Positions 1 to 64,000 of a DNA stretch of 64,000 nucleotides are shown one piece after another; positions within the stretch are counted from its first letter, which is position 1; each line of letters starts with the position of its first letter. Below the pieces are notes generated by a model, which saw nothing but the letters and a program-made list of their open reading frames with translations, was not told the DNA's origin and did no database searches. Origin of the DNA: Candidatus Marispirochaeta associata (GTDB lineage Bacteria; Spirochaetota; Spirochaetia; JC444; Marispirochaetaceae); contig JWTM01000424.1 in the NCBI GenBank assembly GCA_001749745.1, positions 1 to 64,000 on the forward strand, read 5' to 3'. The translations under genes were made by a program, and so were the position numbers.

Positions 1-62
1 TCTCCTTATCGAGATCCATTGTAGATGCAGTTCCGATACGATGGCAGGTGCGGTTAAATTGA

Positions 63-194
63 CGCTTACAGGATATCTTGAGCATCAATCTGGAGCGAGC
101 GGTTCAACTTGCAGTGGACGCCGGACTGCAGGTCTTGATTGCATCCGGCCATAAGCCGCCGGATAGCATGAGCGAAGTTCTTACCGCTCTATAG
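63..194 (+). pseudogene. possible 3' remnant of a decayed amino-acid-kinase-like gene
   Basis: An open frame follows a stop at 60-62 and runs to a TAG at 192-194. It encodes a stretch resembling the end of an amino-acid-kinase-fold enzyme, with an AVQLAVDAGLQVLIASGHKP core followed by a short helix. The segment just upstream reads better in another frame (AGAVKL near 42-60), which suggests a frameshifted remnant. No start codon or Shine-Dalgarno is visible and the left part lies outside the window. The family is a guess from pattern, so this could equally be non-coding. The end overlaps the convergent exporter gene by 14 bases. Confidence 0.22.
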
Positions 195-1128
195 CTTGTC
201 CGCCTTTTCTGCGATTCACCACATAGACCCCGAACAAGACGGCGATTGCCCCCAGGCTCTGCACCAGCGTAAAGAACTCGCCGAGAATGAGCGCCGCGGC
301 GATTATCCCCACCACCGGCTGTAGGTTTCCGTAGACCGAGGTATTTAAACTTCCCAGTCGCTTGATGCCCATGGTCCAGAGCATGTTGGCGGCGACGAGG
401 GCGAAGGCGCCGGAGAAGAGGGCGGCCATCCAGGTTTGGGGCGCTATGGTTGTAACAATACTTATATCGTACTGGTAGAGGGAGAAGAGGCCGAAGGGAA
501 CCAGGGCTCCGATGATCATGATCAGGGTTATCTGCGGCACCGGGTAGCGGCGGGTCAAGGGTTTGAGAAATACGGTATAGGTCCCGTAGGCGATCTCGCA
601 GATTACGAGGAGGATTACCCCGATGAAGCGGGTATTTTGGAGGGATATCCCGGCGGGCGAACCGAGCGCGATGAGGACGACGCCGGCGAAGGTCGCACTG
701 ATGCCGATCCGCTTCAGGGGCGTGAGTTTCTCGATCTTGAGTAAAGAGCTGAGCACCGCCACCACAATCGGTAAAATCCCCAGGATTACCGCCGCGACGC
801 TGGCCGAGCTGGCGTTTACCCCTACGGTATAGAAGAACTGAAATACCATGAATCCGAGGGCGGGAACGGCAAAGAGCTTGAGTAGATCCGAGCCGGCAAT
901 GGGGCGCCAGTTCCCCCGCCGGGCGACCAGCGGCACCGCCATCAGCAGCCCGGTTACCAGACGCAGGGTGTTGAAGGCGTAGGGATCCAGCTGTCGAAAG
1001 CCGATTTTCATCATCAGTGGATTCAGCCCCCAGGCGATTACCGCGCCTAAGAGCATGGCGTGGGTCAAGATCAGGGAGCGGAGCGAGCCGCTGCCGGTTT
1101 GTGTCGTAGTCTTCGGCTTATTAGACAA
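181..1128 (-). CDS. EamA/DMT-superfamily membrane transporter
   Basis: A 315-residue polytopic protein with two EamA repeats. The first helix carries the typical IAWGLNPLMMK segment (about residues 32-42), and the second half contains TYTVFLKPLTRRYP and the closing VVGIIAAALILGEFF motif. About ten hydrophobic segments fit the family. These proteins usually export metabolites such as amino acids, but the substrate cannot be read from sequence. Translation appears to start at TTG (complement of 1126-1128), overlapping the stop of the upstream AEC gene by eight bases, so it is the last gene of a four-gene operon. GC content looks higher than in the rest of that operon. Confidence 0.85.
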   Translation of the reverse strand: MSNKPKTTTQTGSGSLRSLILTHAMLLGAVIAWGLNPLMMKIGFRQLDPYAFNTLRLVTGLLMAVPLVARRGNWRPIAGSDLLKLFAVPALGFMVFQFFYTVGVNASSASVAAVILGILPIVVAVLSSLLKIEKLTPLKRIGISATFAGVVLIALGSPAGISLQNTRFIGVILLVICEIAYGTYTVFLKPLTRRYPVPQITLIMIIGALVPFGLFSLYQYDISIVTTIAPQTWMAALFSGAFALVAANMLWTMGIKRLGSLNTSVYGNLQPVVGIIAAALILGEFFTLVQSLGAIAVLFGVYVVNRRKGGQAIER

Positions 1129-2041
1129 AGTTTATCAATCCCCACATTAAGATAAAGCTGATTATTATCGAGTAATTCACTAATACCCCTCCCGTATTCC
1201 TGTCGAAATCGAATTTCGCGGAATAGGGCAGGATGGCCATGGATACGGGAAGTATAAATAATAAGGAGAGCACCGATTTTAGAGTATCATTTGCTATCGG
1301 AGAAGCGATAATAATCAGACTGAGAATGAGGCCTATACCATAGCGCATCCCAAAAATAGACAATACTTTTCGTACGTCGGCACCCTTGAAGGAAAACTCC
1401 AGATGCAGTCCGATCAAGAGGAGAACGAGAAGCATATTCGCCCGTGCTGGTACTACCAACAAGGAACCGCTAAAGCCGGTAATTTCAATCCTGGCAAGAT
1501 TGAGCAACAGGGCGATGATGTAACTAACGAACGGAATCGAGCCTATAATCATCCTGAAAAATATCCGGGGAGTCATTTTAAACTCCTGGGAGGATCTTTT
1601 TGCGGCAAAATATGCAGCCGTCATATAGCTGAGGCCGAAAACACTTAGACCGCTTCCGATATCGAAAAGAGCTAAGTACTGTAATCCGGCGATGCCAAAA
1701 ATGCCTTCGATTATTGGGTAGGCAAACATTCCGTTGTTGAAGCCTATTACGCCCATTGCGTAGATGGCTTTGTCTTCAGCTGCCTTGCGTCGGTGTATAA
1801 ACAGGATTACCCCGCAGAGGATACATGCATGGAGAACGGCAGCCACTGGCAGGAAACTTAAAGAGGGTACCAGCCGGGCAGTAGGAATAGTCTGCAATAT
1901 TACTGCGGGAAGGGTTATGTTTAGGATTATTTTTGATATGGTACCGCTGTCCTTCTCAGTGAGAAGGTTTATTCGCTTAAGGAGATAGCCGAATAAAATT
2001 ACTGCTAAGGACAGCGCAAATACCAAATTGGGTTGATTCAT
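1121..2041 (-). CDS. AEC-family (auxin efflux carrier-like) transporter
   Basis: A 306-residue protein with about ten transmembrane helices. The N-terminus (LVFALSLAVILFGYLLKRIN) and the internal FNNGMFAYPI segment are typical of AEC carriers (membrane transport protein family), which move small carboxylates or similar metabolites across the inner membrane. It is the third gene of the operon and starts four bases after the SDR gene ends. A second AEC carrier is the operon's first gene, so the pair may be paralogues with different substrates. The substrate cannot be assigned. Confidence 0.85.
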   Translation of the reverse strand: MNQPNLVFALSLAVILFGYLLKRINLLTEKDSGTISKIILNITLPAVILQTIPTARLVPSLSFLPVAAVLHACILCGVILFIHRRKAAEDKAIYAMGVIGFNNGMFAYPIIEGIFGIAGLQYLALFDIGSGLSVFGLSYMTAAYFAAKRSSQEFKMTPRIFFRMIIGSIPFVSYIIALLLNLARIEITGFSGSLLVVPARANMLLVLLLIGLHLEFSFKGADVRKVLSIFGMRYGIGLILSLIIIASPIANDTLKSVLSLLFILPVSMAILPYSAKFDFDRNTGGVLVNYSIIISFILMWGLINFV

Positions 2042-2045
2042 AAGA

Positions 2046-2777
2046 TCAGCGCATTACCATTCCGCCGTTGATGTCAATTGTCTCCCCGCAAAGAAAATCG
2101 TTTTCGAGGATAAATAGAACTCCCGCGGCAATATTCTCCGGTGTTCCGTTATGCTGAACAGGCGTAGCTTCAGACCAGGCTTTCATCTGTTCCGGTGAAG
2201 AGACTTTTACATGAAATGGAGTATCGATTACCCCGGGGGAGATGGCGTTGACCCGGATCGCAGGGGCCAGTTCTTTCGCCAATCCTCGGGTAAAGGTGTC
2301 GACTGCTCCCTTTGCCGCACCATATGGTGTCGCACCTGCCGCGCCATGCCTGGCGACGATAGAGGAGATATTGACTATTGAGCTTCCTTCACATTTCTCG
2401 AGAAGAGGAACACAGAGCCCGGCAATTTTCATTGTAGAGAATACATTCAGTGCGAATACCTTCTCCATCAGACTCCACTCCAAGTCCCGTGCTGCTTGTC
2501 GCTGGACCAATCCCCCTGCATTGTTGATTAGACCGTTCAAGGAGGAGGTGTGGCGTTTTACCTCTGCGATGAGTGATTCACACCCTTCTTCGCTGGTAAT
2601 GTCCGCTTTCACCAGGTGTGCAGTACCTTTCAGCTCTTCAACCCGCTTTGCAACGGCCTGTGCTTCTTTCTCGGATGAGTTGTAGTGTACGAATATCGTG
2701 TTGCCGGGAGCCAGTAACTCCGCCGTTGCGGCTCCGATACCCGTGCTCGCTCCAGTAACCAGAAAAGTCTTACCCAT
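2046..2777 (-). CDS. SDR-family NAD(P)-dependent oxidoreductase
   Basis: A classical short-chain dehydrogenase/reductase of 243 residues. The nucleotide-binding GASTGIG motif lies near residues 9-15, NNAG near 86-89, the catalytic Ser in VNISSI and the YGAAK active-site Tyr-Lys pair further on, followed by the usual AISPGVIDTP segment. It resembles FabG/gluconate dehydrogenase-like enzymes, but the substrate is not evident. It sits between two AEC carrier genes, so it may act on the same metabolite that the carriers move. That is an inference from position. Confidence 0.85.
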   Translation of the reverse strand: MGKTFLVTGASTGIGAATAELLAPGNTIFVHYNSSEKEAQAVAKRVEELKGTAHLVKADITSEEGCESLIAEVKRHTSSLNGLINNAGGLVQRQAARDLEWSLMEKVFALNVFSTMKIAGLCVPLLEKCEGSSIVNISSIVARHGAAGATPYGAAKGAVDTFTRGLAKELAPAIRVNAISPGVIDTPFHVKVSSPEQMKAWSEATPVQHNGTPENIAAGVLFILENDFLCGETIDINGGMVMR

Positions 2778-2815
2778 TATTCTTCTCCTATCTTTGATCT
2801 ATTGTTAGCTAAAGA

Positions 2816-3739
2816 TTATAGTAAGCTTACTATATACATCCAAACCGGTAAGGTAAAAATCGATATAACTGTTGTAACCACTACAACTGCTGCTATTAAC
2901 TCCCTGTTCATTGGATAAAGAGTCGCGATCATGAAGGGTGTTACCGCCACAGGTAACGCCGCTTCCAGTATAGAGACCTTAAACTGGGGACCAAAGCCGC
3001 TTACAGTACCGACAAGGTAGAAAATAGCCGGTACGATAGCCAATCGCAGGAGTGATAATGCCGCTACATGGGGTATATGTTTTTTGACGGTATACCTGCG
3101 AACCATAAAGATCCCCAAGCTTATCAGCACCACGGGAGAAGCTGACAGCTTAATGGTGTTTAGGGCCATCATTAGTACCTGGGGGATTTTCAAGGATGCC
3201 AGCATACATGCCGAACCGAGGAGAATCGCGATAATAAATGGATTAGTTAGTATTCGTCCGGCTGTTTTCTTGATTGATTCAAATTCTCCGGCTCGGAACT
3301 CTAAGGCAATGATACCGATGCTGAATGCAAGGAGAGAGTAAATTGAGATGATAATACTCAACTCGCCGGCTGAATTAAGAATATATGAACTAACTAAAGG
3401 ATAACCAAGGTAGGCGACGTTACCTAAGAATACACAGATTATATAGGTATTGCCAATTTCGGGACGCATCCAGGACCCCAAACTTACAATAAGCGTAGTG
3501 ATCACAATGATGAGGATAATCAGCCCTGCGTTGAGAGTGAAGATACTCGCCATTTGGTGGAGTTGAGCAGGATCGAGCGTAACCAGGTTGGTGAAAATAA
3601 GCACCGGGAACCCGATATAGAGACCATATTTGTTGAGAACGTCAACCCACTGGTCGTCGGCAATCTTGAAGAGTCGCAACAACACGCCGAACAAGGTTAT
3701 GAGGAATATGGATCCGATTAAGGTTAAAATGTCTGCCAT
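2816..3739 (-). CDS. AEC-family (auxin efflux carrier-like) transporter
   Basis: A 307-residue AEC carrier starting at the ATG complementary to 3737-3739 (MADILTLIGSIF...). The frame stays open 71 codons further upstream, but that extension is charged, runs through the promoter and into the divergent regulator gene, and is not AEC-like, so it is rejected. The protein has the usual two five-helix halves, with a NAGLIILIIVIT helix and GNVAYLGYPLVSSY before the middle loop. It is the first gene of the operon and lies directly downstream of a near-consensus promoter with palindromes. Confidence 0.85.
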   Translation of the reverse strand: MADILTLIGSIFLITLFGVLLRLFKIADDQWVDVLNKYGLYIGFPVLIFTNLVTLDPAQLHQMASIFTLNAGLIILIIVITTLIVSLGSWMRPEIGNTYIICVFLGNVAYLGYPLVSSYILNSAGELSIIISIYSLLAFSIGIIALEFRAGEFESIKKTAGRILTNPFIIAILLGSACMLASLKIPQVLMMALNTIKLSASPVVLISLGIFMVRRYTVKKHIPHVAALSLLRLAIVPAIFYLVGTVSGFGPQFKVSILEAALPVAVTPFMIATLYPMNRELIAAVVVVTTVISIFTLPVWMYIVSLL

Positions 3740-3783
3740 TCTTGTTTCAGCTCTTTGGGTTTCGTATAGTAAAACCTGGTATC

Positions 3784-3817
3784 TTATTATGGGATAATAA
3801 CGATATTCTTGTATCGT
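3784..3817. promoter_or_regulatory. two adjacent palindromic operators in the iclR/AEC intergenic region
   Basis: Two perfect inverted repeats abut here: TTATTAT-GGG-ATAATAA at 3784-3800 and ACGATA-N6-TATCGT at 3800-3817. They overlap the promoter of the leftward operon and lie 53-86 bases before the regulator's ATG, so the IclR-type product is the obvious candidate to bind them. The palindromes are seen directly. The regulator assignment is inference. Confidence 0.5.
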
Positions 3818-3822
3818 GTCAA
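3794..3822 (-). promoter_or_regulatory. sigma-70-type promoter of the AEC-SDR-AEC-EamA operon
   Basis: Read on the minus strand, TTGACA (complement of 3817-3822) and TATTAT (complement of 3794-3799) are separated by exactly 17 bases, close to a consensus vegetative promoter. The spacer is almost filled by a palindrome, ACGATA-N6-TATCGT (3800-3817). A second palindrome, TTATTAT-GGG-ATAATAA (3784-3800), covers the -10 region. Both are positioned for a repressor to block polymerase. Confidence 0.7.
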
Positions 3823-3869
3823 TATTTTTCTTGTGGAATAGTATATTATAGGGTAAGGTGTTTCGTGAT

Positions 3870-4679
3870 ATGAAACAGCAAGAAGCAACACAAAAGGGTT
3901 CCGTACAATCCATAGAGCGAGCGTTCGATATCCTCGAACTCCTCTCTCGCAACCCTCAAGGATATACCCTCACTCAAATATCTCAAGCTTTAGATCTTCA
4001 TAAAAGCACGGTTCACCGTATCCTCACTGGACTTCTCTACAGGAAGTATGTAGAAAAAGATGCTTTGAGCAACAGTTTTCGTTTGGGACTGGGATTCGTT
4101 CACATGTCCGGTCTCTATCTCAATAGGATCGAGTTGAAGACCGAAGCAGAGTATTACATGCGTGAGCTTGCCAATGCAGTAGGGCAGGTTGTTTTCTTGG
4201 CTATTCGTAAAGATCAAGAAGTAGTCTATGTCGATAAAATTGAGCAGTTCGATAATCTTCACCGCTTCGCCATTATCGGCCAGAAACGACCGTTCTACTG
4301 CACGTCCATTGGAAGAGCATTGCTCTTCGATCAAACCGATGATGAATTAACTGAGATTTTCGCTAGCGAAGAGCGAATCAAGCGTACGAAGAATACCCTT
4401 ACTGAGATTCCGGACCTCCTCGAGCGGGTTCGGCAGTTTCGTATCCAGGGGTACAGCGTGGATGATGAAGAGTGGGAAATCGGCACGATGTGTGTGGGTG
4501 CCCCTATCTATGACTATAAGAATAAAGTCGTTGCCGCCATCAGTCTGGTATGGAATTGCCAACAAAATGATCTCGACGTGCCTGAACTTGGAAATCATAT
4601 TCGTCAAACAGCACTCAAGATCTCCAGTCGCTTAGGGTATGTTACCGACGAGGTGGATCTCTCTCTTATTGGTGCTTGA
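3870..4679 (+). CDS. IclR-family transcriptional regulator, probable uronate-locus repressor
   Basis: A 269-residue regulator. The N-terminal winged helix-turn-helix (about residues 10-75) has the family's SVQSIERAFDILELLS opening and ALDLHKSTVHRILTGL recognition helix. The rest matches the IclR effector domain (AFLAIRK-like segment, RPFYCTSIGRALL, GYSVDDEEWEIGTMCVGAPIYD). The ATG at 3870 is preferred to an in-frame GTG at 3858 because AAGGTG lies at a suitable distance. It is divergent from the AEC operon and precedes kdgF-kduI-kduD, so a KdgR-like role responding to a uronate intermediate is likely. That role is inferred from context. Confidence 0.85.
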   Translation: MKQQEATQKGSVQSIERAFDILELLSRNPQGYTLTQISQALDLHKSTVHRILTGLLYRKYVEKDALSNSFRLGLGFVHMSGLYLNRIELKTEAEYYMRELANAVGQVVFLAIRKDQEVVYVDKIEQFDNLHRFAIIGQKRPFYCTSIGRALLFDQTDDELTEIFASEERIKRTKNTLTEIPDLLERVRQFRIQGYSVDDEEWEIGTMCVGAPIYDYKNKVVAAISLVWNCQQNDLDVPELGNHIRQTALKISSRLGYVTDEVDLSLIGA

Positions 4680-4732
4680 TTTCTCCTTGTTCCATCATGA
4701 GAAAAAAAATATCATAATATGAAACTTTTTGC

Positions 4733-4760
4733 TTGACCTCTTCTAAATCTGTGATACTAT
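4733..4760 (+). promoter_or_regulatory. promoter of the kdgF-kduI-kduD-TRAP operon
   Basis: TTGACC at 4733-4738 and TACTAT at 4755-4760 are 16 bases apart, giving a transcription start near 4767. A perfect palindrome lies right at the predicted start, as expected for a repressed promoter. The leader would be about 50 bases and contains AGGAG before the kdgF ATG. Confidence 0.6.
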
Positions 4761-4769
4761 AAGTTCATG

Positions 4770-4792
4770 AATATGGAATCGAGTTCCATATT
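4770..4792. promoter_or_regulatory. palindromic operator in front of kdgF
   Basis: A perfect inverted repeat, AATATGGAA-N5-TTCCATATT, sits just after the predicted transcription start. Related half-sites occur at 4711-4724 (ATCATAATATGAAA) and over the start of the iclR gene near 3860-3876 (TTTCGTGATATGAAAC), sharing the core ATATGRAA. This is the most likely binding site of the IclR-family regulator. Confidence 0.6.
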
Positions 4793-4818
4793 ATGATACT
4801 TACATTAGGAGAGTCATT

Positions 4819-5199
4819 ATGGCAAAGATGAAAGACAAGAAATATGTCTACACGATCAAGGATCTTCCCCAGACAGCAATCGCAGAAGGGTCTCTGACCA
4901 GATTTCTGCTCGGCGAAAAAGCTTTGGTAAGCTTTATCGAAAATGAAGCCGGAACAGAATTCCCCTTACATTCCCATGATGCGGAGCAGATTCTCATCAT
5001 TCTTGAAGGCTCGGAGGAGCATATCATCGATGGAGAGACCATTCATATGGAAGCTGGCGATGTCTGCATCCACCCCCCCGGAGTCGAGCATGGTGGGATC
5101 ACCAAAACCGGTTTCAAGGGAATCGATATCTTTGCGCCCCCGCGGGACAGCCATGTTGAACTAATGAAAAAGCAAGGACTGATTGAGGACGAGGCATAG
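4819..5199 (+). CDS. kdgF: cupin protein, KdgF-like (unsaturated uronate to DKI)
   Basis: A 126-residue single-domain cupin. The metal-binding motif reads HSHDAEQ (about residues 53-59), with a last His in PPGVEHGG, matching the H-x-H-x(3)-Q...H set of KdgF. KdgF converts 4,5-unsaturated monouronates into the linear 5-keto-4-deoxyuronate that KduI uses. The assignment rests on this motif plus direct coupling to kduI (two bases apart) and kduD. A good AGGAG precedes the ATG. If it is not KdgF, it is another small cupin of the same operon. Confidence 0.75.
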
Positions 5200-5201
5200 G
5201 C

Positions 5202-6035
5202 ATGGAGATACGTCAGCCGGTACACCCGGAGCATGGCAAGTCTTTCGATACGCAGAAACTGCGTGATGAGTTTCTTGTTCGGCCTCTATTCGTTCCTGGT
5301 GAAGTAAAAATGATCTATAGCCACATTGATCGAATCGTTATCTGCGGCGTTTGTCCCAAATCTACTCCGTTAGAGATCAATGTGAGTCGTGAGGTGTTCG
5401 GCGTCGACTATTTCCTGGAGCGCCGGGAGCTGGGTGTTATCAATGTAGGCGGAGCGGGAACGGTAACCGTAGATGGATCGGAGTATCCCCTGGATTACAA
5501 GGACGGACTCTATGTCGGTATGGGGAGCAAGGAGCTGGTCTTTGCAAGTGCCGATGAATCCAATCCGGCAAAGTTCTACTGCCTCAGTGGTACCGCCCAT
5601 CGAAAATGCAAAACAACGCTTATTAGTCGGGATAAAGCTCGTTTGGTGAAGCTCGGAGACGATTCAACCAGCAATCGAAGGGTTATTAACCAGCTTATTC
5701 ACCCTGACGTTGTAGAGTCGTGCCAGTTAGCTATGGGCTTTACTGAATTAGCGGATGGGAGTGTTTGGAATACCATGCCCACTCATACGCATGAGCGACG
5801 GATGGAAGTCTACTTCTACTTCGAGATTAAAGACGACAATGTTGTGTTTCATCTCATGGGTGAACCGAGTGAGACTCGTCACATCGTCGTACGGAATGAA
5901 GAGGCGATTATCTCTCCCAGCTGGTCCATACACTCAGGCGTGGGAACGCGAAACTATACCTTTATATGGGGCATGGTAGGCGAAAACCAGACCTTCGACG
6001 ATATGGACGGCGCCTCTATGGACTCCCTCGCGTAG
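5202..6035 (+). CDS. kduI: 5-dehydro-4-deoxy-D-glucuronate isomerase KduI
   Basis: A 277-residue enzyme of the KduI family and usual length. It has the characteristic metal-binding segment [17 protein letters not shown] (about residues 191-207) and the later [20 protein letters not shown] block. KduI isomerises 5-keto-4-deoxyuronate to 2,5-diketo-3-deoxygluconate, the substrate of KduD encoded next. The start lies three bases after the kdgF stop, with GAGG overlapping the end of kdgF, so the two are probably translationally coupled. Confidence 0.95.
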
Positions 6036-6053
6036 AAGATTGAGGAGGCTAAA

Positions 6054-6812
6054 ATGATTTTATCATTCGATTTAACAGGAAAAGTAGCAATCGTAAGCGG
6101 TTGTTCGACCGGGCTGGGACAGGGAATGACCCTCGGCCTGGCGAAAGCCGGTGCCGATATTGTCGGCGTAGACTATGTCGATGCACCCGAGACAGCTCAG
6201 AAGGTAGAGGAACTTGGTCGTAAGTTCCTCGGCATACAAGCTAACCTAATGACCATTGATCCTATTGAAGGGATTGTCCAGCAAGCGGTTGAGACCTTCG
6301 GCCACGTCGATATCCTGGTTAATAATGCCGGTATCATCAGGCGTGAGGATGCTATCGATTTCAGTGAGAAGGACTGGGATGAGGTAATGAATCTCAACCT
6401 AAAAACTGTCTTCTTCTTTAGTCAGAAGGTAGCGAAGCAGTTCATCGCCCAAGGCTCCGGCGGCAAGATTATCAATGTTGCTTCCATGCTCTCCTTCCAG
6501 GGTGGAATTAGAGTTCCCTCCTATACCGCTAGTAAGAGCGGCGTCATGGGGCTCACCCGGCTGATGGCGAATGAGTGGGCACCCCATGGGATTAATGTAA
6601 ATGCCCTCGCTCCCGGCTATATGGCGACGAATAACACCGCACCGCTTCGTGCCGATGCCGCTCGATCTGCCGAGATTCTCGGCAGGATTCCGGCCGGCAG
6701 GTGGGGTGAACCCGAAGATCTGCAGGGGCCGGTAGTCTTTCTCGCGTCTTCTGCTGCCGACTACATTCAAGGTTATACCATCGCCGTCGACGGCGGTTGG
6801 TTAGCCCGCTAA
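6054..6812 (+). CDS. kduD: 2-dehydro-3-deoxy-D-gluconate 5-dehydrogenase KduD
   Basis: A 252-residue SDR enzyme. The dinucleotide motif is GCSTGLGQGM (about residues 16-25), NNAG lies near 90, and the catalytic residues sit in INVASM and SYTASK. The GLGQGM...AKAGADIVG pattern is typical of KduD. It reduces 2,5-diketo-3-deoxygluconate to 2-keto-3-deoxygluconate with NAD(P)H. A strong GAGGAGG precedes the ATG. The next pathway steps (KDG kinase and KDPG aldolase) are not in the window. Confidence 0.92.
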   Translation: MILSFDLTGKVAIVSGCSTGLGQGMTLGLAKAGADIVGVDYVDAPETAQKVEELGRKFLGIQANLMTIDPIEGIVQQAVETFGHVDILVNNAGIIRREDAIDFSEKDWDEVMNLNLKTVFFFSQKVAKQFIAQGSGGKIINVASMLSFQGGIRVPSYTASKSGVMGLTRLMANEWAPHGINVNALAPGYMATNNTAPLRADAARSAEILGRIPAGRWGEPEDLQGPVVFLASSAADYIQGYTIAVDGGWLAR

Positions 6813-6859
6813 CGTGTGTAACAACCTCCTCGTATGGGGAGGAAAAAATGGAGGTTTCT

Positions 6860-7867
6860 ATGAAGAAACTTGTTGTTTTCTTAATGCTTCTATTTGTGGC
6901 TTGTGCGCTTTTTGCAAACGGTCAGGATGAAGCTGCTTCTCAGGAGACTGTGAAGCCGATTACGATGCGCTTTGGCCATTATGCGGCTGAAGATCACCCT
7001 GGAAATATCGCTGCGCTTCAGTTCGCGAAGAATGTCGAAGAGCGAACGAATGGTGCCATCAAGGTTGAAGTCTACCCGGCCAACCAGCTCGGTTCTCCTC
7101 CTGAGATCTTAGAGCAGAATATCGTGGGTGCCATCGACATGAGTCTTCCGACTCAGGGTGCGTTGGATAAATATTCAAAGAAATTTGCTGCGGTTATGTT
7201 GCCCTTCGTCTTCCGTGACTATGAGCATGTCTACAAGGTGCTTGACGGTCCCTTCATGGAGTGGGCAGCTCCCGATCTTGAAGAGCAGGGCTTAGTCTTC
7301 CTCTCGAACTGGGAATATGGTTTCCGGAATCTTACCAATAACGTTCGGCCTGTAGAAACTCCCGCCGACGTGGAAGGTTTAAAGATTCGGACTCCACCGG
7401 AGCTCCAGCTTCAGGCTGCTATGGAGGCCTGCGGCGCCAACGTAACCAAGATTTCCTTTTCGGAGCTACTTCTTTCGCTTAAGCAGGGAGTTGTAGACGG
7501 GCAGGAAAATCCTTTGTCGGTTATTTACCATTACAAGGTCTATGAAGTTCAGAAGTACCTAGCGATGACTCGCCATGTATACAACTCCATGGTGCATGTA
7601 ATGAGTAAGAAGGTATGGGATGAATTGACGCCTGAGCAGCAGACAATCATCCGTGAAGAGAGTGAAAAGTCCAGTGCTTTAATGCGCCAGGCAATTCAGG
7701 ATTCTGAAGCAGATCTGGCTCAGAAGCTCGAGGAAGTGGGTATGACGATTACCTACCCGGATACCTCTCTCTTCAAGGCTCAGATGCAGCCTGCATATGA
7801 TCGCATTGGCGAGTATGCCGGGCAGGAAAATGTCGAAAAATTCCTTGAAATGGTAGAAATGTTCTAA
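6860..7867 (+). CDS. TRAP transporter solute-binding protein, DctP family
   Basis: A 335-residue periplasmic binding protein. The start at 6860 gives a clean signal peptide (MKKLVVFLMLLFVACALFA, then NGQDEA) and follows GGAGG by five bases. The frame's earlier GTG lies inside kduD and would bury the signal, so it is rejected. The mature part has DctP features: FGHYAAEDHP near the start, LSNWEYGFRNLTN and GLKIRTPP in the middle, and VDGQENPL. By position it should bind uronates or unsaturated uronates feeding KdgF/KduI/KduD. It is followed by both membrane subunits, in the order P-M-Q rather than the more common P-Q-M. Confidence 0.92.
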   Translation: MKKLVVFLMLLFVACALFANGQDEAASQETVKPITMRFGHYAAEDHPGNIAALQFAKNVEERTNGAIKVEVYPANQLGSPPEILEQNIVGAIDMSLPTQGALDKYSKKFAAVMLPFVFRDYEHVYKVLDGPFMEWAAPDLEEQGLVFLSNWEYGFRNLTNNVRPVETPADVEGLKIRTPPELQLQAAMEACGANVTKISFSELLLSLKQGVVDGQENPLSVIYHYKVYEVQKYLAMTRHVYNSMVHVMSKKVWDELTPEQQTIIREESEKSSALMRQAIQDSEADLAQKLEEVGMTITYPDTSLFKAQMQPAYDRIGEYAGQENVEKFLEMVEMF

Positions 7868-7900
7868 GACTGAAGAAGAAAGGAAGGCGATAGGCGTATT

Positions 7901-9181
7901 ATGTTGACTTTGGCAATTTTCGGTTTACTGATTTTTCTTATACTGCTCGGCGTACCTATCGCCGTGTCTATGGGCATCACAGCCGTTCTTGGCTTTGTCT
8001 TCCTTGGGCAGGAATCTATTCTGCTCATGATGGCCCAGCGGATGTATTCTGGGACCACCAGTTTTACGCTTCTCGCCATTCCTTTCTTTATTATGGCCGG
8101 TAATCTTATGAATACCGGCGGTATCACCAATCGGATTTTTCGATTTGCTAAAGCCTGCGTCGGACATGTCTGGGGCGGATTAGGGCAGGTGAATATCGTC
8201 GCCAGCCTGATCTTCTCCGGTATGTCCGGCGCGGCCGTGGCCGATGCCGCGGGATTGGGAATGATCGAGCTGAAAGCCATGAAGGAGAGCGGTTATGACG
8301 ATGATTTCTCCGCGGCCATAACCGCCGCATCATCAACTATAGGACCCGTTGTCCCTCCGAGTATTCCCTTCGTTATCTATGCCAATCTTACCGGCGTATC
8401 GGTTATCAGTCTCTTCCTTGCTGGTTTCACGCCTGGCTTCATGATGGCGGCTGCCATGATGATCGCTGTTTTTCTGGTTTCTCGCAAACGGAATTATCCG
8501 CGCACGGACCGGGCGCCGCTTAAGGAAGTGTTGGCCAGTCTAGGAGATGGTCTTCTTCCCATCGGAACCCCGGTTATCATTATAGGCGGAATCCTCTTGG
8601 GTTGGTTCACCCCAACCGAAGCGGCGGTAGTCGCGTGCGTGTATGCGCTCATTCTCGGGCTCTTTGTGTACAAGGAACTCACCCTAAAGGATCTCCCCCG
8701 CATCGTATGGGAGACAGTAGTGCATTCTGTTCGCGTGCTCTTCATCATTTCATGCGCCGCTTTCTTCTCATGGCTGATGATACACCAACAGATTCCGCAG
8801 AAAGTGATAGTCGGCCTGACTAGTCTCACCACGAATCCACAAGCCGTTATGGCAATAATACTCTTCATCTTGATTGTACTGGGATGCTTCATTGAGGGGG
8901 TTGCGGTGTTGGTAATTACCGTCCCCGTCTTCATGCCGCTGATTACCCAGTTCGGTATTGATCAGGTTCAATTCGGAGTAATCATGATCTTGGCTTCCAT
9001 GATCGGTTTAGTTACTCCTCCGGTCGGGATGAGCCTTTATGCGGTCTCATCCATCAGTAAGGTATCGATCGGCCGCCTGAGTAAGGAGCTTATTCCGTAT
9101 ATTTTCGGGATCTTTATCGTTCTGCTGCTTGTGGCCTATGTTCCGGCAATCTCCACCTGGCTGCCGAACCTTCTGAATTAA
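7901..9181 (+). CDS. TRAP transporter large permease, DctM family
   Basis: A 426-residue inner-membrane subunit with about 12 hydrophobic segments. Family features include GVPIAVSMGIT at the start, AIPFFIMAGNLMNTGGITNRIF, the FSGMSGAAVADAAGLG motif, SSTIGPVVPPSIP, and GLVTPPVGM near the end. It forms the sodium-coupled translocation subunit with the small permease encoded 21 bases downstream and works with the DctP binding protein encoded just upstream. Confidence 0.95.
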   Translation: MLTLAIFGLLIFLILLGVPIAVSMGITAVLGFVFLGQESILLMMAQRMYSGTTSFTLLAIPFFIMAGNLMNTGGITNRIFRFAKACVGHVWGGLGQVNIVASLIFSGMSGAAVADAAGLGMIELKAMKESGYDDDFSAAITAASSTIGPVVPPSIPFVIYANLTGVSVISLFLAGFTPGFMMAAAMMIAVFLVSRKRNYPRTDRAPLKEVLASLGDGLLPIGTPVIIIGGILLGWFTPTEAAVVACVYALILGLFVYKELTLKDLPRIVWETVVHSVRVLFIISCAAFFSWLMIHQQIPQKVIVGLTSLTTNPQAVMAIILFILIVLGCFIEGVAVLVITVPVFMPLITQFGIDQVQFGVIMILASMIGLVTPPVGMSLYAVSSISKVSIGRLSKELIPYIFGIFIVLLLVAYVPAISTWLPNLLN

Positions 9182-9202
9182 TAGCGGAGTAAGGAATATT
9201 GT

Positions 9203-9700
9203 ATGATGGCTTTAATCAAGAAAATCGACAACGGAGTTGGCTACACCTTAAAGGGCCTCTCGATAGCGATGCTGACGGTCCTGTTTCTCTTACTGATCGT
9301 CAATGTATTTTCACGATATGTGCTTGTCTTCTCTATGGGGTGGTTCGATGAGATTGTTGAGCTTTCCTTCGCTTACCTGGTTTTTTTCGGTGCCGCGGCC
9401 TTATGGCGCGATCGGGATCATTTTAAGCTTGAATGGCTGGAAGACAAGATTCGCTGCTACGCTCCGATACATGGAGTATTGCGCATAGTAATAAATCTGC
9501 TTGCAATAATCTTCTTCTTCCTCCTGTTCCGTCACGGCTGGAGCCTGATGATGCGTGCCGCGGATACTACTCCAGTAATTAAAATGCCGAAGAAGGTACT
9601 CTATGCATGCATTCCGACTTCGGGCTTCATTATGTTTATCTATGCTATTCGCGACTTCATAGTTGATCTAAAAAGCTTTATATCCTGTTATTCTGAATAG
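9203..9700 (+). CDS. TRAP transporter small permease, DctQ family
   Basis: A 165-residue membrane protein with four helices. The DctQ signature FSMGWFDEIVELSFAYLVFFG lies at about residues 45-65 and is followed by WRDRDHFKLEWL. The start may be either of two tandem ATGs at 9203 or 9206. It completes the tripartite transporter and ends the uronate operon. No clear intrinsic terminator follows. A weak inverted repeat near 9718-9750 lacks a T-tract. Confidence 0.92.
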   Translation: MMALIKKIDNGVGYTLKGLSIAMLTVLFLLLIVNVFSRYVLVFSMGWFDEIVELSFAYLVFFGAAALWRDRDHFKLEWLEDKIRCYAPIHGVLRIVINLLAIIFFFLLFRHGWSLMMRAADTTPVIKMPKKVLYACIPTSGFIMFIYAIRDFIVDLKSFISCYSE

Positions 9701-9780
9701 GATTCTGGCTGAAGGCTGAGGGATAAACTCTTCGCATCCCGCTCCGGAGGGTGATATACTAACAAGGAACGGAGGATGCC

Positions 9781-10359
9781 ATGCCGATTCCAAAATCCCG
9801 GCCCGAAGGCTACAGCTATGCAGACTACCTCACCTGGCCCGATGATGAGCGTTGGGAGCTGATCGACGGCTCACCATACAATATGAGTCCAGCACCTAGA
9901 CGAACACATCAACGTGTTTTATTGGCTTTTGCTAGAGTACTCTCCGATATTACTGACAAAGACTCTTGCGAAACCTATGTTGCCCCTTTCGATGTTCGTC
10001 TGCCTGAGCAATCTGTCGCCGACGATGAAGTGCAAACCGTCGTGCAGCCGGATATCGTCGTCTACTGTCGGCCGGAGCGCTTGGATGAGCGCGGCGCAAT
10101 CGGCGCTCCGGATTTAGCGGTGGAGATTCTCTCCGAATCTACCGGTTACAAGGACCAGACCGTGAAGCTCGCCCTTTACGAACGCCATGGCGTCAGGGAG
10201 TACTGGATCGTCAACGCCGACGCCGGCCATGTGATGGTCTACCGGCTAAACCCGGAAGGCAAGTACGGCAAACCGGACTACTATCTCCGCAGCGAGAGCG
10301 CAGTGAGCGAAGTCCTCGGCGGCGCTAAGATTCCCTTAGCTGATTTTATTCCGGAGTAG
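9781..10359 (+). CDS. Uma2-family (DUF820) putative endonuclease
   Basis: A 192-residue Uma2-family protein with a PD-(D/E)xK-like fold. Recognisable parts are the N-terminal DERWELIDGSPYNMSPAP, QPDIVVYC with the candidate metal Asp, PDLAVEILSESTGYKDQTVKLALYERHGVREYWIV (acidic residue and Lys pair), and a C-terminal IPLADFIPE tail. Nuclease activity is assumed for the family but rarely shown. It is a single-gene unit preceded by TATACT at 9753-9758 and CGGAGG before the ATG. No partner gene suggests a role. Confidence 0.85.
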   Translation: MPIPKSRPEGYSYADYLTWPDDERWELIDGSPYNMSPAPRRTHQRVLLAFARVLSDITDKDSCETYVAPFDVRLPEQSVADDEVQTVVQPDIVVYCRPERLDERGAIGAPDLAVEILSESTGYKDQTVKLALYERHGVREYWIVNADAGHVMVYRLNPEGKYGKPDYYLRSESAVSEVLGGAKIPLADFIPE

Positions 10360-10394
10360 GAGATACGTCGATTTTTTGGGTAACTATTCTGGGC

Positions 10395-11606
10395 TCATAG
10401 TTCAAGACCCAAAAGGAAATCAAGTATCGACAGGTGGCGGACGCCGTCCAAATCCCGTGGTTGAAGTTGATCCATGGACATCAGGATTCTAGGATAAGCA
10501 TCGTCCAACTCCTTAAATGGCGCCAGTTCTCGTTTAATGGTATCGCTGCTTTCTAAAAGATAGGCCACCTGGATATAGCGTAGCTGGCCCTCTCTCTCCG
10601 CTATAAAATCTATTTCTTTTCCGGCCACTGTTCCAATTGTGATAGAGTATCCGCGTCGCAATAATTCTAGAAATATTAAATTTTCCAATAGATCTGCAAT
10701 ATCGCTATCCTGGTAGCCGATGAATCCATTGCGAACGCCGATATCGCCAAGATAGTACTTATGATTGATTTCCAGAAGCCGTTTCCCTTTACAGTCGAAT
10801 CGAGATACCTCGTATAGGAGAAATGCATCCTGCATATAGCTCAGATAGTTGAGCACGGAGTCGACCGAAAGGCTTCTGCGCTCCTTCTTTAGAAAGTCCG
10901 CTACCCGCTTGGCCGAGAGGAGGCTGCCGATATTCTCCAGCGCGAAGGACATAATTGCTTCAAATAACCTGACGTCTCTAATCCTGTAGCGGGAGATTAT
11001 ATCTCGAATGGCAATCGTATTGACGATATCCTTCTGCATCTGCCGGACAACGTCGTTGCTCAGATCGGTGTGTAGAATTCCGGGAAGGCCTCCCAGCTGC
11101 AGATAGAGCTTGAAATAGTCCTGATTATCTAAGTCGTCGTCTGGGTGGAGGAGTTGATGTAGTTCAATGAATTCAGGTAGAGAGAGGGGATAGACCGGTA
11201 GATTGATATACCGGCCTGCAATCTGGGTTGCCAGGTCGCCGGCAAGAAGAGAGGCGTTCGATCCGGAGATTATTAGGTGAGTATCGTCTTGGCCGTTTAG
11301 GGCTGCTGCGGCTCGCTCCCACTGGGCTATTTGCTGGATTTCATCGATGATTATGTAGCGTTGTCTATCTTTGCTGCTCCGTCCGTCTATATATTCCACA
11401 AGGTCCCGGGCTGTGTCGATGGCATCAAACTCGAATGATTCCTTATCTATGTAGATAACCTCTGCCGACTGCTTAAGATCCTCTCCCAATTGTCTAAGAA
11501 GGACGCTTTTGCCTACCCGGCGTGGACCTGACAGAACGGTTATCATCGGAGCGGTTAGGTAGCTTCGCAGTTTCTTTAGATATGTTTGTCGATATATCTG
11601 TTGCAT
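10395..11606 (-). CDS. AAA ATPase with DUF4143 domain
   Basis: A 403-residue protein of the large ATP-binding/DUF4143 family. Near the N-terminus is the P-loop GPRRVGKSVLL, followed by the Walker B IIDEIQQI, sensor ISGSNASLL and the C-terminal DUF4143 part (DFLKKERRSLSVDSVLNYL, VGIRNGF-like GDIGVRNGF, GKEIDFIAE). The role of the family is unclear. The chosen start (complement of 11604-11606) gives the standard N-terminus MQQIYRQTYLKKL. An in-frame ATG at 11690 lies upstream of a good promoter whose -10 box ends six bases before the chosen start. Confidence 0.85.
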   Translation of the reverse strand: MQQIYRQTYLKKLRSYLTAPMITVLSGPRRVGKSVLLRQLGEDLKQSAEVIYIDKESFEFDAIDTARDLVEYIDGRSSKDRQRYIIIDEIQQIAQWERAAAALNGQDDTHLIISGSNASLLAGDLATQIAGRYINLPVYPLSLPEFIELHQLLHPDDDLDNQDYFKLYLQLGGLPGILHTDLSNDVVRQMQKDIVNTIAIRDIISRYRIRDVRLFEAIMSFALENIGSLLSAKRVADFLKKERRSLSVDSVLNYLSYMQDAFLLYEVSRFDCKGKRLLEINHKYYLGDIGVRNGFIGYQDSDIADLLENLIFLELLRRGYSITIGTVAGKEIDFIAEREGQLRYIQVAYLLESSDTIKRELAPFKELDDAYPRILMSMDQLQPRDLDGVRHLSILDFLLGLEL

Positions 11607-11612
11607 ATTTCT

Positions 11613-11642
11613 ATTATAGTCGAAATTTGCAACCTTTTCCAA
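11613..11642 (-). promoter_or_regulatory. promoter giving a likely leaderless DUF4143 ATPase mRNA
   Basis: On the minus strand TTGGAA (11637-11642) and a perfect TATAAT (11613-11618) are 18 bases apart. Only six bases separate the -10 box from the ATG, so transcription should begin at or next to the A of the start codon. There is no Shine-Dalgarno before that ATG, which fits a leaderless message. Confidence 0.55.
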
Positions 11643-11751
11643 TGAATTTCTATCATGATAGAAGTAGATTGTAAAAACCTCGGTTCCCATACCAGATGCG
11701 TAGAGAAAAAAAATAGTTGAGGTATAGTGATTTAACCGTTAAAGTTGTGTT

Positions 11752-12474
11752 ATGAAAAATTTTTTATTAACAATAGCCAGTGTATTATGTGTAGTGTCCT
11801 TTGCTTCTTGCTCCGCCGCCGGTAACGACGGTGATCCGGCTGGACCCAAAGTTGCCGGAATGGTCCCCGCTGATGGAAGTTCCGGTATCGATCTGAACTA
11901 TGCTGAGGTGGCGATTACCTTTAGCGAGGCGATGAACGGCACATACAGCTTCAACTCCAATTTTCCGGTCGGCGATGTCCGTTGGAACAACGACAATACG
12001 ACCTGCTACATTATCTCCTACTCTGAATTTTCCTCGAACACCACCTATACTTTCGATCTGAATCCTAACGGACCCGGATTTGCTTCCGCATCAGGTAGGG
12101 CGCTTGAAACAACTTCTACACTCTCGTTCACGACGGGGACAACAACAAACCAGCCGACTGTCAGCAGCTCCTCTCCAGCCTCCGGCGCTACGGGAGTTTC
12201 CGCCGCATCGGGCAGCACAATCACGGTCGATTTCAGCCAGTCCATGCTTAGCGGATATAGTTTTAGGCTTGAGAAAGCAATCGACGGAACTCAGGCGGAC
12301 GTTCTATCAATACAATGGTTAGACTCCGATACCCTGCAGATCGAATATGATACCCTTGAAGGCAGCACAGACTACGATCTGATCCTCAACTCAAACGGCA
12401 GCGGTCAGTATTTCAGAAATACGGATAATATCCGCCTTGAATTCGAGACGACTATCAGTTTCACGACTGCGTAG
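11752..12474 (+). CDS. lipoprotein with two bacterial Ig-like (Big_5/SbsA) repeats
   Basis: A 240-residue secreted lipoprotein. The signal peptide ends in a lipobox, FASC (Cys20). Two repeats follow at about residues 32-128 and 134-240, each beginning with a P-G-S/T-G pattern (GMVPADGSSGIDL, SSSPASGATGVSA) and containing ITFSEAMNGTYSF / VDFSQSMLSGYSF and a TTYTFDLNPNG / STDYDLILNSNG strand. This is the SbsA-type Ig-like fold. It is likely anchored to a membrane as a surface or periplasmic adhesion or structural module. Its partner is unknown and it is monocistronic. Confidence 0.8.
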   Translation: MKNFLLTIASVLCVVSFASCSAAGNDGDPAGPKVAGMVPADGSSGIDLNYAEVAITFSEAMNGTYSFNSNFPVGDVRWNNDNTTCYIISYSEFSSNTTYTFDLNPNGPGFASASGRALETTSTLSFTTGTTTNQPTVSSSSPASGATGVSAASGSTITVDFSQSMLSGYSFRLEKAIDGTQADVLSIQWLDSDTLQIEYDTLEGSTDYDLILNSNGSGQYFRNTDNIRLEFETTISFTTA

Positions 12475-12486
12475 TAGGTTTTGACT

Positions 12487-12517
12487 ATAAAAAACCCGGC
12501 CTCTCGTGGGCCGGGTT
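12487..12517 (-). terminator. intrinsic terminator of nfnAB
   Basis: A perfect 9-bp stem, AACCCGGCC (12493-12501) with GGCCGGGTT (12509-12517), has a 7-base loop. Read on the minus strand it is followed by a T-rich tract (complement of 12487-12494), so it terminates the leftward nfnAB operon. On the plus strand no T-tract follows the hairpin. Confidence 0.8.
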
Positions 12518-12540
12518 CGAATTGCCAGTCCTAATGCTTC

Positions 12541-14025
12541 CTATTCCCCCAACAGCTCGTTGATACTCGCCGCCGCCTTGCGTCCCTCGCCCATGGCCAG
12601 GATTACCGTTGCGGCGCCTAAGACGATATCGCCCCCTGCAAAGACGCGGTCCATGCTGGTCTTACCGTTCTCGTCGGCGACGATATTCCCCCACTTGTTG
12701 GTCTCCAGCCCGGGGGTGGTCTTCTCGATCAGCGGGTTGGAGTTGTTGCCGATGGCGACGATTACGGTGTCGACCTCCATCTCGTAGACGGCTCCGTCGA
12801 CCTTCACCGGCCGGCGGCGGCCCGAATCGTCCGGCTCGCCCAGCTCGTACTCCTGCACCTCCAGGCCGCGTACCCGGCCCTTATCTCCTTCCAGAATCCG
12901 ATTGGGGCTGCGAAGCAGGTGGAACTGCACCCCCTCTTCCTTGGCGTGGGCTACCTCTTCAACCCGGGCGGGCATCTCCTTCTCGGTGCGCCGGTAGAGG
13001 ATATGCACCTCGTCGGCGCCCATGCGCACCGCGCTTCTCGCCGCATCCATGGCCACGTTGCCGCCGCCTAACACGGCCACCTTCTTGGCCTGGTAGATCG
13101 GCGTATCGGAACGCTGCTTGTCATAGGCCCGCATCAGGTTGACCCGGGTCAGGTACTCGTTGGCCGAAAAGACGCCGACTAAGTTCTCGCCTTCGATCTT
13201 CATGAACTTGGGCAAGCCCGCTCCGGTGCCGATGAAGACCGCCTCGAAGCCGTCCTTCTCGAGCATATCCTGGATCGTCCGAGTTCGGCCCACCAGGAAG
13301 TTGGTCTGAAGCTTGACCCCCATAGCCTGCAGGCCTTCGATCTCGTCGGCCACGATCTGTTTCGGCAGCCGGAACTCGGGGATCCCGTAGACCATTACCC
13401 CGCCGGGCTTGTGGAAGGCCTCGAACATATGTACCTCATGGCCCTCCCGGCGCACGTCGGCGGCCACGGTGATCGAGGCCGGGCCGGTGCCGATCACGGC
13501 CACCTTCTTCCCGGTCTCAGGCTTGACCTCAGGTACGGTGATTTTATCGTTTTCGGCGGCCCAGTCGGCCACGTAGCGCTCGATGCGACCGATGGAGACC
13601 GCTAAGTCGACGTCCTTCAGGGACTTTCCTACCGTACAGGGGAGCTGGCACTGGCTCTCTTGGGGACAGACCCGGCCGCAGATGGCCGGCAAGAGGCTCG
13701 TGCGCTTGATGATGCCGAGGGATTTCTCGTAATCCCCTTCGGCCGCGGCCTTGATGAAGCCGGGGATGTCGATCTGTACCGGACAGCCGGCCACGCAAGG
13801 GGCGGTCTTGCACTGCAGACAGCGCTCCGCCTCGACCTTCACCTGCTCGGGGAAGTAGCCGATGGCTACCTCGTTCATATTCTCGATGCGCTCCTTAGGA
13901 TCCTGACTCGGCATCTCCTGCCGGGGCAGTGCCAGGCGCTCCTTGGGCTTAAGTTCCTTGCCTTCGAGTTCAGCGGCGGCTTCCGCCGCCCGTTTCTTCA
14001 GTTCCGCCGCGGGGATGTAACTCAT
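12541..14025 (-). CDS. nfnB: NADPH-dependent ferredoxin:NAD(P) oxidoreductase large subunit (NfnB; GltD-like)
   Basis: A 494-residue flavoprotein often labelled glutamate synthase small subunit. It starts at the ATG complementary to 14023-14025, in an ATGA overlap with the upstream gene. An 18-codon upstream extension is rejected. The N-terminal iron-sulfur domain has CLQCKTAPCVAGCP and CGRVCPQESQC for two [4Fe-4S] clusters. Two Rossmann motifs follow (VAVIGTGPASI and VAVLGGGNVAMD), and the C-terminal GGDIVLGAATVILAMGEG binds FAD. No glutamate synthase large subunit is nearby, and coupling to an FAD/NAD-binding subunit points to the bifurcating NfnAB complex, which links NADH, NADPH and ferredoxin pools. 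Confidence 0.85.
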   Translation of the reverse strand: MSYIPAAELKKRAAEAAAELEGKELKPKERLALPRQEMPSQDPKERIENMNEVAIGYFPEQVKVEAERCLQCKTAPCVAGCPVQIDIPGFIKAAAEGDYEKSLGIIKRTSLLPAICGRVCPQESQCQLPCTVGKSLKDVDLAVSIGRIERYVADWAAENDKITVPEVKPETGKKVAVIGTGPASITVAADVRREGHEVHMFEAFHKPGGVMVYGIPEFRLPKQIVADEIEGLQAMGVKLQTNFLVGRTRTIQDMLEKDGFEAVFIGTGAGLPKFMKIEGENLVGVFSANEYLTRVNLMRAYDKQRSDTPIYQAKKVAVLGGGNVAMDAARSAVRMGADEVHILYRRTEKEMPARVEEVAHAKEEGVQFHLLRSPNRILEGDKGRVRGLEVQEYELGEPDDSGRRRPVKVDGAVYEMEVDTVIVAIGNNSNPLIEKTTPGLETNKWGNIVADENGKTSMDRVFAGGDIVLGAATVILAMGEGRKAAASINELLGE

Positions 14026-14891
14026 TTGGCCGCCTCCTGCTCGTTCTCTTTCTGGGCGATCTCCAGCTCCAGGTGGCACGCCTCGTGATCCTGCTCCTCC
14101 CGGCCCTTGTAGCTACCCAGGCGGAGCATCATGTTATCGAAATCGACCTGATGGCCGTCGAACTCGGGACCGTCGACGCAGACGAACTTCGTCTCGCCTC
14201 CGACTGTCACTCGACAACCGCCGCACATTCCGGTGCCGTCCACCATGATCGTGTTAAGGCTCACCATGGTATGCACCCCGTAGGGCCGGGTCGTCTCGGC
14301 GCAGAATTTCATCATTATCGGGGGGCCGATAGCCACGGCGATATCGGGCTTCTCCTCCCGCTCGCAGATCTCCTTCAAGGGGACGGTCACCAGATCCTTA
14401 CGGCCGTAGCTCCCGTCGTCGGTGCAGATGATCAGCTCGTCGGCAATCCTCCGCATCTCCTCCTCCATCACGATGAGCTCCTTATTCCGGGCGCCCATGA
14501 TGATGATCACCTTGTTGCCCGCTTCCTTCAAAGCCTGGGCGATGGGGTGCATCGGGGCCACGCCGATTCCGCCCCCCACGCAGACCGCAGTACCGAATTT
14601 CTCGATATGGGTCGGATGCCCCAAAGGGCCTAAGACGTTCTCGATAGAGTCGCCGGGATTCTTCTCGGCCAAGAGGTGGGTGGTACGCCCGACGGTTTGA
14701 AAGATAATCGTCACGCTCCCTTCCTCGGGATCGGCGTCGGCGATGGTCAGGGGAATCCGCTCGCCGAATTCGGTGTCGATCTGAATGATCAAAAACTGCC
14801 CCGCCTTGCGCTCCCTCGCGATCAGCGGCGCCTCGAATTTCATGCGGAACACTTCGTCGGACAGTTGTTCTTTGGCCAAGATTCTATTCAT
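14022..14891 (-). CDS. nfnA: ferredoxin-NADP+ reductase-like subunit (NfnA; SudB/PyrK-like)
   Basis: A 289-residue protein of the sulfide/dihydroorotate dehydrogenase-like FAD/NAD-binding family. It has an N-terminal FAD domain (GQFLIIQID, IPLTIADA), an NAD-binding part (CVGGGIGVAPMHPIAQAL, ICTDDGSYG) and a C-terminal cysteine cluster for a [2Fe-2S] centre (GTGMCGGCRV...FVCVDGP). Its stop overlaps the nfnB start by four bases. The order and subunit sizes match NfnAB of anaerobes. The upstream region 14892-15139 is GC-rich, with no gene that I can support. Confidence 0.85.
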   Translation of the reverse strand: MNRILAKEQLSDEVFRMKFEAPLIARERKAGQFLIIQIDTEFGERIPLTIADADPEEGSVTIIFQTVGRTTHLLAEKNPGDSIENVLGPLGHPTHIEKFGTAVCVGGGIGVAPMHPIAQALKEAGNKVIIIMGARNKELIVMEEEMRRIADELIICTDDGSYGRKDLVTVPLKEICEREEKPDIAVAIGPPIMMKFCAETTRPYGVHTMVSLNTIMVDGTGMCGGCRVTVGGETKFVCVDGPEFDGHQVDFDNMMLRLGSYKGREEQDHEACHLELEIAQKENEQEAAK

Positions 14892-15139
14892 GAGATTATC
14901 TCCCGTATCTGGATCCCCGGCAGTATAGCATATTCACCTCCCCCCTTGCACCGAGAATACGTATGCATAGTTCTCTTATCAGGTATTTTTTTAGGGGGAA
15001 GTCTCCCCCTCGCTCCGGTCCGGCTGATCCGGGGCCCTTTCTCCGGCTCTGTCCCCGCCGCCGGGGGCCCCGGGCCGCCCCTCCGCTACCCTTCTCTTTT
15101 TCAGTCGGCATCGGCCTAAGGATCCGCCTCCGTTCGTTC

Positions 15140-15934
15140 CTACCGCAGGCCCGATTCGAGGCGGCGGACGAGTTTGTCTGAGAAGCGGGCGGCGGGGAGG
15201 CCGTCGATCAGGTCGTGGTCGAAGAGGATCGTCAAGTGCAGGATCTCCCGGGGGAGGATCTCATGCGCCACGACCCGGGGCTTCTTGACGATCGGGCCCA
15301 AGGCCAGGGCCAGGGGATGGATGGTCTTGGGGAGGATCCATCCCGGGGTTCTGCCGATTGCGCCGGCGTTGGTGATCATGATGCTCCCCATCTCGGCCCG
15401 ACGTTTCGCGGGATTCTTCATGAGCCGTCGGAAGACGAGAAGCCGCAGCACCTGGGGAAGCCGGTAGAAGAGCTTCATGGCCAACGGACTCCGCCGGTGC
15501 TCGCTCAAGACGTAATCCTCCGGTCCCGCGAGGCCTTTTCCGGAGGCGCGGTCGAGTTCCTGCTTGACGTCGGCGATGCTCTTCGTCTCCGCTCCCCGCA
15601 CGACGGCGACCAGCGGCACCCGGACGCCGTCCACCGATCGCTCGACAGTAAAGGCGATGTCCGTCGACTTGGAAACCTGTAGTCGCCGTCTGCCGGCGGG
15701 AAGGGCATGGGCCCCGGGAAACTCGGCCGCCGTATCGGCCACGCACTTAACGAACCAGGCGTTGAAGGAGATCTCCTCTCCGACCTTGATCGCCGCCCGG
15801 ATCTCACCCCTGGCCTGGGTCACATCCACCTCGATCAGTCCGGCGACGGTATGCTGTTCGGCGCCTAAGCGACCGATGTCGAGGGTGGCTAATCGGGAGG
15901 CGGGGTAGGTGATGGTCTGGTTCACGGGTACCAT
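15140..15934 (-). CDS. stand-alone 2-oxoacid dehydrogenase E2 catalytic-domain protein
   Basis: A 264-residue protein that matches only the acyltransferase domain of dihydrolipoamide acyltransferases (E2). The active-site motif HDLIDG (about residues 238-243) is intact, and GSIMITNAGAIGRTPGW and HPLALALGPI correspond to conserved E2 segments. The lipoyl and E1/E3-binding domains of a normal E2 are absent, and no E1 or E3 gene is nearby. It is therefore probably an acyltransferase of unknown substrate rather than part of a standard complex. It appears monocistronic. Confidence 0.8.
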   Translation of the reverse strand: MVPVNQTITYPASRLATLDIGRLGAEQHTVAGLIEVDVTQARGEIRAAIKVGEEISFNAWFVKCVADTAAEFPGAHALPAGRRRLQVSKSTDIAFTVERSVDGVRVPLVAVVRGAETKSIADVKQELDRASGKGLAGPEDYVLSEHRRSPLAMKLFYRLPQVLRLLVFRRLMKNPAKRRAEMGSIMITNAGAIGRTPGWILPKTIHPLALALGPIVKKPRVVAHEILPREILHLTILFDHDLIDGLPAARFSDKLVRRLESGLR

Positions 15935-15966
15935 CCTTCAAAGGGGAACAGATTTCTTTGAAGTAT

Positions 15967-16000
15967 AGAAAAAAGGCCGTCCGGATACTACCGGACGGCC
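15967..16000 (-). terminator. intrinsic terminator of the TAXI-TRAP/aldolase operon
   Basis: A perfect 10-bp stem, GGCCGTCCGG (15975-15984) with CCGGACGGCC (15991-16000), has a 6-base loop. On the minus strand it is followed by a run of eight or so T residues. It lies 15 bases past the aldolase stop codon. Confidence 0.88.
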
Positions 16001-16015
16001 CGTTGAGAGAGGAGC

Positions 16016-16795
16016 CTACATATAGAGGGCTTGAAAGCGGTTGATTAGTTCCCGGGCGGTTTTGCTAAGACTTGTCGTATCGGACATCAACATCAACATA
16101 TCGTATCCCCGGTCGAATTTGGCCTGGGCGTCCTCGAAGGATGAAGAGACCGTCGCCAGAATTTTATCGGAGGGGATCACGATCTCCTCGATTCTCTTAA
16201 TGGTTTGCTGAACCTCCGGTTGGCTGGGATCACAGAGATACCCAAGGTCGGAAGCCAGGTCATTCGGGCCGATGAAGATTCCGTCTATTCCATCGACATT
16301 CACAATCTGCTCGAGATTCCCGACTCCGGTTCCTGTCTCGATTGCTACCATTAGAAAAACCTCTTTGTTGGCGGTACTCAGGTAGCGCATCGATCCGTTT
16401 CCATAGTGTGCGGCCCGGGCGCTTCCGGCGACGCCGCGGATACCGTCCTGAGGATAGTGGGAGGATTGAACGACCCGCTCCGCCTCCTCTTTGGTGTTTA
16501 CATAGGGGACCAGGAGCCCCATGGCGCCGGCGTCGAGGATGCGCTTGATCTGCACGAAATCATTCCAGGGTGCGCGGACGATTGGGACTGCGTTCAAGCC
16601 CTTCATGGCCTGTATTTGGCTTATAAGAACCGGGACATCTCCAGCGCCGTGTTCAAGATCGATGACGATCGCATCGAAACCGGCTTCGGCCAGAATCTCG
16701 GCGGTAATATTGCTGCCCGCTTGGGCCCAGGCGGCGGAAATCTTCTTTTTGCTGCGAATCTTTTCGCGAATATAGTTCTCTTGTGCGTAGAACAT
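16016..16795 (-). CDS. HpcH/HpaI-family class II aldolase/lyase
   Basis: A 259-residue TIM-barrel enzyme of the HpcH/HpaI family. Visible motifs are AGFDAIVIDLEHGAGD (metal and substrate site), PIVRAPWNDFVQIKRILDAGAMGLLVPYV, the acidic VAIETGTGVGNL segment with the metal-binding Glu, and GIFIGPNDLASDLG. These enzymes reversibly cleave 2-keto-3-deoxy acid-type substrates to pyruvate and an aldehyde. It is the last gene of the TAXI-TRAP operon, 14 bases after the permease gene, so it probably acts on the imported acid. The exact substrate cannot be read. Confidence 0.85.
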   Translation of the reverse strand: MFYAQENYIREKIRSKKKISAAWAQAGSNITAEILAEAGFDAIVIDLEHGAGDVPVLISQIQAMKGLNAVPIVRAPWNDFVQIKRILDAGAMGLLVPYVNTKEEAERVVQSSHYPQDGIRGVAGSARAAHYGNGSMRYLSTANKEVFLMVAIETGTGVGNLEQIVNVDGIDGIFIGPNDLASDLGYLCDPSQPEVQQTIKRIEEIVIPSDKILATVSSSFEDAQAKFDRGYDMLMLMSDTTSLSKTARELINRFQALYM

Positions 16796-16809
16796 TTAAG
16801 GTCTCCTTA

Positions 16810-18786
16810 TCATAAGCTCAGACTAGCGGAAGACTCGCCGCTCATCTCGGTTTTATCTGTTTTGCTATAGTAGATCTGAAAACCGATTACCAGCAGTGCG
16901 GCGCAGATGGTCGCGGTCCAGCTGGGAATAAAGGCCAGAATAATGCAGAGCAACCAGAGCGGCCGATCGATGATCTTTCTGAATATAGGTTGATCCCCGA
17001 ACAGAAACGACAGCCCGACAGTGAAGGTTATTCCGGTTAGTGCCGCCTCGACGACCGACCAGAAGCCTCCGCTTCCAAGCATCCCCGGGTAGAGAATGAA
17101 GAGGATCGGCAGGACATATGCTACCGCTCCCAGCTTGATGGTGTAGATCGCGACCTTCATCCAATCTTCTTTCGCGATTGAAGCCGCCACGAATACTCCT
17201 ACACAGACCGGGGGGGTTATTACCGAAAGGGTCGCGTAATAGAAGATAAAGAAATGCACCGTCATCTTATCGACTCCGGCCTGAATGAGGGCGGAGGCGA
17301 ATACTGCGGATACCAGAATATAGGCAGCCGAGGTGGGGAGGCCCATTCCTACGATTAGGCAGACGACGGCCATGATGATAGCGATAATCCAGATATTGTT
17401 GCCCGCCACTGAAAGAATGGAACCGGTGATAGCCACACCCAACCCGGTGAGATTCAAGAGTCCTACGAAAATCTGAGCGGCGGTGAGAAGGATCCCGACT
17501 ACGACCAGCCCTTTCCCGCCCGCTTCGAAGGCGGAAATAAGCCGCTTGGCAATACTGACGATGGAGTCACCTTTGGTAAGATTGGCGATCACGAAGACGA
17601 TTATCATGCCGACGATACCGAAGAAAGCGGTCGTCTGGATGGAGTTTCCATTCGCGATCCCGATTCCGATTCCCGCTACCGAGGCGAATATCGGTGCGAG
17701 CCGCCGCCAGTCGAGAGCACTGCGCCAATCGGGTAGTTCTTCCTCGGAGACTTTGCCGAGTTTCTTCTGCACGGCCATGACATGCACCGTCAAGAAGACT
17801 CCCAGGTAGAAGATAACGGCGGGGAGAATAGCGGCTAATGCAATCAGCCAATAGTTTACACCCACGATCTCCGCCATAACGAAGGCCGCGGTGCCCATAA
17901 TCGGCGGTGCTATCTGACCGCCGGTTGAGGCGATCGTTTCTACTCCGGCTGCATAGGCCGAGGGATAGCGCAGGCGCTTCATCAAAGGAATAGTGAAGTT
18001 TCCGGTAGTAGCCACATTCGCTACGGTAGATCCGTTAATAGCCCCAAACAGGCTGGAGGCGATTACTGCAATTTTTGCGGCGCCGCCGGGGGTGCGTCCG
18101 CTGAGACGGGCCGAGAGATCGAAGAAGGTCTGTCCCGCACCGGTAAAGAGCAGGAAGTTTCCGAAGAGGACGAAGGCCGCCAGGGTTCTGGAGGCGATTC
18201 CGACCAGCAAACCCCACAATCCTCGGTCGCTCAGGAATATAGTCTCAACGATGAAGCCTACGCTGAAGCCCCGGTGTCCGAAGCTCCCCGGAATATACTG
18301 TCCGAAGAGGGCGTACAGGATGGTTATCAGGATTATCGAGGGGAAGATGGGACCCACCGCCCGGCGGGCGATCTCCAGGATAGCCATGGTGCTTACTGTT
18401 CCCATAATGATATCCGCCGTTGTCGCCTGAGGAGTTAATCCTCCTCCCATAAGATCTTCAAAACGGGCGATTATATAAACGGCGCTTATGATTACGGTCA
18501 GCACCAGCAAGGTATCGATGATGGACCACGCAAGACTACGGTCCTTGTTTTCACCTTTAGGGGAATAGATTGCCATTCCCAGAATTGTTACCAGGGCGAC
18601 GAAAATGGAGCGCTGAATGAGCGTCTCAAAGGCTCCGAAAGCCGCAGTGAAAAAGACAAAGCCTCCAAGTAGCAGAGCAACAGCTACAATCAATTTCTCC
18701 CGCAAGGTGGTCGTTCGGACTTCGCTTTCTGGGATAAATGAGGCCTCAGAGAGGGTTTCTGACCCGTTTTCTTTGTTCTCTGCCAT
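16810..18786 (-). CDS. TRAP transporter fused permease (4TM/12TM, TAXI type)
   Basis: A 658-residue membrane protein fusing small (DctQ-like) and large (DctM-like) permease subunits. The N-terminal third has four helices, and the rest carries DctM motifs such as FGNFLLFTGAGQTFFDL, SSLFGAINGSTVANVATTGNFTIPLMKR, GGQIAPPIMG and GMGLPTSAAYIL. Such fusions pair with TAXI solute receptors, one of which is encoded just upstream. The gene has the usual length for the fused family. Confidence 0.93.
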   Translation of the reverse strand: MAENKENGSETLSEASFIPESEVRTTTLREKLIVAVALLLGGFVFFTAAFGAFETLIQRSIFVALVTILGMAIYSPKGENKDRSLAWSIIDTLLVLTVIISAVYIIARFEDLMGGGLTPQATTADIIMGTVSTMAILEIARRAVGPIFPSIILITILYALFGQYIPGSFGHRGFSVGFIVETIFLSDRGLWGLLVGIASRTLAAFVLFGNFLLFTGAGQTFFDLSARLSGRTPGGAAKIAVIASSLFGAINGSTVANVATTGNFTIPLMKRLRYPSAYAAGVETIASTGGQIAPPIMGTAAFVMAEIVGVNYWLIALAAILPAVIFYLGVFLTVHVMAVQKKLGKVSEEELPDWRSALDWRRLAPIFASVAGIGIGIANGNSIQTTAFFGIVGMIIVFVIANLTKGDSIVSIAKRLISAFEAGGKGLVVVGILLTAAQIFVGLLNLTGLGVAITGSILSVAGNNIWIIAIIMAVVCLIVGMGLPTSAAYILVSAVFASALIQAGVDKMTVHFFIFYYATLSVITPPVCVGVFVAASIAKEDWMKVAIYTIKLGAVAYVLPILFILYPGMLGSGGFWSVVEAALTGITFTVGLSFLFGDQPIFRKIIDRPLWLLCIILAFIPSWTATICAALLVIGFQIYYSKTDKTEMSGESSASLSL

Positions 18787-18870
18787 ATTGATTATTTCTC
18801 CTTTGGGTCTGGAATAGAAAACAACCCCCGTACGATGCGGCTGCGCCGCACGGGAGTTGCATATGGTCTT

Positions 18871-19857
18871 CTACTCTTCCAGTGCAATCGCGGGAATCTC
18901 GTAACCCGCTTCCTTGTAGTACCGGAGGGCGCCCGCATGAATCGGTGCGGAGGCGTAATCCATGGTCAGCTGGGCAAGATCAACACCTTCGAGACCGGGG
19001 AAGGAAGCCTTCTGTACGGAATCATCCTCCATAATCGCTTTGACGATCTTGTACGCGATCTCTTCGTCCAAATCGGGAGCTGCACTTACGCCGATCAGGA
19101 ATGCATGGGTGCGATACGGACCGGAATCCTCGGCTTTTCCACCGGGCATGTCGACGATACCGACTTCGGGCAGATTCTTTTTGATAAGAGATACCTGATC
19201 ATCGGAAAGCCCGAGTACCCGCAACGGAGTGAAGGTGGCGATATCCTGGGTCAGCGGATCGTAGTGATAGTTGACTGCGGATTTCACGAAACCGATGGAG
19301 CGATTGTCCTTGATGGCCGCAGCGAGTTCGTCGTTGGAGCCCCGAACCCAGTCGGGCTCGACATTCAGAAGGTCGAAGACCATCTCTGAGGTTGCTTCGG
19401 TAGAGGAACCGCGCATCCCTGGACCGAAACGTTTGCCGTCCAATTGGGAGAGATCGGTTACCCCGGAGTCTCTGCGGACGGTAATATTCTGCGGCGCGAG
19501 GGCATACATCCAGAGCAGCTTCGATTTGATCGGCTTCTCGGCAAAGCCGTGCTTGCCGAAGTAGGCGTGATTCAGGGTACTCGAGGTGATCAGTCCCATA
19601 TCGAGCTGGCCGCGTTGCATGCGCTCCAGATTGTCGACCGTCGCGCCGGTCTCGACCACCGAGGCCTGTAGACCCGGGATCTCATCATTGACGATTTTGG
19701 CAATGGCGGTGAAGTAGGCGTAGTGACTCGAGGTTGCGTTGGTGGCTCCCAGGGCGAGGCGAGTAGTTTTTCCGCCCTCCTGGCTGCCCTCGGCAGCGAG
19801 TCCAGCGACGAGTAGGCAAGCGAGAATCAGGCTAACCAGTAGTTTGTTGGCTTTCAT
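18871..19857 (-). CDS. TAXI-family TRAP solute-binding protein
   Basis: A 328-residue periplasmic receptor of the TAXI (immunogenic protein/NMT1-like) family. It starts at the ATG complementary to 19855-19857, six bases after AAGGAG. A second ATG two codons earlier lies on top of the ribosome site. The signal peptide (MKANKLLVSLILACLLVAGLA) is followed by AEGSQEGG. The mature part has the family opening LALGATNATSSHYAYFTAIA, MQRGQLDMGLITSS and GKRFGPGMRGSSTE. It is the first gene of the operon transcribed from a -24/-12 promoter. Confidence 0.92.
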   Translation of the reverse strand: MKANKLLVSLILACLLVAGLAAEGSQEGGKTTRLALGATNATSSHYAYFTAIAKIVNDEIPGLQASVVETGATVDNLERMQRGQLDMGLITSSTLNHAYFGKHGFAEKPIKSKLLWMYALAPQNITVRRDSGVTDLSQLDGKRFGPGMRGSSTEATSEMVFDLLNVEPDWVRGSNDELAAAIKDNRSIGFVKSAVNYHYDPLTQDIATFTPLRVLGLSDDQVSLIKKNLPEVGIVDMPGGKAEDSGPYRTHAFLIGVSAAPDLDEEIAYKIVKAIMEDDSVQKASFPGLEGVDLAQLTMDYASAPIHAGALRYYKEAGYEIPAIALEE

Positions 19858-19912
19858 GTGCATCTCCTTATTAAAGGTTCTTCCCGCTCCCGGCGGGAGG
19901 TGTTTTCATAAA

Positions 19913-19928
19913 TGCAGGAACTGTGCCA
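19913..19928 (-). promoter_or_regulatory. sigma-54 (-24/-12) promoter of the TAXI-TRAP operon
   Basis: The minus-strand sequence TGGCACAGTTCCTGCA matches the RpoN consensus TGGCACG-N4-TTGCA at all but two positions and keeps the invariant GG and GC with exactly ten bases between them. It lies about 55 bases before the solute-binding protein start. The divergent gene encodes a sigma-54 activator, which supports the call strongly. Confidence 0.85.
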
Positions 19929-20002
19929 AGCCCAGTATTTGGGATTTTCTACCGTTGGAAGGAAATAAAGAGCTCTATCAACAAAATCGTGGTATACTTT
20001 TG

Positions 20003-20042
20003 TTTCAATTTTGTATCATGTTACATCTATGAAGTGTTTCAT
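20003..20042. promoter_or_regulatory. candidate activator-binding region (ATGAA/TTCAT palindromes)
   Basis: ATGAA-GTGT-TTCAT at 20029-20042 is a perfect inverted repeat. The preceding 25 bases hold related TTTCA and TGTATCATGTTACA elements. The region lies about 90-120 bases upstream of the sigma-54 promoter, the usual distance for an enhancer-type site, and immediately before the activator gene, so it could also mediate autoregulation. Confidence 0.5.
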
Positions 20043-20062
20043 GTATGTAGCGGGAGTTGATG

Positions 20063-22030
20063 ATGATAACCCTCCTATTTGTTGCTATCTATCCGGAAAT
20101 GGAAACCATAGCCAGACAGGTTTTCGAAGAACTGGAACGGACTGAGCCCGATGATCGGTGCAGCTATCAACTGCGAGTAGTGAATGTGGCCTCGAGTTCC
20201 ACCAACTATGTCTTGCATGAGTTGGGGGAAGGAGATGTGCTGATTGCTCGGGGTGGAATCGTATACGACTTGAAGCAGCGCGGCTTCGAGATCCCCGTTG
20301 TGGAGATTTTGGTTACCGGCAGTGATCTCCTGATGGCGCTCAGCAGGGCCAAGAACGAGTATGGGGGACGTCCGGCGGCGGTTATAGGCTCGGCAAATAT
20401 GCTGGTCGGTCTGGAACATATTTCTGCGGCGCTCGGGATTGAGGTCGGCTGTTATGTCTTGGAAGAGAATAGTCTGGAGGAGGTTCACCGTAACGTCGAG
20501 CTTGCGCAGAAGGATGGCTACTCACTGATAGTAGGGGGAACAAACGGCTCACGTTATGCCAGTTCCCTTGGTCTTGATGCCGTTTTGATCGAATCAGGGA
20601 GAGAAGTGATCTGGTCGGCCATCTCTGAGGCGAGAAGGATCGCACAGATAAGCCGTGAAGAGCGGCAAAAGAGTCTGATGTATCGGACTATTATAGATTC
20701 CGCTTATGAAGGCGTACTGGTATTCGATCAAGAAGAGAGGATTCTTTTATTAAACACAGCCGGACGTAAGATCCTTGGGCTTTTTCCCGGCGAATATCAT
20801 CGTCGTTTCCTCTCTGATGTGCTTGCTGCTGCTTCGGTATTAGAGAAGGTGCGTGGTACGGATCCGTTCTACAGTGAATTAGTGCAGAGTCAGGATCAGC
20901 ATCTAGCGGTAACCAAGGTACCCCTTATCTTGGGGGGGGATCACTTTGGAACGGTGGTTACCTTTCAAGATACGACCCAGATCCAAGAGATGGAAGGCAA
21001 GATTCGGGGAGAGATATTTAGCCGGGGGCATACGGCGAAATATACCTTCGAAGATATTATAGGCTCCAGTCGGCAGATTAGAGAGACCGTCACTACAGCT
21101 CGACTCTACGCTCAGAATGATTCCAATATCCTGATTCTCGGCGAGACAGGAACCGGCAAGGAGCTCTTCGCCCAGGGCATCCACCGCGCCAGCGGCCGCA
21201 GCCGTGGCCCCTTTGTGGCGGTTAACTGCGCAGCTTTATCAGAGTCTTTGCTGGAAAGCGAGTTGTTCGGGTATGTGGAGGGGGCCTTTACGGGAGCTCT
21301 AAAGGGGGGCAAGAAGGGCCTATTTGAACTCGCCCATAACGGGACGATTTTCCTGGATGAGATTTCCGAGATCTCCTACTCCCTTCAGGGGCGCTTATTG
21401 AGGGTCATTCAGGAGCAGGAGGTTCGTCGCCTTGGCCACGACCGTATCATCCCTATCAATGTCAGGGTGATTTCCGCTGCGAATAAGGATCTTCGAGAAT
21501 TAATTGCGGCAGAGCAATTTCGTGAGGATCTCTACTACCGCCTCAATATCTTCAAGATTCTTATTCCCTCCTTGCGGCATAGAAGGGAGGATATCCTGCA
21601 GATTAGTGAACATTTCATTCGAACCTTCTGCAGTCGGAGCAGTAAAACCTATTTTACGCTGGATGAGCGGGAAATTCATTTCCTTTCTAATTACTCCTGG
21701 CCGGGGAATATCCGTGAGCTGCGTAATATTTGCGAACGGCTGGTTGCGCTTCATGATCCGGAATTGGGAAGAAATGACGCCCTGCAGTATATCCTCGAGG
21801 ATCTGAATATATGCGAGGATGACATTTCCCTGGCTCCTATCCAAGAGCGGGGTGATACGACCGAGGGGTTGAAATCCGAGGGGTTGAAAAAAGCGGTGGC
21901 CGATAGTGAAAAGCAGCTGCTGCTGGAGTGTCTACGAAATTGTAATCAGAATAAGAGTCAGGCAGCGGCGGAACTGGGAATTAGCCGGGTTACCTTATGG
22001 CGCAAATTGAAAGCCTTGGAAATAGAGTAG
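20063..22030 (+). CDS. sigma-54-dependent activator with PrpR_N sensor, PAS, AAA+ and Fis domains
   Basis: A 655-residue bacterial enhancer-binding protein. Residues 1-190 match PrpR_N ([29 protein letters not shown]), a ligand-sensing domain for small organic acids. A PAS-like segment follows at about 205-320. The AAA+ domain has Walker A GETGTGKE (about 359-366), the sigma-54 contact loop GAFTGA (about 407) and [12 protein letters not shown]. The C-terminus is a Fis helix-turn-helix ([19 protein letters not shown]). Three tandem starts exist (TTG 20057, ATG 20060, ATG 20063). GGGAG at 20052-20056 suits the last. It probably activates the divergent TAXI-TRAP/aldolase operon. Confidence 0.9.
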
Positions 22031-22154
22031 CGCGCCGGATCGGAGGGGGAAGCCCGTAACGGGCCGGAGTCGGGCCGCGCCGCACGAGGGGGTGAAACCC
22101 CCGAAGTAGGCGCGGTAGGGTCCCGACGCAGCCCCGGAGAGCCGGACAACGCGC
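22030..22154. repeat. nested, strongly folded GC-rich element of unknown function
   Basis: About 125 bases between two convergent genes can fold into nested stems: an outer GCGCG/CGCGC (22030-22034 with 22150-22154), CCGG/CCGG (22035-22038 with 22142-22145), GGGG/CCCC (22045-22048 with 22132-22135), a hairpin GCCCG-TAA-CGGGC (22052-22064), GTCGGG/CCCGAC (22069-22074 with 22122-22127), CGCGCC/GGCGCG (22076-22081 with 22109-22114), and an apical GGGGG-TGAAA-CCCCC (22088-22102). It has no open frame of note. It may be a structured RNA, a REP/MITE-type element or an elaborate terminator, and the sequence alone does not decide. Confidence 0.55.
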
Positions 22155-22188
22155 CCGGCTGCTCCTTATTTCTGGGCTGAGGCGAGAG

Positions 22189-22548
22189 CTAGGCTTCTAC
22201 CTTGAGGACGTCGGTGATCACCTTCTCGAAGGTCTCCTTGGGAAGGGCTCCGGCGGCCATCTGGGGCTGCTCGTCCATGGGAATAAAGAGGATCGAAGGG
22301 ATGCTCTGGATCCCGAAAGCACCGGCCAGCTCCTGCTGTTCGTCGGTGTTGATCTTGTAGACGTCGATTTTGCCGTCGTACTGGTCGGCGAGCTCCTCCA
22401 TGATGGGGGCGACCATCTTACAGGGGCCGCACCAGTCGGCGTAGAAGTCGATGATGGCGGGCTTGTCCCCTTCGAATTTCCACTCTTTGTTCTCTTCGTA
22501 GTTAAAAACCTTCTCGAGAAAGGTCTCTTTGGTCAATTGTACAGGCAT
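22189..22548 (-). CDS. trxA: thioredoxin
   Basis: A 119-residue thioredoxin with the redox motif WCGPCK in FYADWCGPCKMVAPIMEEL, and the cis-Pro loop SIPSILFIP. It reduces protein disulfides in the cytoplasm with thioredoxin reductase, which is not in this window. The start at the complement of 22546-22548 follows AAGGAG by seven bases. The longer frame upstream would run through the promoter and is rejected. Confidence 0.93.
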   Translation of the reverse strand: MPVQLTKETFLEKVFNYEENKEWKFEGDKPAIIDFYADWCGPCKMVAPIMEELADQYDGKIDVYKINTDEQQELAGAFGIQSIPSILFIPMDEQPQMAAGALPKETFEKVITDVLKVEA

Positions 22549-22584
22549 ATAGCACTCCTTCAGTTTCTCCCGATTCTTGTTCAT

Positions 22585-22613
22585 AATATAAATACTATAT
22601 ATGAAAAAGTCAA
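22585..22613 (-). promoter_or_regulatory. trxA promoter
   Basis: On the minus strand TTGACT (22608-22613) and TATATT (22585-22590) are 17 bases apart. Transcription would start near 22578, about 30 bases before the ATG. Confidence 0.7.
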
Positions 22614-22720
22614 TATCGAGATGGTTCGGCAAGCGAACGCTCGGCGACGCCCTTTAAATACCGCATTCATCTAGAGTATAACAATAAACCGAAGGTATAC
22701 AAAACTTACGGAGGAAATTT

Positions 22721-24682
22721 ATGAATATCGACGCCTTGAAGGCTGTCGCCTTAAGTGTGCGCACCTTGTCTATGGACGGCGTTCAAGCCGCAAACTCAGG
22801 CCACCCCGGCCTGCCTATGGGCTGCGCCGAGTTGGGCGCCCTGCTCTACGGGGAGGTCTTGAAGCATAACCCCGCCGACTCCCACTGGATCGACCGGGAC
22901 CGCTTTGTGCTCTCCGCCGGACACGGCTCCATGTTTCTCTACAGTCTGCTGCATATGTCTGGCTACAAGTTGCCCTTAGAGGAGCTAAAAGCTTTCCGTC
23001 AGCTCGGCTCGAAGACCCCCGGGCATCCTGAGTATAGCTACACCGACGGGGTCGAGACGACTACCGGACCCTTGGGCGCGGGCTTCACCAACGCCGTGGG
23101 GATGGCGATCGCCGAGACGATGCTGGCCGAGAAGTTCAACACGAAAGATCAGGCGGTAATCGACCACTACACCTACGCCCTCTCCGGAGACGGCTGCATG
23201 ATGGAGGGAATCACCTCCGAGGCGGCCTCTCTGGCCGGACACCTGGGACTGGGTAAGCTGATCGTCTTCTACGATTCGAACAAGATCTCCATCGAGGGCA
23301 ATACCGACCTGGCCTTTACCGAGTCGGTGGCCGACCGCTACAAGGCCTACAACTGGCAGGTCCTGGAAGGGGACATGTACGATATGGAAGGCATGGCCAA
23401 GCTTATCGAGAAGGCCAAGGCCGAGAGCGGAAAGCCCTCGATGATTATTTTGAAGTCGGTGATCGGCAAGGGCTCTCCCAACAAGGCCGGAAGCCACGAC
23501 GTGCACGGCGCTCCCTTGGGCGACGACGAGGTCAAGGCGACCCGCAAGAACTTAGGCGTGGCCGAAGACGCCGCCTTCTATATCGCCCCCGAGGCTACCG
23601 CCTACTTCGCCGGGAAGAAGGCCGATTTCGCCGCCAAGCAGGCGGAGTGGCAGAAGGGCTTCGACGCCTGGGCGGCGGCCAACCCGGAACTCAAAAAAGA
23701 GTGGGACGCTTGGATGGCCGGAACTCCCGACCTGTCGGCGGTGAAGTGGCCCGAATACAAGGTGGGCGATTCGACCGCCACCCGGGCTGCTTCAGGCAAG
23801 GCCCTGCAGGCGATCGCTGAAGCCTGCTCGAATGTCGTCGGCGGTTCGGCCGACCTGGAGCCCTCGAACAAGACCGGCATGCCCTATGGGGATTATCAGA
23901 AGGATAACAGAAGCGGCCGCACCCTGCGCTACGGCGTGCGGGAGCACGGTATGGGCGGCGTGGCCAACGGTATCGCCCTCCACGGGGGATTGCGCACCTT
24001 CTGCGCCACCTTCCTTGTCTTCGCCGATTATATGCGGCCCCCGATCCGGCTGGCGAGCATCATGAAGCTCCCGGTGACCTACGTCTTTACCCACGATTCG
24101 ATTTATGTCGGCGAGGACGGACCTACCCATCAGCCGATCGAGCACCTGGCCTCCTTGCGGATCATTCCGGGAATGACGGTAATGCGCCCCGGAGACCCGG
24201 AGGAGACCAATGAGGCCTGGCGCTTCGCGATGGAGAAGAACGACGGGCCGGTAGCCCTGGCCCTGACCCGGCAGAACCTGGCCGTCTACGAGAAGGCCGA
24301 TAAGGACTGGAAGGCGAACTTCAAGAAGGGCGCCTATGTCGTCCAGGATACGGAAGGCACCCCCGACGTGGTCCTGGTGGCCACCGGGTCCGAGGTAAAC
24401 CTGGCCCTGGAGGCCGCTGAAAAGAGCGGCAAGAAGGTGAAGGTCGTCTCCATGCCGAGCCGGGAGACCTTCGTGAAGCAGGATGCGGCTTTCCGCAAAG
24501 AGATCCTGAACGAGGGCGTGAAGACCGTCGTGGCCGAGGTCGGCGTGGTCGACGGCTGGGAAGGGATCGCCACCGATCGGGATCATGTCCTCTGCATGGA
24601 CTCTTTCGGCGAGTCGGGACCGGCTAAGGCCGTGGCCGAGCACTTCGGCTTTACCGCGGATAAGCTGGCGAAGCTGTTGTAA
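22721..24682 (+). CDS. tkt: transketolase
   Basis: A 653-residue full-length transketolase of the non-oxidative pentose phosphate pathway, transferring two-carbon units between sugar phosphates with thiamine diphosphate. The cofactor motif is GDGCMMEGITSEAASLAGHLGLGKLIVFYDSN (about residues 151-182). Other conserved parts are SGHPGLPMG near the start, GHPEYSYTDGVETTTGPLGAG, and in the central domain VFTHDSIYVGEDGPTHQPIEHL. A GGAGG precedes the ATG and the gene is followed by a strong terminator, so it is monocistronic. Confidence 0.96.
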   Translation: MNIDALKAVALSVRTLSMDGVQAANSGHPGLPMGCAELGALLYGEVLKHNPADSHWIDRDRFVLSAGHGSMFLYSLLHMSGYKLPLEELKAFRQLGSKTPGHPEYSYTDGVETTTGPLGAGFTNAVGMAIAETMLAEKFNTKDQAVIDHYTYALSGDGCMMEGITSEAASLAGHLGLGKLIVFYDSNKISIEGNTDLAFTESVADRYKAYNWQVLEGDMYDMEGMAKLIEKAKAESGKPSMIILKSVIGKGSPNKAGSHDVHGAPLGDDEVKATRKNLGVAEDAAFYIAPEATAYFAGKKADFAAKQAEWQKGFDAWAAANPELKKEWDAWMAGTPDLSAVKWPEYKVGDSTATRAASGKALQAIAEACSNVVGGSADLEPSNKTGMPYGDYQKDNRSGRTLRYGVREHGMGGVANGIALHGGLRTFCATFLVFADYMRPPIRLASIMKLPVTYVFTHDSIYVGEDGPTHQPIEHLASLRIIPGMTVMRPGDPEETNEAWRFAMEKNDGPVALALTRQNLAVYEKADKDWKANFKKGAYVVQDTEGTPDVVLVATGSEVNLALEAAEKSGKKVKVVSMPSRETFVKQDAAFRKEILNEGVKTVVAEVGVVDGWEGIATDRDHVLCMDSFGESGPAKAVAEHFGFTADKLAKLL

Positions 24683-24700
24683 GCGATGCTAATTAGGCGG

Positions 24701-24737
24701 GGGGAGTTATCTGCAATGCGGATAACTCCCCTTTTTT
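24701..24737 (+). terminator. intrinsic terminator of tkt
   Basis: An 11-bp perfect stem, GGGGAGTTATC (24701-24711) with GATAACTCCCC (24721-24731), is followed by TTTTTT. It lies about 20 bases after the tkt stop. Confidence 0.92.
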
Positions 24738-24771
24738 AGTGAGTTATGCGCAGTGCGCGATGATTCATGTG

Positions 24772-25011
24772 CTAGGAATTTTTCGGCCGAATCGCTTCCA
24801 GCTTCTCGGCAATCCAAACCTTGATTAGGGATTGCCGGGGAACACCAAGGCGATGAGATTCTTTATCCATTTTCTGAATCATCCATTCGGGAAAATCGAC
24901 ATTAACACGTTTCTGTTTTTGTCCGGGGCGAAACGCCCTGGAAAGGTCGCTGAAATCCTGGAGATCAATCTCGCCAGCATCAAATATTCTATCCAGATCC
25001 TTAGCCTTCAT
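24772..25011 (-). CDS. brnA: BrnA-family antitoxin (ribbon-helix-helix)
   Basis: A 79-residue protein starting at the ATG complementary to 25009-25011, inside the end of the toxin gene (11-base overlap). The C-terminal half has the BrnA/CopG-like segment KRVNVDFPEWMIQKMDKESHRLGVPRQSLIKVWIAEKL (about residues 34-71), a DNA-binding ribbon-helix-helix. The N-terminus contacts the toxin. The order toxin first, antitoxin second is normal for BrnTA. The frame continues upstream as an open extension, which is rejected. Confidence 0.85.
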   Translation of the reverse strand: MKAKDLDRIFDAGEIDLQDFSDLSRAFRPGQKQKRVNVDFPEWMIQKMDKESHRLGVPRQSLIKVWIAEKLEAIRPKNS

Positions 25012-25261
25012 ATAGCGCCTCTTCAGCCTTCCTGGCCCTGCGTACGGAAATGATCCTTGTATTCTGACCCCTGATCGTGTAAAAGGCTGCCCAGATTTTC
25101 CCATTTAATCGAGCCAGCATTGCAAAACGCTCTTCATCATCGCATCTGGCGGGAATAACTAGACGATCCGGGTCATTCCACATCTCTTGAGCTTCCTCAA
25201 AATCGATACCATGCTTCTCATGATTACTATTACTTTTATTGAGATCGTACTCAAAGCCCAT
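25001..25261 (-). CDS. brnT: BrnT-family ribonuclease toxin
   Basis: An 86-residue toxin. The N-terminal FEYDLNKSNSNHEKHGIDFEEAQEMW and the C-terminal RGQNTRIISVRRARKAEEALYE are the BrnT signatures. The family has an RNase-like fold and cleaves RNA under stress, neutralised by BrnA. The start at the complement of 25259-25261 lies just behind the promoter and operator. The longer frame upstream is rejected because it runs through them. Confidence 0.88.
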   Translation of the reverse strand: MGFEYDLNKSNSNHEKHGIDFEEAQEMWNDPDRLVIPARCDDEERFAMLARLNGKIWAAFYTIRGQNTRIISVRRARKAEEALYEG

Positions 25262-25264
25262 TAT

Positions 25265-25296
25265 GGTATAAAAAGTATACCTAATTCTGGGTTGAG
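25265..25296 (-). promoter_or_regulatory. brnTA promoter with palindromic operator
   Basis: A perfect inverted repeat, GGTATA-N5-TATACC (25265-25281), lies immediately upstream of brnT and overlaps a minus-strand TATACT -10 box. TTGACT is found upstream of it (spacing 15, or 17 if TACTTT is the -10). BrnTA systems are autoregulated, so the palindrome is the likely site for the BrnT-BrnA complex. Confidence 0.6.
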
Positions 25297-25393
25297 TCAA
25301 TCGAAATGGCGGTGGTTTCCGGTTCAAGGCCGTCATCAGCACTCCTGACGATCAGGATGCCCCGCCGTTTCACCAGAAAAGTTCGAGTAAGAC

Positions 25394-25443
25394 TTGACTT
25401 ACCGACCGTAGTCTGTAATATTTAATACCGACCATGGTCGGTA
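25394..25443 (+). promoter_or_regulatory. TetR-gene promoter with two operator copies
   Basis: TTGACT (25394-25399) and TAATAT (25416-25421) are 16 bases apart. A perfect 18-base palindrome, TACCGACCATGGTCGGTA, lies at 25426-25443, just after the -10 box. A second copy with three mismatches lies in the spacer at 25400-25417. The copies are 26 bases apart centre to centre. This is a classic autoregulatory TetR operator arrangement. Confidence 0.75.
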
Positions 25444-25459
25444 GTGTGTGGAGGAAATA

Positions 25460-26089
25460 ATGAGAGGAACAACGCAACGGATGGATCCGCAGGAGCGTAG
25501 AAGGGCAATTATGGAAACAGCCCGGCGGATGATGGATAAGGGTTCGTATGAGGAGCTGCGATTGGAGGCTCTCTTGAAGGAATTGGACCTATCGAAAGGG
25601 GGCTTTTATCACCATTTTAGATCGACAAAGGAACTCCTTATTGAGCTGATTCGCGAGGATGTCGCGGTGCATCTGGAGTGGATCAAGGCAGCAGAACAAG
25701 AGCCGCTTGCGCTGGACGGTCTGATTGCGGTTTTTCGGGTTGGATCATCCTTTCTTAGTGGGGATAGGGGAGTTCTGGACTCTATAAACAGTCTTGAAGG
25801 TCGTAAAGAGTATCTCGATATTCTGGAGGGGGAGTTTGACCAACCCGTAACCGAGATTATCCGGAGTAACTTCGAGCGCGGAGTCGCTCAGGGTGAGTAC
25901 CGGGAACACGATAGCACCAATTTGGCTTTCCTATTCGGCGCGGTGAATACCTACGGTAATCGCCGCTCAATTCTTGGAGAGTGGAATGATCGACAAAACA
26001 TAGAGTTCTCTCTCTTCTCGCTTAATCTTCTTTCGGAACAACTGGGAGTCGGGGATCGACTCATCGCACTATTTCAAACCAAAGAGTAA
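25460..26089 (+). CDS. TetR-family transcriptional regulator
   Basis: A 209-residue repressor. The N-terminal helix-turn-helix reads RRRAIMETARRMMDKGSYEELRLEALLKELDLSKGGFYHHFRSTKELL (about residues 8-57). The rest is a variable ligand-binding domain. The ATG at 25460 is preferred to the in-frame GTG at 25448 because GGAGG (25450-25454) is correctly spaced for it. It probably represses itself and the CPBP protease gene 10 bases downstream through the TACCGACC palindromes. Confidence 0.88.
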   Translation: MRGTTQRMDPQERRRAIMETARRMMDKGSYEELRLEALLKELDLSKGGFYHHFRSTKELLIELIREDVAVHLEWIKAAEQEPLALDGLIAVFRVGSSFLSGDRGVLDSINSLEGRKEYLDILEGEFDQPVTEIIRSNFERGVAQGEYREHDSTNLAFLFGAVNTYGNRRSILGEWNDRQNIEFSLFSLNLLSEQLGVGDRLIALFQTKE

Positions 26090-26099
26090 GGGGTTTGCA

Positions 26100-26942
26100 A
26101 TGTTTTCAGTTAAACAATTCGCGTTGGACCATCCGGTCTTCGCATTTCTGGTTCTGACAATGACCATATCGCTGTGTGCATTCTATTTCATCGCGAAAAT
26201 ACCGGCAGCCGCCAGTCCAGAGGGATTGCCCGGCATGCCGATCTGGTTGATTGCAGTTTGGGGGCCGACCCTCGCTGCGATTATCCTCAAGGCCATCACT
26301 CATGAATTGTCAGGGTTTCTTAAGCAGGCTTTCAGCTTCAGAGGCATAAATCTGTGGTGGCTCATCGCGTTTCTGCCGCTGCTCATTAGCGGATTAGTAA
26401 TCGCGTGGGAGCTTCGTCAGGGCACGCCGATCAAATGGCATGAATTCAAGATTGGGTACCTATTGCCGCTCGTTTTATTCAATCTTCTTCTAGGGCCTCT
26501 CGGGGAAGAACTCGGCTGGCGCGGTTTCCTGGGACCGGTTCTTGAGAGTCGCTTCGGGATAGTCGGATCGGCCTTTATCGTAGGGCTTATATGGGCCCTC
26601 TGGCACGGCCCGCTCTGGTTTGTCGACTCGCCGCAACGGGAGATCCCGTTTCTCCTGTTCACGGCGAACATACTCTGTTTCGCGGTGATTATGGCGACCC
26701 TGTATCGACTGAGCGGCGGCAGTCTTGTCCCGGTTGTACTCTTTCATCTCTTTATCAATGTGGCTTCGGGTATCGTGGCGATCCTCGGTATATACGAGAA
26801 TCATGGCGTTTTCTACGAGCGGATGCTCATCGGCTATGTCGTGGTTACAATAAGCGTAATTGCTCTATTATGGTTCAATCCGAATATCGATCAGAAGGCG
26901 CATGCGCTTCGACCACCGCAACAGGTCATGATGGAAGCATAG
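26100..26942 (+). CDS. CPBP-family intramembrane metalloprotease (Abi/CAAX)
   Basis: A 280-residue membrane protein with about eight helices. The catalytic motifs of the CPBP family are present: EELGWRGFLGP (about residues 138-148, Glu-Glu and Arg), the HGPLWF His segment (about 170-176) and HLFINVASG (about 219-227). Family members cleave prenylated or membrane-embedded peptides, often linked to bacteriocin immunity or stress. The substrate here is unknown. It is cotranscribed with the TetR gene, so its expression probably responds to a small ligand. Confidence 0.85.
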   Translation: MFSVKQFALDHPVFAFLVLTMTISLCAFYFIAKIPAAASPEGLPGMPIWLIAVWGPTLAAIILKAITHELSGFLKQAFSFRGINLWWLIAFLPLLISGLVIAWELRQGTPIKWHEFKIGYLLPLVLFNLLLGPLGEELGWRGFLGPVLESRFGIVGSAFIVGLIWALWHGPLWFVDSPQREIPFLLFTANILCFAVIMATLYRLSGGSLVPVVLFHLFINVASGIVAILGIYENHGVFYERMLIGYVVVTISVIALLWFNPNIDQKAHALRPPQQVMMEA

Positions 26943-26976
26943 CGCCGGATACACGTCTCGCCTCAGTGCCATAACG

Positions 26977-27849
26977 CTACTCTTCATTACTCAAGGGCTC
27001 GAGGTGAATAGTCGTTTGGAAGCTGGTCCGCGCTGTAATTTCCCGCTCGATCGTAGTTGTCAGCGTATGGGCGCGCTCGAGGGGCAGGTTTCCAGGCGCT
27101 CTTAGATGGAAGGAGACGGCGCCATTCTCGCCGTAGCGGTGAAACAGGATATGATGAGGATCGGAAAGCGGGCCAGGAGCATCAGCGACGGCGTCCTCAA
27201 TATTCTGCATCAGATCCGCCGATGGAGGTTCTCCCAGGATAGAATCGGCGGCTTCACGAATTACATCAAAGGCTACATAGAGGATAAGAACGGAGACGAT
27301 AATTCCCAGAACGCCGTCGATCCACCAGAGCCAGCGGCCGAGAAAGGAGCCGAAAAGGATCAGAAGGGATGCGACCGCATCGCTGCGGTGATGCCAGCCG
27401 TCGGCAACTAGGGATGTCGAGCCGATCCGTTTGCCCATGCGGATAGAATATTGGGCGATTGCCTCTTTAGCGATAAATGATATGGCAAAGACCCAGATGA
27501 TCGAAGTTGAAAAGAGTATGGCTTCCCGGTTTCTCAATTGAAGTGCGGCTTCCTTGAGGAAGTTGATGCCCACTAAGCCGAGAAGTACGCCGATGACGAG
27601 TCCGCCGATCAGCTCGGCGCGGCCATGGCCGAACGGGTGCTCTTTGTCTTTTGGCCGGGAGGCGGCCCAGAACCCTATGATTACAACCAGTGACGTCAGG
27701 GTGTCGGATAATGTGTGCCAGGCATCGGCGACGATGGCGACCGAACCGGTCTGCGATCCGACATGCAGTTTGAGACCGAAAAGCAGTGTGTTGATGATAA
27801 TGGACAGGATGCCTTCGAAATAGCCGACGCTGCGCGTCTTTAGATCCAT
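26977..27849 (-). CDS. cation diffusion facilitator (CDF) metal efflux transporter
   Basis: A 290-residue six-helix CDF protein. Metal-site residues sit in DAWHTLSDT (helix 2) and DGWHHRSDA (helix 5). The cytoplasmic C-terminal domain contains HHILFHRYGENGAVSFHLRAP and a final THLEPL-like strand. It exports Zn2+, Fe2+ or a related divalent ion by proton antiport. The ATG complementary to 27847-27849 follows GGAGG by eight bases and is preferred to an upstream in-frame ATG at 27906 that lacks a ribosome site. Confidence 0.88.
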   Translation of the reverse strand: MDLKTRSVGYFEGILSIIINTLLFGLKLHVGSQTGSVAIVADAWHTLSDTLTSLVVIIGFWAASRPKDKEHPFGHGRAELIGGLVIGVLLGLVGINFLKEAALQLRNREAILFSTSIIWVFAISFIAKEAIAQYSIRMGKRIGSTSLVADGWHHRSDAVASLLILFGSFLGRWLWWIDGVLGIIVSVLILYVAFDVIREAADSILGEPPSADLMQNIEDAVADAPGPLSDPHHILFHRYGENGAVSFHLRAPGNLPLERAHTLTTTIEREITARTSFQTTIHLEPLSNEE

Positions 27850-27962
27850 GAACAGTTCCTCCGGGGCGTTGTAATATGGTCCCGCAAGGAATCCCTTGCT
27901 GCTCATCGCCCGGCTGCGACTTCCTCTAGAAAGACCGCCTGATCCATGGAATAACGTTTATT

Positions 27963-27991
27963 ATCCTAGCGGATTGCGAAATTTCTGTCAA
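27963..27991 (-). promoter_or_regulatory. promoter of the CDF transporter gene
   Basis: On the minus strand TTGACA (27986-27991) and TAGGAT (27963-27968) are 17 bases apart. Just downstream, AATAA-ACG-TTATT forms an inverted repeat near the transcription start, a possible metalloregulator site. The leader to the chosen ATG is about 105 bases. Confidence 0.6.
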
Positions 27992-28042
27992 CGGCGAGGG
28001 TACGCAGCTGAGCTGACGCAGTTGAAGCTGCAGAAGACAGGT

Positions 28043-28432
28043 TTATTCCCCTACAACGACCTCGAGGGCGCCGCTTGTCGGTAGAATGGTGGGGCCGTCG
28101 TCTGAGTACGACCCGTTGAAGGTTACCGAATCGGCAAGACTTCCGTCCACATAGATGCTCAAAGTTACGTTAGTCAGGTCGACCAGATCGTCGCTTCCGC
28201 CATCGATCATCGTAATGTTGATAGAGGCGCCGGAACATCCCGGCAGGGTTTCGGTTAAAAGCGTTCCGTCGGCCGGGTCGATAGATGCGTATTTGGTGTC
28301 GAACGGATCGGATATCTCCCCGGTGGGCTTTATCCAGGTGGTTGCGACGCTCACGCTACCGGAATAACTCCCGCTGAACTTCCACTCTACAGTATGGGAG
28401 GTCGAGCTGTCGCAAGGAGAGGCGGATGAGGC
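28043..28432 (-). pseudogene. 3' part of a secreted beta-sandwich protein gene, 5' end missing
   Basis: An open frame begins directly after the stop codon of the upstream homocysteine methyltransferase, in the same frame, and encodes about 129 residues with no good start. A GTG at 28354 would give 103 residues but cuts into the domain. The sequence (HTVEWKFSGSYSGSVSVA, then LSIYVDGSLADSVTFNGSY) resembles small extracytoplasmic beta-sandwich domains whose usual signal peptide is absent here. The simplest reading is a lipoprotein gene truncated at its 5' end. A start at a rare codon cannot be excluded. Confidence 0.45.
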
Positions 28433-29359
28433 CTAGCGCTTCAACCCCGCCAGCGCCTCGATATGCTCCAGAGACAATCCGCAGCAGCCGCCCACGGCGC
28501 TTAAGCCATCTTCAATCCAGCCCTTCGCCGTGTTTGTGAGCTTCGCCGGCGGAATGATATCCACGAACTGCCAGTTGGGCATAGTGAAGTAGCCGCTGTC
28601 GGGGTAGGCGAAGCGGGGGCCGTCGAACTGCTCGGCCAGAATTCGGAGCGCCGGGCCGGTGATGTCGACACTCGAGTGCATCACCCCGACAGCGTCGATT
28701 CTATCTTCCGGCAATAAGGCGACGATATCCTCGAAGGGTATATCTCTATCGGGCTCGTACGAGAGGACTTTGCCGTTCGATCCCGCCCGGACCGCGAGTC
28801 CCGCCCAGACCGGGAGGCCGGTGGCGAGGGCCGCCTCGACGGCGATCTCCATCCGTTCGGGATGCTGCATCATCTCCAGCATGATCAGATCGCAGCCGCC
28901 CTTTTTCAGGAGCCCGGCCGCTTCGTGCAGGGCGGAGGCGAAGGCCTCGCGGCCGAGGCCGATGTAGGGATCAGCCCGGCGATTCGCATCGAGGTCGAAG
29001 GGCACTCTGTGGGAGAGGGCACCAGCTACGAGTACGTCGCTCACTTCCGATCTTTTCCGAGCCGAGAGGGCCGCGGCGCAGGATTCGCGGTAGATCTCCT
29101 CTATACGATCGGCGTATCCCGCCGGCTCGAGCAGCAGACGGCTTGAAGCGTAGGTATTGGTGATGATGATCTCCGCCCCGGCCTTGATATAGTCGAAGTG
29201 AATCTCTTCTAAGAGCGCTCTATTGGTCAGGTTGGCCGGGCCGCACCAAGCGGTGGGATCCATCTCGGCCCCGCGTTTCTCGAGCTCCGTGCCGGTGGCC
29301 CCGTCGATTAGGACGACGCCGCCGCTCCTCATTCTCTCGATTAATTCTCTATAGGACAT
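28433..29359 (-). CDS. homocysteine S-methyltransferase family protein
   Basis: A 308-residue TIM-barrel enzyme. GVVLIDGATGTELEKRG is the N-terminal family motif, and VGGCCGLSLEHIEAL holds the C-terminal Cys pair of the zinc site. It transfers a methyl group from a donor such as S-methylmethionine, betaine or a methylated cofactor to homocysteine. The donor is not evident. Start chosen at the ATG complementary to 29357-29359; a TTG 14 codons earlier is possible, and neither has a strong ribosome site. Confidence 0.83.
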   Translation of the reverse strand: MSYRELIERMRSGGVVLIDGATGTELEKRGAEMDPTAWCGPANLTNRALLEEIHFDYIKAGAEIIITNTYASSRLLLEPAGYADRIEEIYRESCAAALSARKRSEVSDVLVAGALSHRVPFDLDANRRADPYIGLGREAFASALHEAAGLLKKGGCDLIMLEMMQHPERMEIAVEAALATGLPVWAGLAVRAGSNGKVLSYEPDRDIPFEDIVALLPEDRIDAVGVMHSSVDITGPALRILAEQFDGPRFAYPDSGYFTMPNWQFVDIIPPAKLTNTAKGWIEDGLSAVGGCCGLSLEHIEALAGLKR

Positions 29360-29447
29360 GATCTGAATATACGGATCAATCTTCTGTTTACCAAATCCCA
29401 ACCTGCCCTTAACGAAAGATTGACTAGCGGGTAGTATGTTCTTACGT

Positions 29448-30047
29448 ATGAATAAGATTCCACAGGATTTACATATCCATACCGTCTATTCCGTCGGCGA
29501 CGGTGCGGTGGTACCCCAGATGACCGTCGATTTCGTCGCCTCAATCGAACATGCGGAGGTGCGGGGAATAAGCGACCACTTCGAGTACCTTCGGGGCGAG
29601 ATCTTCGACTCCTACGCCCGGGAGGTTAAATCCCACGGCCTTTTTCTGGGCTGCGAGGTGAACGATAGCGAGGACGCCCGGGAGGCGGTCGACTATCCTT
29701 TCGATTACTATATCTACCATTGCCGGGATAGAGAGAGTGAGTATCGGGGAGCCGAGCTTCTGTTGTCCACCGGCAAACCGGTGATAGTCAGTCACCCGAT
29801 GGCCATGGGCGCCGACCCGGCCAAGGTTCCCACCGACTGTTTCTTGGAGATCAACAACCGCTATGTGTGGCGGGATGACTACCGGGCCTACTTCACCCCC
29901 TGGCTGGACACCTTCCGCTTCGTGATCGGCTCCGACGCCCACCAGCCGAACTGGCTCAATCAGGTGATTGCCCGCAAGGCCGCCTGCGATCTGGGGATAG
30001 CGGAGAGCATCCTCTTCCCGGTTATAGAGAGCGTCAGCGCCTGCTAA
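29448..30047 (+). CDS. PHP-domain metal-dependent hydrolase
   Basis: A 199-residue PHP-superfamily protein. Metal ligands appear in DLHIHTVYS (near the N-terminus), GISDHFEYL, a central Glu in GCEVN, IVSHPMA and the final GSDAH. The fold is that of phosphoesterases such as histidinol phosphatase and the PHP domain of DNA polymerases. The short length indicates a free-standing phosphatase of unknown substrate. An in-frame ATG at 29436 would add four residues. Neither has a Shine-Dalgarno. Confidence 0.8.
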   Translation: MNKIPQDLHIHTVYSVGDGAVVPQMTVDFVASIEHAEVRGISDHFEYLRGEIFDSYAREVKSHGLFLGCEVNDSEDAREAVDYPFDYYIYHCRDRESEYRGAELLLSTGKPVIVSHPMAMGADPAKVPTDCFLEINNRYVWRDDYRAYFTPWLDTFRFVIGSDAHQPNWLNQVIARKAACDLGIAESILFPVIESVSAC

Positions 30048-30049
30048 CC

Positions 30050-30078
30050 TTGACAGAGAATGCGATAAGGCCTAAGAA
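30050..30078 (+). promoter_or_regulatory. promoter of the cobalamin riboswitch/cobT transcript
   Basis: TTGACA (30050-30055) and TAAGAA (30073-30078) are 17 bases apart and sit just upstream of the riboswitch aptamer. Confidence 0.6.
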
Positions 30079-30084
30079 TAGGAT

Positions 30085-30260
30085 CGCAACTTACGAGAGC
30101 GAACAGGGTGCCCCGCCTGCGGGGAGAATAGGGAAGCCGATAGACGGCGCGGTCCCGCCACTGTAGTAGGGAGAGCGCTGCGGCAGATCCACTGGGATAT
30201 TCCCGGGAAGGAGCCGCGGACGCAGCGACCCCTGAGCCAGGAGACCTGCCAGGTTCGCAA
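30085..30260 (+). ncRNA. cobalamin (AdoCbl) riboswitch aptamer
   Basis: The conserved cobalamin-riboswitch core is present in order: GGTGCCCC and AATAGGGAAGCCG (30128-30140), GGTCCCGCCACTGT (30151-30164), and the B12 box GAGCCAGGAGACCTGCC (30234-30250). A closing stem GCGAAC/GTTCGC brackets the aptamer (3' arm at 30253-30258). It is followed by a terminator hairpin and cobT, so B12 binding should reduce cobT expression. Confidence 0.95.
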
Positions 30261-30282
30261 TGATCGACTAAGGATTATGGAA

Positions 30283-30329
30283 ACGTCCTTCGTCCGGAGC
30301 GTTATGCCCCGGAGGAAGGGCGTTTTTTT
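30283..30329 (+). terminator. regulated intrinsic terminator of the cobalamin riboswitch
   Basis: A long stem forms between 30283-30297 (ACGTCCTTCGTCCGG) and 30309-30323 (CCGGAGGAAGGGCGT) with two small mismatches, followed by seven T residues. It lies between the B12 box and the cobT ribosome site, as expected for the expression platform. Confidence 0.88.
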
Positions 30330-30353
30330 ATGTCCGCATGCAATGGAGGAATT

Positions 30354-31403
30354 ATGTCGTTTGAATTACCCCCGGTACGACCGGTCGCAGAGGAGATCGC
30401 CCGGGCTGCGCAAGCCAAGATTGACGGCAAGACGAAACCCCCGGGATCTTTGGGATCACTGGAGTCGGCCGCTCTGAGGATGTGCCGGATTCAGAACAGT
30501 TTGGAGCCCAGGATTAAACGAAAGCAGAGCCTGGTTTTTGCCGCCGACCACGGCGTGACCGCCGCCGGGGTCTCCGCCTTCCCTAAGGAGGTAACGCCGC
30601 AGATGGCGCTCAACATGGCCGCCGGAGGGGCGGCGATCAATGTCTTCTGCCGCTTGGGCGGGATAGATACGATGATCGTCGATGTGGGCGTGGATTACGA
30701 TTTCCCGGCCGAAGCGGGTATTATCGATCGTAAGATCGGCCGGGGAACCCGGGATTTCTCGAAAGAGCGGGCCATGACGAAGGAGGAGGCGGAGGCTTCG
30801 CTGCAAGCCGGAATCGACTCCTTCCGGGATGCGGCAATGCAGGAACCGATATCTCTTGTCGGTCTGGGAGAGATGGGTATCGGCAACACCACCGCCGCCA
30901 GTGCAATTATCTGCGCTCTGACGGGGATTACCCCTGAGGAAGCCGCCGGTCGGGGGACGGGGGTGGACGACGCCGGCCTCAAGCGGAAGATCGAGGTGCT
31001 CGAGCAGAGCCTTGCCCTCCATTCGCCCTCTGCCGACGATCCTTTGGGGGTGTTGGAAGCGGTAGGCGGCTACGAGATCGGCGCCATGGCCGGAGCGGCT
31101 TTAGCGGCGGCCTCGTTGGGCACGGCGGTAGTGCTGGACGGCCTGATCTCCACCGCCGCGGGGCTTTTAGCGGCGGCGATTGAACCGAAACTGAAGGGCT
31201 ATCTCTTCTCCGGCCACCGCTCGGTAGAGCAGGGGCAGGCCGCGGCCCTGCAGGCCCTGGATATCGAACCATTGATCGATCTCAACCTGCGACTCGGGGA
31301 AGGTACCGGCGCCGCCCTGGCGATGCACCATATCGAGGCCGCCTGCGCCTTTCTGAACGAGATGGCCAGCTTCGAGAGCGCCGGGGTATCGGGAAAGAAT
31401 TAA
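30354..31403 (+). CDS. cobT: nicotinate-nucleotide-dimethylbenzimidazole phosphoribosyltransferase
   Basis: A 349-residue CobT enzyme that activates the lower ligand base of cobalamin by forming alpha-ribazole phosphate. Conserved parts are TKPPGSLGSLESAA near the N-terminus, VFAADHGVTAAGVSAFP, GLGEMGIGNTTAASA, and LNLRLGEGTGAALAM with the catalytic Glu near the C-terminus. The ATG at 30354 follows GGAGG by four bases; an earlier in-frame ATG at 30330 sits on the terminator. Other corrinoid genes are absent from the window. Confidence 0.95.
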   Translation: MSFELPPVRPVAEEIARAAQAKIDGKTKPPGSLGSLESAALRMCRIQNSLEPRIKRKQSLVFAADHGVTAAGVSAFPKEVTPQMALNMAAGGAAINVFCRLGGIDTMIVDVGVDYDFPAEAGIIDRKIGRGTRDFSKERAMTKEEAEASLQAGIDSFRDAAMQEPISLVGLGEMGIGNTTAASAIICALTGITPEEAAGRGTGVDDAGLKRKIEVLEQSLALHSPSADDPLGVLEAVGGYEIGAMAGAALAAASLGTAVVLDGLISTAAGLLAAAIEPKLKGYLFSGHRSVEQGQAAALQALDIEPLIDLNLRLGEGTGAALAMHHIEAACAFLNEMASFESAGVSGKN

Positions 31404-31433
31404 TTTCTGTCCTTTTCCGCTAAAGCGTATATT

Positions 31434-31456
31434 AAGGCCATGCGTCGCATGGCCTT
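31434..31456 (+). promoter_or_regulatory. perfect hairpin covering the start codon of the M28 peptidase gene
   Basis: AAGGCCATGC (31434-31443), GTC loop, GCATGGCCTT (31447-31456) form a perfect 10-bp stem that contains both candidate start codons (31440 and 31449) and the only AAGG. TTTCTT follows, so it might also act as a weak terminator for cobT. Confidence 0.5.
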
Positions 31457-32975
31457 TCTTACACTGGTGTCGGCTCTAGCCTTGTATGCAGCGCTAGTTC
31501 TCTTTAGCGGCTGTTCTCCGCAGTTGCAATCACAATCGACTATAGAGGATCCGCAGCCCCTCTCCGCCGAGGCGCACCTCCAGTTTCTGGCCGCCGATGA
31601 GTTGAACGGCCGTTTTACCGGCACTCCGGGGATTGAGGCTGCCGAGGAGTACCTGGCCGAGCGCTTCCGGGCGGCCGGAATGGCCGATCCCGAAGGATTC
31701 ACCGACTACCGGCAGAATTTCAGTCTGAACGGCCGGCCTTGGGATTTCTCATCTTTAATCGAGATAGGCGCGACGGCGGCAACCTTGGGCGCCGATTTCG
31801 CCCCCCTCTTCTTCTCCGGCGAGGCGGAGCTCGAGGCGCCGTTGATCTTCGTCGGTTACGGCATCCGGGCTCCCGAATACGGCCGGGACGACTATGCCGG
31901 TCTCGATGTTCGCGGAAAAGTGGTTATCGCCCTGCGGCATGAACCGGAGGAGGCCGATGCGGATTCGGTCTGGAACGGCACGGAGTTCACCGAGTATGCA
32001 ACCTTCCTGAAGAAGGCGGAGACCGCCAGAGCCCTCGGGGCCGTCGGTTTCGCCACATTTACCGATCCCCTGCATCATGCAGCGGAGCGGAGTTTCCATA
32101 TTCGCCATGGTTTGCGTCTCGGCGCCGTAAATCCCGGCCAGGCAGCGGAATGGGAGGGATTCCCGGCGGTGATTCTCTCCCGGGAGACGGCTGAAGCCGC
32201 CCTGGCCCCGCTGCTTAGAGAAGCGGAGATCGGTTTGGATGAGCTTCAGCGGCGTGAGGATCAGGGACGAGGAGTCCGGAGCTCCGCGCTGGGAAGAATC
32301 GCAATCGACCTGTACCGGGGAGCCGAACAGGTGGAAGCCCGTAATGTGGGAGGGTTGTTTTTAGCCGCCGATGAGCGCCCCACCGTAATTATCGGCGCCC
32401 ATTACGACCACCTGGGGGGGCGGAGCGTCAGTCCGGACGGTTCGGATGCGATCTTCAACGGCGCCGACGATAACGCCTCGGGGACGGCGGTGCTGCTTGC
32501 CGTGGCCGAGCGAATAGCCCGTGAGAAGCCTAATTTGTCGGTCAATCTCCTCTTTGTCGCCTTTTCGGCCGAGGAGCTGGGACTCTTCGGCTCCCGCTAT
32601 TTTACCGATAGAGACGGTGCGGTCGATGATGTGGAGTTGATGATCAACCTGGATATGGTCGGTCGAAACAGCGATGAACCTATTCGAGTCTTTCATCAAG
32701 GGGTCGTAGATGGGATGCTTGACCTGCTACAGTCACAGGCCCGAGAAACGGGGAGCGTGCTCCGTCTGGAAGAGGATAGCGGAGAGGAAGTGAGCGATCA
32801 CTCCCCCTTCAGCAAAGCCGGGGTGCCGACGCTCTTCTTCTTTACCGGCTTTCATGATCAGTACCACCAGCTCGATGACGAGGCGGACTCGATCGATTGG
32901 AAAAGGCTTGAGGAGGTAGCGGATCTTCTCTATCGCTATTTGATCGAGGCTTACGGCTTGAAGCCGTCGATGTAG
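31440..32975 (+). CDS. M28-family zinc aminopeptidase lipoprotein
   Basis: A 511-residue secreted peptidase. The signal peptide ends at a lipobox, LFSGC (Cys25 counting from the first ATG). A PA-domain-like insert spans about residues 120-280 (LIFVGYGIRAPEYGRDDYAGLDVRGKVV). The catalytic domain carries the zinc ligands in GAHYDHLGG, GADDNASGTAVL, SAEELGLFGS (two Glu), NLDMVGR and YHQLDDEAD. It probably trims peptides at the outer or inner membrane surface. The start may be 31440 or 31449; both lie in a hairpin. The end overlaps the convergent PilZ gene by 25 bases. Confidence 0.88.
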   Translation: MRRMAFLTLVSALALYAALVLFSGCSPQLQSQSTIEDPQPLSAEAHLQFLAADELNGRFTGTPGIEAAEEYLAERFRAAGMADPEGFTDYRQNFSLNGRPWDFSSLIEIGATAATLGADFAPLFFSGEAELEAPLIFVGYGIRAPEYGRDDYAGLDVRGKVVIALRHEPEEADADSVWNGTEFTEYATFLKKAETARALGAVGFATFTDPLHHAAERSFHIRHGLRLGAVNPGQAAEWEGFPAVILSRETAEAALAPLLREAEIGLDELQRREDQGRGVRSSALGRIAIDLYRGAEQVEARNVGGLFLAADERPTVIIGAHYDHLGGRSVSPDGSDAIFNGADDNASGTAVLLAVAERIAREKPNLSVNLLFVAFSAEELGLFGSRYFTDRDGAVDDVELMINLDMVGRNSDEPIRVFHQGVVDGMLDLLQSQARETGSVLRLEEDSGEEVSDHSPFSKAGVPTLFFFTGFHDQYHQLDDEADSIDWKRLEEVADLLYRYLIEAYGLKPSM

Positions 32976-33712
32976 CTCTGAAGGCTGTGGATGATATAGC
33001 GGCGGATCTTCTCTCTCTCCGCGGCCGAAGTCTTGGGAGAGAAGAGAAGCACATACTTTTTCGGCCGTCCCTCGCGGAAGCCGATTACGACGCCGTTCAG
33101 GTTGACTAGACTGGTGCGCAGCCTGAGTTGAAGCCCTTCGAGGAGGGTGTTCTTCTGCAATTCCGGATCGGTATCGAAATGTACGGCCATCCCGATGGAA
33201 CTGATGTCGATTATCTTGCCGGTGATAACCGTATCCGATATGCGTACATTGAACTGGGCGTTATCATCCTTTTCGCAATTGACCCGCACATACTTGCGTC
33301 TGCCCCGGGCCTCGTTTGCCTCCAGCGCGGCCAGGATAATGCGGGTACTCTGGGCGATCCCGAGTTTGAGTTGGATAAATCCGCAGGGGACGCCGATCTC
33401 CATCAGATATTTCTGCTTGAGGGCCTGATCGTTATTATATGAGAGGATGCCGATTCCTATCTCTTTGAGTTGGGGATTGCGCATGATCCCGCGGATATAC
33501 TCCTCCCACTCCTCTTCGTTCAGGCGGTCGTCGATGTTGATGAAGATGATCGCATCCCGAAAATGCTCTAAGAGCTTGAGGGCACGGTTATGATCCTTGA
33601 GAAGGTATACCTCATACTCGTTATTGATCAGGGTATAGATCAGATCATCCTGTATAACACTGTGAGGATAGAGGATAAAGACCTTGCGGCCGAGCAAATT
33701 GTTGTCGTCCAT
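32951..33712 (-). CDS. PilZ-domain protein with receiver-like N-terminus
   Basis: A 253-residue protein. Residues 1-120 look like a degenerate receiver fold (KVFILYPHSVIQDDLIYTLI, then AIIFINIDDRL). Residues about 137-250 are a PilZ domain with the c-di-GMP-binding RKYVR and DISSIG motifs. It is therefore a likely c-di-GMP receptor controlling motility or envelope functions. It is divergent from a GGDEF diguanylate cyclase gene, which may supply the ligand. GGAG directly abuts the ATG, an unusually short spacing. Confidence 0.83.
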   Translation of the reverse strand: MDDNNLLGRKVFILYPHSVIQDDLIYTLINNEYEVYLLKDHNRALKLLEHFRDAIIFINIDDRLNEEEWEEYIRGIMRNPQLKEIGIGILSYNNDQALKQKYLMEIGVPCGFIQLKLGIAQSTRIILAALEANEARGRRKYVRVNCEKDDNAQFNVRISDTVITGKIIDISSIGMAVHFDTDPELQKNTLLEGLQLRLRTSLVNLNGVVIGFREGRPKKYVLLFSPKTSAAEREKIRRYIIHSLQSYIDGFKP

Positions 33713-33783
33713 CTCCGATACTCAGCCTATAGGTTGTCGGCCCACTGGTCAAGAATAGCCTCAATAATAGCTAGGGAACTTCG

Positions 33784-33813
33784 TTTACGAACTGGGTAAA
33801 AACCGGTTATTAT
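33784..33813 (+). promoter_or_regulatory. promoter giving a likely leaderless diguanylate cyclase mRNA
   Basis: TTTACG (33784-33789) and TATTAT (33808-33813) are 18 bases apart, and only five bases lie between the -10 box and the ATG at 33819. There is no Shine-Dalgarno in front of that ATG. An alternative TATTAT at 33811-33816 would put the start inside the gene. Confidence 0.45.
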
Positions 33814-33818
33814 TATAT

Positions 33819-35171
33819 ATGAGTTTCTCCGATGAATATGTGCGTAGCCTCTACGCCGCCCTGGCCGAATTGGGGGTTTTTCAGAAAGGATTCGGAAAGG
33901 TTCCCAGTTTCTCCAACCATCTTTGGCTCAATTGGGGTTATACCGCGGATGAACTCGTCCAGGATGCATGGTATGAGCTTATTCATCCCGAAGATCGCGA
34001 ACGGGTATTGAAGAGCTACAACGAACTTCTCGGCGGAGAGCGGGAACTCTTTCAGGAAGAGTACCGCTTCCGGACTAAGGATGGAAAATACCACAGCCTC
34101 TACAGCAGCGGCCGCTTTCTATCCTGGGAAAGTGAGAATCCCAATCCGGATGCCTATATAGGTCTCGATATCGATATTAGCCATCTTAAAGAGGAGCTGG
34201 CCGAATTGGTAATCGCCCGGATCGATGCCGAGACTCGGGCCCGGCAAGCGGAGATGCTCCAGCAGGCCGGGAAGATTGTGACGGCAAATTTAGACCTGCA
34301 GAATCTGGTCAGATTGATCCTGGCGGAGATCGCGAAGGTCGCTCCCTTCAAGGCGGGGGAACTCTACTCCGTCCACGACGGCAAGCTGCGGCACATCTCC
34401 ATCGATACTCCGCTCGACGCAGATTCCCTTAGTTATGCACCGGAACTTGATTCCACCACAGAAGCGGCGCAGATCTTCGATCGCAAAAAACCGCTTGTAA
34501 GCCAGGAGAAGATCCGCCTGCCGCTCATTTTTCAGGACGAAGGTATCGGTCTCTTGTCACTCGATGCCGACGATGACGAGCCCTTCTCGGTAAAACAGAT
34601 CGAGCTGATCCTCTCTTTATCCGATTTTATCGCCATCGCCTTGGCAAACGCCCGGCTTTACCGCGAAACCCGTCGTCTGGCGATGCAAGATTCCTTGAGC
34701 GGGCTCCCCACGCGACGCTGGTTCGTGAGTCATGCCGAGACCGCCCTGAACCACGCCTTCCGTTATCACCGTCCGGTGGCGCTTTTAATGCTCGATATTG
34801 ATAACTTCAAGAATTACAACGACAACTACGGCCATCCCGCCGGGGACGCAGCGATCCGGCGGACGGCCGAGATTTGTAAGAATACGCTTCGGCAAGCCGA
34901 TCTGACCTGCCGCTACGGCGGGGAGGAGTTTGCGGTCCTCTTGATCGAAACCGAGCCGGCCGCCGCCCGGGAGGTGGCCGAGCGGCTGCGGGCTGCCGTG
35001 GAGAAAGCGGAGATCGAAGAGGGCCTTCCGCAAATCACGATCAGCATCGGCCTCGCCTGTTTCGAAGCCACCGAGGATCAGCAGCCCCTGGGGTTGGATG
35101 AACTGATCAGCGAAGCGGACAAACAGCTCTACCGGGCTAAGGTCGAGGGGAAGAACCGGGTAGCGGGTTGA
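33819..35171 (+). CDS. diguanylate cyclase with PAS, GAF and GGDEF domains
   Basis: A 450-residue sensor enzyme. A PAS-like domain occupies about residues 10-125 (HPEDRERVLKSYNELL, EYRFRTKDGKYHSLYSSGRF), a GAF domain about 145-285, and the GGDEF domain about 290-447. The active site reads RYGGEEF (about 365-371) and the product-inhibition I-site RQAD lies five residues upstream, so it should make c-di-GMP from GTP with feedback control. No transmembrane segment is seen, so it is cytoplasmic. Confidence 0.9.
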   Translation: MSFSDEYVRSLYAALAELGVFQKGFGKVPSFSNHLWLNWGYTADELVQDAWYELIHPEDRERVLKSYNELLGGERELFQEEYRFRTKDGKYHSLYSSGRFLSWESENPNPDAYIGLDIDISHLKEELAELVIARIDAETRARQAEMLQQAGKIVTANLDLQNLVRLILAEIAKVAPFKAGELYSVHDGKLRHISIDTPLDADSLSYAPELDSTTEAAQIFDRKKPLVSQEKIRLPLIFQDEGIGLLSLDADDDEPFSVKQIELILSLSDFIAIALANARLYRETRRLAMQDSLSGLPTRRWFVSHAETALNHAFRYHRPVALLMLDIDNFKNYNDNYGHPAGDAAIRRTAEICKNTLRQADLTCRYGGEEFAVLLIETEPAAAREVAERLRAAVEKAEIEEGLPQITISIGLACFEATEDQQPLGLDELISEADKQLYRAKVEGKNRVAG

Positions 35172-35189
35172 TCCCCTCGAAGTTGAATC

Positions 35190-35864
35190 CTATTCCGAGA
35201 TTGATACCTTATCTACGCTGGCCGCCATCGCAAAGGTGCTACTGTTGACCATCGCGATATTTTCGGCGCTGACTTGGATATCCGCGAAAGAGTAACCGTT
35301 TACTAGGGTATCGGCCGGTATCGTGTGAGATGTTGCTCCGCCTGATTCCGTACCCAGGTAATCATCTCCCGAGGCGACGATTCCTCCGAACCCATCATCT
35401 TCAATGCTGATCGAATACTGATCGACATCGGAAGGTCCGGTCCAGGTTACATTCAATGAAGTCGCTTCGTCATAGGTTGCTCCATCGGTCGGAGCGGTGA
35501 TATTTACTGCGGCAGGAACGGTGACGGTTTCGTTAAGGTATGTCGTGCCGTCGATCACTACCTTCATGTTAGCAGTTTCTCCTGCACTGAGATCTACCGA
35601 TGTAGTACTGTAGATATTCGTGAGAAAAGAGATTTGGTGGGGGACTGTTGTCCCATTGATGGTTACTGTCGCATCATCAATGACGCTGAAAGAGTCGTCT
35701 GTGATCGATACTTCCGTTGTCTTGATCCCGGTGGTATTGTCGACAACATATGCCGCCACTACTATTACATTGCCTCCGCCCCCGCCGGCTCCTCCGCCGC
35801 TGCAGCTGGTAAAGAGCAGCAGAGCTGCCAACCCTACTATAAGATGCTTGAGAAACTGTTTCAT
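35190..35864 (-). CDS. secreted lipoprotein with Ig/fibronectin-like repeats, function unknown
   Basis: A 224-residue lipoprotein. The signal peptide ends in LLFTSC (Cys21), followed by a Gly-rich linker (GGGAGGGGGN). The remainder is beta-rich and low in charge, with ITAPTDGATYDEATSLNVTWTG (about residues 118-139) typical of Ig- or fibronectin-like surface modules. It is convergent with the diguanylate cyclase gene and has no operon partner. I do not recognise a specific family. Confidence 0.7.
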   Translation of the reverse strand: MKQFLKHLIVGLAALLLFTSCSGGGAGGGGGNVIVVAAYVVDNTTGIKTTEVSITDDSFSVIDDATVTINGTTVPHQISFLTNIYSTTSVDLSAGETANMKVVIDGTTYLNETVTVPAAVNITAPTDGATYDEATSLNVTWTGPSDVDQYSISIEDDGFGGIVASGDDYLGTESGGATSHTIPADTLVNGYSFADIQVSAENIAMVNSSTFAMAASVDKVSISE

Positions 35865-35981
35865 TACGTGCTCCTTGGTGTAAAATATGTCAGTGCAATC
35901 ATTATAGCCAATACGAACCTTTTTTTCCTGTCTTTACTACCGAAATAGCTAGTATTTTTACCGGTGCCCTAGGAGGCGCCT

Positions 35982-36416
35982 ATGAAAAGAATACTCTCCC
36001 TTATTGTTGTTCTCTCCCTTAGTTATGCTTCTCTCTATTCCCAGGAGATCAGCACCGGTCGCTTCAACAACCTCGCCATCCGGGGATTCGATCCGGTGGC
36101 CTATCACCTGCTGGGAGAGCCTCGGGAGGGATTAAAAGAGTATAGCCTGACTTGGAGAGGAGCGGAGTGGCGATTCATCTCCGGCGAGCATCGGGACCTC
36201 TTCCGAGCCGATCCTCAACGCTTCGCGCCCCAATTCGGCGGGCATTGCGCCAACGGACTCTCCGACGGACACAAGGTAAACGGCGATCCCCGGCATTGGC
36301 GGATTATCGACGGCAGGCTCTACCTCTTTTTCTCGGCCCGGGGACGGGAGAGTTGGTCCGGCGATGTGACTGAAAACTTGAGCCGCGCCCGGGAGACCTG
36401 GGAGCGACTCAAGTAA
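35982..36416 (+). CDS. exported YHS-domain protein
   Basis: A 144-residue periplasmic protein with a signal peptide (MKRILSLIVVLSLSYASLYS, then QEI). The rest matches exported YHS-domain family proteins: GFDPVAYHLLGEPREGLKEYSLTWRGAEWRFISGEHRDLFRADPQRFAPQFGGHCANG. These often carry a cysteine and may handle metals. The role is not established. A GGAGG-like AGGAGG precedes the ATG and the gene stands alone. Confidence 0.8.
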   Translation: MKRILSLIVVLSLSYASLYSQEISTGRFNNLAIRGFDPVAYHLLGEPREGLKEYSLTWRGAEWRFISGEHRDLFRADPQRFAPQFGGHCANGLSDGHKVNGDPRHWRIIDGRLYLFFSARGRESWSGDVTENLSRARETWERLK

Positions 36417-36429
36417 GAGGGTGTATCGT

Positions 36430-37266
36430 CTACTTCGACGAGCCCATGGTCAGGCCCTCGATGAAGTAGCGCTGCAGGAAGATGAAGACCGCCACGGTCG
36501 GTACGGTCGCGATGAGCGCGCCGGCGACGATCACCGTCCAGTCCTGCACATACTGCCCCTGCAGGATCGCCAGGCCGGCGGTTACCGGCATCTTGGCGCT
36601 GGTCTGCACCAGGATCAGGGCCCAGAGATAGTCGTTGAAGATCCAGGTGAACTCCAGGGTGGCCAGGGCGGCGAAGGCGGGCAGCACCAGGGGCAGCATG
36701 ATCTGCCAGTAGATCCTGAACTCGCCGCAGCCGTCGATTACCGCCGCCTCCATAATCTGTCCCGGAACGGTAATCATATAGTTCCGCAGCACGAAGGTGC
36801 AGAAGCCGAGCTGGAAGGCGGTGTGGATCGCGATCAGGGCCCAGTAGCTGTCGTAGATCCCCAGGGCGTCGGCCTGTTTGAAGACCGGCAGGAGCAGGAT
36901 CTGGAAGGGGAGCATCATTCCGCCGACGAAGGTGAAGAAGACCAGCTTCCTAAGGCGAAACTTGAATCTGGCCAGGGCATAGGCCGAGAGGGAGGAGAGG
37001 AGGATCGTCAATCCCAGCGAGGGGAGGGTGATGATGAAGCTGTTGGGTATAAAGCGGTGCAGTCCTCCCCGTTCCCAGGCCGCGGCGAAGCTCCTCAGCG
37101 AGAGGGCTTCGGGGAACGAGAGAAAGCCGTGGGTCAGGATGTCGTCGTTGGTGCGGAAGGCGGTCAACACCGCCACGAAGATCGGCACCAGCCAGACCAG
37201 GGTGGCCACGAGGAGCACCAGGAAGATTATCCCCCGGCGGAGCTGTTGTTTGGAACGTTCCGTCAT
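36430..37266 (-). CDS. carbohydrate ABC transporter permease (MalG/UgpE type)
   Basis: A 278-residue inner-membrane permease with six helices and the EAA loop MEAAVIDGCGEFRIYWQIMLPLVLPAFA (about residues 172-199). It begins two bases after the MalF-type gene ends and closes a three-gene sugar importer operon. No ATPase gene is present in the window, so a shared MsmK/UgpC-type ATPase encoded elsewhere is likely. Confidence 0.92.
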   Translation of the reverse strand: MTERSKQQLRRGIIFLVLLVATLVWLVPIFVAVLTAFRTNDDILTHGFLSFPEALSLRSFAAAWERGGLHRFIPNSFIITLPSLGLTILLSSLSAYALARFKFRLRKLVFFTFVGGMMLPFQILLLPVFKQADALGIYDSYWALIAIHTAFQLGFCTFVLRNYMITVPGQIMEAAVIDGCGEFRIYWQIMLPLVLPAFAALATLEFTWIFNDYLWALILVQTSAKMPVTAGLAILQGQYVQDWTVIVAGALIATVPTVAVFIFLQRYFIEGLTMGSSK

Positions 37267-37268
37267 GG

Positions 37269-38144
37269 TCAGATATCCTCCTCTTTGGCGATGTGGTTCA
37301 CGTAGAAGCCGATGAAGACCAAGCTGATGATGAAGAGAATCACCGCGATCGCGGCGCCGTAGCCCATACGATAGTTATTGAAGGCCTGGATGTACATATA
37401 GTTGGCCAGGACGCTGGAGGAGTTGAAGGGGCCGCCCCGGGTCATGACCGAGACCAGGTCGAAGGCGCGCAGGGAGTCGATGATGCTGATGACGATTACG
37501 ATTACCGTAATCGGCGCCAGCTGGGGCAGAATCACATGCCGAAAGCTCTGGAAGGCGTTCGCTCCGTCTACCTTGGAAGCGTCCACCAGGTAGGAGTCGA
37601 CCCCCTGAAGCCCGGCCAGGTAGAGGATCATCACATAGCCGACCTGACGCCAGATACCGACCACGATGATCGACTCCATCACCAGCTTGGGATCCGAGAG
37701 CCAGCCCTGGGCCCACTGCTCCTTGCCGATCGCCCTGAGGATGCTGTTGAAGAGTCCCATGGCGGGGTTGTAGAGCCAACCCCAGATCAGTCCGCAGACC
37801 ACCAGGGAGATGACCATGGGGGAGAAGAAGCTCGCCTTGAAGAGCTTACTTCCCGGTACATTGCGGTTCAGGGCCATGGCCAGCATCAACCCCAGGGCTA
37901 CCGGAATGGTGATAAAGACCAGAATCCACTCCAGGTTGTTGGCCAGGGAGGTGTAGAAGACCGGATCCTTAAAGAGTTTGACGAAGTTCTCCAAGCCGAT
38001 GAAGACCGGCGGAGAGAATGCGTCCCAGCTGGTCAGACTCAGATAGAAACTGTAGAGCATGGGCCAGATGACCCACCAGATATAGATCGCCAACGGCAGG
38101 GCTAAAAAGGCCCAGGGCGTCAGCGCCTCTTTTCGATTACGCAT
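37269..38144 (-). CDS. carbohydrate ABC transporter permease (MalF/UgpA type)
   Basis: A 291-residue permease with six helices and an EAA loop, VDASKVDGANAFQSFRHVILPQLAPI (about residues 189-214). The start at the complement of 38142-38144 follows GGAGAAG. An in-frame ATG six codons upstream sits on the ribosome site. It pairs with the MalG-type subunit and the binding protein of the same operon. Confidence 0.92.
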   Translation of the reverse strand: MRNRKEALTPWAFLALPLAIYIWWVIWPMLYSFYLSLTSWDAFSPPVFIGLENFVKLFKDPVFYTSLANNLEWILVFITIPVALGLMLAMALNRNVPGSKLFKASFFSPMVISLVVCGLIWGWLYNPAMGLFNSILRAIGKEQWAQGWLSDPKLVMESIIVVGIWRQVGYVMILYLAGLQGVDSYLVDASKVDGANAFQSFRHVILPQLAPITVIVIVISIIDSLRAFDLVSVMTRGGPFNSSSVLANYMYIQAFNNYRMGYGAAIAVILFIISLVFIGFYVNHIAKEEDI

Positions 38145-38235
38145 AATCTTCTCCGTATACATAAAGAAACGCGGTCGAACCGTATTCGGCCCGATCCGCG
38201 CTCCTTCACGTTTTTAGTTCTAAGCCCGATCGGGT

Positions 38236-39504
38236 TTAGTCGAAGAGTTCCGCGCGCTTGGCTTCAAGCCGCTTCAGGATGTCGTCGATATTATCCGGAT
38301 TCTGCCAGAACTCCATAAAACCGTTCATACCGACGTCGGCCATTTCGGGCGTTGTGTCCCGGTCGTAGAACTGGGCCACATAGTCGGCGGAGTTGATCAT
38401 CTCGATCCCCTTCTGCTGGGAACCGCTGAAGATCGAGAGGTCTACGTCGTTGTTGGTGGGAAGCCGGTTGAGTTCCTTGGCGGTGTACTCCTGCCACTCG
38501 GCGGAACCGATGTATTTGATGAACTCTTTGGCCAGTTCGGGGTTCTGCGCATTGCTGGGGATGAAGTAGCCGTCGGTGGGGGCGTCCTCGCCCACGGGAA
38601 GGCTGGGATCGATAATGGGGAACTGGAAGAAGTCGAGATCCTCCTGGCTCATGATCGACTCGGGCATGGAGTCCCGGATGAAGTCGCCCATCAGGTACAT
38701 GGCGGCCTCTTCGTTGGCCATGAAGGGGATGGCTTCGGCCCAGGCGTAGGATGCGGGGCTGTCGATGAAGTAGTCCTTCTCGATCATCGGCTGCCAGTAG
38801 TCGGTGAAGACCCGCTTAACCCGGGGATCGGTGTACTTCTCTTTGCCGAGCATCAGGTTGACGTGGAACTCGGGTCCGTTGACGCGCATGTTCAGGTAGT
38901 CGAACCAGGCGGCGGCGGTCCAGCGGTACTTGGTGCCGATGGTGATGGGGGTGATACCCTTGGCCTTGAAGGTTTCGCAGACCTCCATGAACTCGTCCCA
39001 GGTTTTGGGGGGCTCTACGCCGTGTTTCTCGAATACCGAAGGTCGATAGTAGACCGCCCACCAGTACCAGGAGTTGGGCAGGAAGTACTGCTTGCCGTCC
39101 ACGGTGGAGAGAGCCTTGAAGCCCTTGGGGTACTTCTCGTTCCAGCCGGCCTCTTCCCAGACGTCGCTGATGTCCATGATCAGCCCCCGGTCGATGAAGA
39201 AGCGGGCCCGGTTGCCGGCGAACCAGGTCAGTACGTCGGGTCCCTGGCTTGCGGTCAGGTAGGCGCGGATCGCCTGTTTGAAATCCTCGTGGGCGACGAT
39301 GCTGTGCACCATCTTCACGTCGGGATTCTGGGCCTGGAAGCGCGCTACCAGCTCCTCATCGGCCGCCCGCGGCTTGGGATCGCCGTGCATGGAGTTATAA
39401 ATCAGCGCCTGGGAACCGGCGCCGCTGGCCGCCTCTTGTTCTCCGCCCGCGATGAGCGGGAAAACGAGGGAAAGCATAAGTAGGGCGAGTAATATCCTTT
39501 TCAT
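38236..39504 (-). CDS. ABC transporter sugar-binding protein
   Basis: A 422-residue extracellular solute-binding protein (family 1). The signal peptide is MKRILLALLMLSLVFPLIA, then GGEQEAASG, a style common in spirochaetes. The mature part has NPDVKMVHSIVAHEDFKQAIRAYLTASQGPDVLTWF and VEPPKTWDEFMEVCETFKAKGITPITIG. The start at the complement of 39502-39504 follows AGGAGG. It delivers a sugar or oligosaccharide to the two permeases downstream. Its divergent neighbour is an AraC-type regulator, the probable controller. Confidence 0.92.
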   Translation of the reverse strand: MKRILLALLMLSLVFPLIAGGEQEAASGAGSQALIYNSMHGDPKPRAADEELVARFQAQNPDVKMVHSIVAHEDFKQAIRAYLTASQGPDVLTWFAGNRARFFIDRGLIMDISDVWEEAGWNEKYPKGFKALSTVDGKQYFLPNSWYWWAVYYRPSVFEKHGVEPPKTWDEFMEVCETFKAKGITPITIGTKYRWTAAAWFDYLNMRVNGPEFHVNLMLGKEKYTDPRVKRVFTDYWQPMIEKDYFIDSPASYAWAEAIPFMANEEAAMYLMGDFIRDSMPESIMSQEDLDFFQFPIIDPSLPVGEDAPTDGYFIPSNAQNPELAKEFIKYIGSAEWQEYTAKELNRLPTNNDVDLSIFSGSQQKGIEMINSADYVAQFYDRDTTPEMADVGMNGFMEFWQNPDNIDDILKRLEAKRAELFD

Positions 39505-39708
39505 TAGTTTCCTCCTGTAAAAAATTACTTCTATTGGCAGCTTAAACCGGAATGAGTAGCTCTGCAATCAGAACTTTTTCGCGCACTATAAGGATATTAA
39601 GATTGAGATGGCTCCGATTTTGCCCGGTGGTTCCCGGCCGGGCAGCCGCCTATCCCCGCTTTCTGCCCCATTTTGCTTGTCTATTAGGGGTGAATCGTTG
39701 TACAATTT

Positions 39709-39720
39709 TAAACGAGTTTA
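39709..39720. promoter_or_regulatory. short palindrome in front of the AraC-type gene
   Basis: TAAAC-GA-GTTTA is an inverted repeat five bases before the AraC gene's ATG. It may be an autoregulatory or transporter-control site. The evidence is only symmetry and position. Confidence 0.3.
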
Positions 39721-39725
39721 GCAAT

Positions 39726-40613
39726 ATGAAGATGATCGATGAGAATCAGGGGCGCTACGCCTTTGCAGTTCAAACCGAAAAAGAGAAGAAGCTTCCCTTC
39801 CATCTCATCGGCGCTGGTTACGATTTTCATCAGGAGTTCGATCCCCATATCCGTCCCTACGGCTACCCTCACTTCCAATGGATTCAGGTCCGGTCGGGTT
39901 CCGGCGTTTTAATGATCGACGGCAAACGAATCAAGGCCGGTCCGGAACAGGGGATCTTTCTCTATCCCGAAATTCCCCACGAATACCGGGCCGAGGAGTC
40001 CCCCTGGCTGGTGGACTGGTTCACCTTCGGGGGCTATCACATCAGTGAGCTATTGAGTCTAATCGGCATCGAATCCTCCGGCGTCTATTCCGTGGTCAAC
40101 GCCGATATTCTCCGCAGCAAGATCTCCAAGGCCTTCGATATTCTCAACTCGGAGAAACCGGACAAGGGCTTCGAGGGCTCGGCCCTGGTCTATGATTTCC
40201 TAATTGACCTGATGAAATATATCATCCCCCAGGGCGGGGCGCCGGTGGACCGGCAGTTTCGACGGCTGCAACCGGTTTTCGCCTACATCCAGAATCGCTT
40301 CGCCTCCTCCATTAGCCTGGAGGAGATGGCCGACCTGATCCAGGTAACCCCTCAGCACCTCTGTAATCTCTTTCGGCAGACGATCAAGCAGCGTCCGGTG
40401 GAGTATTTGAACACGGTAAGGATCAACAAGAGTAAGGATCTACTGCTCCAGCAACCGAATCGTCGAATAGCTGATATTGCCCGGGAAGCGGGGTTCGAAA
40501 GCGCGAGCTACTACTCGAGCGTCTTCCGCCGTCTTGAAGGGGTAAGCCCCGGTGCATTCAAGGAGCTTCACGGCCGCCAGTCGAAGCAGAGCGGCGGTCG
40601 AGGGCTTCAATGA
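39726..40613 (+). CDS. AraC-family transcriptional regulator with cupin-like sensor
   Basis: A 295-residue regulator. Residues about 40-110 form an AraC_binding cupin-like domain (YPHFQWIQVRSGSGVLMIDGKRIKAGPEQGIFLYPEIPHEY), and the C-terminal ~100 residues hold two helix-turn-helix motifs (SLEEMADLIQVTPQHLCNLFRQ and RIADIAREAGFESASYYSSVFRRLEGVSPGAFK). The ATG at 39726 is chosen because the 58 codons before it are non-homologous and overlap the divergent promoter region. It probably controls the sugar ABC importer. It overlaps the convergent NUDIX gene by 56 bases. Confidence 0.85.
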   Translation: MKMIDENQGRYAFAVQTEKEKKLPFHLIGAGYDFHQEFDPHIRPYGYPHFQWIQVRSGSGVLMIDGKRIKAGPEQGIFLYPEIPHEYRAEESPWLVDWFTFGGYHISELLSLIGIESSGVYSVVNADILRSKISKAFDILNSEKPDKGFEGSALVYDFLIDLMKYIIPQGGAPVDRQFRRLQPVFAYIQNRFASSISLEEMADLIQVTPQHLCNLFRQTIKQRPVEYLNTVRINKSKDLLLQQPNRRIADIAREAGFESASYYSSVFRRLEGVSPGAFKELHGRQSKQSGGRGLQ

Positions 40614-41115
40614 GCCGGTCTAAGGCGGTACGCGTCGACGGGAAGGCGAGCATGCCCTCTTCGATCTCTTCCGGCGTTATCACGAGGGCTTCGGTGGCCT
40701 CCTCGCCGTCGGGAATGGGAGTAAATTCCGGCACCTCGGACCAAAAGAAAATGTCGCAGGTTACGTAGGGAATATCCCGGTAGGTGTAGTAGTTGGCGGC
40801 GCTGGTAAGGTAATTCAATTGCCGGGGTGCGATCTCGAGGCCGATCTCCTCGCGACACTCCCGTACCGTCGCCTCCTCGGCGCTCTCTCCGGGATCGATA
40901 AAGCCTCCCGGTATGGTGTAGAGGCCCCGACCCGGATCCTTTCCCCGTTTCAAGAGCAGCAGCTTCCCTTCGCTCAGAATCCAGACCCCCGCTCCGGTAG
41001 CGACATTATGGAAGTAGACGAATCCGCACTCTTCACAGCTGTAGCGTCGGTTCTGATGCAGCTCCAGTGCTCCAGATCCGCAACGGGGACAATGCCCGAA
41101 GGGCCAGGAGCTCAC
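40558..41115 (-). CDS. NUDIX hydrolase with N-terminal zinc ribbon (NudC-like group)
   Basis: A 185-residue protein. Residues 9-31 form a zinc ribbon (CPRCGS...CEECGF), followed by a NUDIX box, GGFIDPGESAEEATVRECREEIG (about residues 70-92), with all catalytic Glu residues. It hydrolyses a nucleoside diphosphate derivative, possibly an ADP-sugar or NAD-like compound. GTG start (complement of 41113-41115) in a four-base overlap with the GH65 gene, so it is translationally coupled to it. Confidence 0.85.
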   Translation of the reverse strand: MSSWPFGHCPRCGSGALELHQNRRYSCEECGFVYFHNVATGAGVWILSEGKLLLLKRGKDPGRGLYTIPGGFIDPGESAEEATVRECREEIGLEIAPRQLNYLTSAANYYTYRDIPYVTCDIFFWSEVPEFTPIPDGEEATEALVITPEEIEEGMLAFPSTRTALDRLIEALDRRSASTGGREAP

Positions 41116-43805
41116 GGGGTCTCCGCAGCTTGATAATGGCCCTGGAAGAGCTTTTGCAGCTCGACCGCGCTGGGGATTTTTGCGTCGACGACGGAATCGG
41201 TCCTCACCGTCGGGATCTTCGCCCGTTCTCCGGCCTCGGCGCCCTGAGCATTGTTGGTGATCAGCAGGCAGTCCCGGGTAGGCAGTTCCGCTTGGGTCGC
41301 TCCGCTGAAGAGGGTCTCCGGGTCGGGGGGCATCTTGACCACCATCTCGTCGCTGGCCGCCAGGTCGACTGCGGTAAGCAGCGGATGTCCTTCGCTGCTT
41401 GCGCAGAGGATCCGGCGTATGCCGAGGCTGGCGGCGGTATCCAGCAGGGGCTTCAGTCCTTTGGCTTCAGTTTCCGACATATCCGGCAGATAGAGAAGGA
41501 GTCCCTTTAGTTCGGGAATGAGACTGCGAGAGGCGCTCTCTCCCGGCTTGAGCCGAATAATCTCGTACTCGTGACGCAGGATAATCTCCTTGCCCTCCAC
41601 AAGCTCGTAGCGCACCTCCCGATGACCCATGTTTACCGCAAGAAGGCTCTGTTGCAGCCGCAGTCGGAAGCTGAGGCTCGTGATCTCCTTAGGCAGATGG
41701 GGCTCGAACCAGGGCATGCTGCCTTCCATTCGCAGGCCGGCGAAACCGAAGACCACCGCCTGCCAGCTTCCGCCTGTGGCGGCCATGTGCAGGCCGTCCT
41801 TGACGTTGCCCTGGATGTTGTCGAGGTCGACGTTCAGATTGCGGGTGAAGAACTTCCAGGCCTCGTCCAGATGTCCCTGGCGGGCCGAGATAATCGCCTG
41901 CACCGGCGCTCCTAAGGAGGAGTCGAAGGTGGTGAGGGGAGTATAGTATTCATAGGCCCGTAGGTGTTCCCCGTCGGTCAGTTCCTCGGGCAAGAGGAAA
42001 GCCGCCATCAGCATGTCGGGCTGCTTGAGGACCCGGTGGCGATAGATTACCAGAGGGTGAAAATTCAGGAGCAGCGGGTACCGCTCCTTCGGGGTGCCCT
42101 CGAAATCCCAGGGGGTACGGTTGAGAAAGCCGTCGTCCTGGAGATGGATGCCGAGCTTGCGGTCGTAAGGGATGTGCATCTTCTCAGCCGCCTCGCGCCA
42201 CTCATCGACCTCCTCCGGTTGTAGTCCCAGATTGCCGCTGACGCCCTGGAGAACCTCAAAATGCTCCTCGGCCATCCAGAAATAGACCTCCGAAGCATAG
42301 CTTAAGTGGAAGCGGGCCATCATGTTGGTGTAGCAGTTATTGTTGACCAGCGCGGTGTACTCATCCGGACCGGTAACGCCGTTGATACAGAAGCGGCCGT
42401 CCATGTGCTCGTTGAAGAATCCGAGAGAGATCCAGGCCCGGGCGGTCTCGAAGAGAACTTCGGCCCCTTCGTCCAGAAGAAACTGGTAATCCCCGCTGAC
42501 AGCCACATACTGACGGATCCCATAGGCGATAGCGGCGTTGATATGGTACTGGGCGGTCCCGGCCAGGAAATAGGCCGAAGCCTCTTGGCCGTTAATCGTC
42601 CGCCACGGGAAGAGGGCGCCCCGCTCGGCCATCTCCCGGGCGCGGGCGCGGGCGGCGTCGAGCATCCGGTAGCGATGGGAGAGGATCTCCTTCGCCTGCT
42701 CGGGCTTGGTGAAGGCGAAGTAGGGCATGATGAAGATCTCCGTATCCCAGAAGAAGTGGCCCTCGTAGCCCTCGGAGGTCAGCCCCTTGGCGGGGACGCT
42801 GGCGTCGATAAGAAAACGGCCGGCCTGGTAGAGCTGAAAGAGGCTGTAGCGGAGCTTGCGCTGAACCTCGTCATTCCCCTCCACCTCCACATCGCCGATG
42901 CGCCAGAAGGAGTCGAGCTCCTCGATATGCTCCGCCAGGAGGGACTCGAATCCCCGGTCGGCAGTGGCGCGTAAGTCGCCCAGGAGTTGGACTAGGTCGA
43001 GCTCTGCCTCGGTTTTATAGAGCTTCAGATAGGCGAATTTCCGGAAGCGTACCGTCTCTCCCGCGGCGACCCGGAAGGCGGTGGCCGTCCCCGGACACTC
43101 GTCGTCGGGTAGGGCCACTAGCTCGAGAGCTTCCCGGTCGGCGGAATGGATTACCGCCGAGGCGGCGGTAATGCGGCTCAGTTTAGTGCGTTCCGCCAAG
43201 GCAACGGCATTGCCTTCCCTAACAAACTCGACGATCTCTTTGCTACGCTCGTCATGGGAGGAGACCCGGGGGTCGCCGAAGTCGATGCGGTTGGTGGTGG
43301 AGCCGTCCAGGAAGGATTCGAAGACCACCGAAGCCTCCCCGTCCACCGGCGTAACCGCCACCTCGATAGCGATCAGGTGGGGATCGGCCAGAGAGACGAA
43401 GCGGCGGCTCTCGTAACGGACCTTGTCTCCCGACGGGAGTCGCTGTTCCATTGTCCGCTGGAGAATCCCCTGCTTGAGGTCGAGTACCCGGCGATGGCTG
43501 GGGCAGCTCTCTTGATCTATCCCGAGGATAGTGCCGTTTACCCGGGTCTGTATCAGTTTCGGATTGGCGGTGTTTTGAATCGTCTGATGGAACTTGGCGA
43601 AACCGTAACCCCATTCGCCGTATTGAATGGGCCGCATTTCATAAAACCCATTAATGTAGGTCCCGGCGTGAAAGTTGTTTTCCCCCTCCTCAAGATCGCC
43701 CCGGCAGCCGATATAGCCGTTGCTTAGGGCAAAGATGGTCTCGTTTCCGGGAATTAGAGCGGGATCGAAATCTTTCTCTTCGAGAGTCCAGCCTACAGCA
43801 CTCAT
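41112..43805 (-). CDS. GH65 disaccharide phosphorylase with degenerate HAD tail
   Basis: An 897-residue protein. Residues 1 to about 755 are a complete glycoside hydrolase family 65 enzyme: N-terminal beta-sandwich (LSNGYIGCRGDLEEGENNFHAGTYINGFYE) and an (alpha/alpha)6 barrel with the catalytic acid in NGVTGPDEYTALVNNNCYT (Glu482). GH65 enzymes phosphorolyse alpha-glucosides such as maltose, kojibiose or trehalose. The linkage cannot be read. Residues about 763-885 resemble a beta-phosphoglucomutase-type HAD domain, but motif I lacks the nucleophile (LLLYLPD), so the tail looks inactive. Confidence 0.88.
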   Translation of the reverse strand: MSAVGWTLEEKDFDPALIPGNETIFALSNGYIGCRGDLEEGENNFHAGTYINGFYEMRPIQYGEWGYGFAKFHQTIQNTANPKLIQTRVNGTILGIDQESCPSHRRVLDLKQGILQRTMEQRLPSGDKVRYESRRFVSLADPHLIAIEVAVTPVDGEASVVFESFLDGSTTNRIDFGDPRVSSHDERSKEIVEFVREGNAVALAERTKLSRITAASAVIHSADREALELVALPDDECPGTATAFRVAAGETVRFRKFAYLKLYKTEAELDLVQLLGDLRATADRGFESLLAEHIEELDSFWRIGDVEVEGNDEVQRKLRYSLFQLYQAGRFLIDASVPAKGLTSEGYEGHFFWDTEIFIMPYFAFTKPEQAKEILSHRYRMLDAARARAREMAERGALFPWRTINGQEASAYFLAGTAQYHINAAIAYGIRQYVAVSGDYQFLLDEGAEVLFETARAWISLGFFNEHMDGRFCINGVTGPDEYTALVNNNCYTNMMARFHLSYASEVYFWMAEEHFEVLQGVSGNLGLQPEEVDEWREAAEKMHIPYDRKLGIHLQDDGFLNRTPWDFEGTPKERYPLLLNFHPLVIYRHRVLKQPDMLMAAFLLPEELTDGEHLRAYEYYTPLTTFDSSLGAPVQAIISARQGHLDEAWKFFTRNLNVDLDNIQGNVKDGLHMAATGGSWQAVVFGFAGLRMEGSMPWFEPHLPKEITSLSFRLRLQQSLLAVNMGHREVRYELVEGKEIILRHEYEIIRLKPGESASRSLIPELKGLLLYLPDMSETEAKGLKPLLDTAASLGIRRILCASSEGHPLLTAVDLAASDEMVVKMPPDPETLFSGATQAELPTRDCLLITNNAQGAEAGERAKIPTVRTDSVVDAKIPSAVELQKLFQGHYQAAETP

Positions 43806-43868
43806 GCGACCTCCTGGATCTTGGATCGGCGCCCTAAAAAGGGCGCTTCACTCAACCTTACTCATTAT

Positions 43869-43882
43869 TGGAAACGGTTACA
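43869..43882. promoter_or_regulatory. LacI-family operator upstream of the GH65 gene
   Basis: TGGAAACGGTTACA fits the LacI/GalR/CcpA-type consensus TGNAANCGNTTNCA at every fixed position. It lies between the Gfo/Idh and GH65 genes, about 64 bases before the GH65 start, so a LacI-type repressor encoded outside the window may control the phosphorylase gene. An internal promoter is implied but not obvious. Confidence 0.55.
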
Positions 43883-43897
43883 ACGGGGAGAGGGAAT

Positions 43898-44968
43898 CTA
43901 ATTCGATCCGGAATCCGCGGCGGCCTGCATTCGGAGGGTAATCTCCGCCGCCTTGAAAGCGTGTGCCTGACTCATGGCCGTCTCGGTGCCGTTTAGACAG
44001 TCGAGGATGAGCTCCCCGAAATAGGGGAAGCCCACTTGTCCGTGGACGGGAATGTGCTGTTCTCCTTCATGATTGACCAGAAAAACATGGTCGCCGGTCG
44101 TATCCGCGGCGACGTTGAGGTACTTACGCAGTTCGATGTACCCCTCGGTGCCGAGTACGAAGGTCCGGCCGTCGCCCCAGGTGGAAAGCCCGTCGGGGGT
44201 AAACCAGTCGACCCTGAGGAAGCAGGAGGCGCCGTTATTGCCCAGGAGATGGGCTTCGCCGAAATCCTCCAGTTCCGGGTATTCGGGATGATTATGATTC
44301 GCCACCCTCGCGCTGAGGATGTTGGCCTCTTCGGCGCCGGCGAAGTAGAGGAACTGTTCGATCTGGTGACTTCCGATGTCGTTCAGAATGCCGCCGTAAC
44401 GCTCTTTCTTGAAGAACCAGTCCGGACGTTTCTCCGCCTGGAGCCGGTGGGGTCCCATGCCGATTACTTGCAGAACCCGGCCGATTGCCCCTTCCTTGAT
44501 CAGTTTGCCGGCGTAGACGGCGGACTCGTTCTGGAGCCGTTCGGAGTAGCAGACCGCCCACTTCTTGCCGGTCCGGGAGACCGATTCCCGGGCGGCGTCG
44601 AGCTGGTCCAGGCTGGTAAAGGGGGCCTTGTCGCTGAAGTAATGTTTACCGGCGGCCTGGACCTTAAGGCCGATAGGTCCCCGGTCTGCGGGGACCGCCG
44701 CACTGGCGACCAGGTCGATCCGGGGATTCTCGAGTACTTCCTCTAAGGATGCGGCGCTTACGGCCTGGGGGAATTGTTGCCGGAACTCCGCGACCTTGGC
44801 CGGATCCGGATCGTAGACGGCGAGAATATCCGCCCCGGCGTCCACGAGCCCATGGCACATGCCGTAGATGTGACCGTGATCGAGGCCGACGGCGGCAAAG
44901 CCGAATCGGCCTGCTTCAATTACCTTCCGCTGTTTGCCCCGGGGGGCATAATTCATTCCGCTGCTCAT
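43898..44968 (-). CDS. Gfo/Idh/MocA-family oxidoreductase
   Basis: A 356-residue NAD(P)-dependent sugar oxidoreductase. The Rossmann N-terminus contains FGFAAVGLDHGHIYGMCHGLVDAGADILAVYDPDPAKV (about residues 22-58). GKHYFSDKAPFTSLDQLD matches the usual GKHVxxEKP region, but with Asp-Lys-Ala in place of Glu-Lys-Pro. The catalytic region holds GGILNDIGSHQIEQFLYF (Asp-x-x-x-His). It starts in an ATGA overlap with acpH and precedes the GH65 gene, so it may oxidise a sugar released by it. Confidence 0.87.
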   Translation of the reverse strand: MSSGMNYAPRGKQRKVIEAGRFGFAAVGLDHGHIYGMCHGLVDAGADILAVYDPDPAKVAEFRQQFPQAVSAASLEEVLENPRIDLVASAAVPADRGPIGLKVQAAGKHYFSDKAPFTSLDQLDAARESVSRTGKKWAVCYSERLQNESAVYAGKLIKEGAIGRVLQVIGMGPHRLQAEKRPDWFFKKERYGGILNDIGSHQIEQFLYFAGAEEANILSARVANHNHPEYPELEDFGEAHLLGNNGASCFLRVDWFTPDGLSTWGDGRTFVLGTEGYIELRKYLNVAADTTGDHVFLVNHEGEQHIPVHGQVGFPYFGELILDCLNGTETAMSQAHAFKAAEITLRMQAAADSGSN

Positions 44969-45540
44969 AGAAAACTCCCGATTGAAGCGGCGACATTGTT
45001 CAGTATCTCCGAGCCGCAATTAAGGATAGCATCCTCTTCCCGCCTGAGGAAGCGGTTTATCTCCTGCAGGGGAATCGGCCGCCGCGCTCGTCGGCTTAAG
45101 CGGTAGAAGGCGGTCTGCATTCCCTCGAGACTACGGTAGCTTTCAAACCAGTCCTCGGCGGTCAAAACGGTGGCGGTAAATAGAAAGCGAGCGGAGACAA
45201 GGCCCGCACCGCGGTCGAGGCTCAGGTAGACCCGCTCCTTGAAGGCCTCGAAATTCTCGTCGCTGAACTCCCTCCAGCGGGAGGCAAGAACATAGTCGAT
45301 CAAGAGATCGGCAATGACCCCGGGGTAGGGTAGATCCGCCCGATCGATGCAGCGGCATAGATCCTTGAATGCCGATTCGCCATCGGTGGCGACGTCGATC
45401 CTCTCGTGCAGGTCCAGCCCGAGTTGTATGTTCCGGGGAAGGGCGGCGGTATCGACCCGGCGTACAGAGTCCCCGGCCAGGTTCCCGATTAGAAGCTGCT
45501 CATCCCGCGGCGAGAGGTAGGCATGACCTAGGTAGTTCAT
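44965..45540 (-). CDS. acpH: acyl carrier protein phosphodiesterase (AcpH family)
   Basis: A 191-residue protein. The N-terminus MNYLGHAYLSPRDEQLLIGNLAGDSV and GLDLHERIDVATDG are typical of AcpH, which removes the phosphopantetheine arm of acyl carrier protein. His and Asp residues of the HD-like metal site are visible in LHERID and IADLLIDYVLA. The ATG complementary to 45538-45540 is the conserved start; the 34 upstream codons are rejected. Its pairing with a sugar gene cluster looks incidental. Confidence 0.83.
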   Translation of the reverse strand: MNYLGHAYLSPRDEQLLIGNLAGDSVRRVDTAALPRNIQLGLDLHERIDVATDGESAFKDLCRCIDRADLPYPGVIADLLIDYVLASRWREFSDENFEAFKERVYLSLDRGAGLVSARFLFTATVLTAEDWFESYRSLEGMQTAFYRLSRRARRPIPLQEINRFLRREEDAILNCGSEILNNVAASIGSFL

Positions 45541-45600
45541 GTGGGCATGATATAGCGGAGGCGGCCAGGCTGGCAACGCCGGAAGATGTTCAGTACCGGC

Positions 45601-45630
45601 TTGACGCTTCCTGATGACCTGGGATAGGCT
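45601..45630 (+). promoter_or_regulatory. candidate promoter of the ABC-F leader
   Basis: TTGACG (45601-45606) and TAGGCT (45625-45630) are 18 bases apart. This would start transcription near 45637 and give a leader of about 200 bases before the ABC-F start codon. Confidence 0.4.
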
Positions 45631-45662
45631 AAACCAACACATTGATTAGACCCGGAGTATAC

Positions 45663-45681
45663 GGAGCAGATGCGTAACTAA
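45663..45681 (+). CDS. three-codon upstream open reading frame in the ABC-F leader
   Basis: GGAG (45663-45666) precedes ATG-CGT-AAC-TAA (45670-45681), a minimal Met-Arg-Asn leader peptide. Its stop overlaps the 5' arm of the large leader stem, so a ribosome here would disturb that stem. Short leader peptides of this type are known upstream of some ABC-F resistance genes. That this one is translated is inference. Confidence 0.4.
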
Positions 45682-45738
45682 AGACTGACGAACAACTAAT
45701 TCTCACCGATGGAGAATGAGGTCGTCGTCCGTCTTTAG
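45678..45738 (+). ncRNA. leader stem-loop upstream of the ABC-F gene
   Basis: CTAAAGACTGACGA (45678-45691) pairs with TCGTCCGTCTTTAG (45725-45738) over 14 positions with one mismatch. An inner hairpin, ATTCTC/GAGAAT (45699-45704 with 45712-45717), sits inside. The structure lies directly after the small upstream frame and ahead of the terminator. Confidence 0.6.
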
Positions 45739-45774
45739 CAGCACCCCTCCGGATACTGGTTTCGAGTCCTAAGG

Positions 45775-45801
45775 CCGCGGAATCCGTCCGTGGTTTTTTT
45801 T
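45775..45801 (+). terminator. attenuator-type terminator in the ABC-F leader
   Basis: CCGCGG (45775-45780) and CCGTGG (45788-45793) pair with one G-U, followed by eight T residues, and lie before rather than after the gene. A competing pairing exists between CCTCCGGA (45747-45754) and TCCGGAGG (45805-45812), which would span the terminator. This looks like a transcription attenuator. Confidence 0.65.
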
Positions 45802-45838
45802 GTCTCCGGAGGTGCATCCAGCCGCCGAAGGAGGAACC

Positions 45839-47350
45839 ATGAGTCACATCGAAATACGCAATCTCACCTTCCATTACGGAATTCACGACCTGTTTAGCGG
45901 TCTGAACCTCGCACTGCATCCCGGCTGGACCGGCGTCGTCGGGTCAAACGGCAGCGGCAAGAGTACCCTGCTTGAGCTGATCGCCGGTACTCTGCAGCCT
46001 CTCTCGGGCGAGGTTTTCGGACCGCCGGGCTACTACTGTACTCAGGATGCGACGGCGGCGCCCGAGGTGCTGGAGGAGTTCTGTTTCGATTATCAGTCGT
46101 CCGCAGGAAGGTTGAAGAGTCTCCTGAGAATAAGGGAGGATTTTCCCTACCGTTGGAATGAGCTCAGCTTCGGCGAGCGGCGCCGGGCGCAGATAGGCTG
46201 TGCGCTGTGGAGCTCCCCGGAGGTCCTGCTCTTGGATGAACCGACAAACCACCTGGATGCCGAAGCCGGACAGTGGATCGCCGAGTCCTTGCTCGCCTAT
46301 CAGGGGATCGGCGTGCTGGTAAGTCATGACCGTCGATTACTCGAGCGGTTATGCGGAGCGACGCTCTTCCTGGACGGAGGGCGGGCGGAACTTATTCGCA
46401 GCGATTACGCCGCCGCCCGGCAAGAGCGGGCCAGGATGATCGAACAGCTCAATCGAGAACGCAGGACCCTTACCGAGGAGCTCGCCCGCCTCGAACGCAA
46501 TGCGGGGGCGCTCCGTTCAAACGCAAACAGCGCGGACCGAAAGCGATCGAAGCGGGGGCTCGCCCCGGGGGATAGCGACGGGCGATTCAAGAAAAACGTT
46601 GCCCGTTTGACCGGCAAGGATGCGGTGCAGGGGCGCTTGTTAAACCGTATGAGCGGCCGGATCGAACAGCTCATCGCCAAACGGAACGATATAGAGATCC
46701 GTCCCCAAACACAGGTCCGCTTCTGGTTTCATGATATCGACTCTCGAGCGGCCATGCGCCGGGATCTCTTGGCGGAGCTTGCGGCGGGACAAATAACGAT
46801 CGAGGGTTTGCAGATTTCCCATCCGCGTCTGGAGCTTCATCCGGGGGAGAGGGTCGGCATCGCCGGGCCCAACGGCAGCGGGAAAAGCACCCTGTTGCGT
46901 CGCCTTATCGGTAAATTCATTCCGGAGGAGCGGGCCTATCTTCCCCAGGAGCTGGACGATACCCTGCGCTCGGATCTGATCCGCCGCCTCGATCTGCTGG
47001 ATAACGAGCAGCGGGGACACGTATTCGCCATTATCCATGCCCTCGGTACCGATCCGGTCCGCTTAGGCGATTCCGCCGATTTGAGCGCCGGGGAGTTGAG
47101 AAAGCTCTGGCTGGCCCTGGAAACCCTCAGGAATCCGGCGGTACTGATCCTGGATGAGCCGGGGAATCATCTGGATCTCCCCTCTTTAGAGTCCTTCGAA
47201 GAGGCGCTTCTCGACTTTCCCGGGACGGTAGTGGCGGTGAGTCATGATCACCACTTCCTCGACTCTCTGGGCGGAACGCAGTGGATCCTGGAACGGGAAG
47301 GCGACGAGTCGAGGCTGAGGATCGAGGCTACCGGGACGGTAGAGATCTAA
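45839..47350 (+). CDS. ABC-F family ATPase (ribosome-associated)
   Basis: A 503-residue soluble protein with two ABC domains and no membrane segment. The first has Walker A GSNGSGKST, signature LSFGERRR and Walker B LLLDEPTNHLD. The second has GPNGSGKST, LSAGELRK and LILDEPGNHLD. A charged linker (about residues 190-255, with ERARMIEQLNRERRTLTEELARLERNAG) joins them, as in ABC-F factors that act in the ribosomal E site. Some family members give antibiotic resistance, and the attenuated leader favours an inducible protective role. The ATG at 45839 follows AAGGAGGA. Confidence 0.87.
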   Translation: MSHIEIRNLTFHYGIHDLFSGLNLALHPGWTGVVGSNGSGKSTLLELIAGTLQPLSGEVFGPPGYYCTQDATAAPEVLEEFCFDYQSSAGRLKSLLRIREDFPYRWNELSFGERRRAQIGCALWSSPEVLLLDEPTNHLDAEAGQWIAESLLAYQGIGVLVSHDRRLLERLCGATLFLDGGRAELIRSDYAAARQERARMIEQLNRERRTLTEELARLERNAGALRSNANSADRKRSKRGLAPGDSDGRFKKNVARLTGKDAVQGRLLNRMSGRIEQLIAKRNDIEIRPQTQVRFWFHDIDSRAAMRRDLLAELAAGQITIEGLQISHPRLELHPGERVGIAGPNGSGKSTLLRRLIGKFIPEERAYLPQELDDTLRSDLIRRLDLLDNEQRGHVFAIIHALGTDPVRLGDSADLSAGELRKLWLALETLRNPAVLILDEPGNHLDLPSLESFEEALLDFPGTVVAVSHDHHFLDSLGGTQWILEREGDESRLRIEATGTVEI

Positions 47351-47565
47351 AAGGCGGTAATAATCTGCTTGGCCCTATCTTGCTGACTCGGATAGAGATC
47401 TCCCGGTACGAAATCCCGTCCTTTGGCTTTGAAGACCATAAAACGGGCGCAGGTGCTATTGTCCCCCTGGCAGTACTTCTTCTTCATCATGCCGGCCAGG
47501 GCGGGCATACTCTCCATCTTGTCATGGAAAAAGGGACACTTGGGTAGACATTCGCATTCCGCCAT
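47347..47565 (-). CDS. small conserved cysteine-rich protein of unknown function
   Basis: A 72-residue cytoplasmic protein with Cys at positions 4, 6, 10, 32 and 39 (CECLPKC near the start and YCQGDNSTCARFMVFKA in the middle). The spacing suggests a metal or iron-sulfur site. I recall similar short proteins with CECxxKCPFF and ARYMVFKALG segments in anaerobes, but no function is established. Its stop overlaps the convergent ABC-F stop by four bases. Confidence 0.7.
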   Translation of the reverse strand: MAECECLPKCPFFHDKMESMPALAGMMKKKYCQGDNSTCARFMVFKAKGRDFVPGDLYPSQQDRAKQIITAF

Positions 47566-47631
47566 GGGAACACCTCCTCTACTTTTTCTGATGTAAGTAT
47601 AGAGGGTCTTTATTGAGAATGCAAATTATTT

Positions 47632-48948
47632 TTATATGCGGATATTCAATTCGGGAACCGCTTCAATCACGCTCTGAGTGTTGGCCCGGGCCAGCTTGCG
47701 GGCGATTAATTTGGAGAGGAAGATCCCGTAGTGGGGGTACTCCTTGACCACCGAGACGAAGGCCTTGCGGGAGATCTTGACCAGCTTGCCCCGGGACTCG
47801 GCTTTGACCTGGGCGCTGCGCTTGTTATTGAGCAGGAAGGACATCTCTCCCATGAAGATATCCGCCGGGCTGAGCTTGCCCACCTTGCTCCCGGCGTGGA
47901 AAACCCCGAAGTGTCCCGACGCAATATAGTAGAGGAAGTCGCTGGTCTCCCCCTCTTCGAAGATCACATCCCCGGGTTGTACGCTGAGCGTCTCCTCGTC
48001 GCTGAATCCCGCCGGCGTAGAGCGCTCGGCATCGGGTTGATGGGCAAACTCGAGACGGACCACGTTCCCCTTCTTGTTGTACGAGAGCCGCTTGGATATC
48101 TTGCGGGCCATCAAGATGCCCCGTCCGTTGACCGTCTCCGGTCCGCCGGCTTTCAGTTTCTGCTGCAGCGCCCCGACGTCGAAGCCCTCGCCCTGATCGC
48201 GGATAGTGAAAACCGTTGCATCCCCGTCGGTATCCCACTCGAACCGGACCCGTTTAGAGGCGATATCCTGATTGGTACATTTTTGCTGTATCAGCTCGAT
48301 GATGGAACCTCCGGAGAGGAGAAATTTCTCCTTCTCTTCCATGCTGATGCCGCAGTTGCCGTGCTCGATGCCGTTCAGGATCAGCTCCGAGAGGGCGATC
48401 TGCAACTGAGTGCGCTGATCCTGAGAGATAAAACCCCGCTGCAGCAGGTTGGTTGCGCCTAGACCGGCGAATACCTGTACCGAGAGGGGATCGTTATCGA
48501 TTAAAAAAGCCCCGGCGCTCTTCTTGACCAGCTTCTCGGTGATGTCCTGTTGAAAGATGATCTGCCAATTGTCCTCAATGATGTGAATAATCTTATGCAG
48601 GTGGGTCTTGATGCGGCCCTGTTCCAAGAAGGTCAGCACATTGATGTCCCGGAAATCCTCCAGCAGCTGTTCCTCGGTATTCTCCTTGCGGGAGTAGAGG
48701 GCGATGATGCCGAAGTTGTGCAGCCAGTTCTCCTTGCGGATCTTCTCTATGAGCGGCCCATGTTCGAGGGCGGGATCGCCTATGTTGAGGATGATGATCT
48801 CGGGAAGGTCGAAGTTGAGGAACTCCTCCACCTTTGCCTGGTCGGAGAAGGTTCGCAACAGGTGATGCTTGTCCCCTTCACTCTGAATCGCCTGCTGGAT
48901 ACTGAGATTCAGCTGCTGGTCGCTGCTTAGGACACCAATTAGACTCAT
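47632..48948 (-). CDS. signalling protein with receiver-like, RsbW-type HATPase and cNMP-binding domains
   Basis: A 438-residue cytoplasmic protein. Residues 1-120 are receiver-like (IIILNIGDPALE). About 150-305 form a HATPase_c_2 anti-sigma-type kinase fold with ALSELILNGIEHGN, TIRDQGEGFD and GRGILMARKIS. About 320-430 form a cyclic-nucleotide-binding domain (GDVIFEEGETSDFLYYIASG, then MGEMSFLLNNKRSAQV with the phosphate-binding Glu and Arg). The mix suggests cyclic nucleotide control of an anti-sigma or serine-kinase activity. No cognate sigma or antagonist gene is nearby. A class III cyclase is encoded 8 kb away. Confidence 0.8.
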   Translation of the reverse strand: MSLIGVLSSDQQLNLSIQQAIQSEGDKHHLLRTFSDQAKVEEFLNFDLPEIIILNIGDPALEHGPLIEKIRKENWLHNFGIIALYSRKENTEEQLLEDFRDINVLTFLEQGRIKTHLHKIIHIIEDNWQIIFQQDITEKLVKKSAGAFLIDNDPLSVQVFAGLGATNLLQRGFISQDQRTQLQIALSELILNGIEHGNCGISMEEKEKFLLSGGSIIELIQQKCTNQDIASKRVRFEWDTDGDATVFTIRDQGEGFDVGALQQKLKAGGPETVNGRGILMARKISKRLSYNKKGNVVRLEFAHQPDAERSTPAGFSDEETLSVQPGDVIFEEGETSDFLYYIASGHFGVFHAGSKVGKLSPADIFMGEMSFLLNNKRSAQVKAESRGKLVKISRKAFVSVVKEYPHYGIFLSKLIARKLARANTQSVIEAVPELNIRI

Positions 48949-48961
48949 AAAATGAAGAGTA

Positions 48962-51900
48962 TCATTCGCCGAGCGGAAAATCCAGATCGGTTTTGGTCAG
49001 TAAATGATGAATTTCCGCGGAGCTATACTCCTTCGTTTCCTGCCGGAAACTGTTATCTCGAAGATAGACCAGATAGGTTTCCACCGGTTTCCGGCAGAGT
49101 TCGGTGAGCGCCCGCCGGTAGAGCCACATCTGCATTGAATAGGCTCCCGGACAGATGCGGCGGTTGGTCTTGAAATCGATACAGAGTATCCGGTCGCCCA
49201 GATCGGCATAGAGATCGATAACGCCGTCGACGATCCGCCTCTCGCCGTCGGTTTCCAGGGCCAGGGTGAAGGACGCTTCCGAAATCAGCCGGATATCCTC
49301 CGGTATCAGGGCGCGGCGGGCCTCGGAATTCCAGAAGGAGAGGGCCATTTGGGTTGCGGCCGTTTTCAGTTTGAGAGCATCCTCATCGGAGTAACCCTCG
49401 AGCTCCTCGTCCAGCAGGGGAGGCAGTCCGGCGGTATGCTCTTCCAGGGCCTGGTGCACCAGGGTGCCGAAGCTCTCTTCCCGGCCTTCGATCAGCGGGT
49501 CCACCGCTAAAGCGGGGAGCTCCCGGGACTCGGCGATCTCCCCCTCGCGACCTGCGAGCTCTTCGGCGGCGAGGGTGTTGAGGCGGCTTACGCTGAGCGG
49601 TCCGGCTGTTTTGAGCGCGGGAAAGAGCGGTCTCTCCGCCTGTGTCCTATAGGCCGCGATCGGCCGGGGGCGTTTCAGACGGCCGAGGGCGCGAAGATCC
49701 TTGGCGGTGCGGGACGGGAAGCGGCTGATATAGGGACTGTCGAGGGTGTCGGGATCGGTACCTAAACCTCGGCAGATAAGATCCAGCAGGGAGGGGACGC
49801 CGGCGCTTCGTTTCGGCCGGTATCCGAGCATTATCAGGTGCTGTTCCGCCCGGGTGCAGGCGACATAGAGGAGGCGCTTGAGCTCCGCCGTCTCGTGTAA
49901 CTCGTTCTGCGCCTTCCCCTGTTCGTAGAAGGGGTTATATTTGGCCTTGCCCTTGTTCCCGGATTCGCTCTCCACCGCCAGGTTGACCGTCAGGCCGTAC
50001 TCTTCATCCAGGTAGTAAGGGGCCCGCTTGCCGGAGTTCAGGCTCCCCTGGCCGGTGGAGCCGAGGAGAACGACGGGAAACTCCAGACCCTTGGATTTAT
50101 GAATCGTCATGATTCGAACCCCTTCGCTCTCGCCTTTCAGGATCTCCACCTCCTCGAGCTTCTTGTAGTCCCCCAGGTTCTCGCGCAGGAAATCGAGAAA
50201 GAGAGCCATCGACTCCCCAGTACGCCAACTGCGGTCGGCCAAGGCCAGCAGGTAGTCATAGTACTCGAGATAGCCGTGATACCCGGGGTCCTTCAGCAGG
50301 TTGTAGCGGTACCCCCAGTCGTACCAGAGGTAGCGAATGACCTCCCGGTGGGGTATACGATCGATCCGTTGCGAAAGTTCGCGGATCAGCTCTGATCCGC
50401 GGCGGTATTTGGTCGCCTCCGCCTCGGGGAAGCGGTCGGGATCACCCGCCAAGGGCGGCGTATCATCGGCGAGCTCCTGCAGCAGCGTTTCGTCGTTCAG
50501 GTTGACGAAGAGAGAGCGCAGGAAGATCGCGTAGGCGTTCCGGTCATCGGGGTAGACGCAGAGCTGCAGGGCGGCGTAGATGTCGTTGGCCGGGGCCTCC
50601 ATGAAGAGGGTGCGGATATTCTCGGTGCGGTAAGGGATACCGAAACGGCGGAACATATTCTCATAGCGAATCTGGTTGCCCGTGGAGCGTAAGAGCAGCG
50701 CAAAATCGCTGTACCGGGGCCTCCTCAGTTCCTCATTCTCTTCGATTCGAAAACTCCTATCCTGAACAGCTTCGTGAATCAGCCGGGCCGCCTCGTAGGC
50801 CTCCGAATCGATCGCTTCCACGGTCTCCTCGGTCTCGTCCTCCTCTTCGAGCAAGCGGAGCTCGATCTGGGCTTCCTTGTTGAGGCTCTTCCAGGGGCGC
50901 CCTTTGAGCTCCTCGAAGCGGGCTTCGTAATCGCAGATCTCCTCACTCTCCGGTTCCATCACCCGGGGGAAGAAGCCGTTGAAGAAGTCGATCAGCCGGG
51001 GATCGCTGCGGTAGTTGGTGGAAAGCTTGATCTCCCCCTCGCCGAGTTCCCGTGAGAGGCGCTTGAAGACGCTGACGTCGGCTCCCCGGAAGCGGTAGAT
51101 CGACTGCTTCTCGTCCCCGACGAAGAAGAGTTTCTCCCCATCCAGATCCTCCGGCCGGGGGATGCCTTTGCTCCGGGAGTCCTGCTTTTCGGCTAAGAGA
51201 TAGAGGAGCTCTTTCTGTTTCTCATTGTTGTCCTGAAACTCGTCGATCATGATGTGGGAAAACTGGGATTTGTAGAAGGAACGTAAGCTCTGATCCTCGC
51301 TGAGGAGCTCCACGGCCATGGCGACCACGTCGCCGAATGAGACGACCCCCCGCCGCTGCTTGAGCCGGTTCCACTCCTCGGTGTAGAGATCCATCAGTTC
51401 CATCAGTCCCGCATAGGTATCCCGCTCCTTGAGGATGCTCAGGAAGGAGACGGACTCCTCTCCCAAAGGCACTAGCTCCTCGAGGAATTCCCGCAGCAGA
51501 AGCAGATTGGGATCCTTCACATTGCTCCCGGGCTTGCGATAGGGCTTGATTCCGGCTCGCCCGATGAGGAGGTCCCACTCTTCGTTTTCTAGCAAGGGCA
51601 GCGGATCGGTCCAGGCGGAGGCGGCCTTGGCGGCGTTCTCTATGGTTGATCCCGTGCCGACGGCGGCGGCTGCAATCTGACGGTAGATTCCGTCCATACG
51701 CATCAGGTTTTCTTCCGCCCGGCGGCGGCAGGTCTCCTCCTGGCGGCGGAACTCCTCGCTATGAGCGCCCCGGCGGGTCAGGTGCAGCTCCCGCAGGCCG
51801 TAGCTGCTGAAAAAATCCTTCCAGACCGTTTCGAAGCCGTTGGCCGCGATCAATCTGCGCAAGGCGGGGTTCTTTTGGTGCTTCAAGATAAACTCGAGGG

Positions 51901-52294
51901 CGAGCTCGTCGGCGGCTTTCTTGAGCGACTCCTGGTCGACGCTAAAGGAGAGGGGGAGTCCGAAACGAGGTGCGTCGTTCCGGGCCAGCCGGGCGCAGAA
52001 GCTGTCCAAGGTGGAGATCGAGGCCTGATCGAACTGACCCAACTGTTCCCGGATCCGGGGATTATCGCTCTCGGCGGCCAAGAGGTGGTGGATGCGGGCG
52101 TACATCTCCGCCGCGGCCTTGCGGGTAAAGGTCAGGGTAAGGATTTCCGGAACTCTGGCGCCCTCCCGTACCAGCGCTAGAAAGCGGGCGGCCAGCACGG
52201 TCGTCTTCCCTGAACCGGCGCCGGCGGCGACCACGGCGTTGTCCCGTACGGCGACGGCCTGTTGCTGATCGGGATCGAACTTCTTATCAGGCAT
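48962..52294 (-). CDS. addA: AddA-type helicase-nuclease subunit (double-strand break repair)
   Basis: A 1110-residue UvrD-family helicase with a C-terminal nuclease. Helicase motifs include Walker A AAGAGSGKTT (about residues 23-32), FTRKAAAEM, MIDEFQDNN and FVGDEKQSIYRFRGADV, followed by GVRIMTIHKSKGLEFPVVLL. The RecB-like nuclease part has ILCIDFKTNR with the catalytic Asp and Lys near residue 1040. With AddB it processes DNA ends for RecA loading. It starts three bases after the addB stop. Confidence 0.92.
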   Translation of the reverse strand: MPDKKFDPDQQQAVAVRDNAVVAAGAGSGKTTVLAARFLALVREGARVPEILTLTFTRKAAAEMYARIHHLLAAESDNPRIREQLGQFDQASISTLDSFCARLARNDAPRFGLPLSFSVDQESLKKAADELALEFILKHQKNPALRRLIAANGFETVWKDFFSSYGLRELHLTRRGAHSEEFRRQEETCRRRAEENLMRMDGIYRQIAAAAVGTGSTIENAAKAASAWTDPLPLLENEEWDLLIGRAGIKPYRKPGSNVKDPNLLLLREFLEELVPLGEESVSFLSILKERDTYAGLMELMDLYTEEWNRLKQRRGVVSFGDVVAMAVELLSEDQSLRSFYKSQFSHIMIDEFQDNNEKQKELLYLLAEKQDSRSKGIPRPEDLDGEKLFFVGDEKQSIYRFRGADVSVFKRLSRELGEGEIKLSTNYRSDPRLIDFFNGFFPRVMEPESEEICDYEARFEELKGRPWKSLNKEAQIELRLLEEEDETEETVEAIDSEAYEAARLIHEAVQDRSFRIEENEELRRPRYSDFALLLRSTGNQIRYENMFRRFGIPYRTENIRTLFMEAPANDIYAALQLCVYPDDRNAYAIFLRSLFVNLNDETLLQELADDTPPLAGDPDRFPEAEATKYRRGSELIRELSQRIDRIPHREVIRYLWYDWGYRYNLLKDPGYHGYLEYYDYLLALADRSWRTGESMALFLDFLRENLGDYKKLEEVEILKGESEGVRIMTIHKSKGLEFPVVLLGSTGQGSLNSGKRAPYYLDEEYGLTVNLAVESESGNKGKAKYNPFYEQGKAQNELHETAELKRLLYVACTRAEQHLIMLGYRPKRSAGVPSLLDLICRGLGTDPDTLDSPYISRFPSRTAKDLRALGRLKRPRPIAAYRTQAERPLFPALKTAGPLSVSRLNTLAAEELAGREGEIAESRELPALAVDPLIEGREESFGTLVHQALEEHTAGLPPLLDEELEGYSDEDALKLKTAATQMALSFWNSEARRALIPEDIRLISEASFTLALETDGERRIVDGVIDLYADLGDRILCIDFKTNRRICPGAYSMQMWLYRRALTELCRKPVETYLVYLRDNSFRQETKEYSSAEIHHLLTKTDLDFPLGE

Positions 52295-52297
52295 CCT

Positions 52298-54982
52298 CTA
52301 CTCTCCCCTCTCTTCTCGCACAATATAGCGGCTGCGGCAGAGGGCGCGGAGGGGACAGCCTGCGCACTCCTCGGGATCGCTCCGGTAATCGCCCTCCCTC
52401 AAGCGCTCAGCCATGCTCTGCAGCTTCTCTTCGGTCAGCGAGATCAGCGCGCGGAACTTCTCATCCGTAAGCATGGGCTTCCGCCTCTTCGGATCGACGT
52501 CGTCGCTCAAGACCTTGTAGCGTCCCTCCGCCGCCGAGTAATAGGCGGTGGTAAGCTCGTCATCGGGCCCAATACGTCCCCGGTCCTCGAGGAGCAGCCG
52601 GTAGAAGGGGAGCTGAAGGCTTGCGGGGGATCCCCGGTCGGGATCCATATCGCCCCGGGTGAGTTTGAAGCTGCGCTTGTAGTCGACGATCAGCATCTCT
52701 CCCGCCGGTCCGCGGGACACTCGGTCGATCCGGCCAACAGCGGGAACCCCGGCGATGGTGCCGGTCAGATCGTCCTCGCTCTCTACCGGAGCATAGCCGT
52801 CGAAGTGTTCGCTCTCGCCCTTTGGAAAGCGACGGGCGAAGCGGAGCAGCTCTTCGGCCGAGGCGCGCCAGGCGGGGGCGATCGGGAGCGGCCGGCGCTC
52901 TTCGTCGGTTAGAAGCTTCTCGGCAATGGAGATGATTGCTTCTACGTACTCCTCCAGTCGGGCCGACTGAAAGCGACCCTCCGGGAGTCCGGCGATGAAA
53001 TCCTCCAGGATCGAGTGGAGCAGAATCCCCTCCTTCAGATAGTCCCGGAGAACCGCCCGATACTCCACTTCTCGGATACCGAGGATCCGTTCGAAGAGGA
53101 AGGCGAAGGGACAGGCGATGAAGGCGTCTAAGTCGGTGGCGGAGATGCCGAGTTTCTCTTCCCGGTTCAGGAAGCGGTCGACTAGGCTCCGCGTGAGTCC
53201 CTCATGATCCAGCGCGGTCTCGAGAAGATCATTGCCTCGGGGGAGAGCGCCGGTTTCGGCGAAGCGTCTGAAGCCCGCCCTTTGCCATTTCGTGACGAAG
53301 GGGCTTGCAACCTCCCGGCCCAAGAAGAACTCCTCGTCCTGCCGTTCGGGATCGAAAGGCGGCCTGTACCCGGGCTCATCCTCCGGCCGCAGCTCGAGCC
53401 CCGCCTCGACAAAGAGTCCCGGAGCCAGGCCCGGACCGCGGAATCCCTCGTCCGCGCAACTGGCTATCACCGTCTCGCCCGAGGCGAGGTAGACCTTCAG
53501 ATAGGCGTCGGTGGCGTCCTCATCGCTGATTTCCGCCTCCGCCCGCTGGGCTTCGTTGAGGGGATAGCCTCGATCCCAGGCGACGGCCGCGGAATCCTGG
53601 GTCAGGAAGGGGATGAAGTGATAGGCCGGATCGATACCGGCGGAGACCCGGTAGGGATAGACGGCGATGCCCCCTCTCTGCTGCTGCTCTACGTAGTTCT
53701 GTCCCCCCAGGGCTTCAATCCATACCGCGTAGGGCGAGGGTGTGATAAGCTCGGGAAACTCCGCCTCGGTACGGACGAACTCCTTGAGCACATCCAGGGC
53801 GCGTTGAAAGGCGTAGAGCTGCAGCGGCTCGTCGGATTGCCAGCGCTCGGTGTCGAGAAAGCTGCCGGAAAAGGCCTGCATGCGGCTTGCCAGGTCGGCG
53901 AAGCTGGGGGAGGAGGTGAGTTGTTGCAAGCCGCTACTCAAGCGCCGGTAGAGTTCGAGGCTCTCCCGGCGCCCCGCCTTGGCCAACTGCTCCTCCCAGC
54001 CGTGGGTTATTCGTCCCTCCCGCCAGTTCCGCACCACGTAGGCATCGATCCCGTGACGGATAAGGACCCGGAAGGACTCCTTCTCGCGCCAGGGGAGGGC
54101 CTCATTGAGGAGGAGGTTCTTCATCCGGTCGAGCTCGAAGGAGGAGTCGACCAGTTCGTCGATCAGACTGAAGAGACGCACCGAGGCGTACTCGCTAAGG
54201 GCTTTGCCGGTACGAAAGACGAGGGGTATATCGTAGCGCCGGGCGGCCTCCTCGATGGGGTAGCGGTTCTCTTCGATCGAGGGGAGGGTGATGATGATCT
54301 GATCCGCTCCGCAGCCGGCGTCGATCAAGCCGCGGATACGGGCGAAGAGGGCGTCGGCCTCAAGCTTTTCGTTGCGGTATAGGTTAATGGGTCCTAAAGC
54401 ATTCTTGGGCACCGGAAAGAGTTCGATCAGCCTATGAGCCGTGAGATCCGACCGGTAGGCCGGATAATCCTCCAGGAGCTCCGGGAAGCAGAGCAGATAG
54501 GGGGTATCCAGCCTTTCGAGGGTCGGCTTCAGCAAGGAGGGTTCGTAGAGACCGTGCTGATCGAGGAAGGCCCGGTAGCGCCGGTGCAGGGCATCGATGT
54601 CCCGGGCTATGGGCCAATCTTTGCCGCCCAGTTGGGGCATAAGCGTCGCCAGGCGAGGTAGGATCCGTACCAGTTCAGCGGCACCCCCTCCGCCGGCGGG
54701 AAGCAAGCGCTCGAGAAAGGGATCCTGCCGCTGTGCCTCGGCGGTATGGACGGCGAAGAGGGTGCGGACGGCGGCATTGACCGGCCGGCGCTCCTCCCGC
54801 AGACCGAAGCAGCGCTCCTTAAAGCGGTCCCAGGAGATAAAGCGGTCGCCCCAAACCGCATTCGGCCCGTCGTCGGCGACAATCGCGTGCCGCCAGAAGC
54901 GGGCGCTTATCTCCGAAGGGAAGACGAAGCGCTGCTCTTCCCGGTCGAGAAGACTAAGAATCCGTTCCTTGAGCTGCTGCAT
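52298..54982 (-). CDS. addB: AddB-type exonuclease subunit with iron-sulfur nuclease domain
   Basis: An 894-residue partner of AddA. The C-terminal third is a PD-(D/E)xK nuclease of the RecB/Cas4 type: IACPFAFLFERILG supplies the first Cys, EMLIVDYKRSF holds the catalytic Asp/Lys, and ECAGCPLRALC the remaining three Cys of a [4Fe-4S] cluster. The N-terminal part is an inactivated helicase-like region, as expected for AddB. The gene lies immediately upstream of addA in the same operon. Confidence 0.85.
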   Translation of the reverse strand: MQQLKERILSLLDREEQRFVFPSEISARFWRHAIVADDGPNAVWGDRFISWDRFKERCFGLREERRPVNAAVRTLFAVHTAEAQRQDPFLERLLPAGGGGAAELVRILPRLATLMPQLGGKDWPIARDIDALHRRYRAFLDQHGLYEPSLLKPTLERLDTPYLLCFPELLEDYPAYRSDLTAHRLIELFPVPKNALGPINLYRNEKLEADALFARIRGLIDAGCGADQIIITLPSIEENRYPIEEAARRYDIPLVFRTGKALSEYASVRLFSLIDELVDSSFELDRMKNLLLNEALPWREKESFRVLIRHGIDAYVVRNWREGRITHGWEEQLAKAGRRESLELYRRLSSGLQQLTSSPSFADLASRMQAFSGSFLDTERWQSDEPLQLYAFQRALDVLKEFVRTEAEFPELITPSPYAVWIEALGGQNYVEQQQRGGIAVYPYRVSAGIDPAYHFIPFLTQDSAAVAWDRGYPLNEAQRAEAEISDEDATDAYLKVYLASGETVIASCADEGFRGPGLAPGLFVEAGLELRPEDEPGYRPPFDPERQDEEFFLGREVASPFVTKWQRAGFRRFAETGALPRGNDLLETALDHEGLTRSLVDRFLNREEKLGISATDLDAFIACPFAFLFERILGIREVEYRAVLRDYLKEGILLHSILEDFIAGLPEGRFQSARLEEYVEAIISIAEKLLTDEERRPLPIAPAWRASAEELLRFARRFPKGESEHFDGYAPVESEDDLTGTIAGVPAVGRIDRVSRGPAGEMLIVDYKRSFKLTRGDMDPDRGSPASLQLPFYRLLLEDRGRIGPDDELTTAYYSAAEGRYKVLSDDVDPKRRKPMLTDEKFRALISLTEEKLQSMAERLREGDYRSDPEECAGCPLRALCRSRYIVREERGE

Positions 54983-55036
54983 ATCTCGTGTATAGCATCG
55001 AAACGAGCCGGGAACAAGGGCGGAAAGGTAGCGATA

Positions 55037-56563
55037 CTAGCGGCGCAGGTAGGCGAGTTCCGCGGGGAGCATGATGTTATTGCCGTAGTTGTCCTCGCCG
55101 TAGCCGTTTTCGGCCAGAAGGCGCAGGTCGGCGAGGACCCGTCTATCGCCGGAGAACTCGACGGTCATACCGGTACGGATATCGATGCGTCCCATGGCGA
55201 GGAAATGGGCGATTCCCCGGGTGGCGAACTCGGCCAGGCTCTCGCCCTCTAAGTAGGAGATATCTTCCAGGGAGAAGTCGGTCTCGTAGAGAACGATCTG
55301 ATGATTCTCCAGAAGCTTGATCATCATTCGCCGCAGAGCCTTCTTCATGACCCCCTCGTCCTGGGGTACATGCCCCATGGTTGCGGCCAGCTCACAGACG
55401 ATTCCGGCCAGGGTCTTGCGCTTATGGGCGTTTATGGCCTCGTTGACCCGGAAGAGCTCCAGAGGACTGGCGGCATTGAACTCCTGATTGTCCATGTGCA
55501 GGGTTACCTCGCTCCCGTAGTGGGTTACGATCTTCGAGACCAGAGTGGAGGGCCGCACATGAAAGCCCCGGTACTGGGGTACCGGCGCCGAAATAGAGGC
55601 CTCTTCCGCATAGGCATGGATAATCTCCCGGCACAATTCCCGGCCGTTTTCGAAGAACCGGGCGGAGAAGGCCAGAATATAGTCGATCAGGATCGAGAGC
55701 AGCTCCGAGGGGGCAATGATTCCGTTGTGCCCCTGCAACATATGTCGTTCATAATAGTGGGAGAGAACGGTGCCCGTCTCCAACAGGTGAAAGATCGTGC
55801 TGGCGTGTCCCCGGAGGATCGGCAGATGCTCGTCCTGCTTCTCCGCATCCGAATCGAGGAGATAGGTATCGTAGGTAGACTGAATGCTGTGGAGGGCATG
55901 TTCCATGTTGCGGATGCGCGCCTCGTTGACCGGTTCGGGAATGCAATCCGGATAGTCGTCCTTCTTCTGGCGCTGGTTGATGGTGAAGAGTTCGGTATCC
56001 TCCGACAGGTTCAGGAAGGTGGTGGCCAAATTGACGATTGTCGGATCTGGATTATCGAGTTCCCGGCGGGGAAGATCCGGTTTCAGGGTTCCCTCGGGGA
56101 GCCGTTCAGTAAAATCCTGGCTGACGATGCCGGTTTCGAGGCGGTGGCTCTCGGCCTCGGCCAGAAGATTCTCCATGGCCTTCTTCAAGGCCGAGGTGCA
56201 TGCCTTCAGGGCCTTCCTCGTGGCCGCTAAGAAGTCCTCTTTGACCGAGAGAATCTTGTAACAGGGGTAGGAAGCGTAGATATGCGAGATGTTATGGACG
56301 ATCTGGGAGAATGCTTTGACCGCGGCTATGGATCGGCGAAACCCGTGCCAGGACTGGTTGTGCCGCGCTCCGTACTCATCCAAGAGCTCTTCGATAATAC
56401 GGCTTTCCAGATTCAGCCGCCCCAGGAAGGGACGAGTATACTTAAACCCGCCGTTCCGCTTCTCCGCCTCCTTGAGGAGGGTGATCAAGGATTGGGCTTT
56501 GGCCGTCATTAACTCTTGAAACGCGCGCTCTGAAACCTGTTTGTTCTTCCGCCATGCACTCAT
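55037..56563 (-). CDS. large protein with an internal HPr-like domain, function unknown
   Basis: A 508-residue soluble protein. Residues about 330-395 match HPr of the phosphotransferase system: YRGFHVRPSTLVSKIVTHYG with the phosphorylatable His335, then SEVTLHMDNQEFNAASPLEL with Ser366 at the regulatory-serine position. Free HPr is under 90 residues. Here it is embedded between a helical N-terminal region of about 320 residues and a C-terminal region of about 110 residues that I do not recognise. No other PTS gene is nearby. The gene is divergent from the cyclase pair, suggesting a link between phosphotransfer and cyclic nucleotide signalling. Confidence 0.7.
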   Translation of the reverse strand: MSAWRKNKQVSERAFQELMTAKAQSLITLLKEAEKRNGGFKYTRPFLGRLNLESRIIEELLDEYGARHNQSWHGFRRSIAAVKAFSQIVHNISHIYASYPCYKILSVKEDFLAATRKALKACTSALKKAMENLLAEAESHRLETGIVSQDFTERLPEGTLKPDLPRRELDNPDPTIVNLATTFLNLSEDTELFTINQRQKKDDYPDCIPEPVNEARIRNMEHALHSIQSTYDTYLLDSDAEKQDEHLPILRGHASTIFHLLETGTVLSHYYERHMLQGHNGIIAPSELLSILIDYILAFSARFFENGRELCREIIHAYAEEASISAPVPQYRGFHVRPSTLVSKIVTHYGSEVTLHMDNQEFNAASPLELFRVNEAINAHKRKTLAGIVCELAATMGHVPQDEGVMKKALRRMMIKLLENHQIVLYETDFSLEDISYLEGESLAEFATRGIAHFLAMGRIDIRTGMTVEFSGDRRVLADLRLLAENGYGEDNYGNNIMLPAELAYLRR

Positions 56564-56674
56564 GGATCAAAGCTCCATTTTCTCAATATATAACCAATCG
56601 CATACTAGAACAATACGGTTTCTACTCTTTTTTTAAGCTATCACCGGGAGAACTCCTTGGCAAGGGAAAGAGGC

Positions 56675-56704
56675 TTGACGGCGGAGCATTCCGCGGTTTT
56701 TAAT
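56675..56704 (+). promoter_or_regulatory. promoter of the cyclase pair, probably leaderless
   Basis: TTGACG (56675-56680) and TTTAAT (56699-56704) are 18 bases apart, and only five bases separate the -10 box from the GTG start at 56710. The GCGGA-GCAT-TCCGC inverted repeat in the spacer could be an operator or, with the TTTTT that follows, a weak terminator. Confidence 0.4.
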
Positions 56705-56709
56705 GAACC

Positions 56710-57624
56710 GTGCAGATTTCAAAGAGTGTCGTACGCCTGTCGATAAAATCCCTGGTCGAGTCTATGGATCTTCCCACCATGATCCATGTGGTGAAGGAGT
56801 TTATCCCGGACTACAATCTTCACCAGCGGACCGGTATTCCCGCCAGTATTGCCGTCGCCAACCTCGATGCGGCCAGTCGAATCGTCCAGGACATAATCGC
56901 CGAGGACCGTTTTCTCGACTTCATCGCCTATCTAATCCGTTACGAGGAAGAAGGGGTGATGGGACGCCGGATTACCATCGCCTACCTGCGGGAGATTCTC
57001 AAGGCGGTATTCGCCCAGGGCTATCTCTACGACAAGGATCAGCACATGTTCGTCGAGGATCCGCGTTTCAGGAAGAGCCGCAACTGGGGGGTTCTAAAGC
57101 CCGGAGTGGAGTATACGGTCTGTTTCTTGCGGATCGATATCGCCGGGAATACCCGCCTGGTGAAGGATAACAGCGCCGCCAAGGTCAACGCCGCCTACGG
57201 TTTCCTGCGCGAAACGGTTCATGCTTCGGTGGAGCGCAGAAACGGCCGGGTCTGGCTCTGGGAAGGGGACGGCGGGATTGCGGCCTTCACCTTCGGCAAT
57301 CGCAACCAATCGGCGGTACTGGCGGCGATGGAGATCCTCCACGAACTCTTCTTCTACAACAAGACGCGCTGCCCCCTGAAGACCGAACTCAAGGTCCGGG
57401 TAGGGGTCCATTCCGGGTCTTGCGAATATACCGAGGATAACGCGGCTCTGATAAAAAGCGAAGCGGTACAGCGGGTGATGGACGTGGAGAAGCAGCACAC
57501 TGCTCCGGGAGCCTGCACGATCAGCATTGTGGTCCGGGAGATGCTCGATCATCTGGTGTCCAGCCAGTTCAAACCGGTCAAAAGCGGTAACTACTTCAGC
57601 TATGCATTGGAGCTGGAAGCATGA
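56710..57624 (+). CDS. class III adenylate/guanylate cyclase homologue
   Basis: A 304-residue protein starting at GTG. Residues about 1-130 form a helical domain of unknown type; about 135-280 form a class III nucleotide cyclase domain. The two metal-binding aspartates are present: Asp143 in RIDIAGNTRL and Asp187 in WEGDGGIAAF, and LKVRVGVHSG follows. The region normally holding the transition-state Asn and Arg (here EAVQRVMDVEKQH) is atypical, so activity needs testing. The last four bases overlap the start of a degenerate paralogue. Confidence 0.78.
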   Translation: MQISKSVVRLSIKSLVESMDLPTMIHVVKEFIPDYNLHQRTGIPASIAVANLDAASRIVQDIIAEDRFLDFIAYLIRYEEEGVMGRRITIAYLREILKAVFAQGYLYDKDQHMFVEDPRFRKSRNWGVLKPGVEYTVCFLRIDIAGNTRLVKDNSAAKVNAAYGFLRETVHASVERRNGRVWLWEGDGGIAAFTFGNRNQSAVLAAMEILHELFFYNKTRCPLKTELKVRVGVHSGSCEYTEDNAALIKSEAVQRVMDVEKQHTAPGACTISIVVREMLDHLVSSQFKPVKSGNYFSYALELEA

Positions 57625-58562
57625 GGCGGTTGATTCTTCTCACGGATAATCGCGAGCGGCTGGTCTGCTTCGACACGGCGGAGCGATCCAAGAGTTTCGA
57701 GATCGAGATTCGGGCCAGCAAGGAGTGGAAGCAGCTCCTCCAAGGCTCCCCGGCATTGATCTATCTCGATCTCGGATCCATGAGCGATCGGGAGGCCAAG
57801 CGGGCGATCCGGGCCTTCGAGTCCCAGGAGGAGATCGCTTACGGTGTGGTTGATCCCGACGGCGTAGTTGCGGATCCGGCCGACCTCTTTCACGGCGGCG
57901 CCTCGGACTATATCGGTCCGGAGATGGCCCAGAAGAAGCTCCCTACGAGCCGCATCAGCCAGGCTTCGGAGTTCTATCCTGAACATGAGGAAGAGGCGGT
58001 CTTTAGCGATATCAGCTGGTCCGATATTCGGGAGGGAGAGGAGTACCCCTTCTTTTTTCTCTATGTGGAGCTCGATATTCTGGACGAATGGAAGCTCAAA
58101 TCGGGTAAGGGACTGATCTCCGGATTGATGAAGACCTTCGAAACCCATCTGACCCGGGTGCTCGGTCCCTTGGGCGGCCGGCTGTGGATGAAGAATCAAT
58201 ACGGCGGACTCTTTCTCTTCCCCTATTCCGAGGGGCCGAGCGATATCATTCCGGTCTGTATGCGTCTGGTAATGAACCGCGTACTGATCTCTACCGAGGT
58301 CTATAGCTACGGGACCCTGTTGCCTTACCATTTCGCCCTCGACCGGGGTACCACGGTCTACCGCCAACCGGAGAAGACCGGAACATTGATTTCCGACGCG
58401 GTGAACAATATCTTTCATTTAGGGCAGCAGCACACCCCGGCCGGCCATTTCGTGCTGAGCCAGGATGCGGCGGAACATATTCCCGCGGGCTTGAGGGACT
58501 CTTTTACCGATTTCGGCGCTTTTCACGAGCGTAAGATGCTTAGAATGAAGTTACCGAGGTAG
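57621..58562 (+). CDS. degenerate class III cyclase paralogue with receiver-like N-terminus
   Basis: A 313-residue protein in an ATGA overlap with the preceding cyclase. Residues 1-100 look receiver-like (LILLTDNRERLV, ALIYLDLGSMSDREAKRAIRAF). Residues about 143-290 align with the neighbour's cyclase domain: LYVELDIL with RIDIAG, GRLWMKNQYGGLFLF with GRVWLWEGDGGIAAF, YHFALDRGTTVYR with VRVGVHSGSCEYT, and a shared QQHTPAG/KQHTAPG block. The second metal Asp is replaced by Tyr194, so it is probably inactive alone and may be a regulatory partner. Confidence 0.7.
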   Translation: MRRLILLTDNRERLVCFDTAERSKSFEIEIRASKEWKQLLQGSPALIYLDLGSMSDREAKRAIRAFESQEEIAYGVVDPDGVVADPADLFHGGASDYIGPEMAQKKLPTSRISQASEFYPEHEEEAVFSDISWSDIREGEEYPFFFLYVELDILDEWKLKSGKGLISGLMKTFETHLTRVLGPLGGRLWMKNQYGGLFLFPYSEGPSDIIPVCMRLVMNRVLISTEVYSYGTLLPYHFALDRGTTVYRQPEKTGTLISDAVNNIFHLGQQHTPAGHFVLSQDAAEHIPAGLRDSFTDFGAFHERKMLRMKLPR

Positions 58563-58591
58563 TTGACATGTACGATGAGTATCGATATGCT
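58563..58591 (+). promoter_or_regulatory. tRNA-Ala promoter
   Basis: TTGACA (58563-58568) and TATGCT (58586-58591) are 17 bases apart, a strong promoter whose start would lie a few bases before the tRNA. Confidence 0.75.
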
Positions 58592-58604
58592 GCTTAAGGA
58601 TTTT

Positions 58605-58678
58605 GGGGGTGTAGCTCAGTTGGCTAGAGCGCGTGAATGGCATTCACGAGGTCATGGGTTCGATTCCCACCACCTCCA
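58605..58678 (+). tRNA. tRNA-Ala (GGC)
   Basis: A complete cloverleaf: acceptor GGGGGTG/CACCTCC, D arm GCTC-AGTTGGCTA-GAGC, anticodon arm CGTGA-ATGGCAT-TCACG with anticodon GGC, and T arm with TTCGATT. The discriminator is A (58678). The CCA end is not encoded (CTAC follows) and must be added after processing. Confidence 0.95.
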
Positions 58679-58690
58679 CTACATAACGCT

Positions 58691-60337
58691 ATGAGCGATC
58701 ATACTGATTCTAAAAGTGATCTGTTCTCCGGCAATATCGATCCGGATATTGCTGAATTAATGGGTATCGACAAAGAAGACTCCTCTCCGGTCCCTGAATT
58801 CGAAGACCTCTTCGAAGAAGGGGGGCCGAAGCCGGAGGCCGCTTCCAGCGTCGACGACATAAGCAAGGAACGCTTTCATCCCATTTCCCGCTTCGAACAG
58901 GATCCACAGCCCTATTTCAACGACAAGAACTACTATAAAACCGCCCTCTCGGGAGAGGGGGAGGTTTCTCAGCGTATACACGGGCTCCTTTCGAAGTTCC
59001 TGAACACCGAGGATACAAAGGAGCGCTCGGTATATCGCGGAAAGATCCTCTCGGCCTACTGGAACCTTGTGGAAAACATCAGCAAGAAGATCTATGCCCA
59101 GTTGCCGATGCCGAAGATTCTGATGCTGCGCTACGGGGTGCTGCTGCCGACCCTTCTCTCGAAGGAGCAGCGCAAGACCCTCTCCAAGATTGTCTTCCGC
59201 AACGAGACCGGCGAACCGGTCCACTATGTGGATGAGTGGCTGACCATGGTCGCCCAAGGAGTGGTCAGCAATTCCGCTACCGACGAGACCAAGGTTACCC
59301 GGCGCACCAAGGAGCATAAGGTCAACAGTCGGCTGGAGAAGGTTAAGGGTCAGCGAGACTTTCAACTGGGAGTCCTGAACCGGAAGCTTTCCGAGATGCA
59401 GAGCATGGAGAACCGTCTCAAGGATCTTGTCCGCAGCGTAGCGCAGCGAGGCGACCGGGCCGATATTCCCGGAGTTAAGGATACTTACACCCACGAGCAG
59501 CGACAGGCTCTGACCCAGGTGATGAATATGGTTCGGGAGTTGCAGGGGATAGATAAGGAACTCTCCAAGACCTTCGACCATTTTGAAGAGAACCAGGCCG
59601 AACTGAAGCGGCTCCAGGAGAGCGCCGAAGGGATCGATTCGAACAGGGTCGATAACGAGGCCCTTAATACCGAGTTCTCCACGGTGCGCCAAATGGCGAA
59701 ACTCTGCGTCGGGCGTCAGGGAAACCACTTCCCCATTGCGATGAAGCAGTATTTTCGGGATTCGATCCGGGACATCGCTACCCGGGAGAACGTAATTATG
59801 CAGATGGGCGCGGTGGAGAGCCTCGATCCGGGTCTCTTTCAGCGGACCTTCAAGCAGCAGACCAACCGAATCGTCCCGCATGTGCTGATTATTCCCAGCT
59901 ACGGCGACCGGGGTATCTGCTGGGAGCCCTTCGAGAAGTATAACCGGGCTACCAGCCGCGGCAGGATTGCGATCCCCCTCTTTCCGAAGGATGTGAAGAC
60001 CGCCGTTATCGCCGCCTTAGGCGACCTGCGTTGGCAGGTTGCCAAGGAGAAGGCCCAGCACTACTGGATGGAAGAAGGGGTAACCGGCCGCTACTACCAG
60101 TGGTTTACCGACAAGAAGATCCGCGGCGATGTTCGGGAGTACTTTATTAACGACTACATCCTCTGGATTACCAAGGAGAGCGAGGGGACTCAGAAGCTCG
60201 AACGGGAGGTCCGGGGCATCATGTGGCGCTACTGCCCCTTCCCGCAGTATCTGAAGGATGAACTCCGGAAACGGGGCTATGTCTACAACGAACTCTATAA
60301 GCGGGATGTGAACCGCTCTATGTCCGACGGGTATTGA
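58691..60337 (+). CDS. conserved protein of unknown function, probable cytoplasmic coiled-coil protein
   Basis: A 548-residue protein starting 12 bases after the tRNA. The first 60 residues are acidic and disordered (DHTDSKSDLFSGNIDPDIAEL). About 200-320 look helical and coiled-coil-like (SRLEKVKGQRDFQLGVLNRKLSEMQSMENRLKDLV). The C-terminal part holds a conserved-looking block (VLIIPSYGDRGICWEPFEKYNRATSRGRIAIPLFPKDVKTAVIAALGDLRWQVAKEKA). No signal peptide or transmembrane helix. I do not recognise the family. The frame open upstream runs through the tRNA and is rejected. There is no Shine-Dalgarno. Confidence 0.75.
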   Translation: MSDHTDSKSDLFSGNIDPDIAELMGIDKEDSSPVPEFEDLFEEGGPKPEAASSVDDISKERFHPISRFEQDPQPYFNDKNYYKTALSGEGEVSQRIHGLLSKFLNTEDTKERSVYRGKILSAYWNLVENISKKIYAQLPMPKILMLRYGVLLPTLLSKEQRKTLSKIVFRNETGEPVHYVDEWLTMVAQGVVSNSATDETKVTRRTKEHKVNSRLEKVKGQRDFQLGVLNRKLSEMQSMENRLKDLVRSVAQRGDRADIPGVKDTYTHEQRQALTQVMNMVRELQGIDKELSKTFDHFEENQAELKRLQESAEGIDSNRVDNEALNTEFSTVRQMAKLCVGRQGNHFPIAMKQYFRDSIRDIATRENVIMQMGAVESLDPGLFQRTFKQQTNRIVPHVLIIPSYGDRGICWEPFEKYNRATSRGRIAIPLFPKDVKTAVIAALGDLRWQVAKEKAQHYWMEEGVTGRYYQWFTDKKIRGDVREYFINDYILWITKESEGTQKLEREVRGIMWRYCPFPQYLKDELRKRGYVYNELYKRDVNRSMSDGY

Positions 60338-60616
60338 TTATTTTCTGCGCCGCCCTTTAAAGATCGGATCGAAGTATTTCTCAAGATCAAATTTGTTGGA
60401 AAGCAGCTTCATTACCCGGTGATAGATAAAAAATGAACCCGCAATCGAGAGGATAAAGACCAGGAGGAAGGCTATCTGCCCCAGCATGGGATTGACGTCC
60501 TGAGGCAGGATCCGGGCCACTATCACGATCCCCAGGGTCAGTAACAGAATCATCAACACGATATTGACTAGTGTCGCTCCCAAGACGAAGAGCAGGGTAT
60601 TTACCTTCTTGTTCAT
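60338..60616 (-). CDS. small two-helix membrane protein next to lspA
   Basis: A 92-residue protein with two transmembrane helices (about residues 8-34 and 46-66) and a basic tail (FKGRRRK). Proteins of this type beside lspA in treponemes are annotated 'leader peptide processing enzyme', but I see no catalytic motif. The name reflects the neighbourhood only. It starts in an ATGA overlap with lspA, so the two are coupled. Confidence 0.7.
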   Translation of the reverse strand: MNKKVNTLLFVLGATLVNIVLMILLLTLGIVIVARILPQDVNPMLGQIAFLLVFILSIAGSFFIYHRVMKLLSNKFDLEKYFDPIFKGRRRK

Positions 60617-61131
60617 CTACTTCTCCTTTCACTTATAATCAGGGATACGGCCAAGAGGATTCCGCCGACGACGATGCTCGAGTCGGCCACATTGAAGGCC
60701 GGCCAGCGTTCCAGGCCGAAGAGTCCGTAGAACTTAACCGAGACGAAGTCGACGACCCCTTCGGGCCGGAAAATCCGGTCGATCTGGTTGCCCAGGCCTC
60801 CGCCCAGCACCGCCGCCAGACACCAGCGTTGCAGACGGTTCAGCTCGTCGGTCTTGAAGTAGTAGACCACCACCAAGGCCAGCACGATAAGGGGCAGCAG
60901 GATGAAGAGCAGCCCGCGCATCAGATCGGGCAGGCCGTAGCCGATGCTGAAGGCGACGCCCAGGTTGCGGGTGTGGAGAATCCAGAGAAAGTCCCCGCCC
61001 CAGCTCCAGCCGATGGTGTGGTAGGGGATATGGGCGACGATCAGCGCCTTACTGATCTGATCGAGAATTATTAAAAGCAGACTCAATCCGAAGGGGGCGA
61101 TCGGTGCCCGGGTTCGGTTTTCGGGTTGCAT
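60613..61131 (-). CDS. lspA: lipoprotein signal peptidase II
   Basis: A 172-residue inner-membrane aspartyl protease that removes the signal peptide of prolipoproteins after diacylglyceryl transfer. Four helices are visible. The conserved motifs are DQISKALIV, NLGVAFSIG, GNQIDRIFRPEGVVDF with one catalytic Asp, and FNVADSSIVVGG with the other. It starts at the ATG complementary to 61129-61131 after GGAG. A long open frame upstream is only the shadow of the Nif3 gene. The window's many lipoproteins are its substrates. Confidence 0.92.
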   Translation of the reverse strand: MQPENRTRAPIAPFGLSLLLIILDQISKALIVAHIPYHTIGWSWGGDFLWILHTRNLGVAFSIGYGLPDLMRGLLFILLPLIVLALVVVYYFKTDELNRLQRWCLAAVLGGGLGNQIDRIFRPEGVVDFVSVKFYGLFGLERWPAFNVADSSIVVGGILLAVSLIISERRSR

Positions 61132-61148
61132 GCCAGTCTCCTTGCCCG

Positions 61149-61910
61149 TCACAGCCCTGAGGGCAAGTCGACGAAGATGGTTTCGATGTCGGTATCCGCG
61201 GCAATTCGCGCGGCCATCGCCTTGACGCCCCAAGTCTCGGTCGCATAGTGCCCGGCGGCGGCGACGTTGATGCCGTTCTCCATGGCCAAGTGGTAGATGC
61301 TGTGATGGGCCTCGCCGCAGAGGTAGAGATCCAGATCGGCGTCGATCGCCTGGGTAACGTCCCGGCTGCTGCCGCCGGAGATGATGCCCACGCTTCTGTT
61401 CTCGGACGGGCCGAAGGGTAGAATCGCATTGCAGTCGGTCGGGGGGATGGCGAGAAGATCGAGCACCCGGTTGAGATCCTCGGGTTGAGGGAGATTGCCT
61501 CTGAAGCCGATCGTCTTGCCCTTGTACCAGCCGAAGGGCTCGATATCGGTGAGACCCAAGGCTTTGGCCATCTGATAGTTGTTCCCCAATTCGGGATGCG
61601 CATCCAGGGGCAGGTGCGCCGCGTAGAGGGCGATATCCTTCTCTAAGAGGCACTGAACCCGGCGGTACTGGGCTCCGGTGAGCGGAAAATCCCTGCCCCA
61701 GAAGATGCCGTGGTGCACGAAGATCAGGTCCGCAGCCAGCTCGGCCGCCTGTTCGAAGCTCTGCAGGGCGGCGTCGACGGTAAAGACGGCCTTTTTGATC
61801 TCTTGTTCCCGGCGCTCCACCTGGATGCCGTTGCGGGAGGCGTCGATGGATTCGAACTCCTCACTTCTCAAGAGCTCCCGGCAGTAACGGTCGAAGTCTT
61901 TTAATTGCAT
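61149..61910 (-). CDS. Nif3-like dinuclear metal centre protein
   Basis: A 253-residue protein of the Nif3/YbgI family. Metal ligands are seen in FVHHGIFWG, AHLPLDAH, LYLCGEAHHSIYHLA and AAAGHYATETWGVKA. The family forms a hexameric toroid with a two-metal site per subunit, and its reaction is debated (GTP cyclohydrolase I type 2 or hydrolase annotations). The start at the complement of 61908-61910 is the conserved MQLKDFDRYC; upstream codons are rejected. It is divergent from the Lon-type gene. Confidence 0.85.
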   Translation of the reverse strand: MQLKDFDRYCRELLRSEEFESIDASRNGIQVERREQEIKKAVFTVDAALQSFEQAAELAADLIFVHHGIFWGRDFPLTGAQYRRVQCLLEKDIALYAAHLPLDAHPELGNNYQMAKALGLTDIEPFGWYKGKTIGFRGNLPQPEDLNRVLDLLAIPPTDCNAILPFGPSENRSVGIISGGSSRDVTQAIDADLDLYLCGEAHHSIYHLAMENGINVAAAGHYATETWGVKAMAARIAADTDIETIFVDLPSGL

Positions 61911-61980
61911 GCCGACCATTATAGGAGCTGAGCCCGTCTCTGAAAAGCCCGCCTTGACAGCGCCCATGGCGGAACGCATT

Positions 61981-64000
61981 ATGGAGAGCATGAGCGAAGC
62001 CTACCGACTACCCCCCGACGAAGTCTTCTTTTCCGTCGACCCCGATACCTTGGGAGAGATCAAAGCCGGCGGCGGCGACGAGTTGATTATCGGCCAGCCC
62101 CGGGCCATGAAGGCCCTGAAAATGGGAACCGAGGTACGGGCCAAAGGCTATAACCTGGTGGTAAGCGGTCATCCCGGTACCGGGCGTTCCACGGCGGTGC
62201 GCACGGTGCTCGACGAGCTGGCAGGCAGCGTACGCAGCGCCGGCGAGATCGCCTATGTTTACAACTTCCGCAGACCCGAGCAGCCCCGGGTACTCTACTT
62301 TTCCCCCGGGAAGGCGCGGCGCTTCAAGCAGTTGCTCCACGAGCTGATCGAGAAGCTGAAGATCCTGATCAAGGCCCGACTGGAAAGCGAGATTTATAAA
62401 CAGCGGCGGGACCGTATCGTCTCGCTGATCGAAAAAGAAGAGAATCACCGCCTGGCCGAGTTCGAGGCCCGTTTGGGCGCCGAGGGCTTCGCCACCATGC
62501 GGGTGGAGGAGCAGGGGGCCTTCTCCACCGATATCGTACCCCTGCTCGACGGACGGCCGAGTGATTTCGAAGAGCTGCAGAGCCTCGTGGCCGCCGGGAA
62601 GCTCAATGAGGAGGAGTGGAACCGGCGCCGGGAGACCTACTATCGGTTGATGGATGAGATGCGGAGCATCTTCGGGGAGCTGAAGATGTCCCGATCGGCC
62701 ATGGAAGAGGATCTCGCGGCGCTGCGGACCGAGACGGCCCGGCCCGGTCTGCAGGCCGAGATGGCGCAGTTGCGCATTGAGTTTTCCGACGATCGCATTC
62801 TCGATTACCTGGAGCGACTGGAAGAGGACATCCTCGACCATCTCTTCGTCTTTACCGCCGACGAGGCGGCGCAGGATGCGGCGGGGAATCGGATCTTCGT
62901 CCGCTACGGCGTTAACCTGCTGACCGAGAGCTATGAAGACGAGGCTGCACCGGTTATCTTCGAGAACAATCCCACGGTGCAGAATCTGGTCGGCGCTATC
63001 GATTACCGGCTCGATCTGGCCGGACGAAGCTCCGCCGATTTCATGTCGATCCACGGCGGATCCCTGATCCGCGCTTCCGGCGGATTCCTGGTGCTGCGTC
63101 TGGAGGATCTGTTGGAGGAACAGGGGGCCTGGCTGCAGCTGAAGCGGATACTGCAGACCGGTGTGGTAGAGATCCAGCCCGGACAGGGGCCCTTGGGCTT
63201 TGCCTCGCCCCAGTTGAAGCCCGAGCCGGTAGCGGTGGATACCAAGATTATCCTCTTGGCCGAAGAGGGAGCTTACGACTACCTCTACAACGCCGACGCC
63301 GATTTCTCGAAGTTCTTCAAGGTCTCCGCCGAGTTCGACAGCTCCATGCCCTTAAACCGCGAGGGATTGGCCCGCTATATGGGCTTTATCCGGGGAACCG
63401 CCTCCAAGGCGAACCTGAAGAGCGTCAGCCGGGAGGGAATGGCCGAGATCATCTCCTACGGCGCCTATCTGGCGGAGCAGCGGGATAAGCTCTCCACCCA
63501 GTTCTCCCAGATCTCGGATCTACTGATCGAGGCCGACTACTGGGCCTCCCAGGCGGGCTCGGCCGAGATAGGTCCCGAGGATGTAAAACGGGCGCTCGCC
63601 GAGCGAAACTACCTCTTCAATCTTCCCGAGGAGAAGCTCGAGGAGCTGATCGAACAGGGGGATATCCTCCTCGCCACCTCGGGCAGCGCCGTCGGCAGGG
63701 TCAACGGGCTCGCCATTCACGACCGGGGCTATTACGCCTTCGGCCTCCCGACGCTGATCAGCGCGCGAATCGCTCCGGGGGAGGAGGGCCTGGTCAATAT
63801 CGAACGGGAGGTAGGACTCTCCGGGGAAATCCACGATAAGTGGATGCTGATCCTCGACGGGTACCTCCGTTCCCGCTATGCGGTCGATTTCCCCCTCTCC
63901 ATGTACGCGACGATCTGCTTCGAGCAGTCCTACAGCGAAGTGGACGGCGATTCGGCCTCCTCCACCGAGATGTACGCCCTCCTATCGGCTGCGGGGCGTT
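61981..64000 (+). CDS. Lon-family ATP-dependent protease, 3' end cut by the window
   Basis: At least 673 residues run to the right edge. The N-terminus carries the P-loop GHPGTGRST (about residues 61-69) in a LonB-like AAA domain with a long helical insertion (about 105-240). GGSLIRASGGFLVLRLEDLLE is a Walker B-like region. The S16 protease domain begins near residue 560 and its catalytic Ser lies in EVDGDSASSTEMYALL close to the edge. In-frame ATGs at 61966 and 61990 are alternatives. GGAA before 61981 slightly favours it. The protein belongs to the non-classical Lon group and degrades unfolded or regulatory proteins. Confidence 0.88.
   Translation, partial: MESMSEAYRLPPDEVFFSVDPDTLGEIKAGGGDELIIGQPRAMKALKMGTEVRAKGYNLVVSGHPGTGRSTAVRTVLDELAGSVRSAGEIAYVYNFRRPEQPRVLYFSPGKARRFKQLLHELIEKLKILIKARLESEIYKQRRDRIVSLIEKEENHRLAEFEARLGAEGFATMRVEEQGAFSTDIVPLLDGRPSDFEELQSLVAAGKLNEEEWNRRRETYYRLMDEMRSIFGELKMSRSAMEEDLAALRTETARPGLQAEMAQLRIEFSDDRILDYLERLEEDILDHLFVFTADEAAQDAAGNRIFVRYGVNLLTESYEDEAAPVIFENNPTVQNLVGAIDYRLDLAGRSSADFMSIHGGSLIRASGGFLVLRLEDLLEEQGAWLQLKRILQTGVVEIQPGQGPLGFASPQLKPEPVAVDTKIILLAEEGAYDYLYNADADFSKFFKVSAEFDSSMPLNREGLARYMGFIRGTASKANLKSVSREGMAEIISYGAYLAEQRDKLSTQFSQISDLLIEADYWASQAGSAEIGPEDVKRALAERNYLFNLPEEKLEELIEQGDILLATSGSAVGRVNGLAIHDRGYYAFGLPTLISARIAPGEEGLVNIEREVGLSGEIHDKWMLILDGYLRSRYAVDFPLSMYATICFEQSYSEVDGDSASSTEMYALLSAAGR

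Follow-up and report, generated by a model that had tools for sequence, protein, structure and literature searches.

Two overlapping genes for proteins with the class III nucleotide cyclase fold were found in the window (the whole stretch of DNA analysed, 64,000 nucleotides from Candidatus Marispirochaeta associata), and the locus raises the question of how two homologous cyclase chains encoded together share the work of catalysis. The first-pass annotation of the window had proposed a heterodimer of an active cyclase and an inactive sensor subunit. The reading preferred here, at a probability of about 0.85, is that ORF1 and ORF2 are partners in a class III nucleotide cyclase that is obligately heterodimeric and has a single, composite active site. 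It starts from the fold of both proteins, the conserved pairing of their genes, the partition of catalytic residues between them and the full residue set of solo paralogues (relatives with no partner gene nearby); from these we infer the heterodimer, its activity, its regulation and its product.

The features of the locus are listed in Table 1. The ATGA overlap suggests translational coupling of ORF1 and ORF2, and the equal production of the two chains proposed in the first annotation could follow from it. The pair is flanked by a divergent gene for a 508-aa protein on one side and by a tRNA-Ala gene on the other. The 508-aa protein (55037-56563, minus strand) contains an HPr-like PTS stretch that scored below threshold (PF00381, 19.2 of 23 bits), and its relatives were absent near other pairs. 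A 566-aa protein (58637-60337, plus strand) matched no Pfam family and had relatives near the pair at loci L009 and L045. The host genome assembly consists of 629 contigs, with an estimated contamination of 11%; the closest relatives of ORF1 and of ORF2 are from Spirochaetota.

Table 1. Features of the cyclase gene pair (positions in the window)
Feature	Position	Strand	Basis and remarks
ORF1, metal-half cyclase subunit (C1/sGC-alpha-like)	56710..57624	+	GTG start, 304 aa; ORF, weak PF00211, 3mr7, family profile
ORF1 N-terminal helical domain, function unassigned	56710..57069	+	Profile alignment (312 columns, including this part); no Pfam match
ORF1 class III cyclase domain	57085..57609	+	3mr7 match, family profile, model
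D143, first metal aspartate of ORF1	57136..57138	+	88/88 ORF1-type proteins
D187, second metal aspartate of ORF1	57268..57270	+	88/88 ORF1-type proteins
EAVQRVMDVEKQH, Asn/Arg sites now Q254/D258	57460..57498	+	Asn with His or Arg in 0/88 ORF1-type proteins; aligned to GDAVNVAARLE of 3mr7
ATGA overlap, ORF1 stop/ORF2 start	57621..57624	+	Sequence; -4 spacing recurs in 21/86 pairs
ORF2, Asn/His-half cyclase subunit (C2/sGC-beta-like)	57621..58562	+	ATG start, 313 aa; ORF and fold match
ORF2 receiver-like domain; phospho-acceptor site D50, remaining receiver residues unconserved	57621..57974	+	Profile and residue counts
ORF2 class III cyclase domain without metal site (E150, Y194)	58017..58547	+	Model, fold match, residue counts
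N262, counterpart in alignment of adenylyl cyclase C2 Asn1025	58404..58406	+	83/83 ORF2-type proteins; 3mr7 alignment
H266, where the canonical Arg sits	58416..58418	+	81/83 ORF2-type proteins

In bacterial homodimeric class III cyclases such as 3mr7, Ma1120 and CyaC all catalytic residues are present on each subunit. The class III active site lies between two protomers; two aspartates of one bind the metals, and an asparagine and an arginine of the other hold the ribose and phosphates (PMC9223806, PMC3591389). In sGC these residues are divided between alpha and beta, and neither homodimer is active for that reason (PMC3591389). In adenylyl cyclase the metals are held by C1, and the contacts to adenine and from Asn1025 are provided by C2 (PMC9223806); a second, pseudo-symmetric non-catalytic site in the animal enzyme binds forskolin (PMC3591389). 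The Asn/Arg pair is variable in further enzymes of class III (PMC4886424).

ORF1 scored 13.9 bits against PF00211, under the curated cut-off of 21.9, and matched PDB entry 3mr7 with E = 5e-7 as a single sequence and 3e-9 as a family profile; from these alignments it is judged a weak but genuine class III cyclase. By profile comparison its helical N-terminal domain is common to the solo paralogues and absent from ORF2. A tblastn search of plasmids with ORF1 gave no match.

ORF2 as a single sequence gave no match in Pfam, PF00211 included. With the family profile, the last 140 residues matched 3mr7 (E = 0.0015) and the first 100 residues matched response regulators (E = 4e-5). One relative reached PF00072 at 4e-12, and the receiver-like N-terminus described in the first-pass annotation is thus borne out. 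AlphaFold modelled ORF2 with a mean pLDDT of 91.5, and this model matched class III cyclases of the PDB with target-normalised TM-scores mostly of 0.65-0.78, as well as receiver-containing proteins such as PleD. Among ORF2-type proteins D50 is conserved in 92%, D9 of the acidic pair in 35% and the Lys site in 42%; the acceptor Asp is often lost in one clade, the clade that contains the relative reaching PF00072. Because the acidic pair and Lys are unconserved and the acceptor is often lost in that clade, the domain more probably acts in dimerisation or allosteric control than as an ordinary phospho-switch. The degenerate receiver is a plausible regulatory input. The ORF2-type proteins at L116, L117, L111, L122, L123 and L140 (family f50) have a recognisable receiver domain, and in several of them Glu occupies the expected acceptor site, where it may mimic the phosphorylated state.

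The kinship of the two chains was assessed directly and through the solo paralogues. ORF1 and ORF2 aligned over 153 aa with 18% identity (E = 1e-5), which is weak alone. Against the profile of the solo paralogues, the ORF1-type proteins scored E = 2e-62 over 312 columns and the ORF2-type proteins E = 6e-32 over 179 columns. The solo paralogues, represented in the host genome by L044, combine an ORF1-like N-terminal domain with an ORF2-like Asn-His motif and reached PF00211 with E-values down to 6.7e-9. In the tree the ORF2-type proteins form one group (support 94). The ORF1-type proteins are not strictly one group in this quick tree, and with the midpoint root the solo paralogues are basal and do not form one group. 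Two proteins listed at first as solo, L092 and L065, were reassigned to the ORF1 type on account of their place within its clade. Next to L092 there is a partner gene, for which the ORF start had been set too far upstream.

Pairs were extracted from the fetched loci, and classes were assigned by profile score and not by catalytic residues. Pairing in relatives had been set as a test beforehand and proved to be conserved: there were 86 adjacent same-strand ORF1/ORF2 pairs, spread over 76 Spirochaetota genomes or records. A protein search of 393 genomes of the phylum gave relatives in 103, and a search with the ORF2 profile gave relatives in 93 genomes, both counts including matches to solo paralogues. 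The two genes lie within 30 bases of each other in 73 of the 86 pairs, the commonest spacings being -4 (21 pairs) and 0 (16 pairs). Clustering of the neighbours at the 86 loci did not bring out any third gene that is conserved; the most widespread cluster was present at 14/86, in varied positions and on both strands. The wider neighbourhoods being unconserved, the unit consists of these two genes. Six genomes contain two pairs, and there partners share the same or overlapping nearest relatives, most clearly in four and most loosely in G143. The identity matrices of the two families are correlated (r = 0.93), a value that common descent alone could yield. An exact-peptide scan of genome contigs gave spirochaetes only. 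Scans with Pfam, NCBIfam and PADLOC assigned the pair to no family, and a PF00211 search of its own genome missed the pair while finding ten canonical cyclases.

The catalytic residues are partitioned between the two families. ORF1-type proteins have both metal aspartates in 88/88, as first annotated for ORF1 itself, and Asn with His or Arg in 0/88; at these sites Asn occurs alone in five and His alone in two. ORF2-type proteins have both metal aspartates in 0/83, Asn in 83/83 and Asn with His in 81/83. All four residues (two Asp, Asn and His) are present in 14/14 solo paralogues. The replacement of the second metal aspartate of ORF2 by Tyr194 had been recognised earlier; the first position is also changed (E150), a point that had gone unmentioned. 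The substrate-side region of ORF1 that had been called unusual, EAVQRVMDVEKQH, is exactly the lost Asn/Arg motif. R230 of ORF1 is invariant in the ORF1-type proteins (100%, compared with 47% of the ORF2-type).

When all columns conserved in the solo proteins were scanned, they were found to split into an ORF1-only set (D143, S148, V151, G186, D187, N217, E260 and others) and an ORF2-only set (the G254, N262, H266, L267 and E302 columns, in ORF2 numbering). The G...N...HL motif and the C-terminal Glu are kept by ORF2-type proteins only; in this alignment, however, the window's own ORF2 shows His in the Glu column. Both types retain fold positions, W182 and G236 among them. The register was confirmed by separate profile alignments to NVAAR of 3mr7, opposite which the solo proteins have NyAaH and the ORF1-type proteins kkvve, and it was the same for both families against the solo profile. 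The canonical Arg four residues after the Asn, present in 3mr7, is replaced by His in 81/83 ORF2-type and 14/14 solo proteins.

In the predicted dimer the two metal aspartates would come from ORF1 and the ribose-positioning Asn (N262) from ORF2, a complementary split of the C1/C2 type. Because this partition matches that of sGC alpha/beta and of C1/C2 in adenylyl cyclase, ORF2 is expected to complete the active site rather than to be a dead sensor. Neither protein is predicted to work alone, so that ORF1 without ORF2 should be inactive. The heterodimer with a sensor-like domain proposed in the first-pass annotation is well supported by the conserved pairing and the receiver-like domain; its inactive pseudo-subunit finds no support, the ORF2-type proteins having kept the Asn with His that the ORF1-type proteins lack.

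That earlier reading, in which ORF1 would be active as a homodimer and regulated by an ORF2 without catalytic function, agrees with the two metal aspartates kept in ORF1 and with the existence of class III enzymes that work without the canonical Asn, such as Rv1900c, which has His there (PMC4886424). It is nevertheless improbable: Asn with His or Arg is never found in the 88 ORF1-type proteins and Asn with His is found in every solo protein, and the ORF2-type proteins conserve exactly the missing residues (83/83 and 81/83), for which a dead partner would have no need. Two adjacent cyclase genes acting separately, with the complementary loss as coincidental decay, would fit the identity of only about 18% between ORF1 and ORF2. 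The losses, however, are clean and complementary throughout the clade (76 genomes or records), and the retained residues are strongly conserved, which leaves decay by chance scarcely credible.

Conservation of this kind is evidence of constraint, not of activity. Since Arg is changed to His and there is no base-specifying Lys/Asp, the pair cannot be taken for granted as active. These same changes, together with the failure of the pair to reach any curated family, would suit a heterodimer that binds nucleotide as a sensor without cyclising it. We hold this quite unlikely, as the metal aspartates are kept in 88/88, more strictly than binding alone would demand, and the solo proteins keep the full set.

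As for the heterodimer itself, a fused AlphaFold model was obtained from relative L055, whose in-frame genes were joined through a single stop codon with a one-residue linker. Both folds were predicted confidently (pLDDT 92.4, pTM 0.84) and the model matched class III cyclases, so that, with the model of ORF2, the two chains appear as related folds. The Foldseek alignments of the fused model to human sAC and AC9 covered most of their length (540-560 columns) and probably span both cyclase domains in order. Over the full aligned length the rmsd was about 23 A and the TM-score 0.2-0.3; the fused model gave both folds and failed to superpose on sAC or AC9. The one-residue linker may be responsible for this failure, which leaves the canonical head-to-tail wreath arrangement unconfirmed and is the main evidence against the preferred reading.

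In the proposed heterodimeric enzyme, D143 and D187 of ORF1 would hold the two metals and the triphosphate, and R230, by analogy with adenylyl cyclase C1, is probably the triphosphate arginine. N262 of ORF2 would hold the ribose, with H266 standing in for the phosphate-contacting Arg. The second, pseudo-symmetric site would have neither residue set and no catalysis. The overlapping genes would allow both chains to be made together. Regulation would probably come from ORF2's receiver-like domain and ORF1's helical domain, by way of the dimer's angle or stability. By analogy with forskolin in animal adenylyl cyclase, the vacant second site could bind a regulator, which for this pair is speculation.

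Neither the Lys/Asp nor the Glu/Cys base-specifying pair is present; in ORF2-type proteins the Lys site is mostly Met or Ile and the Asp site often Thr. For this reason the product could be cAMP, cGMP or another cyclic nucleotide. The host genome has 19 matches to cyclic-nucleotide-binding domains, and a receptor is therefore available. At 8 kb from the pair, a 438-aa protein (47632-48948, minus strand) combines a histidine-kinase-like ATPase (HATPase_c_2) with a cyclic-nucleotide-binding domain and is a possible receptor or anti-sigma-type output. A Pycsar defence system was considered and rejected, no shared neighbour cluster near the pairs being fit as a membrane or TIR effector. Similarity to Pycsar PycC was weak and confined to the cyclase domain (ORF1, E 3e-8; ORF2 had no match), and PADLOC matches were weak and limited to ORF1-type and solo proteins.

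By fold and residues the pair belongs to class III; what appears new is the bacterial two-gene split and the use of Asn-His for Asn-Arg. Like mammalian sGC alpha/beta, it consists of two genes for homologous subunits with one predicted composite site, the metals on one subunit and the Asn side on the other. It differs from sGC in the His of ORF2 for Arg, the lack of a Glu/Cys guanine pair, other sensor domains, a bacterial host and overlapping genes. The mammalian transmembrane and soluble adenylyl cyclases have the same metal side (C1), Asn1025/Arg1029 side (C2) and second non-catalytic site, but as one polypeptide and with the Lys/Asp adenine pair that the two spirochaete genes lack. Chytrid rhodopsin guanylyl cyclase/NeoR is likewise a heterodimer of cyclase subunits with different sensory parts (PMC12264004, PMC8815786); the chytrid proteins are eukaryotic membrane rhodopsins. 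With 3mr7, Ma1120 and CyaC the pair shares the catalytic fold and sequence kinship. Its solo paralogues, unlike the pair, carry the four catalytic residues in one protein.

The usual account traces the two-half split of the animal enzymes to a duplication and fusion at an early stage of eukaryotic evolution. Bacterial class III cyclases homodimerise, according to a 2022 review, which knew of no fused bacterial form (PMC9552081). Searches of the open-access literature found no bacterial heterodimeric cyclase. In the spirochaetes, which are bacteria, this active-site split seems to have occurred separately and to have been kept as two genes, and some of their genomes also retain an undivided, presumably homodimeric relative alongside the pair. 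What is gained from an asymmetric cyclase, in which one site is lost and a regulatory pocket won, is thereby directly testable with small soluble proteins. It is possible, if on balance doubtful, that an asymmetric cyclase of the C1/C2 kind arose independently in spirochaetes, as two overlapping genes, from a homodimeric ancestor that survives in part of these genomes. Such an enzyme would have an Asn-His catalytic pair and a base pocket perhaps for a nucleotide other than ATP or GTP, and would be controlled by a degenerate receiver and possibly by a ligand in the vacant site.

Some loci depart from the common arrangement. In G003 an apparently orphan ORF1-type gene (L065, 4986-5906) lies about 65 kb from an ORF2-type gene (L135, 4857-6215) that adjoins a 125-aa ORF1 remnant, and the two may be a separated pair. 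At L124 (4905-6587) a solo-type cyclase is in one ORF with an upstream extracellular solute-binding-protein domain (SBP_bac_1), possibly a fusion or a misassembly.
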